Positions 1-64,000 of a stretch of 64,000 nt of DNA are shown piece after piece. Made by a program: the position numbers and the translations under genes. Below the pieces are notes generated by a model. That model was not told where the DNA came from, ran no database searches, and worked only from the letters and a program-made list of their open reading frames with translations. Origin of the DNA: Acidimicrobiales bacterium. GTDB taxonomy: Bacteria > Actinomycetota > Acidimicrobiia > Acidimicrobiales > Aldehydirespiratoraceae. The stretch is taken from the NCBI GenBank assembly GCA_029263215.1, contig JAJCXY010000003.1, forward strand, positions 1 through 64,000, in the 5' to 3' direction. The stretch's first letter is position 1; the number at the start of each line of letters is the position of its first letter.

Positions 1-37
1 GGTATCCCCGAAAGGACGACCACTCTCCGAGACTGTT

Positions 38-58
38 TCCCTCACGCATAGTGAGGGA
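38..58 (-). terminator. Hairpin downstream of the M23 peptidase gene
   Basis: An 8-bp perfect stem (TCCCTCAC / GTGAGGGA) with a 5-nt loop lies 2 bases past the stop codon of the minus-strand peptidase gene. No T-run follows on either strand, so this is a factor-assisted or bidirectional terminator at best. GC-rich actinobacteria often have such tail-less hairpins. Confidence 0.45.
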
Positions 59-60
59 GA

Positions 61-1383
61 CTAGGGCAGATACGGGTCCGGGTCGACCGCTATCCCTTCG
101 ACACGCACCTCGAAGTGCAGGTGAGGGCCCGTCGACCAGCCCGTGCTTCCCAGCCAGCCGATGACATCACCACCGAGCACCGACTGACCGGCACTCACGG
201 CAAGATCGGTCTGATGGGCATAGACGGTGCTGAAGCCATTGCCGTGACTGATCACCACGGTGTTGCCGTAGCCGTTCATCCAGCCCGCCGTGAGCACGGT
301 GCCCGAGGCCGCCGCCGCGATGGGGTCGCCGCGGTCGCCGTCGAAATCGATACCGAAGTGCGAGCGCACAGTGCCGAAGATGGGATGCACCCGCTCACCG
401 AAGGGACTGGTGATCGCACCCGGCACGGGCCGGTGGCTGACGGCGAAGTCGCCGGTGGGAGGGGCAGGGTCGTCCGATTCCGGATCGGTGACTGATTCGT
501 CGGGGTTTTCATCCTCCGACGGAGCCACCTCGTCGTCTTGCTCCTCGGCCGCCGCGGCGTCCTCGGCGGCCTGGCGAGCGGCTTCTTCCTCGGCGAGGCG
601 GCGCGCTTCCTCACGCGCCGCGGCCCTAGCCGCCTCGGCCTCGAGCTGCTGGATCTGGGTGGCGATCGCGCGGTCGGCGGCCTCGAGGTCGGCTCCGGCG
701 TCCTGCCATTGCGCAATCCGCGTCTGGACTTCGACTCGCAGGTGGTCGGCCTCGGCCTTCGCCGCTGCCAACTCCGCCAGGCGCTCCTCGAGCTCGGCCT
801 GCTCGCGTTCGACCTCCGCGATCAGGTCGGCTGCGGACTGCTCGGCAGCAAGCTGCTGGGCAACCTTGGTGCGAAGATCATCGACCAGCTCGTACTCGTC
901 GCCCACCACATGCTCGAGGAACGACCTGCGGAGAGTGGCTTCCATGAGGTCGGCAGTGTTGAGTTCGTTGAAACTGTCGTTGCGGGGACCGACAAATGCC
1001 TCGACCGCCCGCTCGCGCAGGCGGGCGCGGACCGACTCGATCTCGTCGCCGATCCGGGTTGCACGGTCGCGAGCCTCAGCCACTTGGGCCTCGGCGGCTT
1101 CGATGGCCTCCCGGGTGGCTACGACCTTGCCCTCCTGAAGCGCGATGTGGGCGTCGATGGCGGCGAGAGCATCGACCAAATCGGAGTCCTCGGCCCCCAG
1201 GGCGTCGAGTTGGGCCGCGATCTCTGCCGCGTCGCGACGGTTTTCCTCACGTTCGCCACGAAGGTCCTCGACCCCGTCCTGGGCCACTGCCGCGCCGACG
1301 CCCGCCGCGGCAATCAGGGCCGTCACCAGAGCAGCCGTGAACGGGCCGAGCCGACGAACAGGGGCGCGATCGAGGGGAGACAC
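61..1383 (-). CDS. Secreted M23 (LytM) peptidoglycan endopeptidase with coiled-coil region
   Basis: The 440-aa product begins with an Arg-rich n-region and a hydrophobic stretch (residues 12-34) ending in an Ala-rich signal-peptidase site. A long Glu/Ala/Arg-rich coiled coil follows (about 40-270), then an acidic Pro-rich linker (about 275-315) and a LytM domain (about 324-440). The zinc ligands are visible: H342-x3-D346 (HFGID) and H421-x-H423 (HLH). The layout is that of EnvC/NlpD-like proteins or murein hydrolase activators. Because the metal ligands are intact, direct endopeptidase activity on peptide cross-links outside the membrane is likely. The start is a GTG; an AG-rich stretch lies almost directly before it, so the exact start is uncertain. 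Confidence 0.88.
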   Translation of the reverse strand: MSPLDRAPVRRLGPFTAALVTALIAAAGVGAAVAQDGVEDLRGEREENRRDAAEIAAQLDALGAEDSDLVDALAAIDAHIALQEGKVVATREAIEAAEAQVAEARDRATRIGDEIESVRARLRERAVEAFVGPRNDSFNELNTADLMEATLRRSFLEHVVGDEYELVDDLRTKVAQQLAAEQSAADLIAEVEREQAELEERLAELAAAKAEADHLRVEVQTRIAQWQDAGADLEAADRAIATQIQQLEAEAARAAAREEARRLAEEEAARQAAEDAAAAEEQDDEVAPSEDENPDESVTDPESDDPAPPTGDFAVSHRPVPGAITSPFGERVHPIFGTVRSHFGIDFDGDRGDPIAAAASGTVLTAGWMNGYGNTVVISHGNGFSTVYAHQTDLAVSAGQSVLGGDVIGWLGSTGWSTGPHLHFEVRVEGIAVDPDPYLP

Positions 1384-1460
1384 TTCCCCAAACCGTAACA
1401 GGAATGAAATAGTTTTAGGGACCAGGGGCGGCCGACCACGGGCGTGTAAGGATGCTGCCC

Positions 1461-2252
1461 ATGGCCCTCCCCGACTACCGCATCGAGTCCTTCACCCACG
1501 CCGGCATCACCCACGAGGTGTTCCATCGCGGATCAGGGCCGGCAGTCCTGGTCGCACCGGAGATCCCCGGCGTCACCCCTCGTGTGGTGGAGTTCGCAGA
1601 CCGTCTCGTCGACCTCGGCATGGCGGTGGCGATCCCTTCGATGTTCGGAACACCGGGCGCCGACAGCACCCGGCCTCGCGCCTTGGGAGTACTGGCGCGC
1701 GCGTGCATCAACCGCGAGTTCCACGCATTCGCCCTCGACGACTCCTCACCGGCCACCGACTGGCTGCGGGCACTCGCCCGAGAACTGCACCACATCCACG
1801 GAGGCCCCGGCATCGGTTTCGTGGGGATGTGTTTCACCGGTGGATTCGGCCTTGCGATGATGCTCGAGGACGCGGTGATCGCCCCGGTGTTGAGCCAACC
1901 GTCCCAGCCCCTCCCGATCGGCGGCACGCGCAAGGCGTCGGTCGGACTCGACGAGGCCCAACTCGAAGCCGTCGCGGCCCGCGCCGCCAACGGCTGTCCC
2001 GTCCTCGGGCTGCGTTTCACCAGTGATCCCGCCGTTCCCGAGGAGCGATTCGACACCCTCCGCGCCGCGCTGGGCGACAACTTCCTCTACGAGGAGATCA
2101 AGAGCCCGGACACTTCGGTGGAACCGACCATCGAAAAGATGGCCCATAGCGTGCTCACCGAACACCTCGCCCCCGACGACCGACCCGACCACCCCACCCA
2201 GGTGGCACTGAAGCGGACCCTCGACTTCCTGTGCGAGCGACTCCTGGCCTAG
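1461..2252 (+). CDS. Dienelactone hydrolase family protein
   Basis: This is an alpha/beta hydrolase of about 263 aa. The nucleophile elbow reads GMCFTG, with Cys where most hydrolases have Ser; this is the hallmark of the dienelactone hydrolase family, which opens lactone rings in aromatic catabolism. The substrate here is unknown. An ATG 9 bases upstream is also in frame, but AAGGA at 1448-1452 is spaced 8 nt from the ATG at 1461, so that start is chosen. The stop overlaps tail-to-tail with the minus-strand membrane protein gene. No aromatic-degradation genes are nearby, so a general esterase role is possible. Confidence 0.8.
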   Translation: MALPDYRIESFTHAGITHEVFHRGSGPAVLVAPEIPGVTPRVVEFADRLVDLGMAVAIPSMFGTPGADSTRPRALGVLARACINREFHAFALDDSSPATDWLRALARELHHIHGGPGIGFVGMCFTGGFGLAMMLEDAVIAPVLSQPSQPLPIGGTRKASVGLDEAQLEAVAARAANGCPVLGLRFTSDPAVPEERFDTLRAALGDNFLYEEIKSPDTSVEPTIEKMAHSVLTEHLAPDDRPDHPTQVALKRTLDFLCERLLA

Positions 2253-3634
2253 GCCCCCAGCAGTAAGAAGAGTCCCACCACGGTGTAGGTGATCATCACC
2301 GCCAACATCGGGTATTGAGAACGGACCGCGACGCGAGCGTCGTAGCGCGAGATGGCCAGGTCGTGGGCCGCGGCCACCGCGAGCACGTGGCCTACCGCGA
2401 TCGCGGATGTCTGCACCCACGCAATGGTGGAGGGCGAGATCAGGGTCCAGTCGATGGCGTAGTCCTTGGTGCCGAACAGGTCCCAGCCCCGGCCGAACGG
2501 GTCGCTGATCTGGATGAACATGCGCTGGCCCTCGAGCATCAGAAGGCTGAAATAGTGAGCTACGGAGTAGGCCGCCGCGATCGGTATCAGGGTGGGTCCG
2601 AAGACATTGCTGAGCCGGGCGGGTTCTTCTCCGGTAATCGAAGCCATCGCGCTGATCGCGAACGAGTAGGCGAGCGATACCAGACCGATCAGCACCACGA
2701 GGCCCACACTGTTGGCGGCAGTGAGCGACCAACCCGTTCTGCTGCCGGCGATGTCGGTCCAGAGGGAGCTGCGGGTGAAGCCGTCGAAGGTGGTGGAGCC
2801 GAGAACAACGAGGATGAAGGGCACCGTGCCGGCGACGTCGGCGACGGTGGCCAGCCCCGCCAGAGGCGACCTGATCCGAAGTTGCCCTTCAGCGTCGCGG
2901 TGAAGCGGCGCCACCGCGGCCAGCTTGGTGAACAGCACCGCGAAACCGTCGGCGGTACGAACCCAACCCCTCCCGTATACCGCAGCACCGCCGAGCAAGA
3001 AGGCGCTGTAGACCGTGAGGAAGACCCCGATGGATCGTGGGCTGCTGCTGCTGTGGTACGCCAGTTCGAACCAGACGAACCCGAAGATCGCGGCAACGGC
3101 GGGCCAAAACGTCGCATCGGGCTCGGTGGACGAGGACAACGGGGTGCGGGTGACGCGAGCGCGCACCCAAGCGGCACTGTCGGCGAGGGTTATGTAGGGG
3201 TTGAAGGCGCGCCAAAGGTCGCCGAAGAGGAACGAGACGAGCTGCAGGCCCACCCAGAACCAGATGAAGAGGGCGTCGCCACTGATGTTGGCTGCGCTGC
3301 TGGTGTTGCCCCTCCACGCGGCGTAGAGCATCACGCCGAACAAGAACAGCCCCACCAACTTCAATGCCACCTCGACCACTCGACCGACAGGCGAAGTGAG
3401 GTCGGCGACAGGGCGCCCATCAGCCGCGGCCGCCAGCCGCGGGCGAGACCAGAAGGCGCCGAGAATGACGAACGAGCTCGCAACCGCGAATCCCGCGGCC
3501 CACGCCATCTGCCAGGCCGGGAGCGGAAGGTCGGTGCGGCCCCCGATCCCGTGGGCCGCCGCCGGACCGGCCGAAGCCAACAAGGTGCCGCCGACGAGGG
3601 CACCGAAGACGACGATACGACTGCGCTTGCTCAT
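2249..3634 (-). CDS. Polytopic membrane protein of unknown function
   Basis: The product is about 461 aa. It has a signal-like first helix ending in AAAHGIGGR, then roughly ten to twelve hydrophobic segments separated by short loops. After the predicted cleavage site comes a motif of the type HGIGGRxDLPLP, which I recall from actinobacterial membrane proteins sometimes labelled fenitrothion hydrolase; that label is unreliable and I assign no reaction. An in-frame start exists 18 codons upstream, but MSKRSR followed by a hydrophobic helix gives a normal signal or anchor, so 3634 is used. The DUF72 gene lies upstream in the same direction with a 116-base gap. Confidence 0.7.
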   Translation of the reverse strand: MSKRSRIVVFGALVGGTLLASAGPAAAHGIGGRTDLPLPAWQMAWAAGFAVASSFVILGAFWSRPRLAAAADGRPVADLTSPVGRVVEVALKLVGLFLFGVMLYAAWRGNTSSAANISGDALFIWFWVGLQLVSFLFGDLWRAFNPYITLADSAAWVRARVTRTPLSSSTEPDATFWPAVAAIFGFVWFELAYHSSSSPRSIGVFLTVYSAFLLGGAAVYGRGWVRTADGFAVLFTKLAAVAPLHRDAEGQLRIRSPLAGLATVADVAGTVPFILVVLGSTTFDGFTRSSLWTDIAGSRTGWSLTAANSVGLVVLIGLVSLAYSFAISAMASITGEEPARLSNVFGPTLIPIAAAYSVAHYFSLLMLEGQRMFIQISDPFGRGWDLFGTKDYAIDWTLISPSTIAWVQTSAIAVGHVLAVAAAHDLAISRYDARVAVRSQYPMLAVMITYTVVGLFLLLGA

Positions 3635-3750
3635 GACTCGGGCGGACTCCACCGCCTCTTCGCGGACAGGAGAAAGCGAGACGGTCACGTCGATCGAGGG
3701 TACCTGTCAACGATCAGATTTCCAGAGCCATTCAGCCCATCGCGTGAAGG

Positions 3751-4641
3751 TCAGGCCGTGAAGTCGAGACCGGGCTGGACGGCCGGCAGAGGCGCTGGGG
3801 CCAACGGCACGAGCGCCGGCAGAGCGGCACAGACCTCGGCGTGGAACTGGCGACACAAGCTGGGAGCCACTGCATTGTCGGGGGTATGGAAGAACATCAG
3901 GGGGCGGCGTCCCGCCTCGATCCAGCGCACGACACGGTCGACCCACGGCAACCAGTAGGCGGCATTCGACGCGCCGGCGGTCTGCCCGACGAAGCGGACA
4001 ACAGGTTGGCTGCCCGTGGCAACCGCCCTCACCGGCACTCGGGGCTTCTGCTCGAAAGCCTCCTCTTCCTCGGGCGTCTCACACGGCCCATCGAAGAGGG
4101 CTCGGCTGTCGAATATCACCCGATCCACGCCTCTTGCGTTCAGCGCATCGTTGAGGAACCTCTCGTGAGAGCCACCGGCATGGAACCCCAGATGGCGGAC
4201 CTCCACGGCCCACTCGAACTCGCCGGGCAGTCGATCCAAGAAGGCGGTGAGAACCTCGAGATCGTCGGGTCCGAAGCTGGCGGGGAGCTGCACGGAGCAT
4301 GGACCCAAACGATCGAGCAAGGGTTCGAACCGCTCAACGAACTCGCCGAGTTCGGACGCGGCGTCTCGCAGACGACGTTGGTGGGTGATCGTGCGGGGGA
4401 GCTTCAGCATGAACCGGAAACCGTCGGGCGTCGACTCGTGCCAGCGCCGCACCACATCCGACGAGGGAAGCGCATAGAAGGTGGTGTTGCCCTCGACTGA
4501 GTTACACACTCGCGAGTAGGCGTTGAGCTCACGACCGGCGACTGTGTCGGACGGGAGATAGGAACCCACCCAGTCACGGTTGGCCCACATCGGGCATCCG
4601 ACCCCGAGGACGCTCTCACTGTCGGGGGCTCGATCGGGCAT
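3751..4641 (-). CDS. DUF72 (YecE-like) family protein
   Basis: The 296-aa cytoplasmic protein has the usual DUF72 features: an N-terminal GVGCPMWANRDWVGS segment, the VEGNTTFYALP motif, the FMLKLPRTITH strand and a C-terminal YFHTPDNA-like element (here FFHTPDNAVAP). The fold is a TIM barrel of unknown activity; some relatives carry an Fe-S cluster or sit near nucleic-acid enzymes. Nothing in the neighbourhood suggests a pathway. Length and motifs are complete, so the gene looks intact. Confidence 0.85.
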   Translation of the reverse strand: MPDRAPDSESVLGVGCPMWANRDWVGSYLPSDTVAGRELNAYSRVCNSVEGNTTFYALPSSDVVRRWHESTPDGFRFMLKLPRTITHQRRLRDAASELGEFVERFEPLLDRLGPCSVQLPASFGPDDLEVLTAFLDRLPGEFEWAVEVRHLGFHAGGSHERFLNDALNARGVDRVIFDSRALFDGPCETPEEEEAFEQKPRVPVRAVATGSQPVVRFVGQTAGASNAAYWLPWVDRVVRWIEAGRRPLMFFHTPDNAVAPSLCRQFHAEVCAALPALVPLAPAPLPAVQPGLDFTA

Positions 4642-4709
4642 CGATCGACCCTAGGCCACCTCGTCGGCGCCGGTCCCCTACACTGACCGCCACGCGTGTC
4701 GCTGCCTGC

Positions 4710-4731
4710 CGGGAGCCCGCATCCGCTCCCG
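4710..4731 (+). other. Hairpin abutting a ribosome-binding site
   Basis: CGGGAGC and GCTCCCG form a 7-bp stem with an 8-nt loop. Its 3' arm runs directly into GAGGAG, the Shine-Dalgarno sequence of the 89-aa gene starting at 4743. If transcribed, it could modulate ribosome access. It could equally be chance in GC-rich DNA. Confidence 0.3.
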
Positions 4732-4742
4732 AGGAGATCCAG

Positions 4743-5012
4743 ATGAGTCAGCCCGACCCAAACCCCCTGGTCGACGGTACCGATGTTGATCGCCTCAAGA
4801 CCGTGGCGATCTCAATCGTGGTCGCGGCCGTGGTTGTGAGCGCCATCGCGGCCCTGATGTTCTATTCGTTCGGTCCCGATTACGGAGTGGGCGCTGCGAT
4901 CGGTGTCGGCGTCATGGCCGGGTTCTGGTCGTCACCGCTCTTCGGGGGGGTAGCCGGAAACGGGCTCCATGAATGGCGCCTGGAACGGGCCGAGAAGGAA
5001 GCGCACCAGTAG
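4743..5012 (+). CDS. Small membrane protein, hypothetical
   Basis: This is an 89-aa protein with a polar N-terminus and two predicted membrane helices. The first is rich in Val/Ala (about residues 22-42). The second spans a GAAIGVGVMAGFWSSPLFGG stretch. A short charged cytoplasmic tail follows. GAGGAG at 4731-4736 is well placed for the ATG. I recognise no family. The stop lies 6 bases before the GTG of the SDR gene, so the two are probably co-transcribed. Confidence 0.65.
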   Translation: MSQPDPNPLVDGTDVDRLKTVAISIVVAAVVVSAIAALMFYSFGPDYGVGAAIGVGVMAGFWSSPLFGGVAGNGLHEWRLERAEKEAHQ

Positions 5013-5018
5013 TCCATA

Positions 5019-5876
5019 GTGCGCGACTTCACCGAAAAGATCGCGGTCGTAACCGGGGGCGGCACCGGAATCGGTCGAGAACTCGTGCGCCAGCTGGCAG
5101 CTACCGGAGCCAGGGTGGCGATGTGTGACCTGTCGGTCGACAACATGGCGAAGACCATCGCGATGGTGGAGGAGGACACCCCGGGGGCAAGGGTGCTGGC
5201 TCACCGAGCCGACGTATCCGACGAGGGCCAACTCGAGGAGTTCCGCGACGCGATACTCGCCGAGTTCGATACCGACCACGTCCACCTGATGTTCAACAAC
5301 GCCGGGGTCGTCGGCGGGGGCAGCATGATCACCGACGAGCGGTCTGGCTGGGAACGTTGCTTCGAGATCACGTGGGGAGGCGTTTACCTGGCCACCAGGG
5401 TGTTTCTGCCGCTCCTCGTGGCAGCCTCGGAGGCAGTGTTGATCAACACCAGCAGCGTCAACGGCTTCTACGCCAGCGTCGGTGCCCATCAGCCCCACAC
5501 CGCCTATTCCTCCGCAAAGTTCGCGGTCAAGGGATTCACCGAAGCACTCATCACCGACCTCCGCATCAATGCCCCTCACGTGAAGGTCACCCTGGTGATG
5601 CCGGGCCACATCGGTACCCCGATAGTGGAGAACGCGGTGAGGATCCACGAGATCGAGCCCACACGCGAAGAAGCGGAGTTCTATTCGGCTGCGTCAAGGC
5701 TGTACGAGGACACAGCGCCGATGTCGGCCGCCGAAGCCGCGAGCGCCATGCTCGAAGGCGTTCGTAGCGATCAGTGGCGGATACTCGTCGGCGACGATGC
5801 AGTCGAGCTCGACGAGAAGGTGCGAGCCGACCCGTCCGGCGCCTACGACGAGGCCTTCTTCACCCCGCTCGGCTGA
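5019..5876 (+). CDS. SDR family NAD(P)-dependent oxidoreductase
   Basis: This 285-aa classical short-chain dehydrogenase has TGGGTGIG (cofactor loop, residues 12-19), NNAGVVG, and the YSSAK catalytic Tyr/Lys pair with an upstream Ser in the NTSSVN strand. The Asp after the second strand (MCDLS) favours NAD over NADP. The start is a GTG 6 bases after the small membrane protein gene. The C-terminal third, with an MSAAEAASAMLEG segment, resembles actinobacterial SDRs of unknown substrate. No pathway can be assigned from context. Confidence 0.85.
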   Translation: MRDFTEKIAVVTGGGTGIGRELVRQLAATGARVAMCDLSVDNMAKTIAMVEEDTPGARVLAHRADVSDEGQLEEFRDAILAEFDTDHVHLMFNNAGVVGGGSMITDERSGWERCFEITWGGVYLATRVFLPLLVAASEAVLINTSSVNGFYASVGAHQPHTAYSSAKFAVKGFTEALITDLRINAPHVKVTLVMPGHIGTPIVENAVRIHEIEPTREEAEFYSAASRLYEDTAPMSAAEAASAMLEGVRSDQWRILVGDDAVELDEKVRADPSGAYDEAFFTPLG

Positions 5877-5932
5877 CACATCCACCGGTCAGCATCTAGG
5901 GTCGGGCGCCCGCCAAGCCGAGGAGACACGTG

Positions 5933-7297
5933 ATGGCCGACTACAGCAAGGTGCTGCTCGACGAATCCGAGATGCCCACCCAGTGGTACAACGTGATCCC
6001 GGATCTGCCTTCGCCTCCCCCGCCGCCCCTGCACCCCGGCACCCACGAACCCATCGGCCCCGACGATCTCGCCCCCCTGTTCCCGATGGCGCTGATCATG
6101 CAGGAAGTGTCGAACGAGTCCTACATCGACATTCCCGGCGGGGTGCTCGACGTCTACAAGCTGTGGCGCCCGAGCCCCTTGTTTCGCGCCCGCCGTCTCG
6201 AGCAACTGCTCGATACCCCGGCCAAGATCTTCTACAAGTACGAAGGCGTGAGCCCGGCCGGATCCCACAAGCCCAACACGTCGGTTCCCCAGGCCTACTA
6301 CAACCACCAGGAGGGCGTAACGAAGCTCACCACCGAGACCGGCGCGGGCCAGTGGGGAAGCTCGCTTGCCTTCGCCACCGCCCAGTACGGCATCGAGTGT
6401 GAGGTGTGGCAGGTGGCCGCCTCGTTCAATACCAAGCCCCACCGCAAGACCATGATGGAGATCTGGGGCGCCACCGTGCACTCGAGCCCGTCCGATCTCA
6501 CCGAATTCGGTCGCTCCCTCCTGGCCGAGGATCCCGACCATCCCGGGAGCCTGGGCATCGCAATCTCCGAGGCGGTTTCAGCGGCGGTCACCGACCCCAA
6601 TACGCGCTATGCGCTGGGATCGGTCCTCAACCATGTCCTCCTCCACCAGACGATCATCGGCGAGGAAGCCCTGCTGCAGATGGCCAAGGTGGGCGAAACC
6701 CCCGACCTGCTTGTGGGCTGCACCGGCGGCGGCTCCAACTTCGGCGGGCTCAGCTTCCCCTTCCTGCGCGAGAAGTTGAAGGGCAACATGAACCCCACAA
6801 TCCGGTGTGTGGAACCTGCCGCCTGCCCGTCGATGAGCAAGGGCGAATACCGCTACGACTTCGGCGACACCGCGGGGATGACGCCGCTGGTGAAGATGCA
6901 CACCCTCGGCCACCAGTTCATCCCCGATCCGATCCATGCCGGCGGACTCCGCTACCACGGCATGTCGCCGCTCGTGTCGCACCTGTACGAGAGCGACCTC
7001 GTGGAAGTCGAATCGGTCGGCCAGACCGAGTGTTTCACCGGGGCTCTCCAATTCGCCCGCAGCGAGGGGATCGTGCCCGCCCCCGAGCCCACCCATGCGA
7101 TCGCGGCGGCGATCCGCGAGGCGATGCGGTGCAAGGAGTCCGGTGAGGAGAAGACGATCCTCACCGCCCTCTGCGGACACGGCCATCTCGATCTCGCGGC
7201 CTACGAGCAGTTCCTCGCGGGGGAAATCGTCGATCACGACCTGTCGGACGAGGCGATCGCCGCCGCCCTGGCGCAGGTACCGGTGCTCGACGGCTGA
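5933..7297 (+). CDS. trpB2: TrpB2-type tryptophan synthase beta-like PLP enzyme
   Basis: The 454-aa protein belongs to the TrpB2 branch, which is longer than canonical TrpB and carries an extended N-terminus. The PLP lysine lies in SPAGSHKPNT (K113), the phosphate-binding loop is GGGSN, and the ETGAGQWG segment follows the lysine as in TrpB. TrpB2 proteins condense indole and serine to tryptophan but usually act apart from TrpA; no trpA is nearby. GTG directly precedes ATG; AGGAG at 5921-5925 sits 7 nt before the ATG at 5933. A role in scavenging free indole is possible, since a tryptophanase gene also lies in this window. Confidence 0.88.
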   Translation: MADYSKVLLDESEMPTQWYNVIPDLPSPPPPPLHPGTHEPIGPDDLAPLFPMALIMQEVSNESYIDIPGGVLDVYKLWRPSPLFRARRLEQLLDTPAKIFYKYEGVSPAGSHKPNTSVPQAYYNHQEGVTKLTTETGAGQWGSSLAFATAQYGIECEVWQVAASFNTKPHRKTMMEIWGATVHSSPSDLTEFGRSLLAEDPDHPGSLGIAISEAVSAAVTDPNTRYALGSVLNHVLLHQTIIGEEALLQMAKVGETPDLLVGCTGGGSNFGGLSFPFLREKLKGNMNPTIRCVEPAACPSMSKGEYRYDFGDTAGMTPLVKMHTLGHQFIPDPIHAGGLRYHGMSPLVSHLYESDLVEVESVGQTECFTGALQFARSEGIVPAPEPTHAIAAAIREAMRCKESGEEKTILTALCGHGHLDLAAYEQFLAGEIVDHDLSDEAIAAALAQVPVLDG

Positions 7298-7325
7298 ACC
7301 GCTCGCCAGTGCGTAGCATGCCGGC

Positions 7326-8546
7326 ATGGTTGCCTTTCGACTCCGGACAGATATCGATCAGCTGGCCCTGATCGAACTGCCCTGGGATCAGGCCCTGGCC
7401 GACTGGCCCGACGACCTATCAATCCGCCTGCCGGCGGGACTGCATCGCCACGAGGTGCGCTTTCTCGAGGTCGACGGCACCACCCTCGCGGTCAAGGAAC
7501 TTCCTCAGCGGCTCGCAGAACGTGAATACTCGATGCTGGAGCGCCTGCGCGACCATCACCTTCCAGGGGTGACCCTCATCGGGATCGCCTCCGACCGACG
7601 CGCTGCCGATGGCGACATGCTCGAGTCGGTTCTCATAACTCGCCACCTGCGGTACTCCCTGCCCTACCGATTCCTGTTCAGCGAGAACCGCCATGAGTGG
7701 CTGCGGGATCGCGTGGTGGATGCTCTCGCAGTGCTGCTCGTACGACTCCATATGGCCGGTTTCTTCTGGGGCGATTGTTCCCTCAACAACGCCTTGTTTC
7801 GCCGCGACGCAGGCGCGCTGCGCGCTTATGTGGTCGACACCGAGACCGCTGAATGGCACGAGAGCCTCTCCTCGGGGCAGCGGCGGTTCGAACTCGACAC
7901 GACAGCCGAGAACGTCCTCGGTGGCCTGCTCGATCTCCAAGCCAGCGGCCTGCTCAGCCCCAACGTCGAGCCCGAGACCGTCGCCCTACAGCTGGTCGAA
8001 CGCTACGACTCGCTGTGGGCCGAACTGCACGATGAGGAGGAGATCCCCAGCTCCGAGTTGGGCCGGATTCACGCCCGCTTGGCCCGACTCAACGAGCTCG
8101 GCTTTGACACCGAGGAGTACGAGTTGCACGCCGACGACGGCATCGCCCGCTTCCGCCCGACGGTCGTGGAGGAGGGCCACCATGTCAGAAGCCTTCAACG
8201 ACTCACCGGAATCGTGGCCCACGAGAACCAGGCCCGACGCCTCCTCATCGCGCTCCGAGGGTTTGGCGCGTGGCTTTCGCAGACCGAGGGCGAAAAGCTG
8301 CCTGAGGCGGTGGTTGCCTACCGCTGGCTCAAGGAGCGCTACGAACCGACGCTCGACATCTTGCCGACCGGGCTACGCGGTCGCCTCGAAGACGCCGAGA
8401 TCTACCATGAAATCCTCGAGCACAACTGGCGACTCAACGAAGAGGCCGGAGTCGACATCGCGCTCGACGTCGCGGCCAACAGCTACGTCCAGACGGTGCT
8501 GGAGCACCATGTCGACGAGCGAACGGTGCTACCACTCGACGACTGA
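7326..8546 (+). CDS. DUF4032 protein, kinase-like fold
   Basis: This 406-aa protein matches the actinobacterial DUF4032 family, with an N-terminal protein-kinase-like domain related to LPS kinases. A VK at the ATP-lysine position (TLAVKELPQRLAEREYSML), a catalytic-loop-like HMAGFFWGDCSLNNAL with GDC-x3-N, and an AYVVDTETAEWHE element in place of DFG are visible. The C-terminal half (about 220-406) is the DUF4032 region. Substrate and activity are unknown. The gene is 28 bases downstream of trpB2 and ends 8 bases before convergent thrH. Confidence 0.82.
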   Translation: MVAFRLRTDIDQLALIELPWDQALADWPDDLSIRLPAGLHRHEVRFLEVDGTTLAVKELPQRLAEREYSMLERLRDHHLPGVTLIGIASDRRAADGDMLESVLITRHLRYSLPYRFLFSENRHEWLRDRVVDALAVLLVRLHMAGFFWGDCSLNNALFRRDAGALRAYVVDTETAEWHESLSSGQRRFELDTTAENVLGGLLDLQASGLLSPNVEPETVALQLVERYDSLWAELHDEEEIPSSELGRIHARLARLNELGFDTEEYELHADDGIARFRPTVVEEGHHVRSLQRLTGIVAHENQARRLLIALRGFGAWLSQTEGEKLPEAVVAYRWLKERYEPTLDILPTGLRGRLEDAEIYHEILEHNWRLNEEAGVDIALDVAANSYVQTVLEHHVDERTVLPLDD

Positions 8547-8553
8547 ACGAACG

Positions 8554-9201
8554 TCAGGCCCCGCCGTCGGCGACGGCATCATCTATCCAGGCCCTCAGGT
8601 CGCCGTAGTTGTCGAAGGCGGGAAGATCGGGGTTTTCGTCGATGACGTTGTCGGGGGCGAGGAAGAGCGCACCGGAGTTGGCCGCACGGATCATGGCGAG
8701 GTCGTTGTAGGCATCGCCGGCGGAGAGCACGTGATAGTTGAGCGACCTGAAGGCCTCCACCGATCGACGCTTGTGATCGGGGATCCGGATCACAAAGTCG
8801 TCGATGTGATCGTCGACGACCTCGAGCTGATGACACAGGATCGATGGTTGCCCGAGCTGAGCCATGAGCGGTGCCGCGAACTGGGAAAAGGTGTCGCTCA
8901 AGAGCACCACCGAGTAGTCGGCCCTCAGATCGTCGAGGAAGTCGCGGGCCCCTCCGAGCGGCTCGAGGGTGGCGAGGACAGCGCTGATGTCGCTCATCTT
9001 CAGCCCGTGCTCATCGAGGATCGCAAGTCTCTTCTTCATGAGGAGGTCGTAGTCGCGCACCTCGCGCGTGGTGACCATGAGAGCTTCGATGCCGGTGCGG
9101 ATCGCGAGATTGACCCAGACCTCCGGAGTCAGCACGCCTTCGACGTCGAGGGTGACAAGTTTCTGTCGCTTCACAGGCGAAAATGCTAGTGGTTTGGTCA
9201 T
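8554..9201 (-). CDS. thrH: ThrH: phosphoserine phosphatase / homoserine phosphotransferase
   Basis: This HAD-superfamily enzyme is close to Pseudomonas ThrH along its length: LDVEGVLTPEVW (motif I with the unusual D-x-E), ILDEHGLK, LLSDTF (motif II), a basic motif III segment DHKRRS, and AGDAYND (motif IV). It should hydrolyse phosphoserine and can transfer phosphate to homoserine, linking serine and threonine synthesis. The ATG at 9201 overlaps head-to-head with an ATG of the esterase gene; an in-frame GTG at 9174 (protein starting VKRQK) is equally plausible, because Pseudomonas ThrH begins only about five residues before motif I. Confidence 0.88.
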   Translation of the reverse strand: MTKPLAFSPVKRQKLVTLDVEGVLTPEVWVNLAIRTGIEALMVTTREVRDYDLLMKKRLAILDEHGLKMSDISAVLATLEPLGGARDFLDDLRADYSVVLLSDTFSQFAAPLMAQLGQPSILCHQLEVVDDHIDDFVIRIPDHKRRSVEAFRSLNYHVLSAGDAYNDLAMIRAANSGALFLAPDNVIDENPDLPAFDNYGDLRAWIDDAVADGGA

Positions 9202-10135
9202 GGACTCCACCCCCGATATTCCCCGCACCGGCATGAGCCGGGAGGCGAGGCAATGGCTCGCGTCCAACCCCCCGACTGTTCGCCGTGTTGTCACCGTCCA
9301 GAACGCGGCAGAGATCCGGGCCGAAATCGCGGCGGGTTACGCAGCCGCGATCGCCGCAGTCAGACTAGAGCTCCAACCCCGCGAAACCGAAGTAGAGGTG
9401 GGCGGCGTTCCCTGCCTCGAGGTCGTTTCCGGCTCCTCGAGGGCAAGCGGCGACACCGCAGTGATGTACTGCTTCGGCGGGGGTTACACGGCGGGCTCAC
9501 CCGAGGAGGACCTCGTCATCTCGGCCGTCATCGCCGCCGCCACAGGAGCACGGATCGTCGCACCGCGATACCCGCTCGCCCCGGAGCATCGGTTTCCGGC
9601 TGCACCCGACAGCGCCTTGGCCGTGTATCGAGAACTCCTCACCACCCACGGACCGAAGGGCTTGGCGGTGGCCGGCGAGTCGGCCGGCGGAAACCTCGCC
9701 CTCGTCTCCCTGCTGCGGGCACGAGACGAGGGCCTCGCGATGCCGTCGGCCCTGGCCCTCCTGTCGCCTTGGGGTGATGCCACTTACTCCGGCGACAGCC
9801 AGGTCGCCGACCGCGACCCGACCCTCGTTATGGCCACCGACCGTTTGGAGCCCGCCGCGGCCGACTACTACGGTGAGGCCAGCCCGACTGACCCACTGGT
9901 TTCGCCGATCTTCGGCGACTTCGCCGGGTTCCCCCCGACGTTCATCACCAGCGGCACGAGAGATCTACTCCTCTCGGACAGTGTGAGGCTCGCCACCGCG
10001 ATGAGAGCGGACGACGTCGAAGTCGACCTCAGGGTGTGGGAGGGCATGTGGCACGTCTTCGAGTTCTACCGTGAACTCCCCGAGGCAAGAGCATCGATGC
10101 AGCAGGTGGCCAGCTTCTTGTCCGACCACTTCTAA
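9200..10135 (+). CDS. Alpha/beta hydrolase, hormone-sensitive-lipase type esterase
   Basis: The product is about 311 aa. It has a GGG oxyanion loop (YCFGGGY, with Phe replacing the usual His of HGGG), the nucleophile elbow GESAGG, an Asp in SGTRDLLL and a His in MWHVFEF, completing the triad of the HSL/acetyl-esterase family. An ATG at 9233 (MSREARQW) would give a shorter N-terminus and leave room for a promoter; neither start has a clear ribosome site. Substrates are probably short acyl esters. It is convergent with the MFS gene, the stops overlapping by 3 bases. Confidence 0.82.
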   Translation: MDSTPDIPRTGMSREARQWLASNPPTVRRVVTVQNAAEIRAEIAAGYAAAIAAVRLELQPRETEVEVGGVPCLEVVSGSSRASGDTAVMYCFGGGYTAGSPEEDLVISAVIAAATGARIVAPRYPLAPEHRFPAAPDSALAVYRELLTTHGPKGLAVAGESAGGNLALVSLLRARDEGLAMPSALALLSPWGDATYSGDSQVADRDPTLVMATDRLEPAAADYYGEASPTDPLVSPIFGDFAGFPPTFITSGTRDLLLSDSVRLATAMRADDVEVDLRVWEGMWHVFEFYRELPEARASMQQVASFLSDHF

Positions 10136-12321
10136 CCCCCGAGACCGCTCAGGATCGCCTTGAGCGATTCCAACCCGGCGGCCAATGAATCAGCCAGAGC
10201 CGCCAACTCGGTGTTGGCCACCTCGAGACTTATCGGGACATCGACCTTGATGGGTATGTCGGTGGCAATCGGGATCGACTCCTTGATGGGAATCTCCACC
10301 TGAATATCGATCGGAACGTCGAGGTCGACAGGAACCGTGACATCCACCGGGATATCTATCCCGAGGGGTCCCGCGATCGTGATCGTGGTGTCGATCGTCT
10401 CGGTGATCGGGATGGAGGTCTTGATCGGCACCTCCACCACCCGCTCGAAAGCCACCTCGGTGTCGATCGACACCGTCTCGTCGACCTTCACCGTGAACTC
10501 GATGAGTGAATCCGAGAAGGTCTCGAGTCCCTCGATGGCGGAGTCGAGACCATCGGCCACCGTGGGCTGAAGCTCGAGCAGCTGCTCCTGGAATCCTTGC
10601 ACCTGGGCGGCAAAGAGGGCCGAGCCCGCCTCGACCCGGGCGAGGTCGGCCCGAGTGTCGTCGAGATCCGACGACAGCCGGTTCACCCATGTGAGCGCGC
10701 CGAGGAGGGCCACGAACATCACGCCAACGGCGACGACGAGGGCGATTGTCCTGCGATCGGTTTTCATGAGTGGTTCCCCTGTCGTGTCGTCGGACTCGTC
10801 GCCAGTGCCGGCGATCGAGCCACGGAGCATGAGTGCCAGCACGACCCCGATCGCCACCAGCGCCGCGGTGGCGAGGAAGGTCTCGGTGATTGCACTGGCG
10901 GTGAGATCCTGCTGAGCAGCGATGAGAGCCTCTTCGAAGCCAGGGTCGGTGATCGACGGAAGCTCGAGATCGGCCCGCAGCGAGTTGAAACGGGCGAGTG
11001 CCCAGGCAGTGAGCGCGGCCAGACCAACGCTGAACCCGATCAAGCGAACCACCATCACGGTGGCCGCCGCGCTCCCCCGCTTGTCGGGTGGGGCTTGGTC
11101 GACCACCACCGAGGTGGTGGGTGCCACGGTCGCGCCCAACCCTAGGCCGAGCACGGCGAGCATTACGGCCAGAGCCGGCCGCGACGAATCGGCTCCCCAA
11201 CTCAACCCCATCAAAAGGTAGGCGACAGCGGCGGCTACGAGCCCACCGACTACGGGCCACCGGTATCCGACCCTCTCGGTGAGACGGCCACCGACGTAGG
11301 AGGTGATGGCCATGCCAGCCGTCATCGACGACAGGAGCCATCCTGCCACCACCGCCGAACGTTCGAGATCGATCTCCACCGCGTTGACGAAGATCGGCAC
11401 GTCGACCATCGCGATCACCAGGGCCGCGCCCACGATGAAATTCACGACCAGAGCCAGACCGACAGTGGGGCCGGCCAGCAGCCCTCGATCGAGCACGGGA
11501 TCATCGCTGGTGCGCTGGTGGCGCACGAACACCAAGCCGAGGATCACCGCCAAGGGATAGAGGAGGCGGAAGTCGAAGCCTGATCCACCCCGAAGTTCTT
11601 CGAGGCCCGACACGCTCTGCACCTCGGCGTTGCCGAGCAGGGCGAGATCGAGACTGACAAGGGCGCCGGTGAGCAGACCGGCTCCCACCCAGTCGACCCG
11701 CCGACTGCGGTCGGGCCGGTGGTGGTCAGACAGGGCCCACCAGACCCACACCAGGCCCCCGAGGGCCAGTGGAACGTTGAGCCAGAACTGGGTCTGCCAG
11801 TTGAAGAACCGAACGAGGACGGCACCGTAGAGAGGTCCCCACACCCAACCGAGGGTTTCGATCGCGGCGAGAGTTCCGAGCGCCCGGGCTCGAGAGCGCA
11901 CCGGATAGACATCGCCGACCACCGCCAAAGCCACCGGCACCATCGCGCCACCTCCGAGAGCGGTGAGCACACGTCCGACGAGGAAGGGCCCGAGCGACGA
12001 GGAAAGGGGGATGACGACGGTGCCGACGAGAAAGACCAGGTAGGCCCCGACGAAAACCTGGCGACGACCGTAGACATCGCTGAGCCGACCCGCGATCGGC
12101 ATCGCCGCCACGAACGCCACCAGGTAGGCATTCACGACCCAAGCCGCGTCGTCGAGGCCATCAGGGAGAACCAGCCCGAGATCATTGATGATCGGGCGCA
12201 GCATCGTCGTGACGACGGTGAGATCGTCCGCCGCGACAAATACCGCGAAACCCACAGCCGCCAAGATCGCCCGGGCGCTCCGCTCGTCCGGTGCTGCGGT
12301 GTCGATCGAGACGCTAGCCAT
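10132..12321 (-). CDS. P55-like MFS exporter fused to a membrane-anchored repeat domain
   Basis: Residues about 1-505 form a 14-helix DHA2-type MFS transporter, with the motif-A-like GRLSDVYGRRQVF and the antiporter motif C region. After a short acidic linker (SIAGTGDESDDTTGEPL) a further 211 residues follow in the same frame: a fifteenth helix starting MKTDRRT, a heptad-like region, then a stretch of alternating hydrophobic residues with repeated D/E-x-P-I/V units and a duplicated block (EVPIKTSIPI and EIPIKESIPI). With 14 helices both MFS ends are cytosolic, so helix 15 places the extra domain outside. The start overlaps the lipoprotein gene by 8 bases. That pairing matches mycobacterial LprG-Rv1410c (P55), which moves lipids to the cell envelope. 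Confidence 0.85.
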   Translation of the reverse strand: MASVSIDTAAPDERSARAILAAVGFAVFVAADDLTVVTTMLRPIINDLGLVLPDGLDDAAWVVNAYLVAFVAAMPIAGRLSDVYGRRQVFVGAYLVFLVGTVVIPLSSSLGPFLVGRVLTALGGGAMVPVALAVVGDVYPVRSRARALGTLAAIETLGWVWGPLYGAVLVRFFNWQTQFWLNVPLALGGLVWVWWALSDHHRPDRSRRVDWVGAGLLTGALVSLDLALLGNAEVQSVSGLEELRGGSGFDFRLLYPLAVILGLVFVRHQRTSDDPVLDRGLLAGPTVGLALVVNFIVGAALVIAMVDVPIFVNAVEIDLERSAVVAGWLLSSMTAGMAITSYVGGRLTERVGYRWPVVGGLVAAAVAYLLMGLSWGADSSRPALAVMLAVLGLGLGATVAPTTSVVVDQAPPDKRGSAAATVMVVRLIGFSVGLAALTAWALARFNSLRADLELPSITDPGFEEALIAAQQDLTASAITETFLATAALVAIGVVLALMLRGSIAGTGDESDDTTGEPLMKTDRRTIALVVAVGVMFVALLGALTWVNRLSSDLDDTRADLARVEAGSALFAAQVQGFQEQLLELQPTVADGLDSAIEGLETFSDSLIEFTVKVDETVSIDTEVAFERVVEVPIKTSIPITETIDTTITIAGPLGIDIPVDVTVPVDLDVPIDIQVEIPIKESIPIATDIPIKVDVPISLEVANTELAALADSLAAGLESLKAILSGLGG

Positions 12322-13027
12322 CAGAGCCGGGCGCAACGATGGTGAAGTCCTCGCCGTAGTCGCTCAACTCGAGCACCCAATCGGACTCACCGTTGTCGGC
12401 CTCGGTGGTGAACTCGATGCGGGTCACCACCGCCGTGACCGGATGGATCCAGAGATCGACGGGCACGTCGCGGCCCGCCACGAGGCCAGCGGTGACGGTC
12501 TCGATGCGGTCAGCCGTGGCGGTGCCGGTGAGGTGATAGCGATCGCCTTCCACCCCGATGACGACCGGGTCGACAAGGTCGGCGAGCAGTGGTTGCCAGC
12601 CGCCACGGGGATCGAAGAAGGTGCGAGGGTCGATGTTGTAGCCGGCGGGAAGGGGCTCGAACTCGCCGGTGATCGGGTTGGAAAGCCACACGTCGGGGCC
12701 AACGGCAACCGCTCCGAGTTCGGTCTTCAGGGTGTCGTTGACATTGACCTTCACGATCGCATCAGCCTCCGAGGGCACGGTGAAACGACCCACCACGGCC
12801 TCCAGCGCCAGACTGTCGACGGGGTCGATGTACACCGACGCGCCGGTGTGCTCCAGCTCGAACCTCACCGACGAGACCGCACCCATGGCGTCGGCCGACG
12901 CGGCAACGATCACCGCAACATCCTCGGCCAGCCACTCCCCGTCGAGGCTCGGGTCGCCCCCACCACAGCTCGCGACAGCGGCGGAGCCGAGGAGGACCAC
13001 CGCCAGGGACTTTCGCGCGTTGATCAC
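12314..13027 (-). CDS. LppX/LprAFG-family lipoprotein (LprG-like)
   Basis: The 237-aa lipoprotein begins at a GTG that overlaps the TGA of the metallophosphoesterase gene (GTGA). A short basic start (INARKS), a hydrophobic segment and the lipobox VASC-GGG give a lipid-anchored mature protein. The mature part has the LprAFG pattern: SVRFELEHTG, VPSEADAIVKV, LKTELGAVAVGPDVW, then a C-terminal sheet with ELSDYGEDFTI. In mycobacteria LprG binds triacylated lipids in a hydrophobic cavity and works with the MFS transporter encoded next to it; the same order is seen here. Cargo is unknown, as no mycolate envelope is indicated. Confidence 0.85.
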   Translation of the reverse strand: MINARKSLAVVLLGSAAVASCGGGDPSLDGEWLAEDVAVIVAASADAMGAVSSVRFELEHTGASVYIDPVDSLALEAVVGRFTVPSEADAIVKVNVNDTLKTELGAVAVGPDVWLSNPITGEFEPLPAGYNIDPRTFFDPRGGWQPLLADLVDPVVIGVEGDRYHLTGTATADRIETVTAGLVAGRDVPVDLWIHPVTAVVTRIEFTTEADNGESDWVLELSDYGEDFTIVAPGSDG

Positions 13028-13902
13028 GAGCTGGTGTCGAGCCAGGCCTGCACGTCTTCGAAGGTCGCCCTTCCGGCGAGGTACTCCGCGGCCACTTCTG
13101 GCAGGCGGTGCCTCTCGCTCCATCGGTCGTCATCCAGCCACACCACCTCGGTCTGCACCGATCCGTCGGGCCGGAACTCGTAGCGGCGATAGCCGGGGGG
13201 CATCAGGGTCATCGCCTCGAAGTCCATCGACAGCCCGGTGGAGGGACACAGATGACTCGGGACACCACCGATATCGATGGTGATGCCGGTGTGGGCGTGC
13301 CCCGCCGCCACCGCCCGCACCGTGGTGTCCTCCACGAGGCTTCGAACCTGCTCGTCGTATTCGGGTTCCTCGAAGAACCGACTCGAACCGGGCGGGTGGT
13401 GGAGCCAGAGCATCGCGTGCTCAGCACCAGACGCGGCCAGCTGTCTCTCGAGCCGGGAGTATTCGTGGTCGGTGAAGCTGCCCTTCGCTTCGTGGGTTCG
13501 ATCGGCCGTGTCGATCCACCCGTCTCGGGGATGCAGAGCCAATCCTCCCGCGTTGCTGTCGCCGAACAGGAACAGCCAGTTGCCCACCTTCATCGTCGAT
13601 TGGATCACCACTCCCGGACGCGGGAGATGGGTGTGGAAGGTGTCGCTGCGGTCGTGATTGCCCGGAAGGCAGTAGACCGGCACGCCGAACCCGGCCAGCA
13701 CGGCACCGGCATGCCCGTACTCCTCGGGCCTTCCCTCATTGGCGATATCGCCGGTGATCACGAAAATGTCGGGAGGGTCGGCCATGACATGCTCCGCAAC
13801 AGCCGCGAAAGACTCCGTCGTGTCGCGCCATCCATAGCCGCCGGCCGAAGTGCTGATGTGCAGATCAGAGAGTTGGGCGACTCTCAAGGGTGCGTCCGGC
13901 AT
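13024..13902 (-). CDS. Calcineurin-like metallophosphoesterase
   Basis: The 292-aa protein contains all five dimetal motifs in order: DLHI (residues 12-15), GDIANE, GNHD, a metal-binding His in LWLHHPP, and GHAHTG. The arrangement resembles class III cyclic-nucleotide or phospholipid-type phosphodiesterases (CpdA/GpdQ-like). It is the first gene of a three-gene minus-strand operon with the lipoprotein and the MFS transporter. There is no signal peptide, so it acts in the cytoplasm. The link to lipid export could mean hydrolysis of a phospholipid headgroup or a regulatory cyclic nucleotide; this is inference. Confidence 0.88.
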   Translation of the reverse strand: MPDAPLRVAQLSDLHISTSAGGYGWRDTTESFAAVAEHVMADPPDIFVITGDIANEGRPEEYGHAGAVLAGFGVPVYCLPGNHDRSDTFHTHLPRPGVVIQSTMKVGNWLFLFGDSNAGGLALHPRDGWIDTADRTHEAKGSFTDHEYSRLERQLAASGAEHAMLWLHHPPGSSRFFEEPEYDEQVRSLVEDTTVRAVAAGHAHTGITIDIGGVPSHLCPSTGLSMDFEAMTLMPPGYRRYEFRPDGSVQTEVVWLDDDRWSERHRLPEVAAEYLAGRATFEDVQAWLDTSS

Positions 13903-13921
13903 GCTCAGACAATACGCATCT

Positions 13922-14878
13922 TCAGCGCGACCGTGGGACTACCTCATGGCCGGGCTGCTCCGGCTCGTCGTCGATCATCTCGGCGGGAAAGCCAGGGGCG
14001 AGGATCGACAGTCCGGTGGCATCCTCGAGGCGCTTGATCACATCGGGAGACCACGCCCGCGAGCCGTAGCGTTCCTCGGCATCGAGGAAGATGTCGAGGA
14101 GTTGGGGTGAGAGTTCGGCGGGCACGCCGGCCCGGTCCGCCACCGCCTGGAACAACGACAGGTCCTTCACCACGAGGTCCATGGTGAAGTTGATGTCGCG
14201 GCTCCCATTGAGGATCACCTGACTTTCGGTCTCGTGAACGAACGAGTTTCCCGACGAGATCCGTATCGCCTCATAGGTGGTGCTGAGGTCCATGCCGGCC
14301 GCCTTGGCGGTGACGAGCGCTTCGCTCAGCGAGACCAGGTTGGCCGAGGCCAGATAGTTGGTGACCACCTTGAGCACCGACGCCGACCCGAGAGGCCCCG
14401 TGTGGAGGATCTGGCGACCCATGGTGGAAAGAACCGGGATCACCCGGTCGAAGACATCGCGGTTGCATCCGGCGAAGATGGCGATGTTGCCGGTGGCAGC
14501 TCGGTGACATCCTCCCGACACCGGACAATCCACAGCCGATGCTCCCACCGCTTCGACGAGCTCTGCCAGCCGGCGCACCTCCGCCTCATCGGTGGTGGAC
14601 ATCTCGGCCCAGATCTTGCCCCTACCGAGGCCGGCGAGGAGGCCGTCTTCGGCTTCCATCACCGCGGCGGAAGCGGCCGGCGAGGGCAGGCAGGTGATGA
14701 CGAGATCACATTTCTCAGCCATGGCTCGGGGCGATTCCCCCCAGGCGGCCCCGGCCGCGAGGAGAGGCTCGGCGGCGGCAGGGGTGAGGTCTCGAACCGT
14801 GAGGTCGTAGCCGTTGCGGAGCAGGGAGCCCGCGAGCTTCCCGCCCGCGTTTCCGAGCCCGATGAATCCCACCAACAT
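13922..14878 (-). CDS. 3-hydroxyisobutyrate dehydrogenase family NAD(P)-dependent oxidoreductase
   Basis: The 318-aa protein opens with the Rossmann motif GFIGLGNAGGKLA and has the family substrate motif DCPVSGG, the catalytic Lys in LKVVTNYLASAN, and the C-terminal KDLSLFQAVADRAGV helix typical of beta-hydroxyacid dehydrogenases. The Arg after the second strand (TVRDLTP) leaves cofactor preference open. The substrate is a beta-hydroxy acid, not identifiable from context. A 30-residue acidic/polar C-terminal extension goes beyond the usual domain end. It lies just upstream of the metallophosphoesterase gene on the same strand, 19 bases apart. Confidence 0.85.
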   Translation of the reverse strand: MLVGFIGLGNAGGKLAGSLLRNGYDLTVRDLTPAAAEPLLAAGAAWGESPRAMAEKCDLVITCLPSPAASAAVMEAEDGLLAGLGRGKIWAEMSTTDEAEVRRLAELVEAVGASAVDCPVSGGCHRAATGNIAIFAGCNRDVFDRVIPVLSTMGRQILHTGPLGSASVLKVVTNYLASANLVSLSEALVTAKAAGMDLSTTYEAIRISSGNSFVHETESQVILNGSRDINFTMDLVVKDLSLFQAVADRAGVPAELSPQLLDIFLDAEERYGSRAWSPDVIKRLEDATGLSILAPGFPAEMIDDEPEQPGHEVVPRSR

Positions 14879-14934
14879 GGTTCCCCCTCAGAAGTCGGTA
14901 CCCGGTACCCCGGGTGGAGAAAGATTACAGGTGG

Positions 14935-15651
14935 TCAGTCGGAGTCGACGGAATCAGGGCTGTCGAAGCTCACCGAACTGTCGAGGCTCACCGATGTGTC
15001 GAGACTGTCGTCGGTGAACGGGATGTCGGGCACAACGCCAGGGTCGAGCGGATCACCGCCGAAAGCGATCTCGTCGCCGTCGCCGTAGCCATCGCGGTCG
15101 GTGTCCCAGTGGAGCGGATCGGTCTTGTAGGTGTTGAACTCATCACCGTCGTTGAGCCGATCATCATCAGTGTCGGGATCGCGGGGATCGGTGCCGTGGA
15201 TGGTGTACTCGTCGCCGTCGGAGAGCCCGTCATGGTCGGTATCGGACTCCAAGGGATTGGTGCGCAGTTCCTCGAGTTCGAAGCCGTCGGGCAAGCCGTC
15301 GCCATCGGTGTCGGGATTGAGCGGATCGCTTCCGAACTTCACCTCCTGATAGTCGGTGAGGCCATCGGCGTCGGAGTCGGGGTTGAGCGGGTCGGTGCCC
15401 AGCTCCGCCTCTTCGATATCGCTGAGACCGTCGCCATCGGCATCGAACGGCGACGAGAAGCTGTCGTCGACATCGACGGTGGTGGCTGTGTAGTGAGCCA
15501 GCGGCCGAACGGTGCCGGCCTGAGCGATCGAGACCGTGTCGCGCAACGACACATCGCCACCGCTCGATTCCGCGGCAACTGCCACCGAGCCAAAGGCGAC
15601 GCTCACACCGACGGCACCTCCAACGAGCTTCATCGGTCTGGTGATGTCCAC
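14935..15651 (-). CDS. Secreted thrombospondin type 3 repeat protein, calcium-binding
   Basis: The 238-aa protein starts at a GTG with a strong GAGGAGG 8 nt upstream, giving a short n-region and a signal peptide ([21 protein letters not shown] region). A linker of about 45 residues follows, then six tandem units of about 22 residues, each of the form D-x-D-x-D-G-L-x-D-x-x-E ... TDPLNP. These are TSP3-like calcium loops. The C-terminus is a Ser/Asp/Val-rich tail with no sorting signal or membrane helix. The fifth unit has Arg in place of the loop Gly. The role is probably extracellular structure or adhesion; partners are unknown. Confidence 0.85.
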
Positions 15652-15828
15652 GGACAAGGCCTCCTCAGAAGAACCCGAAAGGGAATTTCGTGAAACCGCC
15701 CGCTCCACTACATGTTGTCAGCAGATCGACCGGCATTCGGTGATTCCCCGAACGATCCCCGTGGGTGTCATTGTCGGTCGACCGCCGTTCAACCTTGAGC
15801 ACCGACGATCGGGACTAGTTTCACAGTC

Positions 15829-16611
15829 ATGCAGTTCGACACGATCAGATACGAGGTCCGCGATCGCGTGGGCCATCTCCACCTCGACCGGCCCGAGGGC
15901 GCCAACGCCGTCAGCCCCGAGCTCGGACGCGACCTGAGAGCGGTGATGCTCGAGATTAACTACGACGACGACGTGAAAGCCGTGTCGGTCACTGCGGAAG
16001 GCAAGGTCTTCTGCGGGGGCGGCGATCTCAAACTCTTCCATGCCTGGGGAACCGATCTCCCTCGCCTCGGCCACGACATGCTGATGGACTTTCATCTCGC
16101 CATCCAGCTCATGAACCGGATGCCGAAACCGTTCGTGGCCGGTGTGCGGGGCGCGGCGGGAGGCGCGGGACTCTCCCTGATGAGTGCATTCGATCTAGTC
16201 GTGTCGAGTGAGTCGGCCAAGTACACGATGGCCTACACCCGAGCCGGTGTCACCCCCGATGGAACCTCGTCGTACTTCATCGCCCGCCACATCGGACTTC
16301 GCCGGATGCTCGACCTCACGCTCACCAATCGCGTGCTCACCGCCACCGAGGCCGAAGCCTGGGGCCTGGTCAACCGTGTGGTGCCCGACGACGAGGTCGA
16401 CACCGCAGCCGCCGATCTCGCCCAGACCCTCGCCGACGGCGCCGCCGCCGCACTCGGCCAGGCCAAGCGGGTGATCTACAACGGCATCGACCAGTCGCTC
16501 GAGTCGGCCGGCGAGTACGAGGCCCAGGTGATCACCGCGGCCATGGGTAGCCACGACGGCCAGGAAGGCATCGCCGCGTTCGTGGAGAAGCGGACCCCGG
16601 AGTTCGACTGA
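15829..16611 (+). CDS. Enoyl-CoA hydratase/isomerase family protein
   Basis: The 260-aa crotonase-fold protein has the CoA and oxyanion-hole segments (GKVFCGGGDLK and GAAGGAG). At the two catalytic Glu positions of classical hydratase it reads ARAGVTPDGTSSY, with only an Asp in the region, so isomerase or PaaG-like activity is likelier than classical hydration. The C-terminal EGIAAFVEKRTPEF is standard. It is transcribed alone; the 177 bases upstream contain the divergent start region of the TSP3 protein gene. Confidence 0.82.
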   Translation: MQFDTIRYEVRDRVGHLHLDRPEGANAVSPELGRDLRAVMLEINYDDDVKAVSVTAEGKVFCGGGDLKLFHAWGTDLPRLGHDMLMDFHLAIQLMNRMPKPFVAGVRGAAGGAGLSLMSAFDLVVSSESAKYTMAYTRAGVTPDGTSSYFIARHIGLRRMLDLTLTNRVLTATEAEAWGLVNRVVPDDEVDTAAADLAQTLADGAAAALGQAKRVIYNGIDQSLESAGEYEAQVITAAMGSHDGQEGIAAFVEKRTPEFD

Positions 16612-16627
16612 CGCCGAAGTTCCGCCG

Positions 16628-17029
16628 CTAATCCCCGGCGCCGGGAAGGTCGCCTGCGTCGAACGCCCCTGGCAGGACCTCGCTCATGGGGTGACGCCCG
16701 TCGGGCATCTCCACCACCAGATCAGGGCCACCGGCCTCGTAGAGGAGCTGGCGACAACGGCCACAGGGCGCGAGCACGTTGCCCTCACCATCCACGGCAA
16801 CCATTTCCACCAGGCGGCCTCCACCGCCGCGATGGAGGTCGCCGACCAGGCCACATTCGGCGCAGAGGGTGAGCCCGTAAGAGGCGTTCTCCACATTGCA
16901 ACCGGTGACGATTCGCCCCGACTCAGTGCGTCCGGCCGCGCCGACGCGGAGGCCGGAGTAGGGCGCATGGGCATGGGCCGCCGCCTCTTTCGCCAACGCA
17001 TGGAGTTCTGCCCATTTGTCGTCGCTCAT
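16628..17029 (-). CDS. cdd: Cytidine deaminase
   Basis: The 133-aa enzyme has the tetrameric cytidine-deaminase signature: NVENASYG, the C56-A57-E58 zinc/proton-shuttle motif, and PCGRC (C89, C92) as remaining zinc ligands. It deaminates cytidine and deoxycytidine to uridines in pyrimidine salvage. The frame is open upstream, but the ATG at 17029 gives the standard family length. It follows the PLP decarboxylase gene on the same strand with a 20-base gap. Confidence 0.92.
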   Translation of the reverse strand: MSDDKWAELHALAKEAAAHAHAPYSGLRVGAAGRTESGRIVTGCNVENASYGLTLCAECGLVGDLHRGGGGRLVEMVAVDGEGNVLAPCGRCRQLLYEAGGPDLVVEMPDGRHPMSEVLPGAFDAGDLPGAGD

Positions 17030-17049
17030 AAACCATTGTCGCCCAGAGT

Positions 17050-18420
17050 TCAGAGGGTGGCCAGGATGCCCCGCAAGCCCTCGACCGTAGTGCGAGGGCT
17101 GATGATGCACAGCCTCAATGCCGCCTCCCCGTCGACCGCGGTCGGCGTCACGAATGCCTGGCCCGAGGCAAGCAGAGCGTCTGACCATTTCCGGTAGTCA
17201 TCCATCCCCCATCCTCGGCGCCGGAAGGCCACGGTGGAGAGCACCCGGGGGTGGACCAGCTCGAGATGCCCGGTGGCCTCGATCTCATCGGCCACCTGGG
17301 CGGCGACGCTCAGGGTGTACTCGATGGCATCTCGGTAGGCGTCGGTGCCGTGGGTGACGAGGGAGAACCACAGGGGCAGGCCGCGGGCACGGCGGGTCAG
17401 AACATGGGCATAGTCGCTGGGGTTCCAATCATCGCGGGAGGTGAGGGGCTCGAGGTACTCCGCGTGTTGGGTGTGCGCTGCTCTCGCGGTCTCGGGGTCG
17501 CGATAGAGCAGGGCCGCGCAGTCGAACGGGGCGAACAGCCACTTGTGAGGGTCGACGATGAAGGAGTCAGCTCGCTCGATACCGGTGTAGAGCGGCTGAA
17601 CCGACGGAGCCGCGAGGCCGGCTGCGCCGTAAGCCCCATCGACATGGAACCAGATTCCCCTCTGCTCACAGACATCGGCGATCGATGCCAGGTCGTCGAC
17701 GATCCCCAGATTCGTGGTGCCACTGGTGGCAACCACCGCGAACACTTCGGTGCCGTCGGGTGCGGCATCGATCGCGGCAGCTACGGCGGGCCCTCCCAAG
17801 CGCCGATCAGCATCAACCGGAGCGGCGAGAACATCGACGTCCATCACCCGACCGGCCGATTCGATCGATGAGTGGGTCGTGTCGGCACCGACGATCGCCC
17901 ACCGGGTGGGTTCGCCGTCGCGACGCGCCCGAGCGCCATGACGGGCGGCCACCAGGGCGCTCAGGTTTCCCGCAGTGCCTCCCGAGACGAACACGCCTCC
18001 CGCCTCAGCGGGGAAACCGGCGAGATCGGCGAGCCAGCGCAGGGCCTGATTCTCTGCATACACAGCCCCCGCACCCTCCAGCCACGAACCGGCGAAAAGC
18101 GACGACGCTCCGACGACCATGTCGAACAACACCGAGGCCTCGGTCGGCGCCGCCGGAATGAACGACAGATAGCGCTGGTGATCGGTGGAGATACACGCGG
18201 GGGCGAGCTGGTCAGTGAACAGTTCGAGCGCGGCGGTGCCACCCATCCCTTCGGTGGTGATGGTCTCACCAACCGCCGCGTAGAGGTCCTCCGGACTGCG
18301 GGGTCCGTCCAACGGAGGAGGGTCGAGCCTCACCCGGTTGAGCGAATAGCGGAAGATCTTCCACGCGAGGTCATCGGTGGATTCATCGAAGGAGTGCATC
18401 GAGGAGCCGGAGTCAGTCAC
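17050..18420 (-). CDS. Pyridoxal-dependent decarboxylase (aromatic amino acid / group II type)
   Basis: The 456-aa group II PLP decarboxylase has the phosphate-binding GGTAGNLSAL, the HVDGAYG Asp and the PLP lysine in VDPHKWLF. Length and an N-terminal SxHPxY-like region (here DHQRYLSFIPAAP) match aromatic-L-amino-acid decarboxylases. Substrates could be tryptophan, phenylalanine, tyrosine or DOPA, giving an amine and CO2. The start is a GTG; a weak alternative ATG lies 7 codons inside. It is divergent from the MalY/PatB aminotransferase gene, with a 70-base shared promoter region. Confidence 0.87.
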   Translation of the reverse strand: MTDSGSSMHSFDESTDDLAWKIFRYSLNRVRLDPPPLDGPRSPEDLYAAVGETITTEGMGGTAALELFTDQLAPACISTDHQRYLSFIPAAPTEASVLFDMVVGASSLFAGSWLEGAGAVYAENQALRWLADLAGFPAEAGGVFVSGGTAGNLSALVAARHGARARRDGEPTRWAIVGADTTHSSIESAGRVMDVDVLAAPVDADRRLGGPAVAAAIDAAPDGTEVFAVVATSGTTNLGIVDDLASIADVCEQRGIWFHVDGAYGAAGLAAPSVQPLYTGIERADSFIVDPHKWLFAPFDCAALLYRDPETARAAHTQHAEYLEPLTSRDDWNPSDYAHVLTRRARGLPLWFSLVTHGTDAYRDAIEYTLSVAAQVADEIEATGHLELVHPRVLSTVAFRRRGWGMDDYRKWSDALLASGQAFVTPTAVDGEAALRLCIISPRTTVEGLRGILATL

Positions 18421-18490
18421 GGGCGACAGCGTATTACCCGCACCCGATCGCGATGCCGAGGGGCGACGCTCGGCGGTCTACGGTCTCGGA

Positions 18491-19639
18491 ATGGACGACC
18501 TGAAACGCCTGCGCTCCCTCGATAGTGCGAAGTGGACCAAGTACGGCCCCGACGTGCTCCCCGCATGGGTGGCCGACATGGACTTCGACCAGGCGCCACC
18601 GATCAAGGCCGCCATCAACGCCGTGCTGGAGCGGGGCGACCTCGGCTACAACTTCGCTGCCCTTCACCCCCTGGCAGAGACCTGGCTCTCCTGGGTCGAG
18701 CGCCGCCACGGCGTGCGTCTCACCGATGACACCGACGAGATCTGGACGTTCACCGGCGCGCTCCACGCACTCGAGTTGGTGATGGAACTCCACACCGAGC
18801 CCGGCGACGGCATCGTGGTGTTCTCACCGATCTACCACCCCTTCCGCCATGCCATTCACGACAGCGGCCGCCAGATGGTGGATGTACCTCTCGGAGCACA
18901 AAGCACTCTCGATGCCGAGCGACTCGACGCGGCCTGCGACGAGCAAACCAAAATGGTGCTGTTCTCCCAACCTCACAATCCTGCGGGTCGAGTGTTCACT
19001 ACCGAGGAGCTCCAAGCCTTCGCCACCGTGGCAGAGGAACGCGATCTTCTCGTCATCAGCGACGAGGTCTGGGCCGACCTCGTGCATGCTCCCCACCAGC
19101 ACCTGCCCCTGGCTCTCGCCGACGAAAGGCTTCGCGAGCGCACCATCACGCTGGGCAGTGCATCGAAGGCGTTCAATGTGGCCGGTCTCAGTTGCGCCCT
19201 CGCTCATGTCGGGTCCGCCACTGTTCGCAACCGACTCAACGCCTTGTCCCATCACGTGCACGGACGGCCGAGTTCGTTGAGCGCGGCGGGAACCATGGCC
19301 GCCTGGACCGAGAGTGAGGGTTGGCTGAGCGACACCATGCTCACCCTCACCGCCCGCCGAGACCATCTGGCAGCGAGGCTGGCGGCTGAGGTCCCTGAGG
19401 TGGGTTTCGATCCGCCCGAGGCCACCTACCTCGCCTGGCTCGACCTCACCCGCACATCTCTCGGAGATGATCCAGCGAAGACCCTCCTCGACCATGCCGG
19501 CGTGGCAATCGACCCCGGCCTTCAATTCGGCGATCAGGCTGCCGGCTGGGCTCGCCTCAACTTCGCCACCACCGAGCAAATCCTCGACGAGATCCTCGAC
19601 CGGATCATCGGAGCTATCAAGAACGGAGTCACCCCATGA
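18491..19639 (+). CDS. MalY/PatB-type PLP aminotransferase (C-S lyase)
   Basis: The 382-aa fold-type I enzyme has family motifs: WVADMDF near the N-terminus, LFSQPHNPAGRVF with the Asn that contacts PLP, SDEVWADL, and the PLP lysine in TLGSASKAFN. MalY/PatB proteins cleave cystathionine or cysteine S-conjugates (beta C-S lyase) and may transaminate. The frame is open farther upstream, but the ATG at 18491 gives the standard start MDDLKRL. Its stop overlaps the ATG of the DUF169 gene by 4 bases, so the two are probably translated together. Confidence 0.85.
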   Translation: MDDLKRLRSLDSAKWTKYGPDVLPAWVADMDFDQAPPIKAAINAVLERGDLGYNFAALHPLAETWLSWVERRHGVRLTDDTDEIWTFTGALHALELVMELHTEPGDGIVVFSPIYHPFRHAIHDSGRQMVDVPLGAQSTLDAERLDAACDEQTKMVLFSQPHNPAGRVFTTEELQAFATVAEERDLLVISDEVWADLVHAPHQHLPLALADERLRERTITLGSASKAFNVAGLSCALAHVGSATVRNRLNALSHHVHGRPSSLSAAGTMAAWTESEGWLSDTMLTLTARRDHLAARLAAEVPEVGFDPPEATYLAWLDLTRTSLGDDPAKTLLDHAGVAIDPGLQFGDQAAGWARLNFATTEQILDEILDRIIGAIKNGVTP

Positions 19640-20430
19640 CCCCACAGCCGGCGTCGATACGTCCCGGCGACGACAACATCGACTGGGCCGACACCCTTGC
19701 CCGACTCGACCAGGTGCTCCGGATCCGCACCACCCCCATCGGCATGAAGATGTTCGAAACCGTCGAGGACATGGAGGCCGTGGCCAAGATCCGCCGTCCG
19801 TCGGATATCCACACAGCCGATCAGATCGTGTCGATGGCAGCCCGATTGAACTGGACCGTAGGGATCACGGGCGAGGATCTGGTCGGCACCCAGTGCCAGT
19901 CGGTGCTCGGTCTCGGTGCTCAGGACGAGGAGTGGTACTCGGGTCGTCACATGGCGGGAGTGTGGTTCGAGACCGAGGGCGATGCCGCCCTCCACCAGGC
20001 CGCGATGGATGTGGTGCCGGTCGGCACCTACCAGGCGATGGCGGTGTCTCCCTTGGCGACCGGTCGCCTCGCTCCCCCCGACATCTGCATGGTTTACGCC
20101 ACTCCCGGCCAGATGATCATCCTCATCAACGGCCTCCAGTGGTCGGGCTACCGCAAGCTGGAGTTCGGTTGCGTCGGCGAATCGGCCTGCGCCGACTCGT
20201 GGGGGCGGGCCCTGCACACCGGCGAGCCGAGCCTGTCATTGCCGTGCTACGCCGAGCGCCGCTACGGAGGGGTCCCCGACGACGAACTCCTCATCGCCAT
20301 GAAGCCCGGCCATCTTCTGCAGGCCATCGCCGGGATGGAGGCGCTCAGCAGAAACGGTCTCCGCTACCCGATCGCCCCCTACGGGATCCAGACCGATGCC
20401 CGAGCAGGATTGGGTGTCAGCTACAGCTGA
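19636..20430 (+). CDS. DUF169 family protein
   Basis: The 264-aa protein fits the DUF169 family: a short-helix N-terminus with RTTPIGMKMFE, a Cys-containing segment GTQCQSVLG and a Cys-rich GCVGESACADSW, with YATPGQMIILINGLQW between. DUF169 proteins are found in anaerobes and actinobacteria, and no function is established. Three conserved-looking cysteines suggest metal or cofactor binding, which is inference. Translational coupling to the PatB-like enzyme suggests a joint role in sulfur or amino-acid metabolism. Confidence 0.83.
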   Translation: MTPQPASIRPGDDNIDWADTLARLDQVLRIRTTPIGMKMFETVEDMEAVAKIRRPSDIHTADQIVSMAARLNWTVGITGEDLVGTQCQSVLGLGAQDEEWYSGRHMAGVWFETEGDAALHQAAMDVVPVGTYQAMAVSPLATGRLAPPDICMVYATPGQMIILINGLQWSGYRKLEFGCVGESACADSWGRALHTGEPSLSLPCYAERRYGGVPDDELLIAMKPGHLLQAIAGMEALSRNGLRYPIAPYGIQTDARAGLGVSYS

Positions 20431-20433
20431 GCT

Positions 20434-21228
20434 TCACCCCCAGAAGTCCACCAACCGGGCCACGAATCGCTCGGGGTCGACCAGGTGGGGGTAATGCCCG
20501 TGATCGGCCCACACCTCAACTGCCGCGCCCGGGATACGGGCCTCGAGCCACTCCACATACTCATCACCGGGGCTCGTACCGAACAAGGAGAGGTAGGCCA
20601 CCGGTGAGTCGGTGTAGTCGGCGAGCGCTCGGTCGACCATCTGATCTACCTCTTCGGGTGTCGACGTCAGCAACTCGGCCCACACGCCGAGTACGACTTC
20701 CTGGTCGGCCTGGCGGATCGCGGTGAGCCGGGCCTGTTCACCTTCACTCAACCTGGGGCCCATCAAATCGGTGAAGATCGATGCCATCACCGCGGGGAAC
20801 ACTTCGTCGTCGCGGAGCATGGACTCGACCGCCTCGAGCATCTCCTTGAACTCACCGAGGCGAAGGGATTGATCCACGTTCACCACCGACGCCACGGGAA
20901 TCGCAGCACCGGCGGCCGACACCACCGCACCCCCCAGCGAGTGACCCACGAGGTGAGGGGCTTCGATCCCGGCGTCGTTCACCACATGGGCGATGTCGCC
21001 GGCCATGGCCGCCAGCCCGTAGTCGGAGGCGAGCCCCGATGCGCCATGGCCGCGGAGGTCGATGCTGACGACATCAAAGCCGACACTGAGCGAGGAAACG
21101 ATCGGATCCCACGCGGCGACGCTCTCGGTGATCCCGTGGACGAGCACCACCGGCTGACCGTCGCCGGCTCGCGTCCAGTGGATCTTGGTGCCATCGGCTG
21201 CTGTCGTGGTGTTGGGATCCCCCGCCAT
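20434..21228 (-). CDS. Alpha/beta hydrolase
   Basis: The 264-aa protein has the canonical fold markers: an HG oxyanion strand (VVLVHGITES), the elbow GHSLGG, and a C-terminal His in WADHGHYPHL. The Asp/Glu triad member lies near GDEYVEW. The cap domain is helical and acidic. It cannot be assigned to a defined subfamily; esterase, epoxide hydrolase or haloperoxidase-like activities all remain possible. The 3' end faces the DUF169 gene with a 3-base gap. Confidence 0.8.
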   Translation of the reverse strand: MAGDPNTTTAADGTKIHWTRAGDGQPVVLVHGITESVAAWDPIVSSLSVGFDVVSIDLRGHGASGLASDYGLAAMAGDIAHVVNDAGIEAPHLVGHSLGGAVVSAAGAAIPVASVVNVDQSLRLGEFKEMLEAVESMLRDDEVFPAVMASIFTDLMGPRLSEGEQARLTAIRQADQEVVLGVWAELLTSTPEEVDQMVDRALADYTDSPVAYLSLFGTSPGDEYVEWLEARIPGAAVEVWADHGHYPHLVDPERFVARLVDFWG

Positions 21229-21253
21229 CGCGACAGCTTCTCACACCCGGCAG

Positions 21254-21571
21254 TCAGCTTCTGATGACGCACTCTCCGTCTCGGCAGTCGCGATCAGCGG
21301 TGGCGGCTCGGATGTGGCGGAACCCGATCCCCACCCCAATGGCGTAGATGGTGCCGAGGGCCAGTCCCACGCCGAGGGTGTTGCGGCTGATCAGGGCGCC
21401 GAAGGCGGTGCCGCCGAAGATGGCAGCAAATACCCCCATCGAGATCGGGAGGTGACAGGGGCAGAAGATGAACGACCAGATCAGCCAGCGGCGGCCCCGC
21501 CGTTCGCGGTCTCCGGGGTCGACCCCCGCGCCATCGACAACGGCTTGATCGGACTCCGCCGTGTTCTGCAT
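21254..21571 (-). CDS. MerE-like small metal-transport membrane protein
   Basis: The 105-aa protein has two hydrophobic helices (about 30-52 and 57-82) and the motif CPCHLPI inside the first, followed by an AIFGGTAFGALI segment. The same CPCHLPI plus TTAGAFLG pattern occurs in MerE, a small mercury/methylmercury transport protein. The C-terminus carries another Cys pair (DCRDGEC). ATG at 21571 is preceded by GGGAG at 5 nt; a GTG 8 codons upstream is an alternative. No merA or merR is in the window, so another soft metal is possible. Confidence 0.65.
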   Translation of the reverse strand: MQNTAESDQAVVDGAGVDPGDRERRGRRWLIWSFIFCPCHLPISMGVFAAIFGGTAFGALISRNTLGVGLALGTIYAIGVGIGFRHIRAATADRDCRDGECVIRS

Positions 21572-21660
21572 TCGGGCTCCCAACGCAGCCTCCACCTCGG
21601 AAGCGCTTCCTCCTCGATCGGCACAAGCATCGGCCCGGTTGAGCAGAAGGGACTCCAGCT

Positions 21661-22146
21661 ATGCTCCTGCGCCTGATGAACGACAAGCCGGTTCTGGGGT
21701 GGCGCGAGTGGGTGTCACTGCCCGACCTCGGCATCGACCTGATCAAGGCGAAGGTCGACACCGGGGCTCGGTCGTCGTCTCTTCACGCGGTCGAAATAGA
21801 ACACTTCGACCGTGATGGCATGTCCTGGCTCCGTTTCGTCGTACTTCCTTGGCAGCGCTCCGAACTCGATCCGGTGGCCACCGAGGCCCCGCTGCACGAC
21901 GCTCGCTACATCCGCAGCTCCAGCGGTGAGAGCACCGAGCGCCCGGTGATCACAACGACGCTGCGCATCGGTGATCACCACTACCCCACCGAACTGACGC
22001 TCACCGACCGAACCGAGATGAGCTTTCGCATGCTGCTCGGCCGCGAAGCAATCAGGGCCAGGTATCTCGTCGATTCCGGCCGGTCGTATCGCACGGGCAA
22101 GCCATCGAAGGCCATCCGCCGCCGCAACCGCGGGCGTGCCCAGTGA
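21661..22146 (+). CDS. rimB: RimK-associated retropepsin-like protease (RimB/zinc-protease family)
   Basis: The 161-aa protein belongs to the family labelled ATP-dependent zinc protease, now regarded as retropepsin-like: VDTGARSSSLHA contains the D-T-G aspartic motif, and a C-terminal FRMLLGREAI ends the fold. In Pseudomonas RimB trims the poly-glutamate tails added by RimK. AAGGGA precedes the ATG at 8 nt. The stop overlaps the GTG of the next gene (GTGA), so the three rim genes form one operon. The last 20 residues are very basic (SKAIRRRNRGRAQ), which might contact rRNA. Confidence 0.85.
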   Translation: MLLRLMNDKPVLGWREWVSLPDLGIDLIKAKVDTGARSSSLHAVEIEHFDRDGMSWLRFVVLPWQRSELDPVATEAPLHDARYIRSSSGESTERPVITTTLRIGDHHYPTELTLTDRTEMSFRMLLGREAIRARYLVDSGRSYRTGKPSKAIRRRNRGRAQ

Positions 22147-23123
22147 ACCCGCCGCGTTCCAGTTTCGACATCGACAACACCTCGGTCCAACCGGGAGGGC
22201 GCGACCAGTGTGAGCTACCGATCTCCAAGCTGGTCACCGGTACCCAGGTGTCGTTGCCGGTCATGGTGGTACACGGTGCCCACGACGGACCCACGGTTTG
22301 GCTCAACGCAGCGATCCACGGCGATGAAATCAACGGAGTCGAGATAATCCGGCGGGTGCTCGAGAGACTCGACGCCCGCGAACTTCACGGCACCGTTCTG
22401 GCTGTCCCTATCGTGAATGTGCACGGTTTTGTCAGCGGCGATCGCTACCTCCCCGACCGACGCGACCTGAATCGGTCGTTTCCCGGGTCGTCTCGAGGTT
22501 CACTCGCCAGCCGCATCGCCCACCTGCTGATGACCGAGGTGGTGGCCCGCTGTTCGGTGGGGATAGATCTCCACACCGGTTCCGGGCACCGCGCCAACCT
22601 GCCCCAGATCCGAGCCGATCTCGATGATCCAGGTGCCAACCGACTCGCCTCGGTGTTTGGCGCCCCGATCATGATCCACTCCGCGTCGCGTGACGGGTCG
22701 CTGCGCCAGGCGGCGACCGACGCCGGCGCAACCGTCCTGCTCTACGAGGCTGGTGAGGCGTGGCGCTTCGATGAGGCGGCCATCGTCGCCGGCGTCGACG
22801 GGGTCATGAGGGTGCTCGCCGAACTCGACCTCTTCGATCCCGACGGGTTCGACGATACCAGTGTCGCCGAGTCGGCGGTGAGTCGATCGAGCAGTTGGGT
22901 GAGAGCTCGCCGTAGCGGAATCGCCCAGATCGATGTCATGCTCGGCGACCATGTGGACAAGGGACAGACCATCGGGCGGCTCTACGACTCGTTCGGCAAT
23001 CGTCTCGGACGCATCACCGCACCGATCGACGGGATCGTGATCGGACTGTCGCTCGATCCCCTCTTCAACCGCGGCGATGCCATCGCTCACGTGGCATCGG
23101 TAGAGAAGGGGCAAACGCCATGA
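22143..23123 (+). CDS. Succinylglutamate desuccinylase/aspartoacylase family zinc hydrolase
   Basis: The 326-aa M14-like amidohydrolase has the zinc motif HGDEINGVE (H-x2-E), a third His in GIDLHTG, and DRRDLNRSFPG for substrate carboxylate binding. The C-terminal domain (about 235-326) resembles a biotinyl/lipoyl-like sandwich (VMLGDHVDKGQTIGRLYD). Aspartoacylase relatives hydrolyse N-acyl amino acids. Its place between rimB and rimK suggests it acts on N-acyl or glutamyl conjugates, perhaps recycling released glutamate; this is inference. It overlaps both neighbours by 4 bases. Confidence 0.85.
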   Translation: MNPPRSSFDIDNTSVQPGGRDQCELPISKLVTGTQVSLPVMVVHGAHDGPTVWLNAAIHGDEINGVEIIRRVLERLDARELHGTVLAVPIVNVHGFVSGDRYLPDRRDLNRSFPGSSRGSLASRIAHLLMTEVVARCSVGIDLHTGSGHRANLPQIRADLDDPGANRLASVFGAPIMIHSASRDGSLRQAATDAGATVLLYEAGEAWRFDEAAIVAGVDGVMRVLAELDLFDPDGFDDTSVAESAVSRSSSWVRARRSGIAQIDVMLGDHVDKGQTIGRLYDSFGNRLGRITAPIDGIVIGLSLDPLFNRGDAIAHVASVEKGQTP

Positions 23124-24319
23124 AGCTCGCAATCCTGTCCCGAGCGGCCAGCAGCTACAGCACCACCCGCTTGAAGGTCGCTGCCCTCGAGCGAGGCCAC
23201 GACGTGAGGGTGCTCAACAGCTTGCGCTTCGCAATCGACCTCACCGGCGACGAACCCGATCTGCAGTATCGAGGGCGTCAGCTCTCGGATTACGACGCGA
23301 TCCTCCCTCGCATCGGGGCGTCCATCACCTACTTCGGCACCGCGCTCGTGCGCCAGTTCGAACAGATGGACGTCTACACGCCCAACACCGCCAATGGCAT
23401 CGCCAACTCCCGCGACAAGTTGCGCTCGCTGCAGATCCTGTCGCGCCACGACGTAGGCATCCCCGACACCACCTTCGTGCGCGATCGCCAAGATGTCCTC
23501 CCCGCGATCAGAAGGGTCGGCGGTGCGCCGGTCATCATCAAGCTGCTCGAAGGCACCCAGGGGATCGGAGTGATGCTCGCACCGGATGCCAAGACCGCGG
23601 AGGCCATGCTGGAGACCCTCCAGAGCGCCAAGCAGAACGTGCTTCTTCAGAAGTTCGTGGCGGAGAGCAAGGGGCGAGATGTCAGAGCTCTCGTGGTGGG
23701 CGACAGGGTGGTCGCGGCCATCCGTCGGGTGGCGCGAGGCGACGAGTTCCGCAGCAATGTTCATCGCGGTGGCATCGCGGAGCCGGTGGAGCTCTCCGAA
23801 GAATATGAACGGGTGGCGGTTCAGTCGGCCCAGATAATGGGACTACGGGTGGCCGGCGTCGACCTGTTGGAAGGCAACGACGGCCCCCTGGTACTGGAAG
23901 TGAATTCGTCGCCGGGTCTGGAGGGGATCGAGACCGCAACCGAGCTCGACATCGCGGGTGCGATCGTCGACTACATCGACAACCAGGTGGCGTTTCCCCA
24001 GCTCGACATCCACCAGCGCCTCAGTGTGAGTACCGGCTACGGAGTGGCCGAACTGCTTATCAAGGAGGACTCGAGCTATGTGGGCAAGACCCTCGAGGAC
24101 TCGGGTCTGTGGGAGCAGGACATCACGATCCTCACCCTGCATCGCCTCGCTCGCGTGATCCCCAACCCCCGCAACGCACTGGTGCTCGAAGCCAACGACC
24201 GGCTCCTCTGCTTCGGTCGCCTCGATGCCATGCGCTCACTCATTCCCGCCCGCCGCAAGCGCAGGGCCAAGCTTCGCGAACTTCCCGACGAGCCCCTGGC
24301 CACCGAGTCAGGCGACTGA
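23120..24319 (+). CDS. rimK: RimK-type ATP-grasp glutamate ligase with C-terminal TrkA-C-like domain
   Basis: Residues 1-300 form the RimK ATP-grasp enzyme: MKLAILSR start, NSRDKLRS, ATP-binding VIIKLLEGTQGIGVML and QKFVAESKGRDVRALVV, and the metal site LEVNSSPGLEGIE. It should add glutamates to ribosomal protein S6 or another acceptor. An extra segment of about 90 residues follows (around 305-399) with GYGVAELLIKEDSSYVGKTL and VLEANDRLLCFG. This resembles the RCK_C/TrkA_C regulatory domain, which binds small ligands. E. coli RimK is about 300 aa, so the fusion is notable. The gene ends overlapping the convergent LysR gene by 12 bases. Confidence 0.88.
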   Translation: MKLAILSRAASSYSTTRLKVAALERGHDVRVLNSLRFAIDLTGDEPDLQYRGRQLSDYDAILPRIGASITYFGTALVRQFEQMDVYTPNTANGIANSRDKLRSLQILSRHDVGIPDTTFVRDRQDVLPAIRRVGGAPVIIKLLEGTQGIGVMLAPDAKTAEAMLETLQSAKQNVLLQKFVAESKGRDVRALVVGDRVVAAIRRVARGDEFRSNVHRGGIAEPVELSEEYERVAVQSAQIMGLRVAGVDLLEGNDGPLVLEVNSSPGLEGIETATELDIAGAIVDYIDNQVAFPQLDIHQRLSVSTGYGVAELLIKEDSSYVGKTLEDSGLWEQDITILTLHRLARVIPNPRNALVLEANDRLLCFGRLDAMRSLIPARRKRRAKLRELPDEPLATESGD

Positions 24320-25189
24320 CCGCGGGGCCGGATCGTCGAGTGAGTCGAGGGCCTGCCAGACCTCATTGACGGGAGGGTGTTCGAGGGATTGGGGTAGGCA
24401 GACCGCCATGATCGACCGGCTGACGCCTCCCGGCGCCGCATGAATGAGATGCTCAGGCGCCGACTGGGTGGCGAGTCGCGGGAGAAACCCGACCCCCAGA
24501 CGCCGTTCGGCCAAAGCGATGATGACAGCCGCGTCGGACACCCTGTGCACCACGTTCGGCGTGAATCCGCCGATCGTGCGACACGTACTCTCGATCGCCG
24601 CGGCGAGGGTGCTGCCGACCGGCCCCGAGATCCACGGCGCGGCGGCGAGCGTGCCCAAGGTGACCCGATCGCGGCCTTCAGGCGGCCGGGCCACGATGTC
24701 GAGGGGTTCGGTGGCGATCACCTTGGCCACTGTGGTCGCTGGTCGGGTGAAGGAGGTGGGTTCGAAGGTGCGGATCAATGCGATGTCGTACTCGCCGGAG
24801 ATGATGCCGGGGATCGCGAGATCGGCCGCCAGCTCGGCCAGCGAGATCCTGAACCCGGCGTCGGGGCCCACATGATCGACGACGGCCGGAATCAGGTGTT
24901 CGGCGGCGGTAGCGAAGGTGGCGACCGATACCGTCGAACGGCCCGACCGGGGCAGCTCCACACTCAGGTCCTGCTCGGCCAACTCGAGCTGGCGACAGAT
25001 GCGAACGGCGTGATCTCCGAGCTGGCGGCCCGCTGGGGTCAGCCTGATGCCACGACCGTCGCTCACGGTCAGATCCACCCCGAGCCGCGCCGACAGGCGA
25101 GACAGGCGCTGGGATGCGGCCGCAGCCGATATGCCGAGCGAGCGAGCCGCCGCCGCTATCTGATTAGTTTCGCTTCTAGTTGCTTTTCG
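24308..25189 (-). CDS. LysR-family regulator, N-terminus incomplete or start unidentified
   Basis: From the first usable start (GTG at 25078) the product is 256 aa: a LysR effector domain with only the wing of the HTH (VSDGRGIRLTPAGRQL). In the same frame upstream, open to 25189, the sequence encodes IAAAARSLGIS and AAAASQRLSRLSARLGV, clearly helices 2 and 3 of a LysR winged helix. No ATG, GTG or TTG occurs in that extension and helix 1 is missing; a TAA stop lies at 25190-25192. Either translation begins at a non-standard codon such as ATA, or the gene was truncated. It is divergent from the aminotransferase gene, its likely target. Confidence 0.7.
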   Translation of the reverse strand, partial: RKATRSETNQIAAAARSLGISAAAASQRLSRLSARLGVDLTVSDGRGIRLTPAGRQLGDHAVRICRQLELAEQDLSVELPRSGRSTVSVATFATAAEHLIPAVVDHVGPDAGFRISLAELAADLAIPGIISGEYDIALIRTFEPTSFTRPATTVAKVIATEPLDIVARPPEGRDRVTLGTLAAAPWISGPVGSTLAAAIESTCRTIGGFTPNVVHRVSDAAVIIALAERRLGVGFLPRLATQSAPEHLIHAAPGGVSRSIMAVCLPQSLEHPPVNEVWQALDSLDDPAPRSVA

Positions 25190-25218
25190 TTACCGGTCAG
25201 GAGGCGCATACTCCACCA

Positions 25219-26550
25219 ATGTCCAGCCCCACGCCGAGAAATGTCATCCCATCGGCGGCGGATACCGCCACCCTCTTGGAGCTCGCCGACGCGTCGATGC
25301 TGCGCCATGCGGGACCCATAGACCCGCTCCTCGTCGAGCGAGCATCCGGAACCTCCATCTGGGACCGCGATGGCAAGGAATATCTCGACTTCACCTCCGG
25401 CCAACTGTGCGCAACCTTCGGCCACAACCCCGACGCGCTCAGGACCGCGATCCTCGACTCATTCAGCCGCACCGTCCACTCCAACAGCTACCTGCTCAGC
25501 GAGGAGGTGATCCGACTCGCCGAGCGACTGCTGGCCCTGCTGCCGGCCGAACTGTCGAAGGTGCTGTTGCTGAGCACCGGAAGCGAGGCGACCGAGGTTG
25601 GCCTGAAAGCAGCGAAAATGGCCACCGGCAGGTGGGAATCAGTCGGCGTGTCGCGTTCATATCACGGACACACCGGGGGCGCGGCAGCCGTCACCTTCCT
25701 TCCCCGCCGCATCGGAACAGGCCCGGCCCAACCCGGCGTTCACGCCCTCCCGGCGCCCTATTGCTTTCGTTGCCCACTCAACACCAGCTACCCCGAATGC
25801 GGATTCGCGTGCGCCGATGTGGGGATGGGGCTGGTCGATACCCAGCGAACAGGTGATGTTGCCGCCTGCATCATCGAACCGGTGCTCAGCACCGGTGGCA
25901 TGATCGAACCACCCGCGGGATACCTCCCCCACCTGAAGATACGATGCGAGGAGCGCGGCATCAAGCTCGTGCTCGACGAGGCCCAGACCGGCCTCGGACG
26001 CACCGGAGACATGTTCGCTTTCGAGACCGCCGGGGTTGTTCCCGACGTGGTCGCCCTCTCGAAGACCATGGGCGGCGGCTTTCCCCTGGCGGCGCTCGCC
26101 GTCACCGACGAGATAGCAGAACGAGCGGAAGAGAACGGACTCCGGTTCCTCACATCACACATGAACGAACCATCGATGGCGATGATCGGCCTCACCATGC
26201 TCGACCTGGCCGAGCACCACGTCGCTGAGCAGTCGGCGGCCCGCCACGGAGAGAAGATCAAGGGTGCGCTCGAGGAGATGGCGCTAGAGCACCAGCTCAT
26301 CGGCGATATCCGCGGCCGTGGCCTGCTTCTCGGGATCGAGTGGGTCGTCGACGCAGACACCAATGATCCCAACCCCGATGCCGCGGTCGCCATCGCGGCG
26401 GAGTGTCGCAATCGTGGCCTTCTCGTTCAGGTGGTGTCGGCGAACATCTGGCGGATCGCCCCACCGCTGACGGTCAGCGACGATGAGATCGACCGTGCCA
26501 TGACAATCATCCACGCGAGCATCGTGGCCTATCTTGAGACGACGCTTTGA
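25219..26550 (+). CDS. Class III PLP enzyme, 2,2-dialkylglycine decarboxylase-like
   Basis: The 443-aa fold-type I protein resembles Burkholderia dialkylglycine decarboxylase throughout: DFTSGQLCATFGH near the N-terminus, LLLSTGSEATE (PLP phosphate), IIEPVLSTGG, the LDEAQTGLGRTG Asp/Gln pair, the PLP lysine in VVALSKTMGGG, and a C-terminal WRIAPPLTVSDDEID. Expected chemistry is decarboxylation-dependent transamination or ordinary omega-transamination. CAGGAGG at 25198-25204 is 14 nt from the ATG, rather far. An insertion with four Cys (FRCPLNTSYPECGFAC) is absent from the enzyme as I recall it and may bind metal. Class III lyases such as PbfA act on hydroxy-aminoethylphosphonate, so a phosphonate role is a second option. 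Confidence 0.83.
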   Translation: MSSPTPRNVIPSAADTATLLELADASMLRHAGPIDPLLVERASGTSIWDRDGKEYLDFTSGQLCATFGHNPDALRTAILDSFSRTVHSNSYLLSEEVIRLAERLLALLPAELSKVLLLSTGSEATEVGLKAAKMATGRWESVGVSRSYHGHTGGAAAVTFLPRRIGTGPAQPGVHALPAPYCFRCPLNTSYPECGFACADVGMGLVDTQRTGDVAACIIEPVLSTGGMIEPPAGYLPHLKIRCEERGIKLVLDEAQTGLGRTGDMFAFETAGVVPDVVALSKTMGGGFPLAALAVTDEIAERAEENGLRFLTSHMNEPSMAMIGLTMLDLAEHHVAEQSAARHGEKIKGALEEMALEHQLIGDIRGRGLLLGIEWVVDADTNDPNPDAAVAIAAECRNRGLLVQVVSANIWRIAPPLTVSDDEIDRAMTIIHASIVAYLETTL

Positions 26551-26563
26551 CACCAACCAGCCA

Positions 26564-26577
26564 TTGGTCTAGACCAA
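26564..26577. promoter_or_regulatory. HutC/PhnF-type GntR operator upstream of mgtC
   Basis: TTGGTCTAGACCAA is a perfect 14-bp palindrome ending 4 bases before the ATG of the MgtC-family gene. It contains the GT-N-TA-N-AC core known for HutC-subfamily GntR repressors, and TGGTCTAGACCA differs by one base from the TGGTATAGACCA site reported for mycobacterial PhnF. Its position would block transcription or initiation when occupied. Confidence 0.75.
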
Positions 26578-26581
26578 AAAC

Positions 26582-27253
26582 ATGGCTGAAATTGACACGC
26601 TCGAACTGATCGCTCGCCTCGCGCTGGCCGCCGCACTGGGATCGATACTCGGTTACGAACGCGAAGCTCGCAGCAAGACAGCGGGGCTGCGCACCCACAC
26701 TCTGGTGGCCTTGGGTGCGGCCCTGTTCACCGTGGCCGGCGCCTTCGGCGCCTCGGAGGAAGGAGGGGATTCGACACGCGTCGCGGCCCAGGTGGTCACC
26801 GGAATCGGGTTCATCGGTGCGGGTACCATCATCCGCAGCGGCCTCAAGGTCACCGGCCTCACCACTGCCACCACCCTGTGGATGGCGGCTGCCCTCGGGG
26901 TAGCAGCCGGGGTCGGCCTCTACGAGGTCGCAGCCGCCGGCGGCGCGATCGCCCTGTTCACCCTGGTGCTGCTCGGCTCCCTTAGCCCCTCACGCATGTG
27001 GAGAAACAGTCGCCGCCTCGAACTCCTCTATCAGCCGGGGTCGGGCACGTTGGGCCCCCTCTACTCAGCGGTGCAGGATGCCGGTGGCGAGGTCAAACGG
27101 ATGTGGATGTCGGAGGAAAATGGTCTGCGTCACGTGACCGTTTCGCTCTCGCGCGTCAAGGACCCGGAGTTCCTTGCCATTTCGCGGATGCTCGCTGAGC
27201 GCGACGAGGTTCTTGAGATAGTGCCGCCGCCCAGGCTCGAACCCGATTTCTGA
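26582..27253 (+). CDS. MgtC/SapB family membrane protein
   Basis: The 223-aa protein has the conserved MgtC head: LGSILGYEREARSKTAGLR, where the GxERE element is diagnostic, then GIGFIGAGTIIR and a TATTLWMAAALGVAAG helix. Five hydrophobic helices cover residues 8-140. A soluble C-terminal domain (about 150-223) resembles the ACT-like domain of longer MgtC proteins. MgtC family members affect ATP synthase, magnesium survival and, in Salmonella, phosphate uptake through PhoR. There is no ribosome site, and the operator ends 4 bases upstream, so the transcript may be nearly leaderless. The operator links it to the tmp operon. Confidence 0.87.
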   Translation: MAEIDTLELIARLALAAALGSILGYEREARSKTAGLRTHTLVALGAALFTVAGAFGASEEGGDSTRVAAQVVTGIGFIGAGTIIRSGLKVTGLTTATTLWMAAALGVAAGVGLYEVAAAGGAIALFTLVLLGSLSPSRMWRNSRRLELLYQPGSGTLGPLYSAVQDAGGEVKRMWMSEENGLRHVTVSLSRVKDPEFLAISRMLAERDEVLEIVPPPRLEPDF

Positions 27254-27271
27254 CCCAGCGGTCGCGCCTGC

Positions 27272-27285
27272 CAACCAAATGGTTG
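27272..27285. repeat. Inverted repeat CAACCA-AA-TGGTTG
   Basis: Two 6-bp arms separated by AA lie between mgtC and tmpA, 13 bases upstream of the perfect GntR palindrome. The arms are the same bases as the operator arms but in opposite order (ACCA..TGGT instead of TGGT..ACCA). It may be an auxiliary site or chance. Confidence 0.35.
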
Positions 27286-27298
27286 CCAAATTGCCATG

Positions 27299-27314
27299 AT
27301 TGGTATATACCAAT
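27299..27314. promoter_or_regulatory. HutC/PhnF-type GntR operator upstream of tmpA
   Basis: ATTGGTATATACCAAT is a perfect 16-bp palindrome, 25 bases before the ATG of the dioxygenase gene. The GTATATAC core fits GT-N-TA-N-AC. Its outer TTGG/CCAA arms are identical to those of the mgtC operator. The GntR/UTRA regulator encoded in the same operon is the obvious ligand, giving autoregulation. Confidence 0.8.
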
Positions 27315-27339
27315 CTGACATTCTCTCTGCAGGAGTGGC

Positions 27340-28431
27340 ATGGGCATCACCGCGGTCGACCACGACCACCAATGGCTCGACGTTCGATTCACCGACGGCA
27401 CAAGCTCACGTTTCCTGGGCGCGTGGCTGCGCGACAACATCGGCTCGGGCCGTCACCGCAACGGGGGACAACGAACCTTCGACATCAACGACCTACCACC
27501 CGTCTCGATCACCACCGCCGTCCGAGTTGCTGATGGCGTAACCGTGTCGTTCGAGCCCGAGGGACTCCAGGAGACTTTCGACGAGCAATGGTTCAGGCAG
27601 CATGCCCAGGTCGTGCCCCGACCTCATCGGTCCCTCTGGGGGGCCGAGATGCAGAGTCGGCTCAGCTTCGAGGACTACCCCACGCTCCTCACCGACCCCA
27701 ACCGACTTCACGACTGGCTCGTCGGAATCCGCGATCACGGCTTCGGACTCCTCGAGAACGTGCCGACCACTCCCGGATCGATCCTCGACGTCGTCGACCT
27801 GTTCGGATACGTGCGCCAAACCAACTACGGACGGCTCTTCGATGTGCGCGAGGAAGCCGACCCGGCCAACCTCGCCTTCACCAAGCTCAAGATCGGGATG
27901 CACACCGACAACCCCTACCGCGACCCGGTGCCCGGATTGCAACTGCTCCACTGCCTCACGAACGAATCCGACGGCGGCGCCAACCAGCTGCGCGACGGCT
28001 TCGCGGTCGGCGAGCAACTCCGAAACCTGCACCCCAGCCAATTCGAGCTACTGAGCACCCAGCCCGTTCGCTTCCGCTTCTTCGAGGAGGGATCGGCCGA
28101 TTTGGAGACCCATGTGCCCCTCATCGAGGTCGACGATCGAGGAGCCATCCGATCCATCCGCTACAACAGTCGCTCGATCCAGGCGTTCGACATGCCCCAA
28201 GCGATCATGGCTGACTTCTATGAGGCATACCGAACCCTCGGCGAATCACTGCACGATCCCGCCGGCCTTATCGAATTCAGGCTCGATCCCGGCCAGCTGA
28301 TGCTGTTCGACAACCAGCGCGTGGCCCACGGCCGCTCCGCCTACGAGGTTGGCGCTCGCCATCTCCAGGGCTGCTACGCCGACAAGGACTCCCTCAATTC
28401 CCGCATCCGGGTACTGGAGACCCAGCGGTGA
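27340..28431 (+). CDS. tmpA: 2-trimethylaminoethylphosphonate dioxygenase-like Fe(II)/2OG enzyme (TmpA)
   Basis: The 363-aa protein belongs to the gamma-butyrobetaine-hydroxylase branch of TauD/TfdA dioxygenases. Iron ligands are H188, D190 (GMHTDNP) and H330 (RVAHGR); the 2-oxoglutarate Arg is in the following GARHLQG. The N-terminal accessory domain (about 1-90) keeps WLRDN and NGGQR, but the usual zinc cysteines are absent. TmpA hydroxylates 2-trimethylaminoethylphosphonate at C1. A gamma-butyrobetaine hydroxylase is the main alternative, but the 4-base overlap with a PhnZ-like HD oxygenase gene favours TmpA. AGGAG is 4 nt before the ATG. Confidence 0.8.
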   Translation: MGITAVDHDHQWLDVRFTDGTSSRFLGAWLRDNIGSGRHRNGGQRTFDINDLPPVSITTAVRVADGVTVSFEPEGLQETFDEQWFRQHAQVVPRPHRSLWGAEMQSRLSFEDYPTLLTDPNRLHDWLVGIRDHGFGLLENVPTTPGSILDVVDLFGYVRQTNYGRLFDVREEADPANLAFTKLKIGMHTDNPYRDPVPGLQLLHCLTNESDGGANQLRDGFAVGEQLRNLHPSQFELLSTQPVRFRFFEEGSADLETHVPLIEVDDRGAIRSIRYNSRSIQAFDMPQAIMADFYEAYRTLGESLHDPAGLIEFRLDPGQLMLFDNQRVAHGRSAYEVGARHLQGCYADKDSLNSRIRVLETQR

Positions 28432-28970
28432 ACGCAGTCGACGAACTCGCGGCACTGATGGCCGATCGCGGCCGACGCAACTACGGCGAAAACATCACCA
28501 TCGCGGAACACTCCCTTGTCACTGCGGCGGCCGCCGAGGCCCAGGGCGCCGGCAACACGCTCATCGCGGCCTGTCTCCTACACGACGTGGGGCACTGGCT
28601 CGACGAGCCCGACGACGACTACGGCATCCACTCCCACGGCGACCTCGGCGGCGACTGGGTGGCGGCCCGATTCCCCGCACCGGTCTCCGAACCGGTGCGC
28701 CTCCACGTGGCGGCCAAGCGCTACCTCTGCGCCCGCGAGCCCGAGTATCACGACCAGCTGTCCCCCGCATCGCAGTACACGCTCACCCAGCAGGGCGGAC
28801 CCATGTCGCCTGTCGAGGTCGCCGCGTTCGAGGCCAGACCTCACTTCGAAGAAGCCGTGCAGCTGCGCCGGTGGGAGGACGCCTACGGCAAGCGAGGCGA
28901 CGTCGAGATCCCACCTCTATCCCACTTCCGGCCCCTCCTCGAGAGCCTCGAGATGGAGTCGCCACGATGA
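28428..28970 (+). CDS. tmpB: HD-domain mixed-valent diiron oxygenase, TmpB/PhnZ-like
   Basis: The 180-aa protein follows PhnZ/TmpB: an N-terminal NYGENITIAEH with the lid Glu and the first metal His (H28), then LLHDVGHW (H52, D53, H56) and IHSHGDLGGDW with further ligands. These enzymes cleave the C-P bond of 1-hydroxy-phosphonates with O2. TmpB acts on (R)-1-hydroxy-2-trimethylaminoethylphosphonate to give glycine betaine and phosphate. The lid Tyr lies two residues before the Glu, one position nearer than in PhnZ, so substrate preference needs testing. Overlaps with tmpA and gntR (4 bases each) show a single operon. Confidence 0.82.
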   Translation: MNAVDELAALMADRGRRNYGENITIAEHSLVTAAAAEAQGAGNTLIAACLLHDVGHWLDEPDDDYGIHSHGDLGGDWVAARFPAPVSEPVRLHVAAKRYLCAREPEYHDQLSPASQYTLTQQGGPMSPVEVAAFEARPHFEEAVQLRRWEDAYGKRGDVEIPPLSHFRPLLESLEMESPR

Positions 28971-29725
28971 GTGGTCCGGTCATTCCTGTCTACATGCAGA
29001 TCGTCGACACCATGCTCGAGCGAATCGAGCAGGGCGAGCTGACCCCCGGCGATCGACTGGCCCCCGAACGGGCATTGGCCGGGGACTTCGGCGTGAACCG
29101 CCGCACGATCCGCCAGGCCCTCGAGGTGCTCGAGCGGCGCGGCCTCATCGAAAGGCGACAAGGCTCGGGCACGTTCATATCCGAACCCCGGATGGAACGC
29201 GGCGCATCGGAGTTCTTCCACTTCACCGAACGCATCCGGCAGCGGGGCTTCGCAGCTGGTTCGGAGGTGCTCAGCCTCGAGCGGGTGGTGCCTTCACCCT
29301 TTGTCGCCACCGAACTCGAGATCTCACCCGACGCGGAGATCTACCGCTTCCACCGCTTGAGGACCATCAGCTCGCGTCCGGTCCTGATCGAGACCTTCGC
29401 CCTGCCCGCCGACCTGGTGCCCGGGTTCGATGCATTCGACGTCACTGAACGGTCCGTCTACGAGATCATGCGCACCGAATACGACATTCATGTCGCCTAC
29501 GCCCGCCAGAGTCTCGAAGCGGTGGCCTTGAGCCAGATCGAGGCCCAATGGTTGGGAGCCAGCCCGGGGGCGCCGGCGATGCTCGAACGTCGTCTGGCCT
29601 TCGACGAACAGGGCCGTCCGGTCGACTTCGGCACCGACCTCTACCGAGGCGATCGAGTTCGTTTCGTCACCGATGCCGCCACGGTCGCGGTGCCCACCGG
29701 CACCGAGGTATCCGCCGCGCCATGA
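28967..29725 (+). CDS. GntR-family regulator with UTRA domain (HutC/PhnF type)
   Basis: The 252-aa regulator has an N-terminal winged helix (residues 1-72): PVYMQIVDTML, LAPERALAGDFGVNRRTIRQALEVL, GLIERRQGSGTFI. The UTRA ligand domain (about 85-245) is recognisable from RGFAAGSEVLSLERV, AEIYRFHRLRTI and the DFGTDLYRGDRVRF ending. HutC-type members bind GT-N-TA-N-AC palindromes, as found upstream of tmpA and mgtC. The inducer is probably trimethylaminoethylphosphonate or a product; PhnF responds to phosphonate or phosphate supply. The ATG overlaps the tmpB stop. Confidence 0.88.
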   Translation: MSGPVIPVYMQIVDTMLERIEQGELTPGDRLAPERALAGDFGVNRRTIRQALEVLERRGLIERRQGSGTFISEPRMERGASEFFHFTERIRQRGFAAGSEVLSLERVVPSPFVATELEISPDAEIYRFHRLRTISSRPVLIETFALPADLVPGFDAFDVTERSVYEIMRTEYDIHVAYARQSLEAVALSQIEAQWLGASPGAPAMLERRLAFDEQGRPVDFGTDLYRGDRVRFVTDAATVAVPTGTEVSAAP

Positions 29726-30831
29726 CGATCGACCTCCCCCTCGACCGCAGCTATCGAGAGTTCAAAATCGGTGCCGAGATGCTCGACCAGGCGTTCGCCA
29801 AGGGCACCACTCCCGAGCGTGTTCCCGTCTTCGCCCAGCAGCATGAGTTCGCCGCCCGACGCTACGGAATCAAGCCATCCGCCTTCTATCGCAACCCGGA
29901 TCTCCTCGTTCGCGCCCAGCTTGCAACCTGCGCCGACTTCGGAATCGACGTCGCCACAGTCGACTACGACCTCTACAACATCGAGGCCGAAGCCATTGGT
30001 CAGGCCATCGTCTTCGACGACGACAACATGCCCGACGTCGACCGCAGCCGACCCCTGATCGCCGAACCGGCCGACATCGACACCATCCACACTCCCGACT
30101 TCACCACCGCGGGCCGCTGCTCCGATGTGGTGCAGCTGATGGAAATGACCGCCGATCTCTCCGGGGTCGTCCCTCCGATCGCGTTCTGTGGCCCGTTCTC
30201 GATGGCCGCGAACATCCGCGGCATAGAAGCACTGATCTTCGACATCCTGTTGGACGCCGATTTCGCCGACCAACTCTTCCGGAGGGTCGTCGACGACGTG
30301 CTCGTGCCCTGGATCCGCCACCTGATCCGGCTCTTCCCCGAGGCCACCACCATCGCCGGTGCCGACGCCACCGCTTCGGTACCGATCCTGTCGCCGACGA
30401 TGATCGGCGAGTGGGTCATCCCCTACATCGAGCGGCTGCGAGATGCCACCCACCCCGACCTCAGCGTGCCCAACTGGATTGGCGAGGCCGGATTGAGAGA
30501 GCCGCTCGACCTGCTCGACCGCAAGCTGGCCGTCACCCGCCACTTCATCGAAGGCCAGGATCCCGATGTGGAAGAACTGGGGCCGGAGTACTACGTCGAC
30601 TTCGCCCAACGCCACGACGTGCCCCTCGTGCTCGGAGTGGGGGCCTCCTTCCTCGCCCTGTCGAAGCCGGCCGAAGTGTTCGAGCGGGTGAAGCACTACG
30701 TGCAGGTCGGGATGCAACACGACCGGTTCGCTCTCTACCTGTGCAACCTCGGCGCCACCACACCCGATCACAACGTTCACGCCGCGATCGCGGCCGTGCA
30801 CGAACACGGGCGCTACGAGAATCGCCCCTAG
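29722..30831 (+). CDS. Uroporphyrinogen decarboxylase (URO-D) family protein, not HemE
   Basis: The 369-aa protein shows the URO-D/MtaA barrel: PPIAFCGPFSMAANIRG (the strand and loop where URO-Ds read F.GAPFT), ATASVPILSPTMIGEWVIPY and a C-terminal LYLCNLGATTPDHNVHA. Methyltransferases of this family use a zinc site His-x-Cys plus a distant Cys. Here the corresponding strand reads PNWIGEAGLREP with no His or Cys, and only the late Cys (LCNLG) remains. Neither uroporphyrinogen decarboxylation nor standard zinc-thiol methyl transfer is therefore secure. It is the fourth gene of the tmp operon (ATGA overlap), so a role in methyl-group handling of glycine betaine is a hypothesis. Confidence 0.75.
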   Translation: MTIDLPLDRSYREFKIGAEMLDQAFAKGTTPERVPVFAQQHEFAARRYGIKPSAFYRNPDLLVRAQLATCADFGIDVATVDYDLYNIEAEAIGQAIVFDDDNMPDVDRSRPLIAEPADIDTIHTPDFTTAGRCSDVVQLMEMTADLSGVVPPIAFCGPFSMAANIRGIEALIFDILLDADFADQLFRRVVDDVLVPWIRHLIRLFPEATTIAGADATASVPILSPTMIGEWVIPYIERLRDATHPDLSVPNWIGEAGLREPLDLLDRKLAVTRHFIEGQDPDVEELGPEYYVDFAQRHDVPLVLGVGASFLALSKPAEVFERVKHYVQVGMQHDRFALYLCNLGATTPDHNVHAAIAAVHEHGRYENRP

Positions 30832-32066
30832 TCGACGACACCGCCATACGACGGGGCCACCCCTCGGCTTTCGCCGCCGCTGACAACCGCATCTTCGAGG
30901 TCGGCCACGAAGGCGTCGACCACATGCACGTGCCCGGGTGAAACCATGAGATGAAGGCCACCCTGCTGGCGGTCGAGGTGCCAACCTCGATCGTCCATCC
31001 GGTCGCCTATCGCACCGGTGGCTTCCGCGCCTGACCTCGAGGAGAACTCGAAAAGCGACATGTCGGGCCGGCCCGACACCTCCAGCTCATCGATCGCGTT
31101 CACACCGTCGAGAAAACCCTGGGTGGCCGCCTTCACCAGGCGTGCCTTGACGAGATAGCCGTCGCGGCCGAGATGCTGGATTGTGGACCACGCCGCGGCG
31201 ATCGGCGCGGCGGGGCGGGTGCCCGCGGTGGTGGCCGATCCGTACAAGCCTCCAGGCCAGCCGTCGAACAGGAAGTGTTGGCGGCGTTTGACCGCCACAT
31301 CGCGGTAGATGATCACCGATGCGCCCTTGAAGCAGTAGCCGTACTTGTGGATGTCGGCGGAGATGGATGTGACGCCTTCCACCGAGAAGTTCCAGGCCGG
31401 CACCGGCTCCCCGATTTCCTCCCAGAAGGGCAGGAGCCACCCTCCCAGACAGGCATCGACGTGACACATCGTTCCCTGGGCCAGGGCCAGCTGGGCGATC
31501 TCGACGATCGGGTCGATCACGCCGTAGGGGTAACACGGGGCCGAGCCCACGATCAAGGCCGTGTTCTCATCGACTTCATCGGCCATTGCATCCACATCGG
31601 CTCTCAGATCAGGCCCGACCGGCACACGCACCTCATCGACCTCGAGATAATGCGCGGCCTTGGTGAATGCGGGGTGGGCGGTGCCGGCGAGAACCAGCCG
31701 GGGGCGATCCACCCCCCGGGCGCGGGCCTCTTCGCGCGCGGTGTAGACAGCGAGGAAGATGCTCTCGGTGCCGCCCGAAGTCATTGTGCCTGCCTGCGGG
31801 TCGGTGCCGAACAGCTCAGCGGCCACCGCCACCACTTCCTGTTCCATTCGCAACAGGCTCGGGTAGACGAACGGGTTGAGGGCGTTCTCGTGAAGGAACC
31901 GGTTCGCCACGTCGTGCTGAAGTTGCTCCAGGACGGGATCGTCGGCGTTGTAGACGAGGCTGAAGGCCCGACCGCCCTTCCAATCGATGTCGTTGGTTTG
32001 CCAGTCGGCCAGAAGGCCGGCCAGCTCGTCGGGGTCTCGTCCGCGGTCGGGAAATACTGACGTCAT
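30828..32066 (-). CDS. PLP-dependent lyase/decarboxylase, sphingosine-1-phosphate-lyase-like (copy 1)
   Basis: The 412-aa group II PLP enzyme has MTSGGTESI for phosphate binding, VDACLGGW for the pyridine-nitrogen Asp and the lysine in SADIHKYGYCFKG. This combination is typical of sphingosine-1-phosphate lyases and their bacterial relatives, which cleave a C-C bond in 2-amino-1-phospho-alcohols; glutamate-decarboxylase-like activity is the alternative. The ATG at 32066 (MTSVFPDRGRD) is chosen over an upstream start that would add a basic tail. It is convergent with the UROD-family gene; the two stops share the palindrome CTAG. A paralogue lies at 54545-55936. Confidence 0.83.
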   Translation of the reverse strand: MTSVFPDRGRDPDELAGLLADWQTNDIDWKGGRAFSLVYNADDPVLEQLQHDVANRFLHENALNPFVYPSLLRMEQEVVAVAAELFGTDPQAGTMTSGGTESIFLAVYTAREEARARGVDRPRLVLAGTAHPAFTKAAHYLEVDEVRVPVGPDLRADVDAMADEVDENTALIVGSAPCYPYGVIDPIVEIAQLALAQGTMCHVDACLGGWLLPFWEEIGEPVPAWNFSVEGVTSISADIHKYGYCFKGASVIIYRDVAVKRRQHFLFDGWPGGLYGSATTAGTRPAAPIAAAWSTIQHLGRDGYLVKARLVKAATQGFLDGVNAIDELEVSGRPDMSLFEFSSRSGAEATGAIGDRMDDRGWHLDRQQGGLHLMVSPGHVHVVDAFVADLEDAVVSGGESRGVAPSYGGVVD

Positions 32067-32192
32067 CGTGCCAGCGTAGGTGACGGCTGGTTTCACCTTG
32101 CGCCCGGGGCCTCGTCTCACGAAACGGGCGCGTGCTGCGAGATCGTTCTAGGATTGCCAGCGCCCTACCGACCCGGACGAGACGAGAACTCA

Positions 32193-32705
32193 ATGCATGT
32201 GATGGTGGCAACCGATGGAAGCATCGATGTGGAGAAGACAGCCGCAATCGCAGGCCGGCTGGCGAGCAGCGGCGGAAGGGTCACGATCTACACCGTGGTC
32301 GAGGTTCCCCGAGAGATGCTCAACGACATGCGCGCCGCGGCTGGCAACGCCGCCGACGACAAGGCCCGCGAACTAAGCGTCGAGTACCGCACCACACCAG
32401 CCGACGACCCCGCGGTGAGCCACTGGGTGGGCGACGATGCCATCGTCGAGCGTTATGTCGGTCGCAAGGTCACCGAACGCACGGCCGATCTCGCCGCTGC
32501 GCTGGAAGCAGCAGGCGTGGAATTCAGCGTCGTCGGAGAGGAGGGTGAGAGTGCGGCCCGCTCGGTCCTCCAAGCGGTCAAGGCCCACGAAGTCGACGTC
32601 GTCTGCATCGGAACTCATGGCCTCGGCCGATTCGAAGGCTTGCTCGGCTCCCTGTCCACCAAGGTCGCACGTCTCGCCCCGTGCCCGGTCGTTCTCGTTC
32701 GCTGA
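32193..32705 (+). CDS. Universal stress protein (UspA family)
   Basis: The 170-aa single-domain protein has the strand-1 Asp in MVATDGS and the ATP-binding C-terminal pattern G-x2-G-x9-G-S (GTHGLGRFEGLLGSLS), followed by ARLAPCPVVLVR. This is the ATP-binding type of USP, a cytoplasmic stress modulator. The frame extends upstream, but MHVMVATDG is a normal start. The PfpI-like gene follows 39 bases downstream. Confidence 0.9.
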   Translation: MHVMVATDGSIDVEKTAAIAGRLASSGGRVTIYTVVEVPREMLNDMRAAAGNAADDKARELSVEYRTTPADDPAVSHWVGDDAIVERYVGRKVTERTADLAAALEAAGVEFSVVGEEGESAARSVLQAVKAHEVDVVCIGTHGLGRFEGLLGSLSTKVARLAPCPVVLVR

Positions 32706-32744
32706 CCCACCGTCTGCCCGCCCGGTCGGCCTGAGGAGTAGCCC

Positions 32745-33644
32745 ATGACGAGCCTTCGGGTCGTGATGCCTCTGCCGGACCACGACTTCGACCCCACCGA
32801 GGCCGCTGTCACGTGGAAAACCATCCGCGAAGCCGGACATGAGGTGGTGATAGCCACCCAGAACGGAACCAGGCCCTACGCCGATCCCTTGATGATCAGC
32901 GGCGAGGGGCTCGACCCGTGGGGTTTCATACCCGGATTGCGCAAGTTGAAACTGGTGGGACTAGCCCTGCGAGCCCAGCGAGAAGCACGCGCCGCCTACG
33001 CCGAGATGCAACGAGACGAGAGTTTCAACGCCCCCCAGCGTTGGGTCGACCTGAAAGTGGCCGATTTCGACGGCCTCGTGCTGCCCGGGGGCCACGGACC
33101 CGGCATGGTTCAGTATCTCGAGAGCGAGGTGCTGCAGCAGTTCGTCGCCGAGTTCTTCGATCCAGACCAGGACGACAAACCGGTTGGCGCGATATGTCAC
33201 GGCGTGGTGTTGGCGGCGCGGTCCACCTCACCGCACACCGGCCGATCCGTACTGCACGGCTACAAGACCACTGCCCTCACCTGGCGCCAGGAGAAGGCGG
33301 CATGGCGGCTCACCAGGTACTTCGCCCGCTTCTGGGATCCGCTCTACTACCGCACCTACGCCGAGGGCGACGGGGAGTCTGCCGGCTTTCGAAGTGTCGA
33401 GAGTGAAGTCAAGCGAGCACTCGCCAACGACGCCGATTTTCTCGACGTGCCCCACGACGCCGCCCACCACAACACGAAGACCGACAACCGGCACCGCGAC
33501 AGCCCCGACGACGATCGCCCCTCCTGGGTGGTGCGTGACGGCCGGTATCTCTCGGCGCGCTGGCCCGGCGATGCCCACACATTCGCGGGCCGGTTCGTCG
33601 AACTCATCGAAGCTCGTCATGATCAAGGACTCAGTCCTCAGTGA
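32745..33644 (+). CDS. DJ-1/PfpI-superfamily protein, class I glutamine amidotransferase-like
   Basis: The 299-aa protein has the nucleophile elbow AICHGVV with Cys, and LVLPGGHGPGM, placing it in the DJ-1/PfpI fold. It is longer than PfpI (about 170 aa) and carries an Arg/Tyr-rich insert (about 175-260: RQEKAAWRLTRYFARFWD) and a His-rich loop (DAAHHNTKTDNRHRD). Hsp31-like chaperone, deglycase or isocyanide-hydratase-like roles are possible. Family assignment is firm, the reaction is not. ATG is preceded by GAGGAG. Confidence 0.82.
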   Translation: MTSLRVVMPLPDHDFDPTEAAVTWKTIREAGHEVVIATQNGTRPYADPLMISGEGLDPWGFIPGLRKLKLVGLALRAQREARAAYAEMQRDESFNAPQRWVDLKVADFDGLVLPGGHGPGMVQYLESEVLQQFVAEFFDPDQDDKPVGAICHGVVLAARSTSPHTGRSVLHGYKTTALTWRQEKAAWRLTRYFARFWDPLYYRTYAEGDGESAGFRSVESEVKRALANDADFLDVPHDAAHHNTKTDNRHRDSPDDDRPSWVVRDGRYLSARWPGDAHTFAGRFVELIEARHDQGLSPQ

Positions 33645-33649
33645 CCAAA

Positions 33650-33666
33650 GCCCCCTGTATGGGGGC
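33650..33666. promoter_or_regulatory. GC-rich inverted repeat between pfpI-like gene and scdA
   Basis: GCCCCC-TGTAT-GGGGGC begins 6 bases after the PfpI-like stop codon and ends 26 bases before the ScdA start. It may be a tail-less terminator. It also resembles the C-tract/G-tract sites bound by CsoR/CstR-family (DUF156) repressors. The sequence alone does not decide. Confidence 0.4.
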
Positions 33667-33691
33667 GGGGTGCGGCGTAGCGTCAGGACCA

Positions 33692-34405
33692 ATGACAAGC
33701 ATCGAACCAACCACTTCCCTCGCCGATCTCGTCAACGCGAGGCCCGATTTCGCCCCGACCTTCGAATCCCTCGAACTCGACTACTGCTGTGGCGGCGGCC
33801 GCAGCCTGGCCGAAGCCTGTTTCGCGGCTGGCCTGACCGTAGACGAGGTACTCGATCAGCTCGGAGAGCAGGCCATGACCGACCCCGTCGATTGGGTCTC
33901 CATGAGCGTTCCGGAGCTCGTGGATCACCTGGAATCGAGCCACCACGTCTACCTGACAGATGCGCTGGCCCGCTTGTCGACGCTGATGGACCGTGTTCTC
34001 GAGGCTCACGGAGAAAACCATCCTGAGCTGATCGAGGTGTCGGTGGCACTTCGCGACCTACGCGCCGACCTCGAACCCCACCTCATGAAAGAGGAGCAGA
34101 TCCTCTTTCCGATGATCCGCCAGCTCTACGCAGCCGACGAGACCCCCACGTTTCACTGTGGAACCCTCCAGAACCCGATCGGGGTGATGGAGATCGAACA
34201 TGATCGCGCCGGTGCTCTGTTGGCTCGACTCCGGACCCTCACCTCGGCGTATGCGCCGCCGAGCGATGCGTGTGCATCATACGAAGCTCTCTACCTGGGT
34301 CTGGCCGAACTCGAGGCCGATACCCACCTTCACATCCACAAGGAAAACAACGTGCTGTTCCCCGGTGTAGCCGCGGAGGAGATGCGTCGTAGCGGGTCCG
34401 CGTAA
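33692..34405 (+). CDS. Iron-sulfur cluster repair di-iron protein (ScdA/YtfE/RIC)
   Basis: The 237-aa protein has the DUF542 N-terminal domain with LDYCCGGGRSLAEAC (residues about 30-45) and a C-terminal hemerythrin-like four-helix bundle. Iron ligands are seen in ESSHHVYL, ENHPEL, EPHLMKEEQILFP, EIEHDRAG and DTHLHIHKENNVLFP. RIC proteins help restore Fe-S clusters damaged by nitric oxide or peroxide. The start 17 codons inside the open frame is chosen because it gives the usual MTSIEPTTSLADLV beginning. hemN starts 5 bases downstream, so an oxygen/NO-sensitive Fe-S enzyme is encoded next to its repair factor. Confidence 0.9.
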   Translation: MTSIEPTTSLADLVNARPDFAPTFESLELDYCCGGGRSLAEACFAAGLTVDEVLDQLGEQAMTDPVDWVSMSVPELVDHLESSHHVYLTDALARLSTLMDRVLEAHGENHPELIEVSVALRDLRADLEPHLMKEEQILFPMIRQLYAADETPTFHCGTLQNPIGVMEIEHDRAGALLARLRTLTSAYAPPSDACASYEALYLGLAELEADTHLHIHKENNVLFPGVAAEEMRRSGSA

Positions 34406-34409
34406 GATC

Positions 34410-35837
34410 GTGAGCGTGACCGAGTCTGAATCCGACGCGAGCCCCCCGGTTCTCGGGGAGATGACCGCCGAGCTTCTCGCGCTCCACGATCGGCCCGGCC
34501 CGCGCTACACGTCCTACCCGACCGCGGTGGAGTTCCATGATGGTTTCGGGGCCCCCGATCACGGCGCCTGTCTCGCCGACGCGGCCGCTCGGCCCCACGA
34601 TCCCCTCTCGCTCTACGTGCACCTCCCGTTCTGCGAACACCGCTGCTCATTTTGTGCCTGTCATGTGGTGGTCACCCAGACCGACAGTGTGGCCGAGGCC
34701 TACCTCTCCCGCCTGGCGGCCGAGGCCCGCCTCACCGGTGAGAGGCTCGGTGAACGTCGAGTGCTCCAGCAATACCACTGGGGCGGAGGCACACCGACCT
34801 ACTACGCACCATCCACTCTGGTCGAACTTCACCAGGCTCTCCTCTCGGAGTTCGAGTTGGCCCCCGGAGCCGAGGTCGCGCTCGAGGTCGACCCTCGGGT
34901 CACCACCGTCGAACACCTCACCGTGCTCCGCGAGGTCGGCTTCAATCGGGTCTCCATGGGAGTGCAGGACACCAACGATCGGGTGCAGAATCTGATCGGC
35001 CGCAACCAGACGTGGGAGCAGACCGTCGAGCTCCACGAGCATGCCCGCCGGCTCGACTACTCCTCGATCAACATCGACCTCATCTACGGCCTACCCGGCC
35101 AGGACGAAGACTCGTTCGGGAACTCCCTCGACCAGGTCATCGGGCTCCAACCCGACCGCCTCGCGGTATACTCGTTCGCCCTCGTGCCCTGGATGCGTCC
35201 TCACCAGAAGCGGATCGATGCCGACCTGCTCCCCGACCGCGACGTGAAGTTCGGTCTGCTCTCGCTCGCGATCTCCCGGCTCACCGACGCCGGCTATCAA
35301 CAGATCGGCATGGATCATTTCGCCCGACCCGACGACGAGCTCTCCACCTCCTACGCCAACGGCACGCTCTCGCGAAACTTCATGGGCTACACCACCAAGC
35401 GGGGCACCGAAATCGTCGGTCTCGGATCGTCGGCGATAAGCGACATCAGCTCCGCCTACGCCCAGAACCACCGCCGTCTCGCCTCCTACTACGAAGCGGT
35501 CGATGCCGGTGCACTTCCGGTGGAGCGCGGCGTCGCCCTCACCGGCGAGGATCAGCTCCGCCGCTTCGTCATCACCGAACTCATGTGCAACGGACGCCTG
35601 GATGCCTCAGCTGTCATGGATCGGTTCGGAGTCGACATGGCCTCTCACTTTGCGGTGGAGATTGCGGAGCTCACGGCGCCGGGTGGCCTGATCGACACCG
35701 GCTTTGTGCGTCTGAGTGATGCCGACATCGAAGCCACCCCACTCGGTCGACCATTCATCCGCAACGTCGCGATGGTGTTCGATACTCGCCTCCGAGCGGC
35801 CCCCACCGGCGAGAAGACCTTCTCTCGGACGGTGTGA
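34410..35837 (+). CDS. hemN: Oxygen-independent coproporphyrinogen III dehydrogenase
   Basis: The 475-aa radical-SAM enzyme shows the HemN-specific N-terminus RYTSYPTA and the C75-x3-C79-x2-C82-x-C84 motif (CEHRCSFCAC). The fourth Cys and the N-terminal motif distinguish true HemN from the haem chaperone HemW. GGGTPTY for SAM binding and IYGLPGQDEDSF are present. It converts coproporphyrinogen III to protoporphyrinogen IX without O2, pointing to the protoporphyrin-dependent haem route. GTG start; ferrochelatase follows 5 bases after the stop. Confidence 0.92.
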   Translation: MSVTESESDASPPVLGEMTAELLALHDRPGPRYTSYPTAVEFHDGFGAPDHGACLADAAARPHDPLSLYVHLPFCEHRCSFCACHVVVTQTDSVAEAYLSRLAAEARLTGERLGERRVLQQYHWGGGTPTYYAPSTLVELHQALLSEFELAPGAEVALEVDPRVTTVEHLTVLREVGFNRVSMGVQDTNDRVQNLIGRNQTWEQTVELHEHARRLDYSSINIDLIYGLPGQDEDSFGNSLDQVIGLQPDRLAVYSFALVPWMRPHQKRIDADLLPDRDVKFGLLSLAISRLTDAGYQQIGMDHFARPDDELSTSYANGTLSRNFMGYTTKRGTEIVGLGSSAISDISSAYAQNHRRLASYYEAVDAGALPVERGVALTGEDQLRRFVITELMCNGRLDASAVMDRFGVDMASHFAVEIAELTAPGGLIDTGFVRLSDADIEATPLGRPFIRNVAMVFDTRLRAAPTGEKTFSRTV

Positions 35838-35842
35838 TCAGG

Positions 35843-36810
35843 TGCCAACGACCGGAGTGGTCGTCGCCCAACTCGGAGGCCCTGAGAGTGTCGACGAGGT
35901 CGAGCCCTTCATCCGGTCGATCTTCGCTGATCCCCACCTCGTTCCCCTGCCTGGCGGCACCCGTACCCGCTCTGCTCTCAGCACGCTCATCGCCAAGGTG
36001 CGCGCTCCTCGATCTCGCAAGAACTACGCGGCGATAGGAGGTGGGTCGCCCATCGTGGCCACCACCCGAGACCAAGCCGAAGCTCTCGCGGCCGAGCTCG
36101 CCCAACGCGGCAGGGACGTCGTCGTCGTGGTAGCCCAGCGTCACGGCCGGCCCGATACCGAGCACGCGGTCGACCAGCTGTTGGCCGCGGGTGTGGAGTC
36201 CATCGTCTTGTTGCCCTTGTTCCCCCAGTTCTCGATGAGCACCACAGGAAGCTCCGAGGCCGAGTTGAGACGGGTGCTGGCCGATCGTCACAGCGACCTG
36301 CCGCTAACCGTCATCCGCTCATGGTGTGATCACGAGAGCTATCTCGATGCCCAGGCAGCGCTGGTGCAGGAGATGCTCGAGCAGCTGCCTGCCGAGGAGA
36401 GCGAGTCGGCCCTACTCATATTCTCCGCCCACGGCCTGCCCCAGAGCATCGTCGATCGAGGCGACCCCTACACCGAGGAGATAGAAGCCTCGGTCACCGG
36501 AGTCGTCCATCGACTCCCCCGCGCAATCGACCATGTGATCGCCTATCAGTCGCGGGCCGGGCCGATGAAGTGGATCGGCCCCAATGTCGTCGACGTGGTG
36601 ACCAGCGCAGCTGAAGAGGGCCGCACCTGGCTGGGCGTGGTTCCGATCGCGTTCGTGTCCGACCATGTCGAAACAAGCCACGAGCTCGACATCGAGCTCA
36701 GAGCCCACGCCACCAACTCAGGGATCCCCCACTTCCATCGTTCACGATGTTTCGACACCGACCCGATGGTGGGGCCCATGCTGGCCGACATCACCGAGGA
36801 GCACCTATGA
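35843..36810 (+). CDS. hemH: Ferrochelatase
   Basis: The 322-aa enzyme begins at a GTG 5 bases after hemN (VPTTGVVVAQLGGP). It has the metallation motif FSAHGLP with the catalytic His, the QSRAGPMKWIGP segment and a terminal Glu-rich helix with VPIAFVSDHVET. It inserts iron into the porphyrin. There are few Cys (RSRCFDTDP), too few at the usual spacing to prove the C-terminal 2Fe-2S cluster found in many actinobacterial ferrochelatases. Its stop overlaps the ATG of the oxidase gene. Confidence 0.9.
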
Positions 36811-38144
36811 CCCGACGCCCGAAAGTGATTGTGGTGGGCGGCGGGCTCGGTGGGCTCCTCGTTGCCTGTGAGGTGAAACGTCGAGGAGGAAAGCCTCTCG
36901 TACTCGAGGCCGGCCCGGGTGCCGGTGGCGTCGCCGCCACGGTGCGCGATGAGGGATACCTACTCGAGCCCGCGGCTGGTTCGCTCCTGCTCCCCCACCC
37001 CCATCTTTCACCGATCCTGGAAGCTGCCGGTGCCCGGGTGGTTCCCGCCCTGCCCGCCGCTCGCCGTCGCTATGTGTACAACCGCGACACCCTCTTCGAG
37101 CTCGCCGGACCCAAGTCGCTCGCCACCGGGCTCGTCTCGGCCAAGGCCAAACTCCGCATGCTTCGCGAGCCATGGGTGAAACCCACTCTGCCAGACTCCG
37201 ATGAGTCACTGGCCGCATTTCTGGAGCGGCGCTTCGGCCCCGAAGTCGGCCGTCTCGGAGCCACCCTCATGGCCCACGGAGTGTTCGCCGGCGATCCCAG
37301 CGAGTTGTCGGTGCGCGCCGCGTTCCCCGCGTTCGTCGCCCTCGAGGACCAGGCCGGGAGCATGGTGAGGGGTGGTATCGCCCGAATGAGGGCACGCCCC
37401 AAGGGGGCTCCGCGCCCCGCTGTGCATGTGGCTCCCTCGGGCATGGCGAGCCTCGCCGCCGAACTGGCCTCCTATCTCGGCGACGACTTTCGGGCCGACT
37501 GGCCCGTGGAATCAATTCGCTCCGATGGCGACGAGTGGGTGGTGACCGGGCCCGACGAGGAGCGCGCCAATACGGCGGTGGTCGCTCTCATCCCGAGTGC
37601 AGCTGCTCGAGTGGTACCCGAAGAGCTGGGGACTGTGTTGGCGGAGGCCGAGATCGCACCCGTGGCCGTTGTCGGGCTCGGTGGGCGCTCGGCCGACGTT
37701 CCTGCGCCCACCGGGTTCGGCGCCCTCGTCGGCCCCGACTGCGACCTGAGGACCCTGGGACTCCTTTTCGAGTCGTCGTATGCACCAGATAGAGCGCCGA
37801 GCCGTCATCGCCTGCTCAAGGCCATCTTCGGAGGCGGTGCCGACCCTTCGGTGCTCGCTCTCGACGATGCCCAACTGGTCGCCCTCGCCACCGAAGAAGC
37901 GGGCCGCATCCTGGGCGTGGCGGTTCAGCCCTCGTGGACCAGGGTGGTTCGTCACTCTCCGGGCATTCCCCAGTATTCACTCGGTCATCCCGAGTGGCTA
38001 GACCGTCTCGCGACAGCCTCTGCGCCGGGGCTACACCTCGCCGGATGGGCCTACCACGGCATCGGCGTGTCGTCGCTCGCCCAGCACGCCGTGAGGCTCG
38101 CCGACGAACTCGACAGTGCCGGCAAGGCCCGGGGCCGAGCCTGA
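36807..38144 (+). CDS. hemY: Protoporphyrinogen/coproporphyrinogen oxidase (HemY-type FAD enzyme)
   Basis: The 445-aa flavoprotein has the FAD dinucleotide fold VIVVGGGLGGLL with a second-strand Glu (VLEAGPGAGG), a central substrate domain and a C-terminal FAD-binding segment GLHLAGWAYHGIGVSSL. The operon hemN-hemH-hemY (4-base overlap) fixes its role in late haem synthesis. With HemN upstream, oxidation of protoporphyrinogen IX is expected rather than the coproporphyrin route. The family divergence is typical. Confidence 0.87.
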   Translation: MTRRPKVIVVGGGLGGLLVACEVKRRGGKPLVLEAGPGAGGVAATVRDEGYLLEPAAGSLLLPHPHLSPILEAAGARVVPALPAARRRYVYNRDTLFELAGPKSLATGLVSAKAKLRMLREPWVKPTLPDSDESLAAFLERRFGPEVGRLGATLMAHGVFAGDPSELSVRAAFPAFVALEDQAGSMVRGGIARMRARPKGAPRPAVHVAPSGMASLAAELASYLGDDFRADWPVESIRSDGDEWVVTGPDEERANTAVVALIPSAAARVVPEELGTVLAEAEIAPVAVVGLGGRSADVPAPTGFGALVGPDCDLRTLGLLFESSYAPDRAPSRHRLLKAIFGGGADPSVLALDDAQLVALATEEAGRILGVAVQPSWTRVVRHSPGIPQYSLGHPEWLDRLATASAPGLHLAGWAYHGIGVSSLAQHAVRLADELDSAGKARGRA

Positions 38145-38206
38145 TCCGAACGAAGCGAGGGCCAAGGTCCTTTGGCGCGCGCCGCGGCTGCCTCTACGAT
38201 GTCGCC

Positions 38207-39631
38207 ATGCAACGACAGTGGCCCGTGCTTATTCAGGGAGGCATGGGTGTCGGCGTGTCCAACTGGCAACTCGCCAAGGCGGTATCGCAGCAGGGACAAC
38301 TTGGCGTCGTATCGGGGGTGGCCGTCGATGCTGTATTCATCCGTCGCCTCCAAACCGGCGACGAAGGGGGCCACGTTCGCAGGGCGCTCGCCGCGCTTCC
38401 CGTACCGGGGGCCGCCGATCGGCTCCTGACGCGGTATTTCATCGAGGGCGGCAAACAGGCCGACGAGAGGTTCAAGCGGAGCTCGATGAACTGGGAGGAT
38501 CCATCGCGGAACCTCGCCGACCTCCTCATCGCAGCAAACTTCGCCGAGGTCTATCTCGCCAAGGAAGGCCACGACGGCGAGGTAGGGATCAACCTCCTCG
38601 AAAAGGTTCAGGCCCCCACCCTGCCTTCGCTCTATGGAGCGATGCTCGCCGGAGTCGACTACGTCCTGATGGGTGCGGGCATCCCGAAGGCCATCCCCGC
38701 AGTGCTCGACCGGCTCGCCGAAGGCCTCCCGGTGGAGCTACGGCTCGACGTGAAGGGTGCCCAAAAGGGCGACGACTTCCGGGCCAAGTTCGATCCCGTG
38801 CTGTGTATGGAAGATGCCGACCGCACCGCGAAGCGACCCGTGTTCCTCGCCATCGTGTCGTCGCACGTACTGGCAACCATGCTCGCGTCCAAAATTGAAG
38901 TGCCGGTCGACGGCTTCATCGTGGAGGGACCCACTGCCGGCGGCCACAACGCACCTCCACGCGGAAAGCTCCAGCTCAGCGACACCGGTGAACCGATCTA
39001 CGGCGAGCGAGACATTCCGGATCTGTCGGCGATCAGCGAACTCGGTCTGCCTTTCTGGCTGGCCGGAAGCCGCTCGGACCCCGAAGCGGTTCGCGACGCC
39101 CTCGAGCATGGAGCGGCAGGCGTGCAGATCGGCACACCGTTCGCCTACTGCGAAGAGTCCGGATTCGATACCGAAGTGAAGCGCCAGGTCCTGGAGCTGA
39201 GCCGCAACGGTCAAGCTCAGGTGTTCACCGATCCGCTGGCATCCCCGTCGGGATTCCCGTTCAAGGTCCTCGAGGTGAAGGGCTCGCTGTCTGAGCTCGA
39301 GGTATACGAAGAGAGGATCCGCCCTCCTTGTGAATTGGGTTACCTGCGTTCGGCGTATCGCACCGACGAAGGCAAGCACGGCTGGCGATGCTCAGCAGAG
39401 CCGGAGGAGGAGTACGTCCGCAAGGGCGGAGCGTTGGAGGACACCGTCGACCGCAAGTGTCTGTGCAACGCACTATTGGCCAACATCGGACTCCCTCAGG
39501 TGCAGCGTCAAGGGGCTGTCGAGCTGCCCCTGATCACCTCCGGCGACAGTGTCGCTGAGGTGTCACGCTTCCTCGCTCCGGGAGCCGAGACCTACAGCGC
39601 GGCCGACGTGATCGCCCAGCTACTCCCCTAG
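38207..39631 (+). CDS. Nitronate monooxygenase family flavoprotein
   Basis: The 474-aa TIM-barrel FMN protein has the family start PVLIQGGMGVGVSN, phosphate-binding VEGPTAGGHNAPPRG with the putative catalytic His, and GAAGVQIGTPFAYCEES. It is longer than bacterial nitronate monooxygenases (about 350 aa), with a C-terminal region containing GWRCSAEPEEEYV and DRKCLCNALLANIG; this matches the longer NMO/enoyl-reductase-like branch. It may oxidise propionate 3-nitronate or act as another reductase. The ATG at 38207 is 60 bases after hemY. Confidence 0.82.
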   Translation: MQRQWPVLIQGGMGVGVSNWQLAKAVSQQGQLGVVSGVAVDAVFIRRLQTGDEGGHVRRALAALPVPGAADRLLTRYFIEGGKQADERFKRSSMNWEDPSRNLADLLIAANFAEVYLAKEGHDGEVGINLLEKVQAPTLPSLYGAMLAGVDYVLMGAGIPKAIPAVLDRLAEGLPVELRLDVKGAQKGDDFRAKFDPVLCMEDADRTAKRPVFLAIVSSHVLATMLASKIEVPVDGFIVEGPTAGGHNAPPRGKLQLSDTGEPIYGERDIPDLSAISELGLPFWLAGSRSDPEAVRDALEHGAAGVQIGTPFAYCEESGFDTEVKRQVLELSRNGQAQVFTDPLASPSGFPFKVLEVKGSLSELEVYEERIRPPCELGYLRSAYRTDEGKHGWRCSAEPEEEYVRKGGALEDTVDRKCLCNALLANIGLPQVQRQGAVELPLITSGDSVAEVSRFLAPGAETYSAADVIAQLLP

Positions 39632-41002
39632 AGGTTCGAAGCGGGCGGTGAAATGGCGCAGCCAGGGCGCTTGGCTGACGATTCGGTAGCCACCGAGGTC
39701 GGCCCGGCGGCCGGCCACATCGATCACCACCTCGGCTACATAGTCGATGTGGCTCTGGGTGTAGGTGCGGCGGGGAATAGCCAGCCGCACGAGTTCCATC
39801 GCTGCCGTATCGTCGGGGGCATCGTCGCGGGGTCGTCCGAACATGACGGTGCCGATCTCCACCCCGCGCACGCCGCCGCGACGATAGAGCTCCACCGCGA
39901 GCGCTTGGGCCGGGTACTCGTGGGCAGGAATGTGGGGAAGCATCGCGGCCGCGTCGATATAGACAGCGTGACCGCCGGGTGGTTGGACGATCGGCACGTC
40001 GGCGTTCGCGATCTTGTCGGCGAGGTACTGGGTGGAACGGATGCGGTAGCGAAGGTAGTTCTCGTCGAGTACCTCTTCGAGTCCGGTGGCGACTGCTTCG
40101 AGGTCGTACCCCGCCAATCCGCCGTAGGTCGAAAAGCCCTCAGTGAGGATCAGAAGGTTCCGGCACCTGGCTGCGAGTTCACCGTCGTTGAGGGCGATGA
40201 AACCTCCGATGTTGGCCAGCCCGTCCTTCTTGGCCGACATGGTGCAACCATCGGCCAACGAGAACATCTCCCGGGCGATTGTTCCGGCGTCGGTGTCGGC
40301 ATATCCGTCCTCGCGTAGATGGATGAACCATGCGTTCTCGGCGAAACGGCAAGCATCGAGGATGAACGGAATATCGTATTCGTCACACACTTCGCGGACG
40401 GCACGGAGGTTGGCCATCGAGACCGGTTGGCCTCCACCTGAGTTGTTGGTGACGGTGACCATCACGAACGGCACCCGGCCGGCACCAACCTCCTCGACCG
40501 ATGCCCTGAGTCGGCCGATGTCCATGTTGCCCTTGAAGAGGTGAATGGCCGACGGATCGGTACCTGCGGCGATCACCAGATCACGGGCCTCCGCTCCCTG
40601 ATACTCGACATTGGCGCGGGTGGTGTCGAAGTGGGTGTTGTTGGGCACGACGTCGCCCTCGTTCACCATCGACTCGAAGAGAATCTTCTCCGCGGCTCGA
40701 CCCTGGTGGGTGGGTATCACCTCGCTGAAGCCGGTGAGGTCCTGCACCACACTCTCGAATCGGCGAAATGAACGACTACCGGCATAGGACTCGTCTCCGA
40801 GCATCATCCCCGCCCACTGCTGAGACGACATGGCGCCTGTGCCGGAGTCGGTGAGGAGGTCGATGATCACCTCATCGGCGTTGAGTCCGAACAGGTTGTA
40901 CCCGGCCCGCTGCAACGCCGCCTCGCGGCGCTCGGCATCGGGGAGGTCGATGGCCTGCACCGTGTGAATTCGGAAGGGTTCGATGATCGTGGAGTACTCC
41001 AT
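39620..41002 (-). CDS. tnaA: Tryptophanase
   Basis: The 460-aa PLP beta-eliminating lyase carries MSAKKDG with the PLP lysine (K259), DACRFAENA, THQGRAAEKILF and NNSGGGQPVSMANL, all typical of the tryptophanase/tyrosine phenol-lyase pair. The C-terminus reads LRHFTARFEP; the His in this position is found in tryptophanase, where tyrosine phenol-lyase has Phe. It should release indole, pyruvate and ammonia from tryptophan. No TnaC-like leader or TnaB transporter is seen. The 3' end overlaps convergent with the nitronate monooxygenase gene. Confidence 0.9.
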   Translation of the reverse strand: MEYSTIIEPFRIHTVQAIDLPDAERREAALQRAGYNLFGLNADEVIIDLLTDSGTGAMSSQQWAGMMLGDESYAGSRSFRRFESVVQDLTGFSEVIPTHQGRAAEKILFESMVNEGDVVPNNTHFDTTRANVEYQGAEARDLVIAAGTDPSAIHLFKGNMDIGRLRASVEEVGAGRVPFVMVTVTNNSGGGQPVSMANLRAVREVCDEYDIPFILDACRFAENAWFIHLREDGYADTDAGTIAREMFSLADGCTMSAKKDGLANIGGFIALNDGELAARCRNLLILTEGFSTYGGLAGYDLEAVATGLEEVLDENYLRYRIRSTQYLADKIANADVPIVQPPGGHAVYIDAAAMLPHIPAHEYPAQALAVELYRRGGVRGVEIGTVMFGRPRDDAPDDTAAMELVRLAIPRRTYTQSHIDYVAEVVIDVAGRRADLGGYRIVSQAPWLRHFTARFEPLGE

Positions 41003-41065
41003 CGGCCCACCCTATGGTCGATGACGGTCGCAGAACGGACCGGGAAACCGCTTGCCTTTTCGATC

Positions 41066-41097
41066 ATTGTTCGATAGTTATTGAACTATGGAACAAT
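41066..41097. promoter_or_regulatory. 32-bp inverted repeat spanning the arsR start codon (operator)
   Basis: ATTGTTC / GAACAAT and ATAGTT / AACTAT form nested perfect arms about a 4-bp ATTG centre; only the G/G pair between the arms fails to match. The ATG of arsR (41088-41090) lies inside the right half. TTGCCT at 41052-41057 and GATAGT at 41073-41078 (15-bp spacer) could be -35 and -10 elements, giving a nearly leaderless transcript. Bound ArsR would cover promoter and start. Confidence 0.75.
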
Positions 41098-41411
41098 CGG
41101 AGGTGGTGGAGGCTCTCGGAGCTCTGGCTCACCACACCCGAATCGAGGTGTTCGGTCTCCTCGTGAGGGCAGGGCCTGAGGGCCTGGCCGCGGGCCTCGT
41201 CAGCGACGAGCTCGACATGTCGGCCTCAACCCTGTCGTTTCATCTCAAGGAACTGAAGCACGCCGGGCTGGTGAGCGCCGAGCGCATCGGCAGATCACAG
41301 GTCTACCGGGCCAACTACGGCGCCATGAGCGAGCTTCTCACCTTCCTCACCGACGACTGTTGCAACGGCGCGCCGGAATGCGCTCCACTCCTCAGAAAGG
41401 CCTCACGATGA
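41088..41411 (+). CDS. arsR: ArsR-family arsenic-responsive repressor
   Basis: The 107-aa winged-helix protein has the ArsR recognition helix region SASTLSFHLKELKHAGLV and wing RIGRSQVYRANY. Cysteines C91, C92 and C98 at the C-terminus (DDCCNGAPEC) are positioned like the C-terminal arsenite site of the AfArsR type rather than the helix-3 site of E. coli ArsR. It should repress itself and arsM and be released by As(III). The start lies inside its own palindromic operator; the stop overlaps arsM (ATGA). Confidence 0.9.
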   Translation: MEQSEVVEALGALAHHTRIEVFGLLVRAGPEGLAAGLVSDELDMSASTLSFHLKELKHAGLVSAERIGRSQVYRANYGAMSELLTFLTDDCCNGAPECAPLLRKASR

Positions 41412-42277
41412 CCCAGGCAGATAATGCGAATCAGGTACCCGACAAGGGCGACGACCTGAGAGAAATGGTTGCCGAGCGCTACGGCTCGCTCGCCCAGCAG
41501 GTCCTCGACTCCGACGAAGCAGGATCTTGCTGTGCGGAGGGGCAATCATGTTGTGAACCCCCTCTCGTGATCTCCGATGGCAACCCGATCACCACCGACC
41601 TCTACGACGATCACGACTCTCAGTCGGTCCCCGACGATGCCCTGATCGCTTCCCTCGGCTGCGGGAACCCCACGGCCCTCATCGACCTCGCAGAGGGTCA
41701 GGTGGTACTCGACCTCGGTTCCGGAGGAGGCATCGACGTGTTGCTCTCGGCGCGACGGGTGGGCCCTTCCGGCAAGGCCTACGGCCTCGACATGACCGAC
41801 GAAATGCTCGAACTGGCCCGGAAGAACCAGCGAGAGGCCGGAGTCACCAATGTCGAGTTCCTCAAGGGCACGATCGAGGCCATTCCGCTTCCCGACCAGA
41901 GTGTCGATGTCATCATCTCCAACTGTGTGATCAATCTCTCCGCCGACAAGCCCGCTGTGTTTCGAGAAGCCCACCGGGTGCTCTCTCCTGGCGGCCGCTT
42001 CGCGGTTTCCGACATCGTGGTGCGGGGCGATCTCGATCCGAAGATCCGCAAGAGTGTGGAGTCGTGGGTCGGGTGCGTGGCCGGGGCGCTCGATGAAGAC
42101 GACTATCGCGGCGGTCTCCTCGACGCCGGTTTCGACGATGTGGAGATCGTCCCGACCCGCGTTTACGACTTCGACGATGCCCGGGAGTATCTCGAGGAGG
42201 CCGGAATCGACGAGGCCACGGCCCGGTCGGCGAGCGGCAAGGTCATCTCCGCGTTCGTCAGGGCCCGAAAGAGTTGA
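41408..42277 (+). CDS. arsM: Arsenite S-adenosylmethionine methyltransferase
   Basis: The 289-aa Rossmann methyltransferase has SAM motif [12 protein letters not shown] and the three arsenic-binding cysteines expected of ArsM: C85 (SLGCGNP), C173 (SNCVINLS) and C223 (VGCVAG). An N-terminal Cys cluster ([10 protein letters not shown], residues 40-49) occurs in many bacterial ArsM proteins and may relay As(III). It methylates arsenite to methylated, partly volatile products. It is translationally coupled to arsR; no arsB/acr3 or arsC lies nearby. Confidence 0.92.
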
Positions 42278-42329
42278 TTGGCTCTGTTTGACGGCCTCTT
42301 CGAGTGGGCCTAGCCTGACCAAGGGTACC

Positions 42330-42353
42330 GGGACGTCCCACTAGACGGGACGT
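42330..42353. promoter_or_regulatory. GGGACGTCCC palindrome and repeats upstream of the carnitine operon
   Basis: GGGACGTCCC (42330-42339) is a 10-bp palindrome. GGGACGT recurs at 42347-42353 as the partner of ACGTCCC at 42333-42339, and GGGACG again just before the ribosome site. The three half-sites lie directly upstream of the first gene of the gamma-butyrobetaine/carnitine operon, suggesting a regulator binding region. The regulator is not encoded next to it. Confidence 0.5.
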
Positions 42354-42373
42354 TGAGGGACGGGGAGGCGCCT

Positions 42374-42871
42374 GTGGGTCGAGCGTTGAACAGTTGGTCG
42401 ACAGTCGTACCCGACGCATGGATCGACTACAACGGACACCTGAACGAGGGCTACTACGCGGTCGCATTCGGCGAGGCATCCGATGAGCTACTCACCCACC
42501 TCGGCTTCGATCACGCCTACCGAGCCGATCGAGGCACCTTCTACACCGCCGAAACCCACATCCGGTATCTCACAGAGATCGCCGGCGGCGCATCGATCTC
42601 CTGTCGCACCACCCTGCTCGCCGCCGACCCGAAGAGGCTGCACCTCCACCACGACCTGTTTGTGGGCGACGACCCCGAGCCGGCCGCCACCCAGGAATCG
42701 ATGATGCTCCATGTCGCCCATCCGGGCCCGAGGGTCGCACCGATGCAGGAGCCCGTTCTCAGCGCGGCACTTGCGCTGGCGCTCACCCACGCCGGCCTGC
42801 CTCGACCCCACCACCAGGGCGGCGGTGTTCGACAGCTGGCCGAATCCGATCCCTCGAAAGGCACCAAGTGA
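42374..42871 (+). CDS. Hotdog thioesterase, betainyl-CoA thioesterase-like (CdhB type)
   Basis: The 165-aa single hotdog protein has the acyl-CoA thioesterase pattern WIDYNGHLNEGYY, with Asp and His near the N-terminus, and THIRYLTEI. The same sequence pattern recurs in the C-terminal domain of the next gene. CdhB hydrolyses betainyl-CoA to glycine betaine. In this operon carnitinyl-CoA is another candidate substrate. GGGGAGG at 42362-42368 sits 5 nt before the GTG, fixing the start; the stop overlaps the carnitine dehydrogenase gene. Confidence 0.8.
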   Translation: MGRALNSWSTVVPDAWIDYNGHLNEGYYAVAFGEASDELLTHLGFDHAYRADRGTFYTAETHIRYLTEIAGGASISCRTTLLAADPKRLHLHHDLFVGDDPEPAATQESMMLHVAHPGPRVAPMQEPVLSAALALALTHAGLPRPHHQGGGVRQLAESDPSKGTK

Positions 42872-44349
42872 GCACGAGTGCGAAGACCATCGGGGTGGTC
42901 GGCACGGGGGTCATCGGAGCAGGTTGGGCAGTCCGCGCCCTCTCACGGGGCTACGACGTCGTGGCCTGGGACCCCGCGACAGGAGCCCAAGACAAGCTCC
43001 ACTCCGCCATCGAGCGGGCGTGGCCCGCAGCCACCAAGCTCGGCTTGTTCCCCGGGGCGGATCAATCGCGTGTCGACTTCGCCTCGACTCCCGAGGAGCT
43101 CGCCTCGCGAGTCGACTGGATCCAAGAGAACGCTCCCGAGAACGAGGAGGTGAAGCGGCCCCTGCTCCGATCCCTCGCGGCAGCATCGGGGCCCGACACG
43201 ATCATCGCGTCAAGCAGCTCCGGCCTCCTGCCCAGCCGACTCCAGGACGGTTGTGAGCACCCCGAGCGCATCCTGATCGGTCACCCCTTCAATCCCGTCT
43301 ACCTCCTCCCCTTGGTGGAGGTGGTGGGCGGGAAGCAGACCTCGAAGGCCACGATCGAAGCCGCTGTCGCCCACTACGACGATCTGGTGATGCACCCCCT
43401 GGTGGTGCGTCACGAGATCGAGGGTTACCTCTCGGACCGGCTCCAGGAAGCACTCTGGCGAGAGGCCCTGCACCTCGTCAACGACGGCATCGCCACCACC
43501 GAAGAGCTCGACGACGCGGTTGCCTACGGCCCCGGCATCAGGTGGGCCGGAATGGGCACCAACCTCACATTCCACCTCGCTGGAGGCGAGCAGGGCATGC
43601 GCCACATGCTCCACCAGTTCGGCCCGGCCTTGAAGCTGCCCTGGACCAAGCTCGTGGCCCCCGAGCTCACCGACGAACTGATCGAGGCCATGGCTTCGGG
43701 ATGCGCCGATCAGGCCGACGGGCGGTCGATCGCGGAGCTCGAACAGCTCCGCGACGACTACGTGCTGTCGGTGATGCGTTCACTACGCCCCCTCGACCTC
43801 GGGGCGGGACGAATCGTGGCCGAGCGCGAAGCCCGCATCCATGAATCGAGCGCGGTGCAGCCCTGGAATGAGGGTGCCGACATTGATGCGCCCCTCGAGC
43901 TCTATTCGGCCGTCGTGGAGCCCGACTGGGTCGACTACAACGACCACATGACCGAGGCTGCCTTTCTCACCGCGTTCGGTTGGGCATCCGACAAGCTCTT
44001 TCGGTTCATAGGTATCGACGAGGCCTACCGTGGGGCCGGCCACACCTTCTTCACCGTCGAGACCCACCTGAATTACCTGAGAGAGGCAAGCCTCGGCGAG
44101 CCCCTGCGGTTCACCACCCAGGTCCTAGGAGTCGGCGACAAGCGGCTTCACATCTTCCATTCCATGTACCACCGCGAGAGCGGCGAGTTGCTGTGCACCA
44201 CCGAGCAGATGCTGCTCCACGTCGACACCGGCTCCGAACGAACGGCGCCGATTCTTGCTCACCCCGCCGCCGCCCTGGCTGCCATAGCCGGCGCCCACCG
44301 ATCACTGCCCAAGCCCGACCAGGTCGGACACACGATTGGAGTTTCCTGA
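42868..44349 (+). CDS. L-carnitine 3-dehydrogenase fused to a thioesterase domain
   Basis: Residues 1 to about 320 are a 3-hydroxyacyl-CoA-dehydrogenase-type NAD enzyme: GVVGTGVIGAGW, IQENAPENEEVKRPLL, ASSSSGLLPSRL and the catalytic His in GHPFNPVYLLP. This is the CdhA/LcdH family, which oxidises L-carnitine to 3-dehydrocarnitine. Residues about 345-480 are a second hotdog domain (WVDYNDHMTEA, THLNYLREA). Similar dehydrogenase-thioesterase fusions are known from rhizobial carnitine dehydrogenases. No CdhC (BKACE, DUF849) gene is in the window, so the step from 3-dehydrocarnitine to betainyl-CoA must be encoded elsewhere. Confidence 0.86.
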   Translation: MSTSAKTIGVVGTGVIGAGWAVRALSRGYDVVAWDPATGAQDKLHSAIERAWPAATKLGLFPGADQSRVDFASTPEELASRVDWIQENAPENEEVKRPLLRSLAAASGPDTIIASSSSGLLPSRLQDGCEHPERILIGHPFNPVYLLPLVEVVGGKQTSKATIEAAVAHYDDLVMHPLVVRHEIEGYLSDRLQEALWREALHLVNDGIATTEELDDAVAYGPGIRWAGMGTNLTFHLAGGEQGMRHMLHQFGPALKLPWTKLVAPELTDELIEAMASGCADQADGRSIAELEQLRDDYVLSVMRSLRPLDLGAGRIVAEREARIHESSAVQPWNEGADIDAPLELYSAVVEPDWVDYNDHMTEAAFLTAFGWASDKLFRFIGIDEAYRGAGHTFFTVETHLNYLREASLGEPLRFTTQVLGVGDKRLHIFHSMYHRESGELLCTTEQMLLHVDTGSERTAPILAHPAAALAAIAGAHRSLPKPDQVGHTIGVS

Positions 44350-45509
44350 TGGACTTCGGCCTCACCGACGAACAAGAGATGATCGTCGACACCGTCCGCG
44401 CGTTCGTGGCACGTGAGCTCGTCCCCCACGAAAATCAGGTCGAGGCGACAGGTGTAGTCGCCCCCGAACTGGTGGCCGAGATCACCCAGAAGGCCCTCGC
44501 CGCGGGTATCTATGCTGCCAACATGCCGGCCGAGCTGGGCGGGGGCGGACTCGACAACCTCACCATGGCCATGGTCGATCGTGCCTTCGGCTTCACCCAA
44601 TACGCCCTGCATTACATCGTCGCCCGCCCTTCCAACATCCTCCAGGCGTGTCAGGGCGCTCAGGTCGACGACTACCTGCTCCCGACGATCTCCGGGGAGC
44701 GGGTGGATTGCCTCGCCATGAGCGAACCCGACGCCGGGTCCGACGTCAGGGGCATGTCGTGCAAGGCCACCCGCGACGGCGACCACTACGTCATCAAGGG
44801 CACCAAGCACTTCATCAGCCACGCCGACCTGGCCGACTACGTGATTCTCTTCGTGGCCACCGGCGAGGAAGAGACAGCCAGAGGGCCCAAGAAGCTGATC
44901 AGCTCATTCCTCGTCGACTTCGACACTCCGGGAGTGGAGGTGGTGCCCGGCTACAACTGCGTCTCCAACCGCGGTTACCACAACATGATCATCAACTTCG
45001 ACAACGCGCGGGTGCCAGCTTCGAAGTTGCTCGGCGAAGAGCACCGCGGCTTCGACGTGGCCAATGAATGGCTCGGAGCGACACGGCTCCAGGTCGCCGC
45101 CATCAGCCTCGGGCGAGCCGACCGGGCACTGTCGGTCGCCACCGAATGGGCGGCCACCCGGGAGCAGTTCGGCCAGAAGATCGGCAAGTTCCAAGGAGTG
45201 TCGTTCAAGCTCGCCGACATGACCACCAAGCTCACCGAAGCCGAGATGATGACCTACCGCGCCGCTTGGAAGATGGACCAGAACACGATGACCGACGGCG
45301 ACGCGGCGATGGCCAAACTCTCCGCCACAGAGATGCTCCAGTTCGTCTCCGACGAGGCGATACAGATTCTGGGTGGCATGGGCTTGATGGACGAACTGCC
45401 GCTGGAGCGCATCTGGCGCGACGCCCGTGTCGATCGCATCTGGGACGGCACGAGCGAGATCCAACGCCACATCATCTCGCGGGAGATTCTTCGCCCACTG
45501 GGTGCTTGA
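44349..45509 (+). CDS. Acyl-CoA dehydrogenase, gamma-butyrobetainyl-CoA dehydrogenase candidate
   Basis: The 386-aa acyl-CoA dehydrogenase has the FAD/substrate motif AMSEPDAGSDVRGM, TKHFISHADLAD and the C-terminal ILGGMGLMDELPLERIWRDARVDRIWDGTSEIQ region (not quoted in full as one motif). The catalytic Glu position in the usual EGT tripeptide reads DGT. In the carnitine operon the best role is conversion of gamma-butyrobetainyl-CoA to crotonobetainyl-CoA, as CaiA does in reverse in E. coli. Start ATG overlaps the preceding stop (TGATG). Confidence 0.82.
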   Translation: MDFGLTDEQEMIVDTVRAFVARELVPHENQVEATGVVAPELVAEITQKALAAGIYAANMPAELGGGGLDNLTMAMVDRAFGFTQYALHYIVARPSNILQACQGAQVDDYLLPTISGERVDCLAMSEPDAGSDVRGMSCKATRDGDHYVIKGTKHFISHADLADYVILFVATGEEETARGPKKLISSFLVDFDTPGVEVVPGYNCVSNRGYHNMIINFDNARVPASKLLGEEHRGFDVANEWLGATRLQVAAISLGRADRALSVATEWAATREQFGQKIGKFQGVSFKLADMTTKLTEAEMMTYRAAWKMDQNTMTDGDAAMAKLSATEMLQFVSDEAIQILGGMGLMDELPLERIWRDARVDRIWDGTSEIQRHIISREILRPLGA

Positions 45510-45511
45510 GC

Positions 45512-47569
45512 GTGCCAGTCACCGACCCCGCGAGCACGAGCCGTCGAGACCGGGTCGCCCGTTTGTTGGCCCCCCGGTCGATCGCCATGATCGGCGGCGA
45601 GCCCGCCGGTCTGGCCATAGATCAGTGTCGCACCCTCGGCTTCGAGGGAGAACTCTGGCCTGTTCACCCCACCCGTAGTCACATGAGAGGGCTCGGCGGG
45701 TTCCCCTCGGTCGCCGACCTACCCGCACCGCCTGATGCGGCCTTCATAGCGGTCAACCGCCATGCCGCCATCGACACCGTGAGGGCCCTGGCCCGGCGGG
45801 GCTGTGGAGCGGCGGTGCTCTACTCATCGGGCTTCGCCGAAGCGGGAGATGAGGGAGCGGCGCTTCAGGCCGAACTGGTGGAGGCTGCCGGCGCAATGCC
45901 GGTCATCGGACCCAACTGTTATGGCACCCTGTCGGCTGTTTCAGGAGCGGCCCTGTGGCCCGACCTCCAGGGTCTCAAACGGGTCGAGCGCGGGATGGCC
46001 GTGATCACTCAGAGCGGCAACATCGCGCTGAACCTCACCATGCAGGATCGCGCTCTCGACATAGCCCATGTGCTCACACTGGGCAACCAGTGCGACGTCA
46101 GCATCGAGGACTGCCTCGATGTACTTGTCGACGATCCGCGAGTCACCTCGGTGGCCATGCACATAGAGGCACTCAGCGACATCGAGGCGTTCGCTGACGC
46201 AGTGAGACGAGGTCGCCACCGAGGTATGCCGCTGGTGGCGCTACGCACCGGGGCCTCGACCCAGAGTGCATCGATCGCCCTCTCACACACCTCGTCGATC
46301 GTCGGGAACGACCGAGCCTACGACGCCCTGTTCGAACGACTGGGCGTGCGACGAGTGTTCTCGATCCCGGAATTGCTCGACACGGCTCACCTGCTCGACA
46401 CCATCGGTCCGTTGAACGGAGGGCGCCTCGTGTCGCTCAGTTGTAGTGGTGGGGAGGCCTCTCTGGTGGCCGATCGCGCCCTCGGCCACGATGTCGAGTT
46501 CGCGGCGTTCACCCCCGAGCACAGCCAACGCATCCAGTCCACGCTAAATGACCTGGTGGCCATCACCAATCCCCTCGACTACCACACTTTCATCTGGGGC
46601 AAGCAGGACGAGCTCACCGCGTGCTTCACCGAGGCCCTCACCGGCCCGGTGGATGCAGGCATGCTCGTGCTCGACTTTCCTCGCGCCGATCTCGGCGACG
46701 CGAGCTGGTGGCCGACACTGCGCGCCTTCGGTGCCGCCAGTGCCGCATCGGGGACCCCTGCGGTGGTCACGTCTTCGCTGGCAGAGAACTTCTCCGCCGC
46801 GGCGCGCTCGGCCGCGGTTGAGCTCGGGCTCGCGGCCCTCACCGGGATCGACTCGACCCTGCGCTGCCTCGACGCCGCCGCCTGGCTCGGGAGCCACTCC
46901 GAGTCGGCACCTCTACTGCATCCGACCAGCGCGGCCGGTGCCGAGGTCCGCACTCTGACCGAACACGAATCAAAGGATCTTCTCGCCGAGGCAGGGATCG
47001 ACATTCCCCGGTGGTCGCTCACGAATGCAACCGACGCAGCCGCCGCAGCCACGGCGATCGGTTTCCCGGTGGTGATGAAGGCCACCGGGCTCGCCCACAA
47101 ATCAGACTCCGGCGGAGTGATTCTCGACGTGGGCGATGCCGACCGCGCCTCTTCTGCCGCCGCCGAGCTCAGCCAACTCGGCCCTGAGCTGCTGGTCGAG
47201 CAGCAGGCGCCCTCCGGCATCGAGCTACTGATCACGGTGAGCCGCGAGGACCCGATCGGGTATCTGCTCACGGTCGGCGCCGGAGGAACCCTCGTAGAGG
47301 TGCTCCGCGACACCCAGAGCCGACTCCTGCCCCTCCATCGCGACCAGGTGAGCGCTGCTCTCGACCTGCTCGGCATCGGCGCCCTCCTGCGCGGTCATCG
47401 CGGCGCCCCGCCCGCGGCAGTCGAGGCGGTGGTCGACGTGGTCGATGCGCTCACTTCAATGGTTGCGTGCGATCCTGGCATCGTGGAGATCGAGATAAAT
47501 CCTCTGATCGTCGGCCGCGCCGGAGCCGTGGTGGTCGATGCTCTCATCAGGAGGTCCGACGATGGCTGA
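45512..47569 (+). CDS. ADP-forming acyl-CoA synthetase (acetate-CoA ligase family)
   Basis: The 685-aa protein is a fused ADP-forming CoA ligase: CoA-binding domain (about 15-140, APRSIAMIGGE), succinyl-CoA-synthetase-like domains with QSGNIALNL and the phospho-His loop ALSHTSSIVGND, then an ATP-grasp domain (about 470-685) with FPVVMKATGLAHKSDSGGV. It sits where an AMP-forming CaiC would be expected, so activation of gamma-butyrobetaine or carnitine to the CoA ester is inferred. The GTG start is 2 bases after the dehydrogenase stop. Confidence 0.83.
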   Translation: MPVTDPASTSRRDRVARLLAPRSIAMIGGEPAGLAIDQCRTLGFEGELWPVHPTRSHMRGLGGFPSVADLPAPPDAAFIAVNRHAAIDTVRALARRGCGAAVLYSSGFAEAGDEGAALQAELVEAAGAMPVIGPNCYGTLSAVSGAALWPDLQGLKRVERGMAVITQSGNIALNLTMQDRALDIAHVLTLGNQCDVSIEDCLDVLVDDPRVTSVAMHIEALSDIEAFADAVRRGRHRGMPLVALRTGASTQSASIALSHTSSIVGNDRAYDALFERLGVRRVFSIPELLDTAHLLDTIGPLNGGRLVSLSCSGGEASLVADRALGHDVEFAAFTPEHSQRIQSTLNDLVAITNPLDYHTFIWGKQDELTACFTEALTGPVDAGMLVLDFPRADLGDASWWPTLRAFGAASAASGTPAVVTSSLAENFSAAARSAAVELGLAALTGIDSTLRCLDAAAWLGSHSESAPLLHPTSAAGAEVRTLTEHESKDLLAEAGIDIPRWSLTNATDAAAAATAIGFPVVMKATGLAHKSDSGGVILDVGDADRASSAAAELSQLGPELLVEQQAPSGIELLITVSREDPIGYLLTVGAGGTLVEVLRDTQSRLLPLHRDQVSAALDLLGIGALLRGHRGAPPAAVEAVVDVVDALTSMVACDPGIVEIEINPLIVGRAGAVVVDALIRRSDDG

Positions 47570-48344
47570 GGCCGTTCACACCACCCGCGACGGTGCCGTG
47601 TTCGAGGTGTTGCTCGATCGTCCCAAGGCCAACGCCATCGATGCCGCCACTAGCAGGGCCATGAGCGACGCGTTCGTAGAGTTCCGCGACGATCCTGATT
47701 TGAGGGTGGCGATCTTCACCGGCGGCGGTGAACGGTTCTTCAGCGCAGGCTGGGACTTGGCTGCCGCAGCCGACGGCGAGGAATACGAAGCCGACTACGG
47801 GGAGGGCGGGTTCGGCGGGTTCGTCGAGTTGGCTGATCTCGAAAAGCCGGTGATCGCGGCGGTCAACGGCCTGGCGGTGGGCGGCGGATTCGAGATCGCC
47901 ATGGCCGCCGACCTTGTGGTGGCGGCCGATCACGCCCTCTTCTGGCTGCCTGAGTCGGGACTGGGCATCATCCCCGATGCGGGCGCGATCCGACTACCCC
48001 GACTGCTGCCTCGCGTCATCGCCAATGAGATCTTGTTCGGAGAGCGCAAGCTCACTGCAGCCGATGCACTGCACCTGGGACTCGTCAATCGTGTTGTTCC
48101 GGCCGACCAGCTGATGACTGCGGCTCGAGGGTTGGCGGAAACAGTCGCCAAGGCCGCTCCTCTCTCGGTCGCTGCCATTCTGGAGATCGGCCGACGCACC
48201 GGCCATCTGGCCCTGGATGAAGCGTTCGCGGTGCTGCGGTCGGGCACGATCGACAGCTATGAAGCGATGCTCGCTTCGCAAGACGCGGCCGAGGGACCGG
48301 CTGCCTTCGCCGAGAAGCGCGATCCGATATGGAAGGGTCGCTGA
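47562..48344 (+). CDS. caiD: Crotonobetainyl-CoA hydratase (CaiD-like)
   Basis: The 260-aa crotonase is close to E. coli CaiD along its length: LDRPKANAIDAATS, FFSAGWDL, KPVIAAVNGLAVGGGFE, LPESGLGIIPDAG with the catalytic Glu, and the ending EGPAAFAEKRDPIWKGR. It hydrates crotonobetainyl-CoA to carnitinyl-CoA. AGGAGG at 47549-47554 sits 7 nt before the ATG, inside the ligase gene end (8-base overlap). This assignment anchors the function of the whole operon. Confidence 0.88.
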   Translation: MAEAVHTTRDGAVFEVLLDRPKANAIDAATSRAMSDAFVEFRDDPDLRVAIFTGGGERFFSAGWDLAAAADGEEYEADYGEGGFGGFVELADLEKPVIAAVNGLAVGGGFEIAMAADLVVAADHALFWLPESGLGIIPDAGAIRLPRLLPRVIANEILFGERKLTAADALHLGLVNRVVPADQLMTAARGLAETVAKAAPLSVAAILEIGRRTGHLALDEAFAVLRSGTIDSYEAMLASQDAAEGPAAFAEKRDPIWKGR

Positions 48345-48377
48345 CGGGGCGACCGCTATAGAGCTCGACGGACCGGC

Positions 48378-50435
48378 TCAGTCGCTCAGGCCCACGAGCT
48401 CGCGGCGCAGATAGATCTCGTCGGGATCGGCATCGAGTTCACGGGCGTAGCGGTGTCCCCACCAGACCGCCGACGCGATGGTGCTCGGCACCCACGCATC
48501 GCCGATGGTGCGCACCGATCGCAGCCCCGAGTCGTCCCAGCGGTCCGACAGGTTCTGAAGATCCTCCGCGAGTTGGTCGTTTGGTGTGCGGCTGGTCACC
48601 ATCACCACCGAGTCGGCGCCGGCCTCTTCACGTTTCTCTGTGATCACGCACTCGAGCGTGACCTCCGACGCGCCCACCTCCACGACAGCTTGTTCGGTGC
48701 GGATGCCTACGCCGAGTTGGAGCAGGCTGCGATGGATCCGGCCTTGTTCCATCGTGTTTGCCGTCCATGAGGACACCAGCGCCGACGGGGTGACGATCTC
48801 GACCTGGTACCCCGACGCCACGAGCAGTTCCGCCAGCACGCCTCCGAGGTAGTAGTGGTCGTCGTCGTAGATGAACACCTTCTCCCCGCGTGGCTTTAGG
48901 CCCGCCATGACATCGTCGGCGGTGAGCACCTCGGCCGCGGGGTCCGCCGCTATGGGCCGAGAGTTAGCTCGACCCACCCCATCGGCTCTCCAGGTTGCGC
49001 CGGTTGCAATCGCCACATGATCGAAGCCGTAGCTGAGGATCTCGTCGGCCGACATCGAACTCTCGCGAAAGACCTCGACGTTTGAGAGCTTGTCGATCTG
49101 TCCCATCCGGTAGTCGACCACCCGCCGCCATGAGGCCAGCCCCGGAAGGATCGCCTCGCGTGTCGCCCGCCCACCGATCTCACGGCTGGCTTCCACCAGC
49201 ACCACGTCAAGCGATCGTTTGCCGAGAGCTTGAGCGGCCTCGAGCCCGGCGGGGCCGGCTCCGATAACGAGCACGCGGGCGTCCTTGGGCTTGGTCGCGA
49301 TGCGTTCGGGATGCCAGCCCCGGCGCCACTCTTCACCCATCGATGGATTCTGGGTGCACCGGATCGGGGCGCTCAGATTGTCGCCGCTTACACAGATGTT
49401 GCAGCCGATGCACTCGCGGATGTCGTCGGGTCGCCCCTCCTGGAGCTTCAAGGGGAGGAAGGGGTCGGCGATCGAAGGCCGAGCTGCTCCGATCATGTCG
49501 AGGATTCCCATATTGATCTGGCGAACCATCGCGTCGGGCGACGTGAAGCGGCCGACACCCACGACCGGCTTCGTGGTGAGAGCCTTGAGCCCCGCCACGT
49601 ATTCCTCCTGGAATCCTTCGTCTGCGAACCGCGCCGTCGAGGAGTCGATGCTCCAGAGTCCGAGCTGAAAGTCCCACAGATCGGGGTGCTCCGCGAGTGA
49701 GCCCACCACATCCTCGATCTCGGCCCTCTCGAGCCCCTCCGACCCCCTCAATTCGTCGACGCAGATCCGACACGCCACCGCGGCCCGGCCGTCGCACTGC
49801 TCGCGGGCGTCTTCGAGCATCTCCCGCAGGAGGCGAGACCGGTTCTCGAGTGAGCCCCCGTACTCGTCGGTGCGGTGATTGCTGAGGGGACTGAGGAACT
49901 GCTGAATGATCGACATGCCGTGGCCGGCGTACACATAGACGATGTCGTAGCCCGCCTCGATCGAACGCTCGATCGCCTCTCGATGCCAGCGGCGCAGGTC
50001 GGCGATGTCCTGGGAATTCATGGCGCGGGCCTGCACCGGGTCGTCCCAATGCACCGATTGGGCGGATGGGCCAATCGGCGCTTCACGGGTCGAACGATTC
50101 GACACGTGGATCCCGTTGTGGACCAACTCGATCCCAGCGAGTGCTCCATGGTCGTGGATCTTCTGGGCAGTGAGAGCGAGCGAGGGGACGTCGCGATGGT
50201 CGTAGTTGCGAAGCTCGACGTAGGGGGTTAGGTCGGAGGTGGGGTGGATCTCGGTTTCCTCGGTGCAGACAACGGCCCAGCCACCCTCGGCCTTCACTCC
50301 TCGCATCGCGGCCAGTGCCTCGGGGGCCCGGTAGCCCATCCCATTGCAGTGGGGCACCTGGTAGAACCGGTTCCGGGCGACCACCGGCCCGATCGTGACC
50401 GGTTCGAACAAGATGTCGTAGCTGTAGTCACTCAT
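48378..50435 (-). CDS. Trimethylamine/dimethylamine dehydrogenase family flavoprotein
   Basis: The 685-aa protein aligns with Methylophilus trimethylamine dehydrogenase from residue 7 on. Cys30 (YQVPHCNG) should carry the 6-S-cysteinyl FMN, and the 4Fe-4S ligands CIGCNIC...C are intact. The active-site Tyr and His of VYVYAGH, and the W-x-x-D of GLWSID, are also kept. However, the substrate cage differs: position 60 is Glu (Tyr in TMADH), and the residue matching Trp355 is Asp. Trimethylamine is thus unlikely; a different methylated amine, possibly from betaine breakdown, is inferred. The C-terminal half has the ADP-binding and NAD-like folds (VLVIGAGPAGLEAA). It is convergent with caiD. Confidence 0.86.
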   Translation of the reverse strand: MSDYSYDILFEPVTIGPVVARNRFYQVPHCNGMGYRAPEALAAMRGVKAEGGWAVVCTEETEIHPTSDLTPYVELRNYDHRDVPSLALTAQKIHDHGALAGIELVHNGIHVSNRSTREAPIGPSAQSVHWDDPVQARAMNSQDIADLRRWHREAIERSIEAGYDIVYVYAGHGMSIIQQFLSPLSNHRTDEYGGSLENRSRLLREMLEDAREQCDGRAAVACRICVDELRGSEGLERAEIEDVVGSLAEHPDLWDFQLGLWSIDSSTARFADEGFQEEYVAGLKALTTKPVVGVGRFTSPDAMVRQINMGILDMIGAARPSIADPFLPLKLQEGRPDDIRECIGCNICVSGDNLSAPIRCTQNPSMGEEWRRGWHPERIATKPKDARVLVIGAGPAGLEAAQALGKRSLDVVLVEASREIGGRATREAILPGLASWRRVVDYRMGQIDKLSNVEVFRESSMSADEILSYGFDHVAIATGATWRADGVGRANSRPIAADPAAEVLTADDVMAGLKPRGEKVFIYDDDHYYLGGVLAELLVASGYQVEIVTPSALVSSWTANTMEQGRIHRSLLQLGVGIRTEQAVVEVGASEVTLECVITEKREEAGADSVVMVTSRTPNDQLAEDLQNLSDRWDDSGLRSVRTIGDAWVPSTIASAVWWGHRYARELDADPDEIYLRRELVGLSD

Positions 50436-50467
50436 CGGCTGGCTGCCTCCACGTCGACGGCCACAAA

Positions 50468-51472
50468 CTAGCGCTCTCCCCACACCGAGGAAGCGAATCT
50501 CCAGACCTCTTCTGAGGCGTCGATGAGGGACGTCGATGGTCCCACGACAGCCTCGCGACCCGTGTCGACGCCCGGCCAGCCGTGGCCCACTCCGGAGAGG
50601 CGCAGATGGACCATCTCTCCCCCACTCTGGCAACCGATGTACTCCAGGCGCACCGCCGCCTGATCTCCGTCGGCGAGAGAATCGATCTCCACCGGTGCCG
50701 GATCGCATCCGTTGACATCGGCCCAGGCGGCGAGAGCTGGAGCCACCGGCTCGTGCAGCACCGTGCTGTTCGTCCCCGGAAATGGTGGACTCTCTCCTCC
50801 GTCGTACAGAGCCCGAGGGTCATCGACACTGTGGATGTGCAGGACAGCCACGGGCTCGGTCGGAGCGAACTCGTGCAGCGCCATGGCTCCGGCGACCGGT
50901 GCCGCAACGCTCACCAGATCGGCCGCTTCGGCGGCCACCCGATAGGCGAGAATCGCTCCGTTGGAGTGGCCGGTGACAGCTATCCGGTCGGCGTCGATCG
51001 CTAGCTTCGCTCCGAGGTCGTCTACGACGGCTCGCACGAACCCGACGTCGTCCACGTCTCGGCGCTGGGCCGTGCCGCAACAGTTGAATCCACCGTTCCA
51101 GGTGTGAAGGGCGTCGGCTAACAGACCTGTGCCGTCGGGATAGACGGCCACGAATCCCTCACGGTCGGCAACGGCATCGAGACCGATATCGGACTTCAGC
51201 TGGGCTGCAGTTCCGCCCCCACCGTGCAAAGCGATCACGAGCGGCGCTTCGGCCGATGTGAGCCGCGGAGGAATGTGCACGTAGTAGCGACGACCGATCC
51301 CGTCGTGGCCCAACGCGAACTCGTGGTCACCGACTTCTAGACCGCCATGAGCTGCCGGAACGGATACGTCCGGGCCTGGCGGGGTGGTCGGGCCCGGAGC
51401 GGACGCGCGCCGGTTGGCGCAGCCGCTCGCAACGATCGCCATAAGGAGTGTCACGGCCATCGAGATACGCAT
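50468..51472 (-). CDS. Secreted LpqC-like PHB-depolymerase/feruloyl-esterase family lipoprotein
   Basis: The 334-aa product has a signal peptide with lipobox VASGC at residues 14-18. The catalytic domain shows IALHGGGGTAAQ (oxyanion loop), the elbow GHSNGA, an Asp in VLHIHSVDD and a His in VGHGWPG, the triad of the LpqC / esterase-PHB depolymerase family. Four Cys in the mature part (NCCGT, NGCDP, GCQSGG) may form disulfides. Likely a surface-bound esterase for short polyesters or feruloyl esters. It lies upstream of the amine dehydrogenase gene (32-base gap) and downstream of the isocitrate lyase gene. Confidence 0.82.
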   Translation of the reverse strand: MRISMAVTLLMAIVASGCANRRASAPGPTTPPGPDVSVPAAHGGLEVGDHEFALGHDGIGRRYYVHIPPRLTSAEAPLVIALHGGGGTAAQLKSDIGLDAVADREGFVAVYPDGTGLLADALHTWNGGFNCCGTAQRRDVDDVGFVRAVVDDLGAKLAIDADRIAVTGHSNGAILAYRVAAEAADLVSVAAPVAGAMALHEFAPTEPVAVLHIHSVDDPRALYDGGESPPFPGTNSTVLHEPVAPALAAWADVNGCDPAPVEIDSLADGDQAAVRLEYIGCQSGGEMVHLRLSGVGHGWPGVDTGREAVVGPSTSLIDASEEVWRFASSVWGER

Positions 51473-51490
51473 CTCGATCAGGGCCCCGAA

Positions 51491-53737
51491 TCAGGCGGTG
51501 ATGAAGTTCGAGAGAGCTGCTCCGTCGTCACCGAGAAGCGACCGGACGTCGGCGTCGCTCACCTCGGCGACGATGATCTCGCCCACCTCGTCGGTGACGT
51601 TGCCGAACACCCCGTTGTTGCGCATGCCTTCGGCCTGCTTGTGGTTGTCGTCGGTGGGAGACAGGAAGTGGATGGCGCTGATCTTGTAGCGGTGGATCAA
51701 GAAGAGATGCATCAGCGTCATCAGCCGCTTGCGCCGAGTCTCGGGCCGATAGTTGTTTTGGTCGCGCACCATGAGAATCGGTCGGCCACGGCGGTCGTTG
51801 ATCACCGAGAACACCACGTTGGCGCAGGTCTCCTCGGGGCCGTTCACCTGGAGCTCGAGAATCTCCGAGCCGGGTGTGTGAGGCCTCAGCTTGACCGTGA
51901 GCGCGGTGTCGGTGCCGTGGACCCCGGTCCAGTTCTCGAGCCAGCTCTCGAGCAGGCTCGGAGGCACCTCGGTGTGAACCAGGTGCTGGAATTGGGTGGA
52001 TCCCTTGCCCATGGCCTTGGTGGTGGCGGTGCGACCCGACGACCCCATGAGTGCGGCATCGAGTCGGGGGCCGCCAACGAGTGTCTGAGGCGTGGAGTAT
52101 GGCGACTGCACCAGGCGGAACTTACGCTGGAGGCGGGCCAGCGCCAGCATGCCGTCCTCCTGCAGCGACGCCGAGAACTCCTCGCTGGCGAGGCCGTCGA
52201 CCTGATGGCCTCCGTAGGTGATGAAGTTGAAGACGAAGCCGAGCTTTCCGATCTCTTCGGGGAAGGCCCTCATCTCGTCGTCGGTCATCCCGGTGGTGTC
52301 CCAGTTGAACGATGGCGAGAGGTTGTACGCCATCATCTTGTCGGGGTAGCGGGCCTTGATCGCGTCGGCGAACACCGCGGCGTCCTCGAGATCAGCGGTC
52401 TTGGTCTCCATCCAGATGATGTCGCAGAAAGGAGCCACGGCCAGCGATTTGGCGATGGCGTAGGGGATGCCCCCCTGGATGAGGTAGTAGCCCTCGGGGG
52501 TCTTCGCCATGCGGGGATCCCAGTGAACATCGAGTCCCATCTCTTCGGCCTTGGCCGCGGCCGCATGCCACGACGCGCTGGCCGAAAACTCATCCCATTC
52601 GTCGGGTGTCATGGAGAGCTCGCCGCCCTCTTCGGCCCTGAACGCCATGGCCTCGTCGACGGCCTCGCGATAGGTCATCAGCCCCGCCGCGTCCTGCCAG
52701 ACATCGACAAAGGCATTGCCAACGGTGTCGAGGGCCTGTTCGGCGCTGATCGTGCCGGCTTTGGCATCTGCCGCGGCCACGGCAATGTCGGAGTTGAGCC
52801 CGCTGGTTTCGAGCCAGGCAATCGCCTCGGCCTTCTGGGGGCCCGGGATGTCGTAGAGGAGATGACCGTTGAGATCGCTCACCCCGGCAGTATGGAGACT
52901 CTCGACGAGGGCCAGGAAGACGTTCTTGTAGCTGGGGATACCGAGCTTGGTGGCGCCGAGAATGAAGGCCTGGTCGCGCTCGTCGCCGGAGCCGTCGAGC
53001 AGGGTGGCTGCTTCGGCATCGGTGCGGGCGACGATGATGCCACCGACCCCCATGATGTCGAGTTGGAAGCGGGCCGCGTTGAGGCGCTTGATCTGTTCAT
53101 CGACCGGCACGAGCACCTTGCCGCCCTGATGACCACATTTCTTCACGCCGGGCTTTTGATCCTCGATGTGGTAGCCGGGCACCCCAACTTCCACGAAGCG
53201 ACGCACCAGGTTGCGGACGTGGCCGTCGCCACCGTGGCCGGTGTCTGCGTCGGCGATTATGTAGGGAAGGAAGTTGACTTCAGGGGTGCGCTCGCGCTCC
53301 TCGTCGGTCATGCGGGAGCGAGCGAATCGCTGGTTCTTGTCGGCGGCCAGGAGGGCACGAACAATGGGCGCGGCTTCGTCGGGAACGGCGCTCAGGGGAT
53401 AACTGGCGAGGTCGGCGCCGGGGTCTTCGGACATGGATCCCTTGGCCGAGGTGGCCCAACCGCCCAGATAGATGCCTTCGATGCCCGACCTTTTCATCGC
53501 CACGGCCTGGCCCGGCGAGTAGGGGCCGTAGGTGGTGATGCTCTTGCCCTGGGCGCGAAGCCCATGCAGGAGGGTGTAGAACCCCTCGGCAGCCAGCCGC
53601 GCCACGGTGTAGTCGCGAACGATGGTGCCGCGCTGCTCCACTACCTGACGAGCCGTGTACAACCTCGTGGTGTCGGAGAAACGGTCGGAAGCAAACCAGG
53701 CTTCGGTTGCTTCAACTTCGGAATCGAGGAACGTCAT
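51491..53737 (-). CDS. aceA: Isocitrate lyase, long ICL2-type
   Basis: The 748-aa enzyme has the catalytic loop K199-K-C201-G-H203, the Mg site DADTGHGG (163-170) and ASASWH plus PSFNWDTTG. It is far longer than the standard lyase (about 430 aa). It has the insertion and C-terminal domain of mycobacterial ICL2 (about 600-748 here), where an acetyl-CoA-responsive GNAT-like regulatory domain resides. It cleaves isocitrate to glyoxylate and succinate. AGGAGG is 9 nt before the ATG. Malate synthase is not in the window. Acetoacetate and acetyl-CoA from carnitine breakdown would make this shunt useful. Confidence 0.92.
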
Positions 53738-53871
53738 GGGTCCCTGCCTCCTGTCGCATGGGGGATTGACATGGTTGTCGCGGAAACGCTTGCCGTCGTG
53801 ATCGTAACCCTCACCCAAGCCCGGCCATGTGCTGGCCGAGACGCGAAATCACGCCGTTTTTTCGCCCTATA

Positions 53872-53885
53872 TTGACAATTGACAA
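53872..53885. repeat. Tandem TTGACAA repeat in the divergent promoter region
   Basis: Two adjacent TTGACAA copies lie in the 162-base gap between aceA and the HExxH membrane protein gene, 14 bases before the latter's start. A T-rich run (53857-53862) precedes them. They could be promoter elements or a regulator site; the gap holds nothing else that I can identify. Confidence 0.35.
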
Positions 53886-53899
53886 CAAAGGACACCCTC

Positions 53900-54316
53900 A
53901 TGGGCGTACTCGGATCGACAGGTCGAGCGATTTTGCGACTCTCGCTGGTCGTCGCGGTGATTGTCGTCGCGGGCGTTGCGACTCTCGTGGTCGTCGACTG
54001 GCGGGCCAGAACAGGCGATGAAGTCCACATCGTGGAGGTCCCCTACCTCGGTGGATCCGGAGCGATCACCACCGGCCGCGTGATCTTCGTACACGAAGGA
54101 CGCTCCGAAGACGCCGAACTCCTCGCCCATGAACTCGTGCACGTCTGCCAATGGGAGGAGGGCCAGGTGGAGTTCCTCTGGGACTACACCACGGAGTACA
54201 TCTCCAATCTCGCCGAACTGAGAGACAGCGATCAGGCCTACCGGGAGATCAGTTTCGAGGAAGAGGCTCGAGAAGGCGACGCTGGCTGTGATCTCGGCGA
54301 CTACACCGTACCGTAG
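53900..54316 (+). CDS. Membrane-anchored protein with HELVH metal-binding motif
   Basis: The 138-aa protein has one N-terminal transmembrane helix (about 10-32) and a C-terminal domain containing LLAHELVHVCQWEEG. H-E-x-x-H is the zinc-metalloprotease pattern, and similar short DUF4157-like proteins exist. The downstream acidic region (YREISFEEEAREGD) may supply the third ligand. AAAGGA at 53887-53892 is 7 nt before the ATG, which is preferred over the TTG 7 codons upstream. Function unknown; it may be an inactive or minimal peptidase. Confidence 0.7.
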   Translation: MGVLGSTGRAILRLSLVVAVIVVAGVATLVVVDWRARTGDEVHIVEVPYLGGSGAITTGRVIFVHEGRSEDAELLAHELVHVCQWEEGQVEFLWDYTTEYISNLAELRDSDQAYREISFEEEAREGDAGCDLGDYTVP

Positions 54317-54329
54317 GCCAGGCGACCCG

Positions 54330-54467
54330 TTAGACCCGGTCGAAGAACTCGACCAGTCGAGCAGCACCGCCGCTCAGAACGGCGAGTGTGACGCCCACCG
54401 CGGCGATCAGCACGAACGGATTGAATATCGCCTCGAGAAGGGACTGGATGGTTGCGGTGGTCTCCAT
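54330..54467 (-). CDS. 45-aa single-pass membrane protein, hypothetical
   Basis: An ATG-started frame of 45 codons encodes METTATIQSLLEAI, a hydrophobic helix of about 18 residues (FVLIAAVGVTLAVLSGG) and a short amphipathic end ARLVEFFDRV. Codon third positions are GC-rich as in the neighbours. No strong ribosome site is visible. It sits convergent with the HExxH membrane protein gene, 13 bases away. Confidence 0.45.
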   Translation of the reverse strand: METTATIQSLLEAIFNPFVLIAAVGVTLAVLSGGAARLVEFFDRV

Positions 54468-54544
54468 GACTTCATGATGAGCCACCGCAGCGCTATCCAC
54501 GATCGGGGGTTCCCCTGAACCGACCCTGAGACCCTCAGGGCATC

Positions 54545-55936
54545 TCAGGGTCGGGCTGGAACATCCTGGTGCCTGTCCATCATGTCGGCCATCACTGCCC
54601 TGATGAATTCGTCTGACTCGTCGCTGGGTCCCCCCTCGACCCCACCGTAGATCGCCCCGGTCGAGGGCGGGTCGGTGAGCCCCGAGGCTGCGTATACCAC
54701 CGCTTCGCTGAGGTCGGCTGTGAAGCGCTCGACCAGCCCATCTCGCACCTGGGGACGGGTGACAGCCATGTGGATCGCATCGGGATACTGCTGGCCGTTG
54801 AGCCTCCAGCCCCTGGTGCGGAGGAAGTCGTTGATGTGGTAGATGTCGAGTTCGTCGCTGGTGAAGCTGAAACAGAAGCTCGGCTTCCCGATGACCCTCA
54901 GCTCCGGGTGGGTTCTCACCACGTCCTGCATCGCGTACGACGTCTCGAAGATGCCCCGAGCGTGGTGGATATACCCCTCGCGTCCAAGGCTCACCATCGC
55001 GGCCCAGGTGGATGCCAGGAGTCCTCCCGAGCGTGAGCCCTCGATGCCCGGCGAGCAGTACTTTCCACCGGTCCAGTCGGTGACGAAGAAGTACTGGCCA
55101 TTTCGGAGTTCCTGGTCGGCGAATGCCAGCACCGACGTGCCCTTGAACCCGTAGCCGTACTTGTGGGTGTCGGCAGAGATGGAGGTGACTCCGGGAACAC
55201 GGAAGTCCCAGAGGGGCAGGTCGTAGCCGAGCTCCTCACCCCACGGAAGGATGAATCCGCCGAGGCAACCGTCGACGTGCAGGCCTACGCCCCGGCTGGT
55301 GGCGAGCTCTGCGAGCTCTTCGATCTGATCGATGGTGCCATAGCCGTAGTTGGTGGCGGAGCCGACGATCGCAACCGTGGAGTCGTCGATGAGTCCGGCG
55401 AGAGCATCGAGATCGACCTGGGTGGTTTGGGGGTCGACCGGGGCACTTCGGATCTCGACTCCGAGAAGGAACCCGGCCTTGTCGAAAGCCGGATGGGCGG
55501 TCTCGGGTTTGACCATGTTGGGGTGCCCGATCCCGTTCTGTCGCCCCTGCTCCCGATAGGCGAGTACCGCGTGGAGGATGCTCCCGCTTCCGCCGGAGGT
55601 GACCATCCCGACCGGCTTGGCGCCCTCCACTGCGTCGGCATTGAGCATGTCGAGGGTCATGGCGATGATTTCGCCTTCGAAGCGGGTGGCACTCGGGCAC
55701 ATGTCGCGTTGGAGCACGTTGACGTGGGCGTACTGGGCGAACACCTCACCGAGGAAGTCGTAGTGGTCGTGGTCGCCGCAGTACATCGTGCCGGAGCACT
55801 GGCCGGTCTCCCATGTGGCGTCCTCCGCTCTAGCGAGGTCTCCCAACTCGGCGATGATCTCGGCGCGATCACGCCCCTCGACGGGCATGGTGGCGTTGAC
55901 CGGAAAGCGGTCGGCGTACGGGTAGGTACTACTCAC
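54545..55936 (-). CDS. PLP-dependent lyase/decarboxylase, sphingosine-1-phosphate-lyase-like (copy 2)
   Basis: The 463-aa enzyme has MVTSGGSGSI for phosphate binding, HVDGCLGGF for the Asp, and the PLP lysine in SADTHKYGYGFKG. It is clearly paralogous to the protein at 30828-32066, with a longer N-terminus (GQCSGTMYCGDHDHYDFL) that could complete the active site. Sphingosine-1-phosphate lyases cleave 2-amino-1-phospho-alcohols to phosphoethanolamine and an aldehyde. The GTG start overlaps the stop of an FGGY kinase gene, so a kinase supplies the next enzyme with a phosphorylated substrate; that link is inference. Confidence 0.83.
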   Translation of the reverse strand: MSSTYPYADRFPVNATMPVEGRDRAEIIAELGDLARAEDATWETGQCSGTMYCGDHDHYDFLGEVFAQYAHVNVLQRDMCPSATRFEGEIIAMTLDMLNADAVEGAKPVGMVTSGGSGSILHAVLAYREQGRQNGIGHPNMVKPETAHPAFDKAGFLLGVEIRSAPVDPQTTQVDLDALAGLIDDSTVAIVGSATNYGYGTIDQIEELAELATSRGVGLHVDGCLGGFILPWGEELGYDLPLWDFRVPGVTSISADTHKYGYGFKGTSVLAFADQELRNGQYFFVTDWTGGKYCSPGIEGSRSGGLLASTWAAMVSLGREGYIHHARGIFETSYAMQDVVRTHPELRVIGKPSFCFSFTSDELDIYHINDFLRTRGWRLNGQQYPDAIHMAVTRPQVRDGLVERFTADLSEAVVYAASGLTDPPSTGAIYGGVEGGPSDESDEFIRAVMADMMDRHQDVPARP

Positions 55937-57486
55937 TGTGGATCTCCGTGGAAGCTGGTGAGGGATTCGCTGATCGGTCTCAGAGCCACATAAGCGGCTT
56001 CAAACTGGGTCTGGTGGTGGTCGTAGAGGGACCGGTTGGCGGGATTTGGCTCGAACCTCTCGCCGAGTTCGGCGCCGGCGACAACCTCAGCTCGCTCGAG
56101 ATCGCCTCTTCGAGCCAGGGCGAGAAGGGCGACCGACCGCGCCACCGCGGTATCCGGGTCGATGACAGGAGCAACGGTGCGGTCGAGCACGTCGGCGAGG
56201 ATCTGGGTCCACTGGGGAGAGCGGGCCGCCCCACCGACGAACGCGATCTCCTCGATGGTCTCTCCGGTGAAAGCCTCGACATGGGGCAGCAGCCAGCCCA
56301 GGTTGTGGGCCACCCCTTCGGTGACCGCACGAATGAGATCGAGGCGAGAGGTACTCAGTGAGACATTGATGAAACCACCCCTCATTCCTGGGGCAGCACT
56401 GGGTGCTAGAGATCCACCGAGCCAGGGCAGGAACAAGGCACCACCAGCGCCCGCCGACCCGACGGCGAGTGCCTCATCGAGCTGGGCGAAGGGGGCATCG
56501 ATCATGTGGTCGGCGAGAGCATCCGCGGCATGGACGATTTCGTGCAGCAGGTATTCCACCACCCTGCCCCCATAACCGTTTTCGGCGAAGACCAGGTAGC
56601 TGTCGCGATCGAGGGCGGGCATCGACAGCACCTCGTGGTCGAGATCGGTGTTCTTCTCGTCGACGGTGTCGATCAGCACACTGGTGGTGCCGATGGCGAG
56701 CCCGGCTCGACCCGGTCGGGCCACTCCGGTGGCCACCCCACCCGCCGCGGTGTCGTTGGACCCAGCGTAGACAACTGCGTCGACGGGCAACCCGAGGGAG
56801 TCGGCGATCGCTGAGGTGAGGTTGCCCACCGGTTCATCAATATCGATCAGGGGCGGTAGGCGGTCGGGATCCACACCTGCGAGCGTCACCAGTTCGTCGT
56901 CGTAGTTGGTGACCCCGAGGGTGCGGTTGTCGCAGAGCTGCGACATGAACATTGAATGCTGGGTTGCCGTGATCCGGCCCGTGAGTCGGGCGGTGACGAA
57001 GTCCATCGGTTCGAGCCAGGCCGTGGTGGCCGCTGTCAGCTCCGGACGGTCGTGTTGGAGGTGGAGGATGTGGGCAAGGGCCAGGCCTCCTCCGACGGTG
57101 GGGATGCCGTGGCGATCTATCCAGGTGAGGAAGGCATCCTCGTCGCGGCCCATGATGTCCCACGAGTGATCGGTGCCCCGGTGGTCGCTCCACATCACCA
57201 TCGGCCCTACGGGCTCGGCCGCAGCGTCGACCGGCACGATCGAGGAGTACTGGCTACACACTCCGATCGCCCCCACCCGAGCGGCCACATCGGGCCGAGC
57301 GGCGCTCAGCTCCGCTACCGCATCGACCGTGCGGACCCAGAGCTCTTCGGCATCTTGTTCCGACACCGTGCCCTGGCGTTGGGTCTGCAGCGTGCGGTGA
57401 CTCGTCGCCACGGCCCGGCCATCGGCGCCGACGAGCACCGCCTTGACGTTGGTGGTGCCGATATCGAGTCCCACTGCTGCGTGCAT
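55933..57486 (-). CDS. FGGY-family carbohydrate/polyol kinase
   Basis: The 517-aa kinase has two actin-like halves: GLDIGTTNVKAVLV (phosphate 1), WSDHRGTDHS, YAGSNDTAAGGVATG, AIGTTSVLI and EIAFVGGAARSPQW with QILADVLD, the FGGY adenosine site. It is nearest in look to xylulokinases, but the sugar-binding loop does not identify a substrate. The frame is open another 159 codons upstream, without family resemblance; MHAAVGLDIG is the natural start. It is the first gene of a pair with the PLP lyase. Confidence 0.87.
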   Translation of the reverse strand: MHAAVGLDIGTTNVKAVLVGADGRAVATSHRTLQTQRQGTVSEQDAEELWVRTVDAVAELSAARPDVAARVGAIGVCSQYSSIVPVDAAAEPVGPMVMWSDHRGTDHSWDIMGRDEDAFLTWIDRHGIPTVGGGLALAHILHLQHDRPELTAATTAWLEPMDFVTARLTGRITATQHSMFMSQLCDNRTLGVTNYDDELVTLAGVDPDRLPPLIDIDEPVGNLTSAIADSLGLPVDAVVYAGSNDTAAGGVATGVARPGRAGLAIGTTSVLIDTVDEKNTDLDHEVLSMPALDRDSYLVFAENGYGGRVVEYLLHEIVHAADALADHMIDAPFAQLDEALAVGSAGAGGALFLPWLGGSLAPSAAPGMRGGFINVSLSTSRLDLIRAVTEGVAHNLGWLLPHVEAFTGETIEEIAFVGGAARSPQWTQILADVLDRTVAPVIDPDTAVARSVALLALARRGDLERAEVVAGAELGERFEPNPANRSLYDHHQTQFEAAYVALRPISESLTSFHGDPQ

Positions 57487-57603
57487 CAGCTCATCATGGC
57501 CTCTCACCGACCCCCGAGGCAGATCCGAGCCTGATCCAAGCAGCCGATGTTGGTCGGGCTGTGCCAGTCTGACCACAGCGGGCAAGCCGGCCAGGAGGAT
57601 GCT

Positions 57604-59202
57604 GTGGCTGATCGAATGAGTTTCTGGGCATGGGGTCTGGAGTCCGAGGAGCCCACCAACCAGGCCCGAGCCAAGCTCGCCGACCACCTGTCGCAACGCT
57701 ACGGCACGCCGATCACCGCGAGACCAATCCCCGACTTGGCCGATGCCACGCTCAGAGCACCCCGCGTAGAACCACCCGACGTGCTGGCCGCGTTCTGCTT
57801 CACCGACACCTACGAGAGGTCCCGGCACAGCTACGGCGCCCACTTCACCGACCGCACCAGAGCGTTCAATCTCGACTTCCCCAACCCACCCGACTTCGTC
57901 GCTCACCCACGCGACGAAGCCGAACTCGAGGCGATACTCGAGTGGTGCCACGACGGTGGCCATTCGGTGGTCCCCTACGGGGGTGGCTCATCGGTGGTGT
58001 GGGGTGTCGACCCGCCGGCGGAGGCCGACACCGCGGTGACCATCGCCCTCGACCGTCTCGATCAGGTGATGGAGATAGATACGACCTCGCGGGCGGCTCG
58101 GATCCAAGCCGGCATTTTCGGACCCGCCCTCGAAGCCCAACTCAAACCGTCGGGTCATACCCTGCGCCACTTCCCACAGTCGTTTCGCTTCTCTACGTTG
58201 GGTGGCTGGATCGCCACCCGATCGGGAGGGCACTACGCCACCAACCACACCCACATCGACGACTTTGTCGAGTCGGTCCGCATGCTCACCCCCCAAGGGT
58301 GGTGGGAGTCACGACGCCTGCCGGGCAGTGGAGCAGGACCGAGCCCGGACCGCCTGGTGATCGGCAGCGAGGGAATTCTCGGAATCATCACCGAAGCCTG
58401 GATGCGCATCCAGGCCCGACCCACTTTCCGAGCCACCGCCGGCGTCGTGTTCGACTCCTGGGCTGCCGGCACCGAAGCCATCCGTCAGATCGTCCAGGCG
58501 AAGCTGTGGCCCGCCAACCTCAGAATTCTCGATCCGGTCGAAGCAGGCCGTGCCGCCGGCTTGGATGGTGAGCAGGCTCTCGTCATCATCGGTTTCGAGT
58601 CGGCCGAAATGTCACAGAGATGGCCGATCGGCATCGCCGTTGAGATCGCCAGGGAGTGCGGCGGCCACATCTCCGACGAAGACGTACGAATCGATGATGG
58701 CACCGGAGCGGCCACCGGGCACAGCGGGGCGGTCGGCAAGTGGCGCGACAGCTTCGTGGGCGTCGATCCGGGCACCCACACCAGTCTCGGCCTGCTGGCC
58801 GACACCTTCGAGACCGCCATCACCTGGGATCGATGGCCCGAGTTCGATGCCACCGTGCGCGCCCGCATGAACGAGGTGTTGAAAGAGGTATGTGTGCAGG
58901 GCGAGTTGAGCTGCCGCTTCACCCACGTGTATCCCGACGGCCCCGCTCCCTATTACACATGGCTGGGTATGGGCCGGCAGGGTTCGGAGATCTCGATGTG
59001 GCAGGAGGTGAAGGATGCGGCCAACGAGATCGTGGTGGCTGCCGGCGGGACATCGACTCACCATCACGCCGTGGGCCGCATGCACCGACCCGGTGCCTAC
59101 GACGTGCAACGGCCCGACCTGTTCGCCGACTCTCTGCGAGCGGTGAAGAAGACGCTCGACCCCAGCGGCATCCTCAACCCTGGTGTGCTCATCGACCCCT
59201 GA
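57604..59202 (+). CDS. FAD-binding oxidase, alkyl-DHAP synthase-like (AGPS family)
   Basis: The 532-aa VAO-type flavoprotein has the FAD segment PYGGGSSVVWG, QSFRFSTLGGWIATRSGGHYATN and IGSEGILGIIT. The active-site motif STHHHAVG contains the HHH-x-x-G element of alkyldihydroxyacetonephosphate synthase. An N-terminal SFWAWG start is also typical of AGPS-like proteins. The reaction may be ether-lipid formation or 2-hydroxyacid/glycerol-type oxidation; context does not settle it. AGGAGG at 57593-57598 is 5 nt before the GTG, which is preferred over the ATG at 57616. Divergent from the FGGY kinase gene. Confidence 0.82.
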   Translation: MADRMSFWAWGLESEEPTNQARAKLADHLSQRYGTPITARPIPDLADATLRAPRVEPPDVLAAFCFTDTYERSRHSYGAHFTDRTRAFNLDFPNPPDFVAHPRDEAELEAILEWCHDGGHSVVPYGGGSSVVWGVDPPAEADTAVTIALDRLDQVMEIDTTSRAARIQAGIFGPALEAQLKPSGHTLRHFPQSFRFSTLGGWIATRSGGHYATNHTHIDDFVESVRMLTPQGWWESRRLPGSGAGPSPDRLVIGSEGILGIITEAWMRIQARPTFRATAGVVFDSWAAGTEAIRQIVQAKLWPANLRILDPVEAGRAAGLDGEQALVIIGFESAEMSQRWPIGIAVEIARECGGHISDEDVRIDDGTGAATGHSGAVGKWRDSFVGVDPGTHTSLGLLADTFETAITWDRWPEFDATVRARMNEVLKEVCVQGELSCRFTHVYPDGPAPYYTWLGMGRQGSEISMWQEVKDAANEIVVAAGGTSTHHHAVGRMHRPGAYDVQRPDLFADSLRAVKKTLDPSGILNPGVLIDP

Positions 59203-59235
59203 CAGCCGCGTCGGTGCTTGCGCAGCCGTCGCCCC

Positions 59236-59251
59236 GCCCGCACCCGCGGGC
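59236..59251 (+). terminator. Hairpin after the AGPS-like gene
   Basis: GCCCGC-ACCC-GCGGGC, followed by CTTTCG, begins 34 bases after the stop codon. The stem is 6 bp of pure G-C with a short T-run of three. It may separate this gene from the TPP-enzyme operon that starts at 59318. Confidence 0.5.
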
Positions 59252-59317
59252 CTTTCGACCCTGTCGTGATCTTCGAGCGAAGTGGATGATCGCAGGGCGT
59301 AGGAAGCGAGTTCGTCG

Positions 59318-61099
59318 ATGTCGACCCCCACCCCGCCTGATGTCTCATCCTCTACCGTCAGCGGTGGCGGACTGATCGCCCGGATGCTGCAAGCTGAAGG
59401 GGTGGAGGTGGTGTTCGGCATCATCGACGGCTCCTATACGGCCCTCTACTCCAGCCTCGCCGATCATGGCATCCGGCTGGTTTCTCCACGCCATGAGACC
59501 ACCGCCGCCCACATGGCCGGGGCCTACGCCCGCCTCACCGGCCGGCTCGGCGTATGCATCGCCAGCAACGGGCCAGGCGCGGCCAACGTGTTACCTGGGA
59601 TCGCGGTGGAGAACGGAGAGGGCAACCGGGTTCTCGTGATCACCAGCTGGCGTCGGGGCCCGATCGTCGGCCCCGATCGGGGCGGCACCTACCAATACTT
59701 CGACCAGGTGGCAGTGAGCCGGCCGATGACAAAGTGGACCGGCGCGGCCATCACGTTCGGTCGCTTATCCCAAACCTTCCGTCGGGCCTTCCGCAAGTCG
59801 TTCCAGGGACGGCCCGGGGTGGTCCACGTCGTGGTGCCGGAGGATGTGATGAACGGCACCTTCGACGACACCGAACCCGACGTCGAGCCTGCCCGCTACC
59901 GCCGCAGCGAGCCGATGATTCCTTCACCGGAGCTGGTGAGCCGAGCCGCTGAATTGCTGGGGCGGGCCACACTTCCCCTGATCCAGGTGGGCGGAGGGGT
60001 TGTTCATGGCGATGCCGCGGACCGTGTCGCGGAGTTGGCGACGGTTTTGCGGGCACCGGTGACGACGAGCTTCGCGGGAAGAAGCGCCGTCGACAGTCGG
60101 CTCCCCAACCTCATCCCCATGCTCCCGCCGCTCATCGACGAGGTCCGAACCGAAGCCGATGTGGTGCTCGCCCTCGGCACTCGTTTCGGTGAGACCGACT
60201 GGTGGGGTAAGCCCCCCTACTGGCGTAACGCGGCCGAGCAGCAGCTCATCCAGGTCGATATCGACGAAGAGATCCTCGGGGTCAACAAGCCTGTCGACGT
60301 CGCCGTGCTCGGCGATGTCGGGTTGTTCCTCGATGCCCTCCTCGAAGAACTTGCCGCCCACGAAGACGAGGTCCTGCTCGCAGCGCGAGACGAGCGGCTG
60401 AGCGCGTTCGCAACCGAGCGGGATGCCATCCGAGATTTCCTTATCGCGGTGCCCGGCGAGGTCGACGACAGGCCCGTTCACTCCGCTCACGTGCCTCTCG
60501 TCTGCCGCGAGATATTCGAAGACGACGCGGTGCTCGTGATCGACGGCGGCAACACCGCTGTGTGGACCAACCTCTACCATGAGAACCGGGTTCCCGGCTC
60601 CCTGCTGAGCACCTTCAAGTTCGGAATGCTCGGTGCCGGAATCGGCCAAGCCCTCGGAGCCAAGGTCGCCTATCCCGAACGGCAGGTGTATTGCGTTCTC
60701 GGTGACGGAGCGATGGGCTACCACCCCCAAGAGCTCGAGACCGCGGTGCGCAACGAGCTAGCGGTCGTGTTCCTGGTGCTGTGTGATCGCCAGTGGGGAA
60801 TGGTGAAGTTCGGCCAGGGCATGGCCCTCGATCCCGACACCATGACGGAGCAGCGATCCCTGCCGCCAGAACAGACGATCAACACCGACTTCAGTGAGAT
60901 CCGCTTCGACCTCCTCGCCGAAAGCATGGGCGCCCACGGTGAAAGGGTCTCGCAGGCCTCCCACCTTGGTCCCGCAATCGAGCGAGCCTTGGCCAGCGGC
61001 CGTTGTGCGGTGATCCACGTAGACGTCGACCCGGTCGATCACATGTGGGCGCCGGGTCTCGATGTCTTCAAAGCAATGCACCTGGAACCCGGGGAGTGA
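59318..61099 (+). CDS. Thiamine pyrophosphate-dependent enzyme, acetolactate-synthase-like
   Basis: The 593-aa protein has three TPP-family domains. The N-terminal PYR domain has the catalytic Glu in SPRHETTAAHMAGAYAR. The middle domain (about 200-340) contains TRFGETDWWGKPP. The C-terminal PP domain has VLGDGAMGYHPQELETAVR and DRQWGMV. The usual Asn of the second Mg ligand is replaced by Asp (CDRQWG). It could be a benzoylformate/oxalyl-CoA-type decarboxylase or ALS-like carboligase; it is not a canonical IlvB. The stop overlaps the GTG of the epimerase gene. Confidence 0.85.
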   Translation: MSTPTPPDVSSSTVSGGGLIARMLQAEGVEVVFGIIDGSYTALYSSLADHGIRLVSPRHETTAAHMAGAYARLTGRLGVCIASNGPGAANVLPGIAVENGEGNRVLVITSWRRGPIVGPDRGGTYQYFDQVAVSRPMTKWTGAAITFGRLSQTFRRAFRKSFQGRPGVVHVVVPEDVMNGTFDDTEPDVEPARYRRSEPMIPSPELVSRAAELLGRATLPLIQVGGGVVHGDAADRVAELATVLRAPVTTSFAGRSAVDSRLPNLIPMLPPLIDEVRTEADVVLALGTRFGETDWWGKPPYWRNAAEQQLIQVDIDEEILGVNKPVDVAVLGDVGLFLDALLEELAAHEDEVLLAARDERLSAFATERDAIRDFLIAVPGEVDDRPVHSAHVPLVCREIFEDDAVLVIDGGNTAVWTNLYHENRVPGSLLSTFKFGMLGAGIGQALGAKVAYPERQVYCVLGDGAMGYHPQELETAVRNELAVVFLVLCDRQWGMVKFGQGMALDPDTMTEQRSLPPEQTINTDFSEIRFDLLAESMGAHGERVSQASHLGPAIERALASGRCAVIHVDVDPVDHMWAPGLDVFKAMHLEPGE

Positions 61100-62097
61100 A
61101 CACCAATCGCCCGCATCCAGCGCGCTCGGTGCTGGTCACCGGCGCCTCGGGTCTGATCGGCAGCAAGGTTGTCGCCCTGCTCGCCGAGCACGCCGGCGAG
61201 TTCGAGACGCTGCTGGCCCTCGACCTGAGAGAGACCCCGGTCGAGGATCGCGTGTCCGGAGTCGAGTACCACACCGGCGACGTGAGAGACCCCGAGCTCG
61301 AGTCGGTGCTGCGGGACAACGCCGTCGACACGATCGTGCACCTTGCGGCAATCGTCACTCCCGGGCCCGAAAGCACCAGGGAATTCGAACACTCCGTCGA
61401 TGTGCTCGGCACCGAAAACGTTCTCGAGTGTGCGCTCGCGGCGGGGGTCGAGCAATTCACCTACACCAGCAGTGGGGCTGCCTACGGCTATCACCCCGAC
61501 AACCCGGTGCCCCTGCGCGAGGACGACGCGCTGAGAGGCAATCCAGAGTTCGCCTACGCCGATCACAAGCGACTGGTGGAGGAGATGCTGAAGCGGTGTC
61601 GCGACGAACACCCTGAGCTCACCCAACTCATCTTCCGGCCCGGCACCATCCTCGGCGAACACATCGCCAACCCGATCACCGACATGTTCGATCGCCCCGC
61701 CCTGATCGGAGTGCGCGGTAGCGCAGCGCCATTTGTCATCATCTGGGACACCGACGTCGCCGAGTGCGTGGTGAAGGGGATCAGGGAGCGCCTCAGCGGT
61801 ACGTTCAACCTCTCCGGTGATGGGGCCATCACACTTCCCGAGATGGCCCGCAGCCTCGGCAAGCGATATGTGGCGCTCCCCGCCTGGGTGCTCGCAGGCG
61901 CGCTTCGGGTTCTCAAGACCCTTCGCCTGACAAAGCTCGGTCCAGAGCAGGTGCGCTTCCTGCGCTACCGGCCGGTGCTCGCCAACGACCGCTTGAAGGA
62001 GGACTTCGGCTTCACCCCATCGATGACCAGCGCGGAGTGCTTCGAACGCTACCGACAAGCCCACTTCCCTGAGCCCGACCGGAACCCGAGCTCGTGA
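61096..62097 (+). CDS. NAD-dependent epimerase/dehydratase family protein
   Basis: The 333-aa extended SDR has the NAD motif VTGASGLIGSKV, VHLAAIVTPG, the catalytic YADHK (Tyr-x3-Lys) and FRPGTILGEH. It resembles SDR_a4-type actinobacterial epimerases/reductases acting on sugar nucleotides or lipid-linked substrates. GTG start overlapping the TPP enzyme stop and a 4-base overlap with the following SDR place all three in one operon. Confidence 0.83.
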   Translation: MNTNRPHPARSVLVTGASGLIGSKVVALLAEHAGEFETLLALDLRETPVEDRVSGVEYHTGDVRDPELESVLRDNAVDTIVHLAAIVTPGPESTREFEHSVDVLGTENVLECALAAGVEQFTYTSSGAAYGYHPDNPVPLREDDALRGNPEFAYADHKRLVEEMLKRCRDEHPELTQLIFRPGTILGEHIANPITDMFDRPALIGVRGSAAPFVIIWDTDVAECVVKGIRERLSGTFNLSGDGAITLPEMARSLGKRYVALPAWVLAGALRVLKTLRLTKLGPEQVRFLRYRPVLANDRLKEDFGFTPSMTSAECFERYRQAHFPEPDRNPSS

Positions 62098-62903
62098 CCG
62101 GCGATTCGTTCGCCGGCCAGACCGTGGTGGTCACGGGTGCCGCGGGCGGGATCGGGGCTGCTCTCGCCCGGCGGTTCGCTCGGGCAGGGGCGCGAGTGGC
62201 GTTAATCGACCGTGACGGCGACGGTGCGGCGGTGGTGGCCGCCACCCTCGGCGACTCATCGGTGATGGTCCAACCCTGTGACGTCACCTCGCTCGCCGAG
62301 TGTGAAGCGGCCATCGACGCCGTCGTCGAAGCCTGGGGAGGGGTCGACGTCCTCGTCAACAACGCCGGCGTCACCCATCTGGGCCGCTTCGTCGATACCG
62401 ACGTCGACGTGATTCGCCGCGTCGTCGACGTCAACCTGTTGGGTTCGGTCAACTGCACCAAGGCGGCACTCCCTTCCCTGCTCGAGCGGCGGGGGCGCAT
62501 AGTCGTGACATCCAGCGTCGCCGGCTTTGCTCCGCTTCTGGGCCGCACCGGCTATGCAGCCGCCAAGCACGCTCTCCACGGGTTCTTCGATTCCTTGAGG
62601 GCAGAGCATCGCCAAGACGGACTCGATGTGCTGATCGTCTGTCCCTCATTCGTCGACACCGCCATCGGCGACAATGCCATCGGACCCGATGGCAGACCCG
62701 CTCGGCCCGAGGCCCGAACCGGGGTCAAGGCACCGATGGCACCCGACGACGTTGCTATGGCAATTCTCCGCGCCGCGGCCCGCCGTCGACGCCTCCTACT
62801 GGTGGGGCGTGATGCCAGGCTTTCGTATCTGATCAGCCGAATCAGCCCCCGTCTGTACGAATGGCTGATGATCCGGAGAACCGGTCCGGATCGAAAGTCG
62901 TAA
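62094..62903 (+). CDS. SDR family oxidoreductase
   Basis: The 269-aa classical SDR has VTGAAGGIGAALA, NNAGVTHLG, the Ser in TSSVAGF and the YAAAK (Tyr-x3-Lys) pair, and a second-strand Asp (LIDRDG) suggesting NAD. The C-terminal 30 residues include a basic amphipathic helix (RRRRLLLVGRDARLSYLI) that may associate with the membrane, as seen in SDRs working on lipid-like substrates. Last gene of the TPP-epimerase-SDR operon; the lipoprotein gene follows 31 bases later. Confidence 0.84.
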   Translation: MTGDSFAGQTVVVTGAAGGIGAALARRFARAGARVALIDRDGDGAAVVAATLGDSSVMVQPCDVTSLAECEAAIDAVVEAWGGVDVLVNNAGVTHLGRFVDTDVDVIRRVVDVNLLGSVNCTKAALPSLLERRGRIVVTSSVAGFAPLLGRTGYAAAKHALHGFFDSLRAEHRQDGLDVLIVCPSFVDTAIGDNAIGPDGRPARPEARTGVKAPMAPDDVAMAILRAAARRRRLLLVGRDARLSYLISRISPRLYEWLMIRRTGPDRKS

Positions 62904-62934
62904 CAAGCGGCTCGAAGATGCCGACGGTCAGATC

Positions 62935-64000
62935 ATGTGGCGGCTCACGTTGTCATTTGTTCTTCTGGCTGGCTGTGCGGGAGCAAACGCCCCTTACTCG
63001 GCGTCCCCAGAGGATCCGGGAACATCCCAGGCTGAGACCACCGCTCCTGCTGCTGGTTCCCCATCCAGGTCCGAGACCGGGTCCGAAGTGATCGCGCCAG
63101 CACCGGATGAGGCGTGTGACGGCGCGATGACGTTCGAGCATCCACCGGTCGATCTCGATGCCATCGAATACATCACTCCGCTGGGCTTGATGATCGATTC
63201 ACATGTCACTCCGGTGGATCACCAGTACTACCAGAACTTCCTCGAACAAGACCGGTGGATCGACGTCTACAGTCCCGCCGCGGGCCGAGTCACCCACATC
63301 CAACACATGGCCAACGCGATATCGGAAGACCCGTCCGCATTCGTCGACGACTACCGACTGGTGATCGAGCATTCCTGCACCATCTCCTCCATCTTCATCC
63401 ATGTCGGAGAACTGGAACCGGCACTGGCCGCGGTCGCACCTGGGCCCGGAGAACAGGGCCCTGTCGACGTGCGGGTCGCAGCCGGCGAGTTGATCGGCAC
63501 CTACCAGATGAACGTCGATTACAACGTCGTCGACCTCGACTTCACCACCGACCGACTACTGGTGCCCGACCACTACTGGGTCGAGCCGTGGAAGATCCAC
63601 ACCCCGGATCCGTTCGCCTACTTCAACGACGAGATCCGCTCCCAGATGGAGCAGCTGAGCCTGCGTAGCACCGAGCCGAAGGGGGGCGTGTTCGCCTACG
63701 ACATCGAAGGCCGCCTGGTCGGCAACTGGTTCGTCGAGAACACCGACGGATACGCGGGCAACAACCCGGAGCGCTATTGGTCGACCCATCTCGCCCTGGC
63801 CTACGACCATCTCGACCCAAGCCTCATCGTCATTTCCATCGGCGACTTCGGCGGCCGGTCTCGGCAGCTCACAGTGGTGGGGAACACACCCGACCCGGCG
63901 GACGTGACCGTGGAGTCCGGAGCGGTGCTCTACGAGCTCGACGAGATCGACTACTGGGTGGGCGATCAGCGATGGGACCGCGGCACCCTCGCCACCGGGA
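62935..64000 (+). CDS. Lipoprotein, truncated by the window end, with degenerate M23-like domain
   Basis: The frame is open from ATG 62935 to the last base (355 codons visible). MWRLTLSFVLLAGC gives a short signal peptide with lipobox LAGC at residues 11-14, then a Ser/Thr/Pro linker. Between residues about 105 and 190 the pattern IDVYSPAAGRVTHI, LVIEHSCTISSIFIHVGEL and VAAGELIGTY mimics the LytM/M23 beta sheet. The catalytic H-x3-D and H-x-H are not seen, so the domain would be inactive. Later segments (WSTHLALAYDHLD, IVISIGDFGG) are unfamiliar. Role unknown, outside the membrane. Confidence 0.7.
   Translation, partial: MWRLTLSFVLLAGCAGANAPYSASPEDPGTSQAETTAPAAGSPSRSETGSEVIAPAPDEACDGAMTFEHPPVDLDAIEYITPLGLMIDSHVTPVDHQYYQNFLEQDRWIDVYSPAAGRVTHIQHMANAISEDPSAFVDDYRLVIEHSCTISSIFIHVGELEPALAAVAPGPGEQGPVDVRVAAGELIGTYQMNVDYNVVDLDFTTDRLLVPDHYWVEPWKIHTPDPFAYFNDEIRSQMEQLSLRSTEPKGGVFAYDIEGRLVGNWFVENTDGYAGNNPERYWSTHLALAYDHLDPSLIVISIGDFGGRSRQLTVVGNTPDPADVTVESGAVLYELDEIDYWVGDQRWDRGTLATG

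Follow-up and report, generated by a model that had tools for sequence, protein, structure and literature searches.

What does a lipid-export pair of the mycobacterial type do with a third part that its known counterpart lacks? The question is raised by a locus of an uncultured member of the Acidimicrobiales, read within a 64,000-nucleotide stretch of DNA (the window). Here a gene for an LprG-like lipoprotein overlaps the gene for an MFS transporter, whose frame runs from the ATG at 12321 to 10132 (729 aa) with no stop codon between the transporter and a C-terminal extension, the ribbon. The features of the locus are as follows.

13024..13902, minus strand: calcineurin-like metallophosphoesterase gene (PF00149, E = 4.7e-18), overlapping lprG by GTGA
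12314..13027, minus strand: lprG-like lipoprotein gene, 237 aa, GTG start at 13027, lipobox VASC
12314..12321, minus strand: overlap of lprG stop and MFS start, 8 nt, read in the sequence (ATGGCTAG)
10816..12321, minus strand: 14-TM DHA2 transporter core of the Rv1410/P55 type (8pnl match, key residues)
10768..10815, minus strand: cytosolic linker from TM14 to TM15, variable among relatives
10774..10780, minus strand: Shine-Dalgarno-like AGGGGAA upstream of the internal ATG (-6.5 kcal/mol against the anti-Shine-Dalgarno)
10132..10767, minus strand: predicted free product, a membrane-anchored ribbon protein of 211 aa (ATG 10767, MFS frame)
10678..10746, minus strand: TM15 (hydropathy)
10513..10677, minus strand: predicted long extracytoplasmic helix running on from TM15, residues 31-85 of the free product (AlphaFold)
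10372..10506, minus strand: predicted ribbon beta strand 1, residues 88-132 (AlphaFold, hydrophobic/polar alternation)
10222..10356, minus strand: predicted ribbon beta strand 2, residues 138-182 (AlphaFold, proline parity)
10138..10209, minus strand: predicted C-terminal amphipathic helix (AlphaFold helix 187-210; TELxxL..GL motif)

The gene overlap and the in-frame extension past TM15, both pointed out in a preliminary description of this DNA, are real and can be read in the sequence. The MFS ATG sits 8 bases inside the 3' end of lprG and has a weak Shine-Dalgarno match (-1.7 kcal/mol), an arrangement consistent with translational coupling to lprG. The metallophosphoesterase gene was not found adjoining the module in the 37 related loci examined and is probably a neighbour outside it; flanking genes are not conserved among related loci.

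The lipoprotein matches Pfam PF07161 LppX_LprAFG (E = 6.1e-16; 59.3 bits against a cut-off of 24) and has, as judged by eye, a signal peptide (VINARKSLAVVLLGSAAVASCGGG) with a lipobox (AVVLLGSAAVASC); the LprG domain of a triple-fusion homologue, in which lipoprotein, transporter, and ribbon form one protein, is modelled with pLDDT mostly 87-98. The closest solved relative of the MFS protein is 8pnl (MHAS2168; E = 7e-54, the next match being at 9e-19), and 8pnl is also the best fold match of the triple-fusion homologue model (TM-score 0.84 over 8pnl). In the model of one such fusion (L029), residues 299 to 780 contain 14 helices; TM11 and TM12 among them are predicted to be long (38 and 36 residues), like the periplasmically extended TM11 and TM12 of Rv1410 transporters, and this segment is conserved in the window. 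Residues D38/R122 and E160/R431 of the window MFS (P0001 numbering), which correspond to the proton-coupling and ion-lock pairs of Rv1410 (D22/R108 and E147/R417), do not vary in any of the 32 relatives compared; the Rv1410-type ion lock is absent from 46 other MFS proteins (PMC10576003). Because 8pnl is the top match by both sequence and fold and the four functional charged residues are kept, the window MFS is, as judged from its sequence, a true Rv1410 relative, and the initial assignment of an LprG/P55-like pair holds.

The extension opens with TM15, a hydrophobic segment whose hydropathy peak (2.69) is the highest of the whole protein and which is preceded by K/R residues (MKTDRRT), and then continues into repeated [VI]P[IV] units. 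A single-sequence search with the extension retrieved it from 10 further genomes of this order (E = 1e-40 to 1e-66), and 46 columns are invariant across the 11 sequences, so that it is not a chance feature. Repeats had been described earlier as Asp/Glu-x-Pro-Ile; they are present, and are better written [VI]-P-[IV]-x-x-x, with a period of about six residues over two long beta strands. Across 38 homologues, odd strand positions are hydrophobic in 82% of cases against 4.6% for even ones, and all prolines are on the polar face (356 even, 0 odd), those of strand 2 (140, 146, 152, 160, 166, 172, and 178) sharing the polar parity. Strand parity is unchanged through the turn for both strands. The TELxxL..GL motif is conserved in the C-terminal helix. 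Profile searches with the ribbon family found nothing significant in Pfam (best DUF948, E = 1.3e-4, for 4 of 38 members) and no significant match in the PDB; DUF948 is a family of unknown function.

Within the order, the ribbon is present in 11 of 198 genomes and always adjoins lprG-MFS, fused or adjacent; the genomes with an LprG orthologue are exactly those with an MFS orthologue, 14 in all, and 11 of these carry the ribbon. In two genomes (L029 and L031) LprG-TM-MFS-TM-ribbon is a single ORF, and these natural triple fusions, together with the common distribution, bear out the suggestion that the domain belongs with LprG. Two relatives (G024 and G017) have the lprG-MFS pair without a ribbon, which is thus not required for core function. 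Draft metagenome assemblies supply nearly all of the evidence, G006 and G134 being genomes in a single contig. Two weak phylum matches to the ribbon were set aside, one (G430) covering only profile positions 3-67 at 24 bits and the other (G443) being a low-complexity stretch within a 1270-aa open frame.

AlphaFold predicts the ribbon monomer (pLDDT 90.1) as TM15 running on into a long helix (helix 5-85, pLDDT about 90-95), followed by two antiparallel strands of 45 residues each (88-132 and 138-182) and a helix at the C-terminus (187-210), the relative placement of these parts not being fixed by the model (pTM 0.46). The predicted arm is a ribbon of about 150 angstroms with one hydrophobic face. 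Scores for the ribbon were much lower in the model of the triple fusion, at about 40-88 per 10-residue block, the alignment being shallower there. Disorder, which had been named beforehand as refuting a role for the domain, is not what is predicted (pLDDT 90), and the predicted topology places the domain outside the cytoplasm, as first proposed.

The reading preferred here, tentatively but as a quite credible one, is that the locus specifies an LprG-Rv1410-type lipid exporter with a ribbon, made in fused and free forms, that assembles into an extracytoplasmic lipid conduit. From the core of the membrane the transporter would draw a highly hydrophobic lipid, which by analogy would be triacylglycerol (TAG) or a wax ester, and present it on the extended TM11/TM12 helices to LprG or the ribbon. 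The latter, a TM helix and long helix bearing a 45-residue two-stranded beta arm with one continuous Val/Ile/Leu face, would have its edge-to-edge pairing blocked by the polar-face prolines, and ribbons would pack by their faces and enclose a hydrophobic core. The fused form would be the anchor on the transporter and the free form (ATG 10767) would complete the oligomer, the assembly leading the lipid off the membrane, or shielding it on the way, across the region in which LprG works. More specifically, and with the doubt due to a rather unlikely proposal, face-to-face amphipathic ribbons, one tethered and others free, might form a continuous hydrophobic path of at least 150 angstroms from the membrane. 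The continuous hydrophobic face adds plausibility to the earlier idea of a "bridge or channel" for the cargo, in which the presence of lipid on the ribbon is something that we only infer. As for the cargo, the genome of the window has four WS/DGAT genes, and such a gene is found in 13 of 14 lprG-positive genomes against 118 of 184 others, which points weakly to a neutral lipid.

The same architecture might instead belong to a structural stalk or spacer, a serious reading although somewhat unlikely: the ribbon would oligomerize and keep LprG or the transporter at some distance, or would span or anchor to peptidoglycan, carrying no lipid, and its hydrophobic faces would merely pack on each other. 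Packing alone accounts for the strong alternation and the proline placement, and changes in length come in 6-residue steps, one such unit being inserted in five loci, each time in both strands and at positions opposite each other in the hairpin register; the remaining loci have it in neither strand. This coupling also supports the predicted ribbon fold. Stand-alone relatives also lend themselves to this explanation. The preliminary description had treated the domain as specific to the transporter, a view that did not survive a search for stand-alone and fused forms, which found stand-alone ribbons in 37 of 201 Chloroflexota genomes. These [VI]P[IV]-repeat proteins have the same single N-terminal TM helix, two-strand alternating pattern, and C-terminal helix but differ in that no lprG, MFS gene, or lipid transporter adjoins them in the loci read; since they lie away from lipid-export genes, a ribbon does not necessarily handle lipid. 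A PF07161 gene is present in only some of the ribbon-bearing Chloroflexota genomes, a co-occurrence that is suggestive and uncontrolled for phylogeny and genome size. Against the stalk, a role with lipid is at least likely given the tight link to a lipid exporter in one lineage, triple fusions included.

The conduit reading also calls for a free ribbon. At the junction, 24 of 26 fused loci have an in-frame ATG accompanied by a Shine-Dalgarno core of at least 4 nt, and in 16 of 26 the core is at least 5 nt long; means under synonymous resampling are 14.6 and 4.7 (maxima of 20 and 9 in 500), and an off-frame control gives 3 loci and 1, respectively. The site in the window, AGGGGAA, scores -6.5 kcal/mol, where background internal ATGs have a median of -2.0 and 6% are equally strong; it is G-rich and weaker than most, the window and one other locus (L030) scoring zero under the strict core test, whereas an AGGAG/GGAGG equivalent is present in nearly all fused relatives. 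In three loci (G006, L034, and L038) the ribbon homologue is a separate gene with a GAAGGAG...GTGA overlap (GAAGGAGCCACGCCGTGA). Because the internal start is conserved, above the null, and a separate-gene clade exists, both forms of the ribbon, fused and free, are probably made from this gene, and the original picture of a fusion alone probably gives way to one that includes a free protein.

That only the fused protein is made, the junction Shine-Dalgarno and ATG being a relic of gene fusion, appears unlikely. Such a site is expected as a remnant of the fusion event, and the linker keeps the frame open, with no stop, in 26 of 29 loci, so that the fusion itself is apparently selected. The site nevertheless persists beyond amino-acid requirement although the linker varies in sequence and in length (23 to 132 codons). 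Junction sites also have a median of -7.25 kcal/mol against -2.0 at other internal ATGs, a comparison biased by the choice of the best site per linker, for which synonymous resampling is the fair test.

Edge-to-edge pairing of the hairpins into a beta-barrel pore or collar, like FliF/SpoIIIAG rings or aerolysin-type pores, is improbable. The weak top Foldseek matches of the ribbon model (E 0.01 to 1) do include long-hairpin ring and pore formers, but no PDB match reaches E 0.001, and the strand 2 prolines, at each sixth residue and of one parity, would be expected to interrupt such pairing. Three Foldseek matches to viral models (E <= 0.001) had TM-scores of at most 0.24 and were taken as chance long-hairpin similarity. 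Least probable of all is an ordinary DHA2 drug exporter with a superficial likeness to Rv1410: EmrB and drug-exporter models score too, but 8pnl is ahead by 35 orders of magnitude, the ion-lock residues are invariant, and lprG is always adjacent or fused.

Three known systems help to place the exporter with its ribbon. LprG-Rv1410 (P55), the mycobacterial triacylglyceride exporter (MHAS2167/2168, 8pnl; PMC10576003), has the same lprG-MFS pair, PF07161 lipoprotein, and 14-TM DHA2 transporter with equivalent charged pairs and long TM11/TM12 helices; the window adds TM15, the predicted extracytoplasmic ribbon, and a probable second product by internal start, and its relatives include LprG-MFS-ribbon triple fusions. 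EmrAB-TolC (PMC13139468, 8zal) likewise joins a DHA2 MFS monomer to a membrane-anchored elongated partner, present there in several copies (six EmrA per EmrB), where a multimer would be expected here. The ribbon differs in having no EmrA sequence or domains and in being covalently fused, probably also free; the lipoyl, beta-barrel, and hairpin adaptor domains of EmrA/HlyD have no Pfam match in the window ribbon and do not occur in the list of 11 families matched by the 38 members at E <= 0.05. In type III secretion, SpaO/SctQ is made as a full-length protein and an internal-start C-terminal short form, which is homodimeric and assembles with the long form (PMC12132427). A conserved in-frame start with a ribosome-binding site inside the ORF is common to both cases, although the proteins are unrelated and the short form in the window is predicted to be a bitopic membrane protein.

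The ribbon arm is an undescribed third part of the LprG/transporter lipid-export pair in uncultured Acidimicrobiales, and represents a protein family with neither a Pfam entry nor a solved structure. The locus is also a probable example of how the gene of a membrane transporter can set the stoichiometry of a partner by means of an internal start. Whether LprG hands TAG on to further periplasmic proteins is unclear (PMC10576003); the ribbon is a candidate for the next component beyond LprG, attached by evolution to the pump and in one clade also to LprG, and its length and single hydrophobic face suggest a testable path for the lipid.

The lprG and MFS genes of the window share the overlap ATGGCTAG, and the preliminary description of such a pair, with an in-frame extension of the transporter, stands; that account did not include the internal start codon, the loci where the genes are split or all three are fused, or the stand-alone relatives considered here. 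The features are:

13027-12314, minus strand: lprG, with a PF07161 match over the cut-off
12321 to 10132, minus strand: open frame of the MFS gene, with an MFS_1 match
10767, minus strand: ATG of the putative internal start, AGGGGAACCACTC-ATG

Rv1410 is marked by two functional charged pairs and long TM11 and TM12 helices (PMC10576003). The window pair is a real relative of LprG-Rv1410, since all four charged residues are invariant in 32/32 relatives, TM11 and TM12 have 38 and 36 residues in the predicted structure of a homologue, the best fold match of that model is 8pnl, and the 14 of the order's 198 genomes that hold an MFS orthologue are exactly those with an LprG orthologue. Among all solved structures compared, the closest to the window transporter itself is by far MHAS2168 (8pnl), an Rv1410 homologue. 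The last 211 residues of the MFS product, here called the ribbon, matched no family at a meaningful score in Pfam and NCBIfam.

The ribbon extension is a conserved domain. Direct search found it in the window genome and 10 others, and 30 named contigs carry it (28 from Acidimicrobiales-type MAGs and 2 from Chloroflexota); a further weak match, in genome G073, is low-complexity and was not counted as a relative. Among 396 sampled genomes of the phylum, none outside the order held a clear member. Chloroflexota gave matches at E<=1e-4 in 37 of 201 genomes, the weakest matches being possibly spurious; the proteins inspected are small and have a single TM helix and repeats as in the window extension. 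These stand-alone proteins (loci L081-L107 and L110-L119) at times occur twice per genome, and in some more distant ones (e.g., L097, L100, L101) part of the repeat has apparently been lost; comparison of their neighbouring genes gave no common theme. The LppX_LprAFG lipoprotein family is best known from actinobacteria; Chloroflexota genomes (G687, G580) hold up to three such genes.

Transporter and ribbon share one stop-free frame at 26 non-redundant loci. In genome G006 and loci L034 and L038 each has a gene of its own, with GAAGGAG and an overlapping GTGA at the junction, and genomes G024 and G017 have the lprG-MFS pair without a ribbon. Two loci are triple fusions, each a single frame encoding LprG, a TM helix, MFS, TM15 and ribbon:

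L029:2460-5543
L031:2391-5636

In the maximum-likelihood tree the triple fusions form a single clade (100/100), and pair-only genomes lie on long outer branches. The split clade is nested next to a fused relative (100/100); separation of the two genes is therefore probably a secondary state. Only L025 and L030, which are the nearest loci, share the flanking genes; the module is thus a unit of its own. Elsewhere in the window, 7326-8546 encodes a DUF4032 protein whose N-terminal part is Kdo/WaaP kinase-like, and 14935-15708 (minus strand), next upstream of a 3-hydroxyisobutyrate dehydrogenase-like gene, a protein that looks secreted and carries many calcium-binding repeats of the form DxDxDGL (thrombospondin type 3-like). 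At L040:1474-1760 the MFS-ribbon linker holds a tandem duplication (HxMAAGVDGPSGV repeated), which shows that this linker changes freely.

At the junction, almost all fused loci carry an in-frame ATG 5 to 8 bases downstream of AGGAG or similar. With any in-frame ATG in the linker allowed, a Shine-Dalgarno core of at least 4 nt is found in 24/26 fused loci and of at least 5 nt in 16/26. The corresponding means in 500 synonymous resamplings of the same proteins are 14.6 and 4.7 (maxima 20 and 9); codon shuffling gives 6.5 and 1.5 loci, and the two other frames 3 and 1. The window and L030 score zero under the strict core test; the window site has a pairing energy of -6.5 kcal/mol. Only 6% of internal ATGs pair this strongly, and the sites at the lprG and MFS starts are weaker. 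The simplest reading, and a probable one, is that the window gene yields both fused and free ribbon. SpaO is a known gene with two products that assemble together (PMC12132427); the window gene would resemble it in its internal start and dual products.

AlphaFold2, given the window sequence and 37 relatives, predicts the following layout (free-product numbering; mean pLDDT 90, pTM 0.46):

5-85: helix
88-132 and 138-182: strands
187-210: helix

Each strand would be near 150 angstroms long, by arithmetic at ~3.3 angstroms per residue rather than by measurement on the model. The fold is supported by the alternation of residues (82% hydrophobic at odd positions, 4.6% at even, a pattern also held in Chloroflexota members), by proline parity (356/356 prolines of homologues on even positions) and by paired insertions. 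These six-residue insertions occur in both strands together at five loci (L039, L040, L047, L049, L050) and elsewhere in neither; they follow residues 119 and 149, which the predicted register places opposite one another, and on the tree could reflect as few as one event. No solved fold matches the model at E<=0.001. In the model of the L029 triple fusion the ribbon layout is unchanged at low confidence, probably owing to a shallower alignment.

The ribbon would lie outside the cytoplasmic membrane, since three features agree: a core of 14 TM helices should leave both MFS ends inside, TM15 has K/R residues before it and acidic ones after it, and the single TM helix of triple fusions would link extracytoplasmic LprG to the cytosolic MFS end.

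In the Rv1410 model, lipid exits the membrane core via the transporter, and TM11 and TM12 shield its passage to LprG (PMC10576003). A ribbon hydrophobic on one face and tethered to the transporter could extend this shielding. Since the prolines make edge pairing unfavourable, ribbons are expected to pack face to face, and further copies, made free from the internal start, would surround the single anchored one to complete an assembly. Six EmrA serve one EmrB (PMC13139468), and the ribbon oligomer that we infer would likewise bring several free partner copies to each transporter. Lipid contact and cargo are equally conjectural. WS/DGAT-type genes number four in the window genome and are present in 13/14 lprG-positive genomes vs 118/184 others, a weak difference. 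The earlier suggestion of a bridge or channel for lipid is plausible as a possible function. The natural triple fusions at L029 and L031 are useful targets for structural work, and the window locus is an exporter of known kind with a new, conserved and undescribed component.
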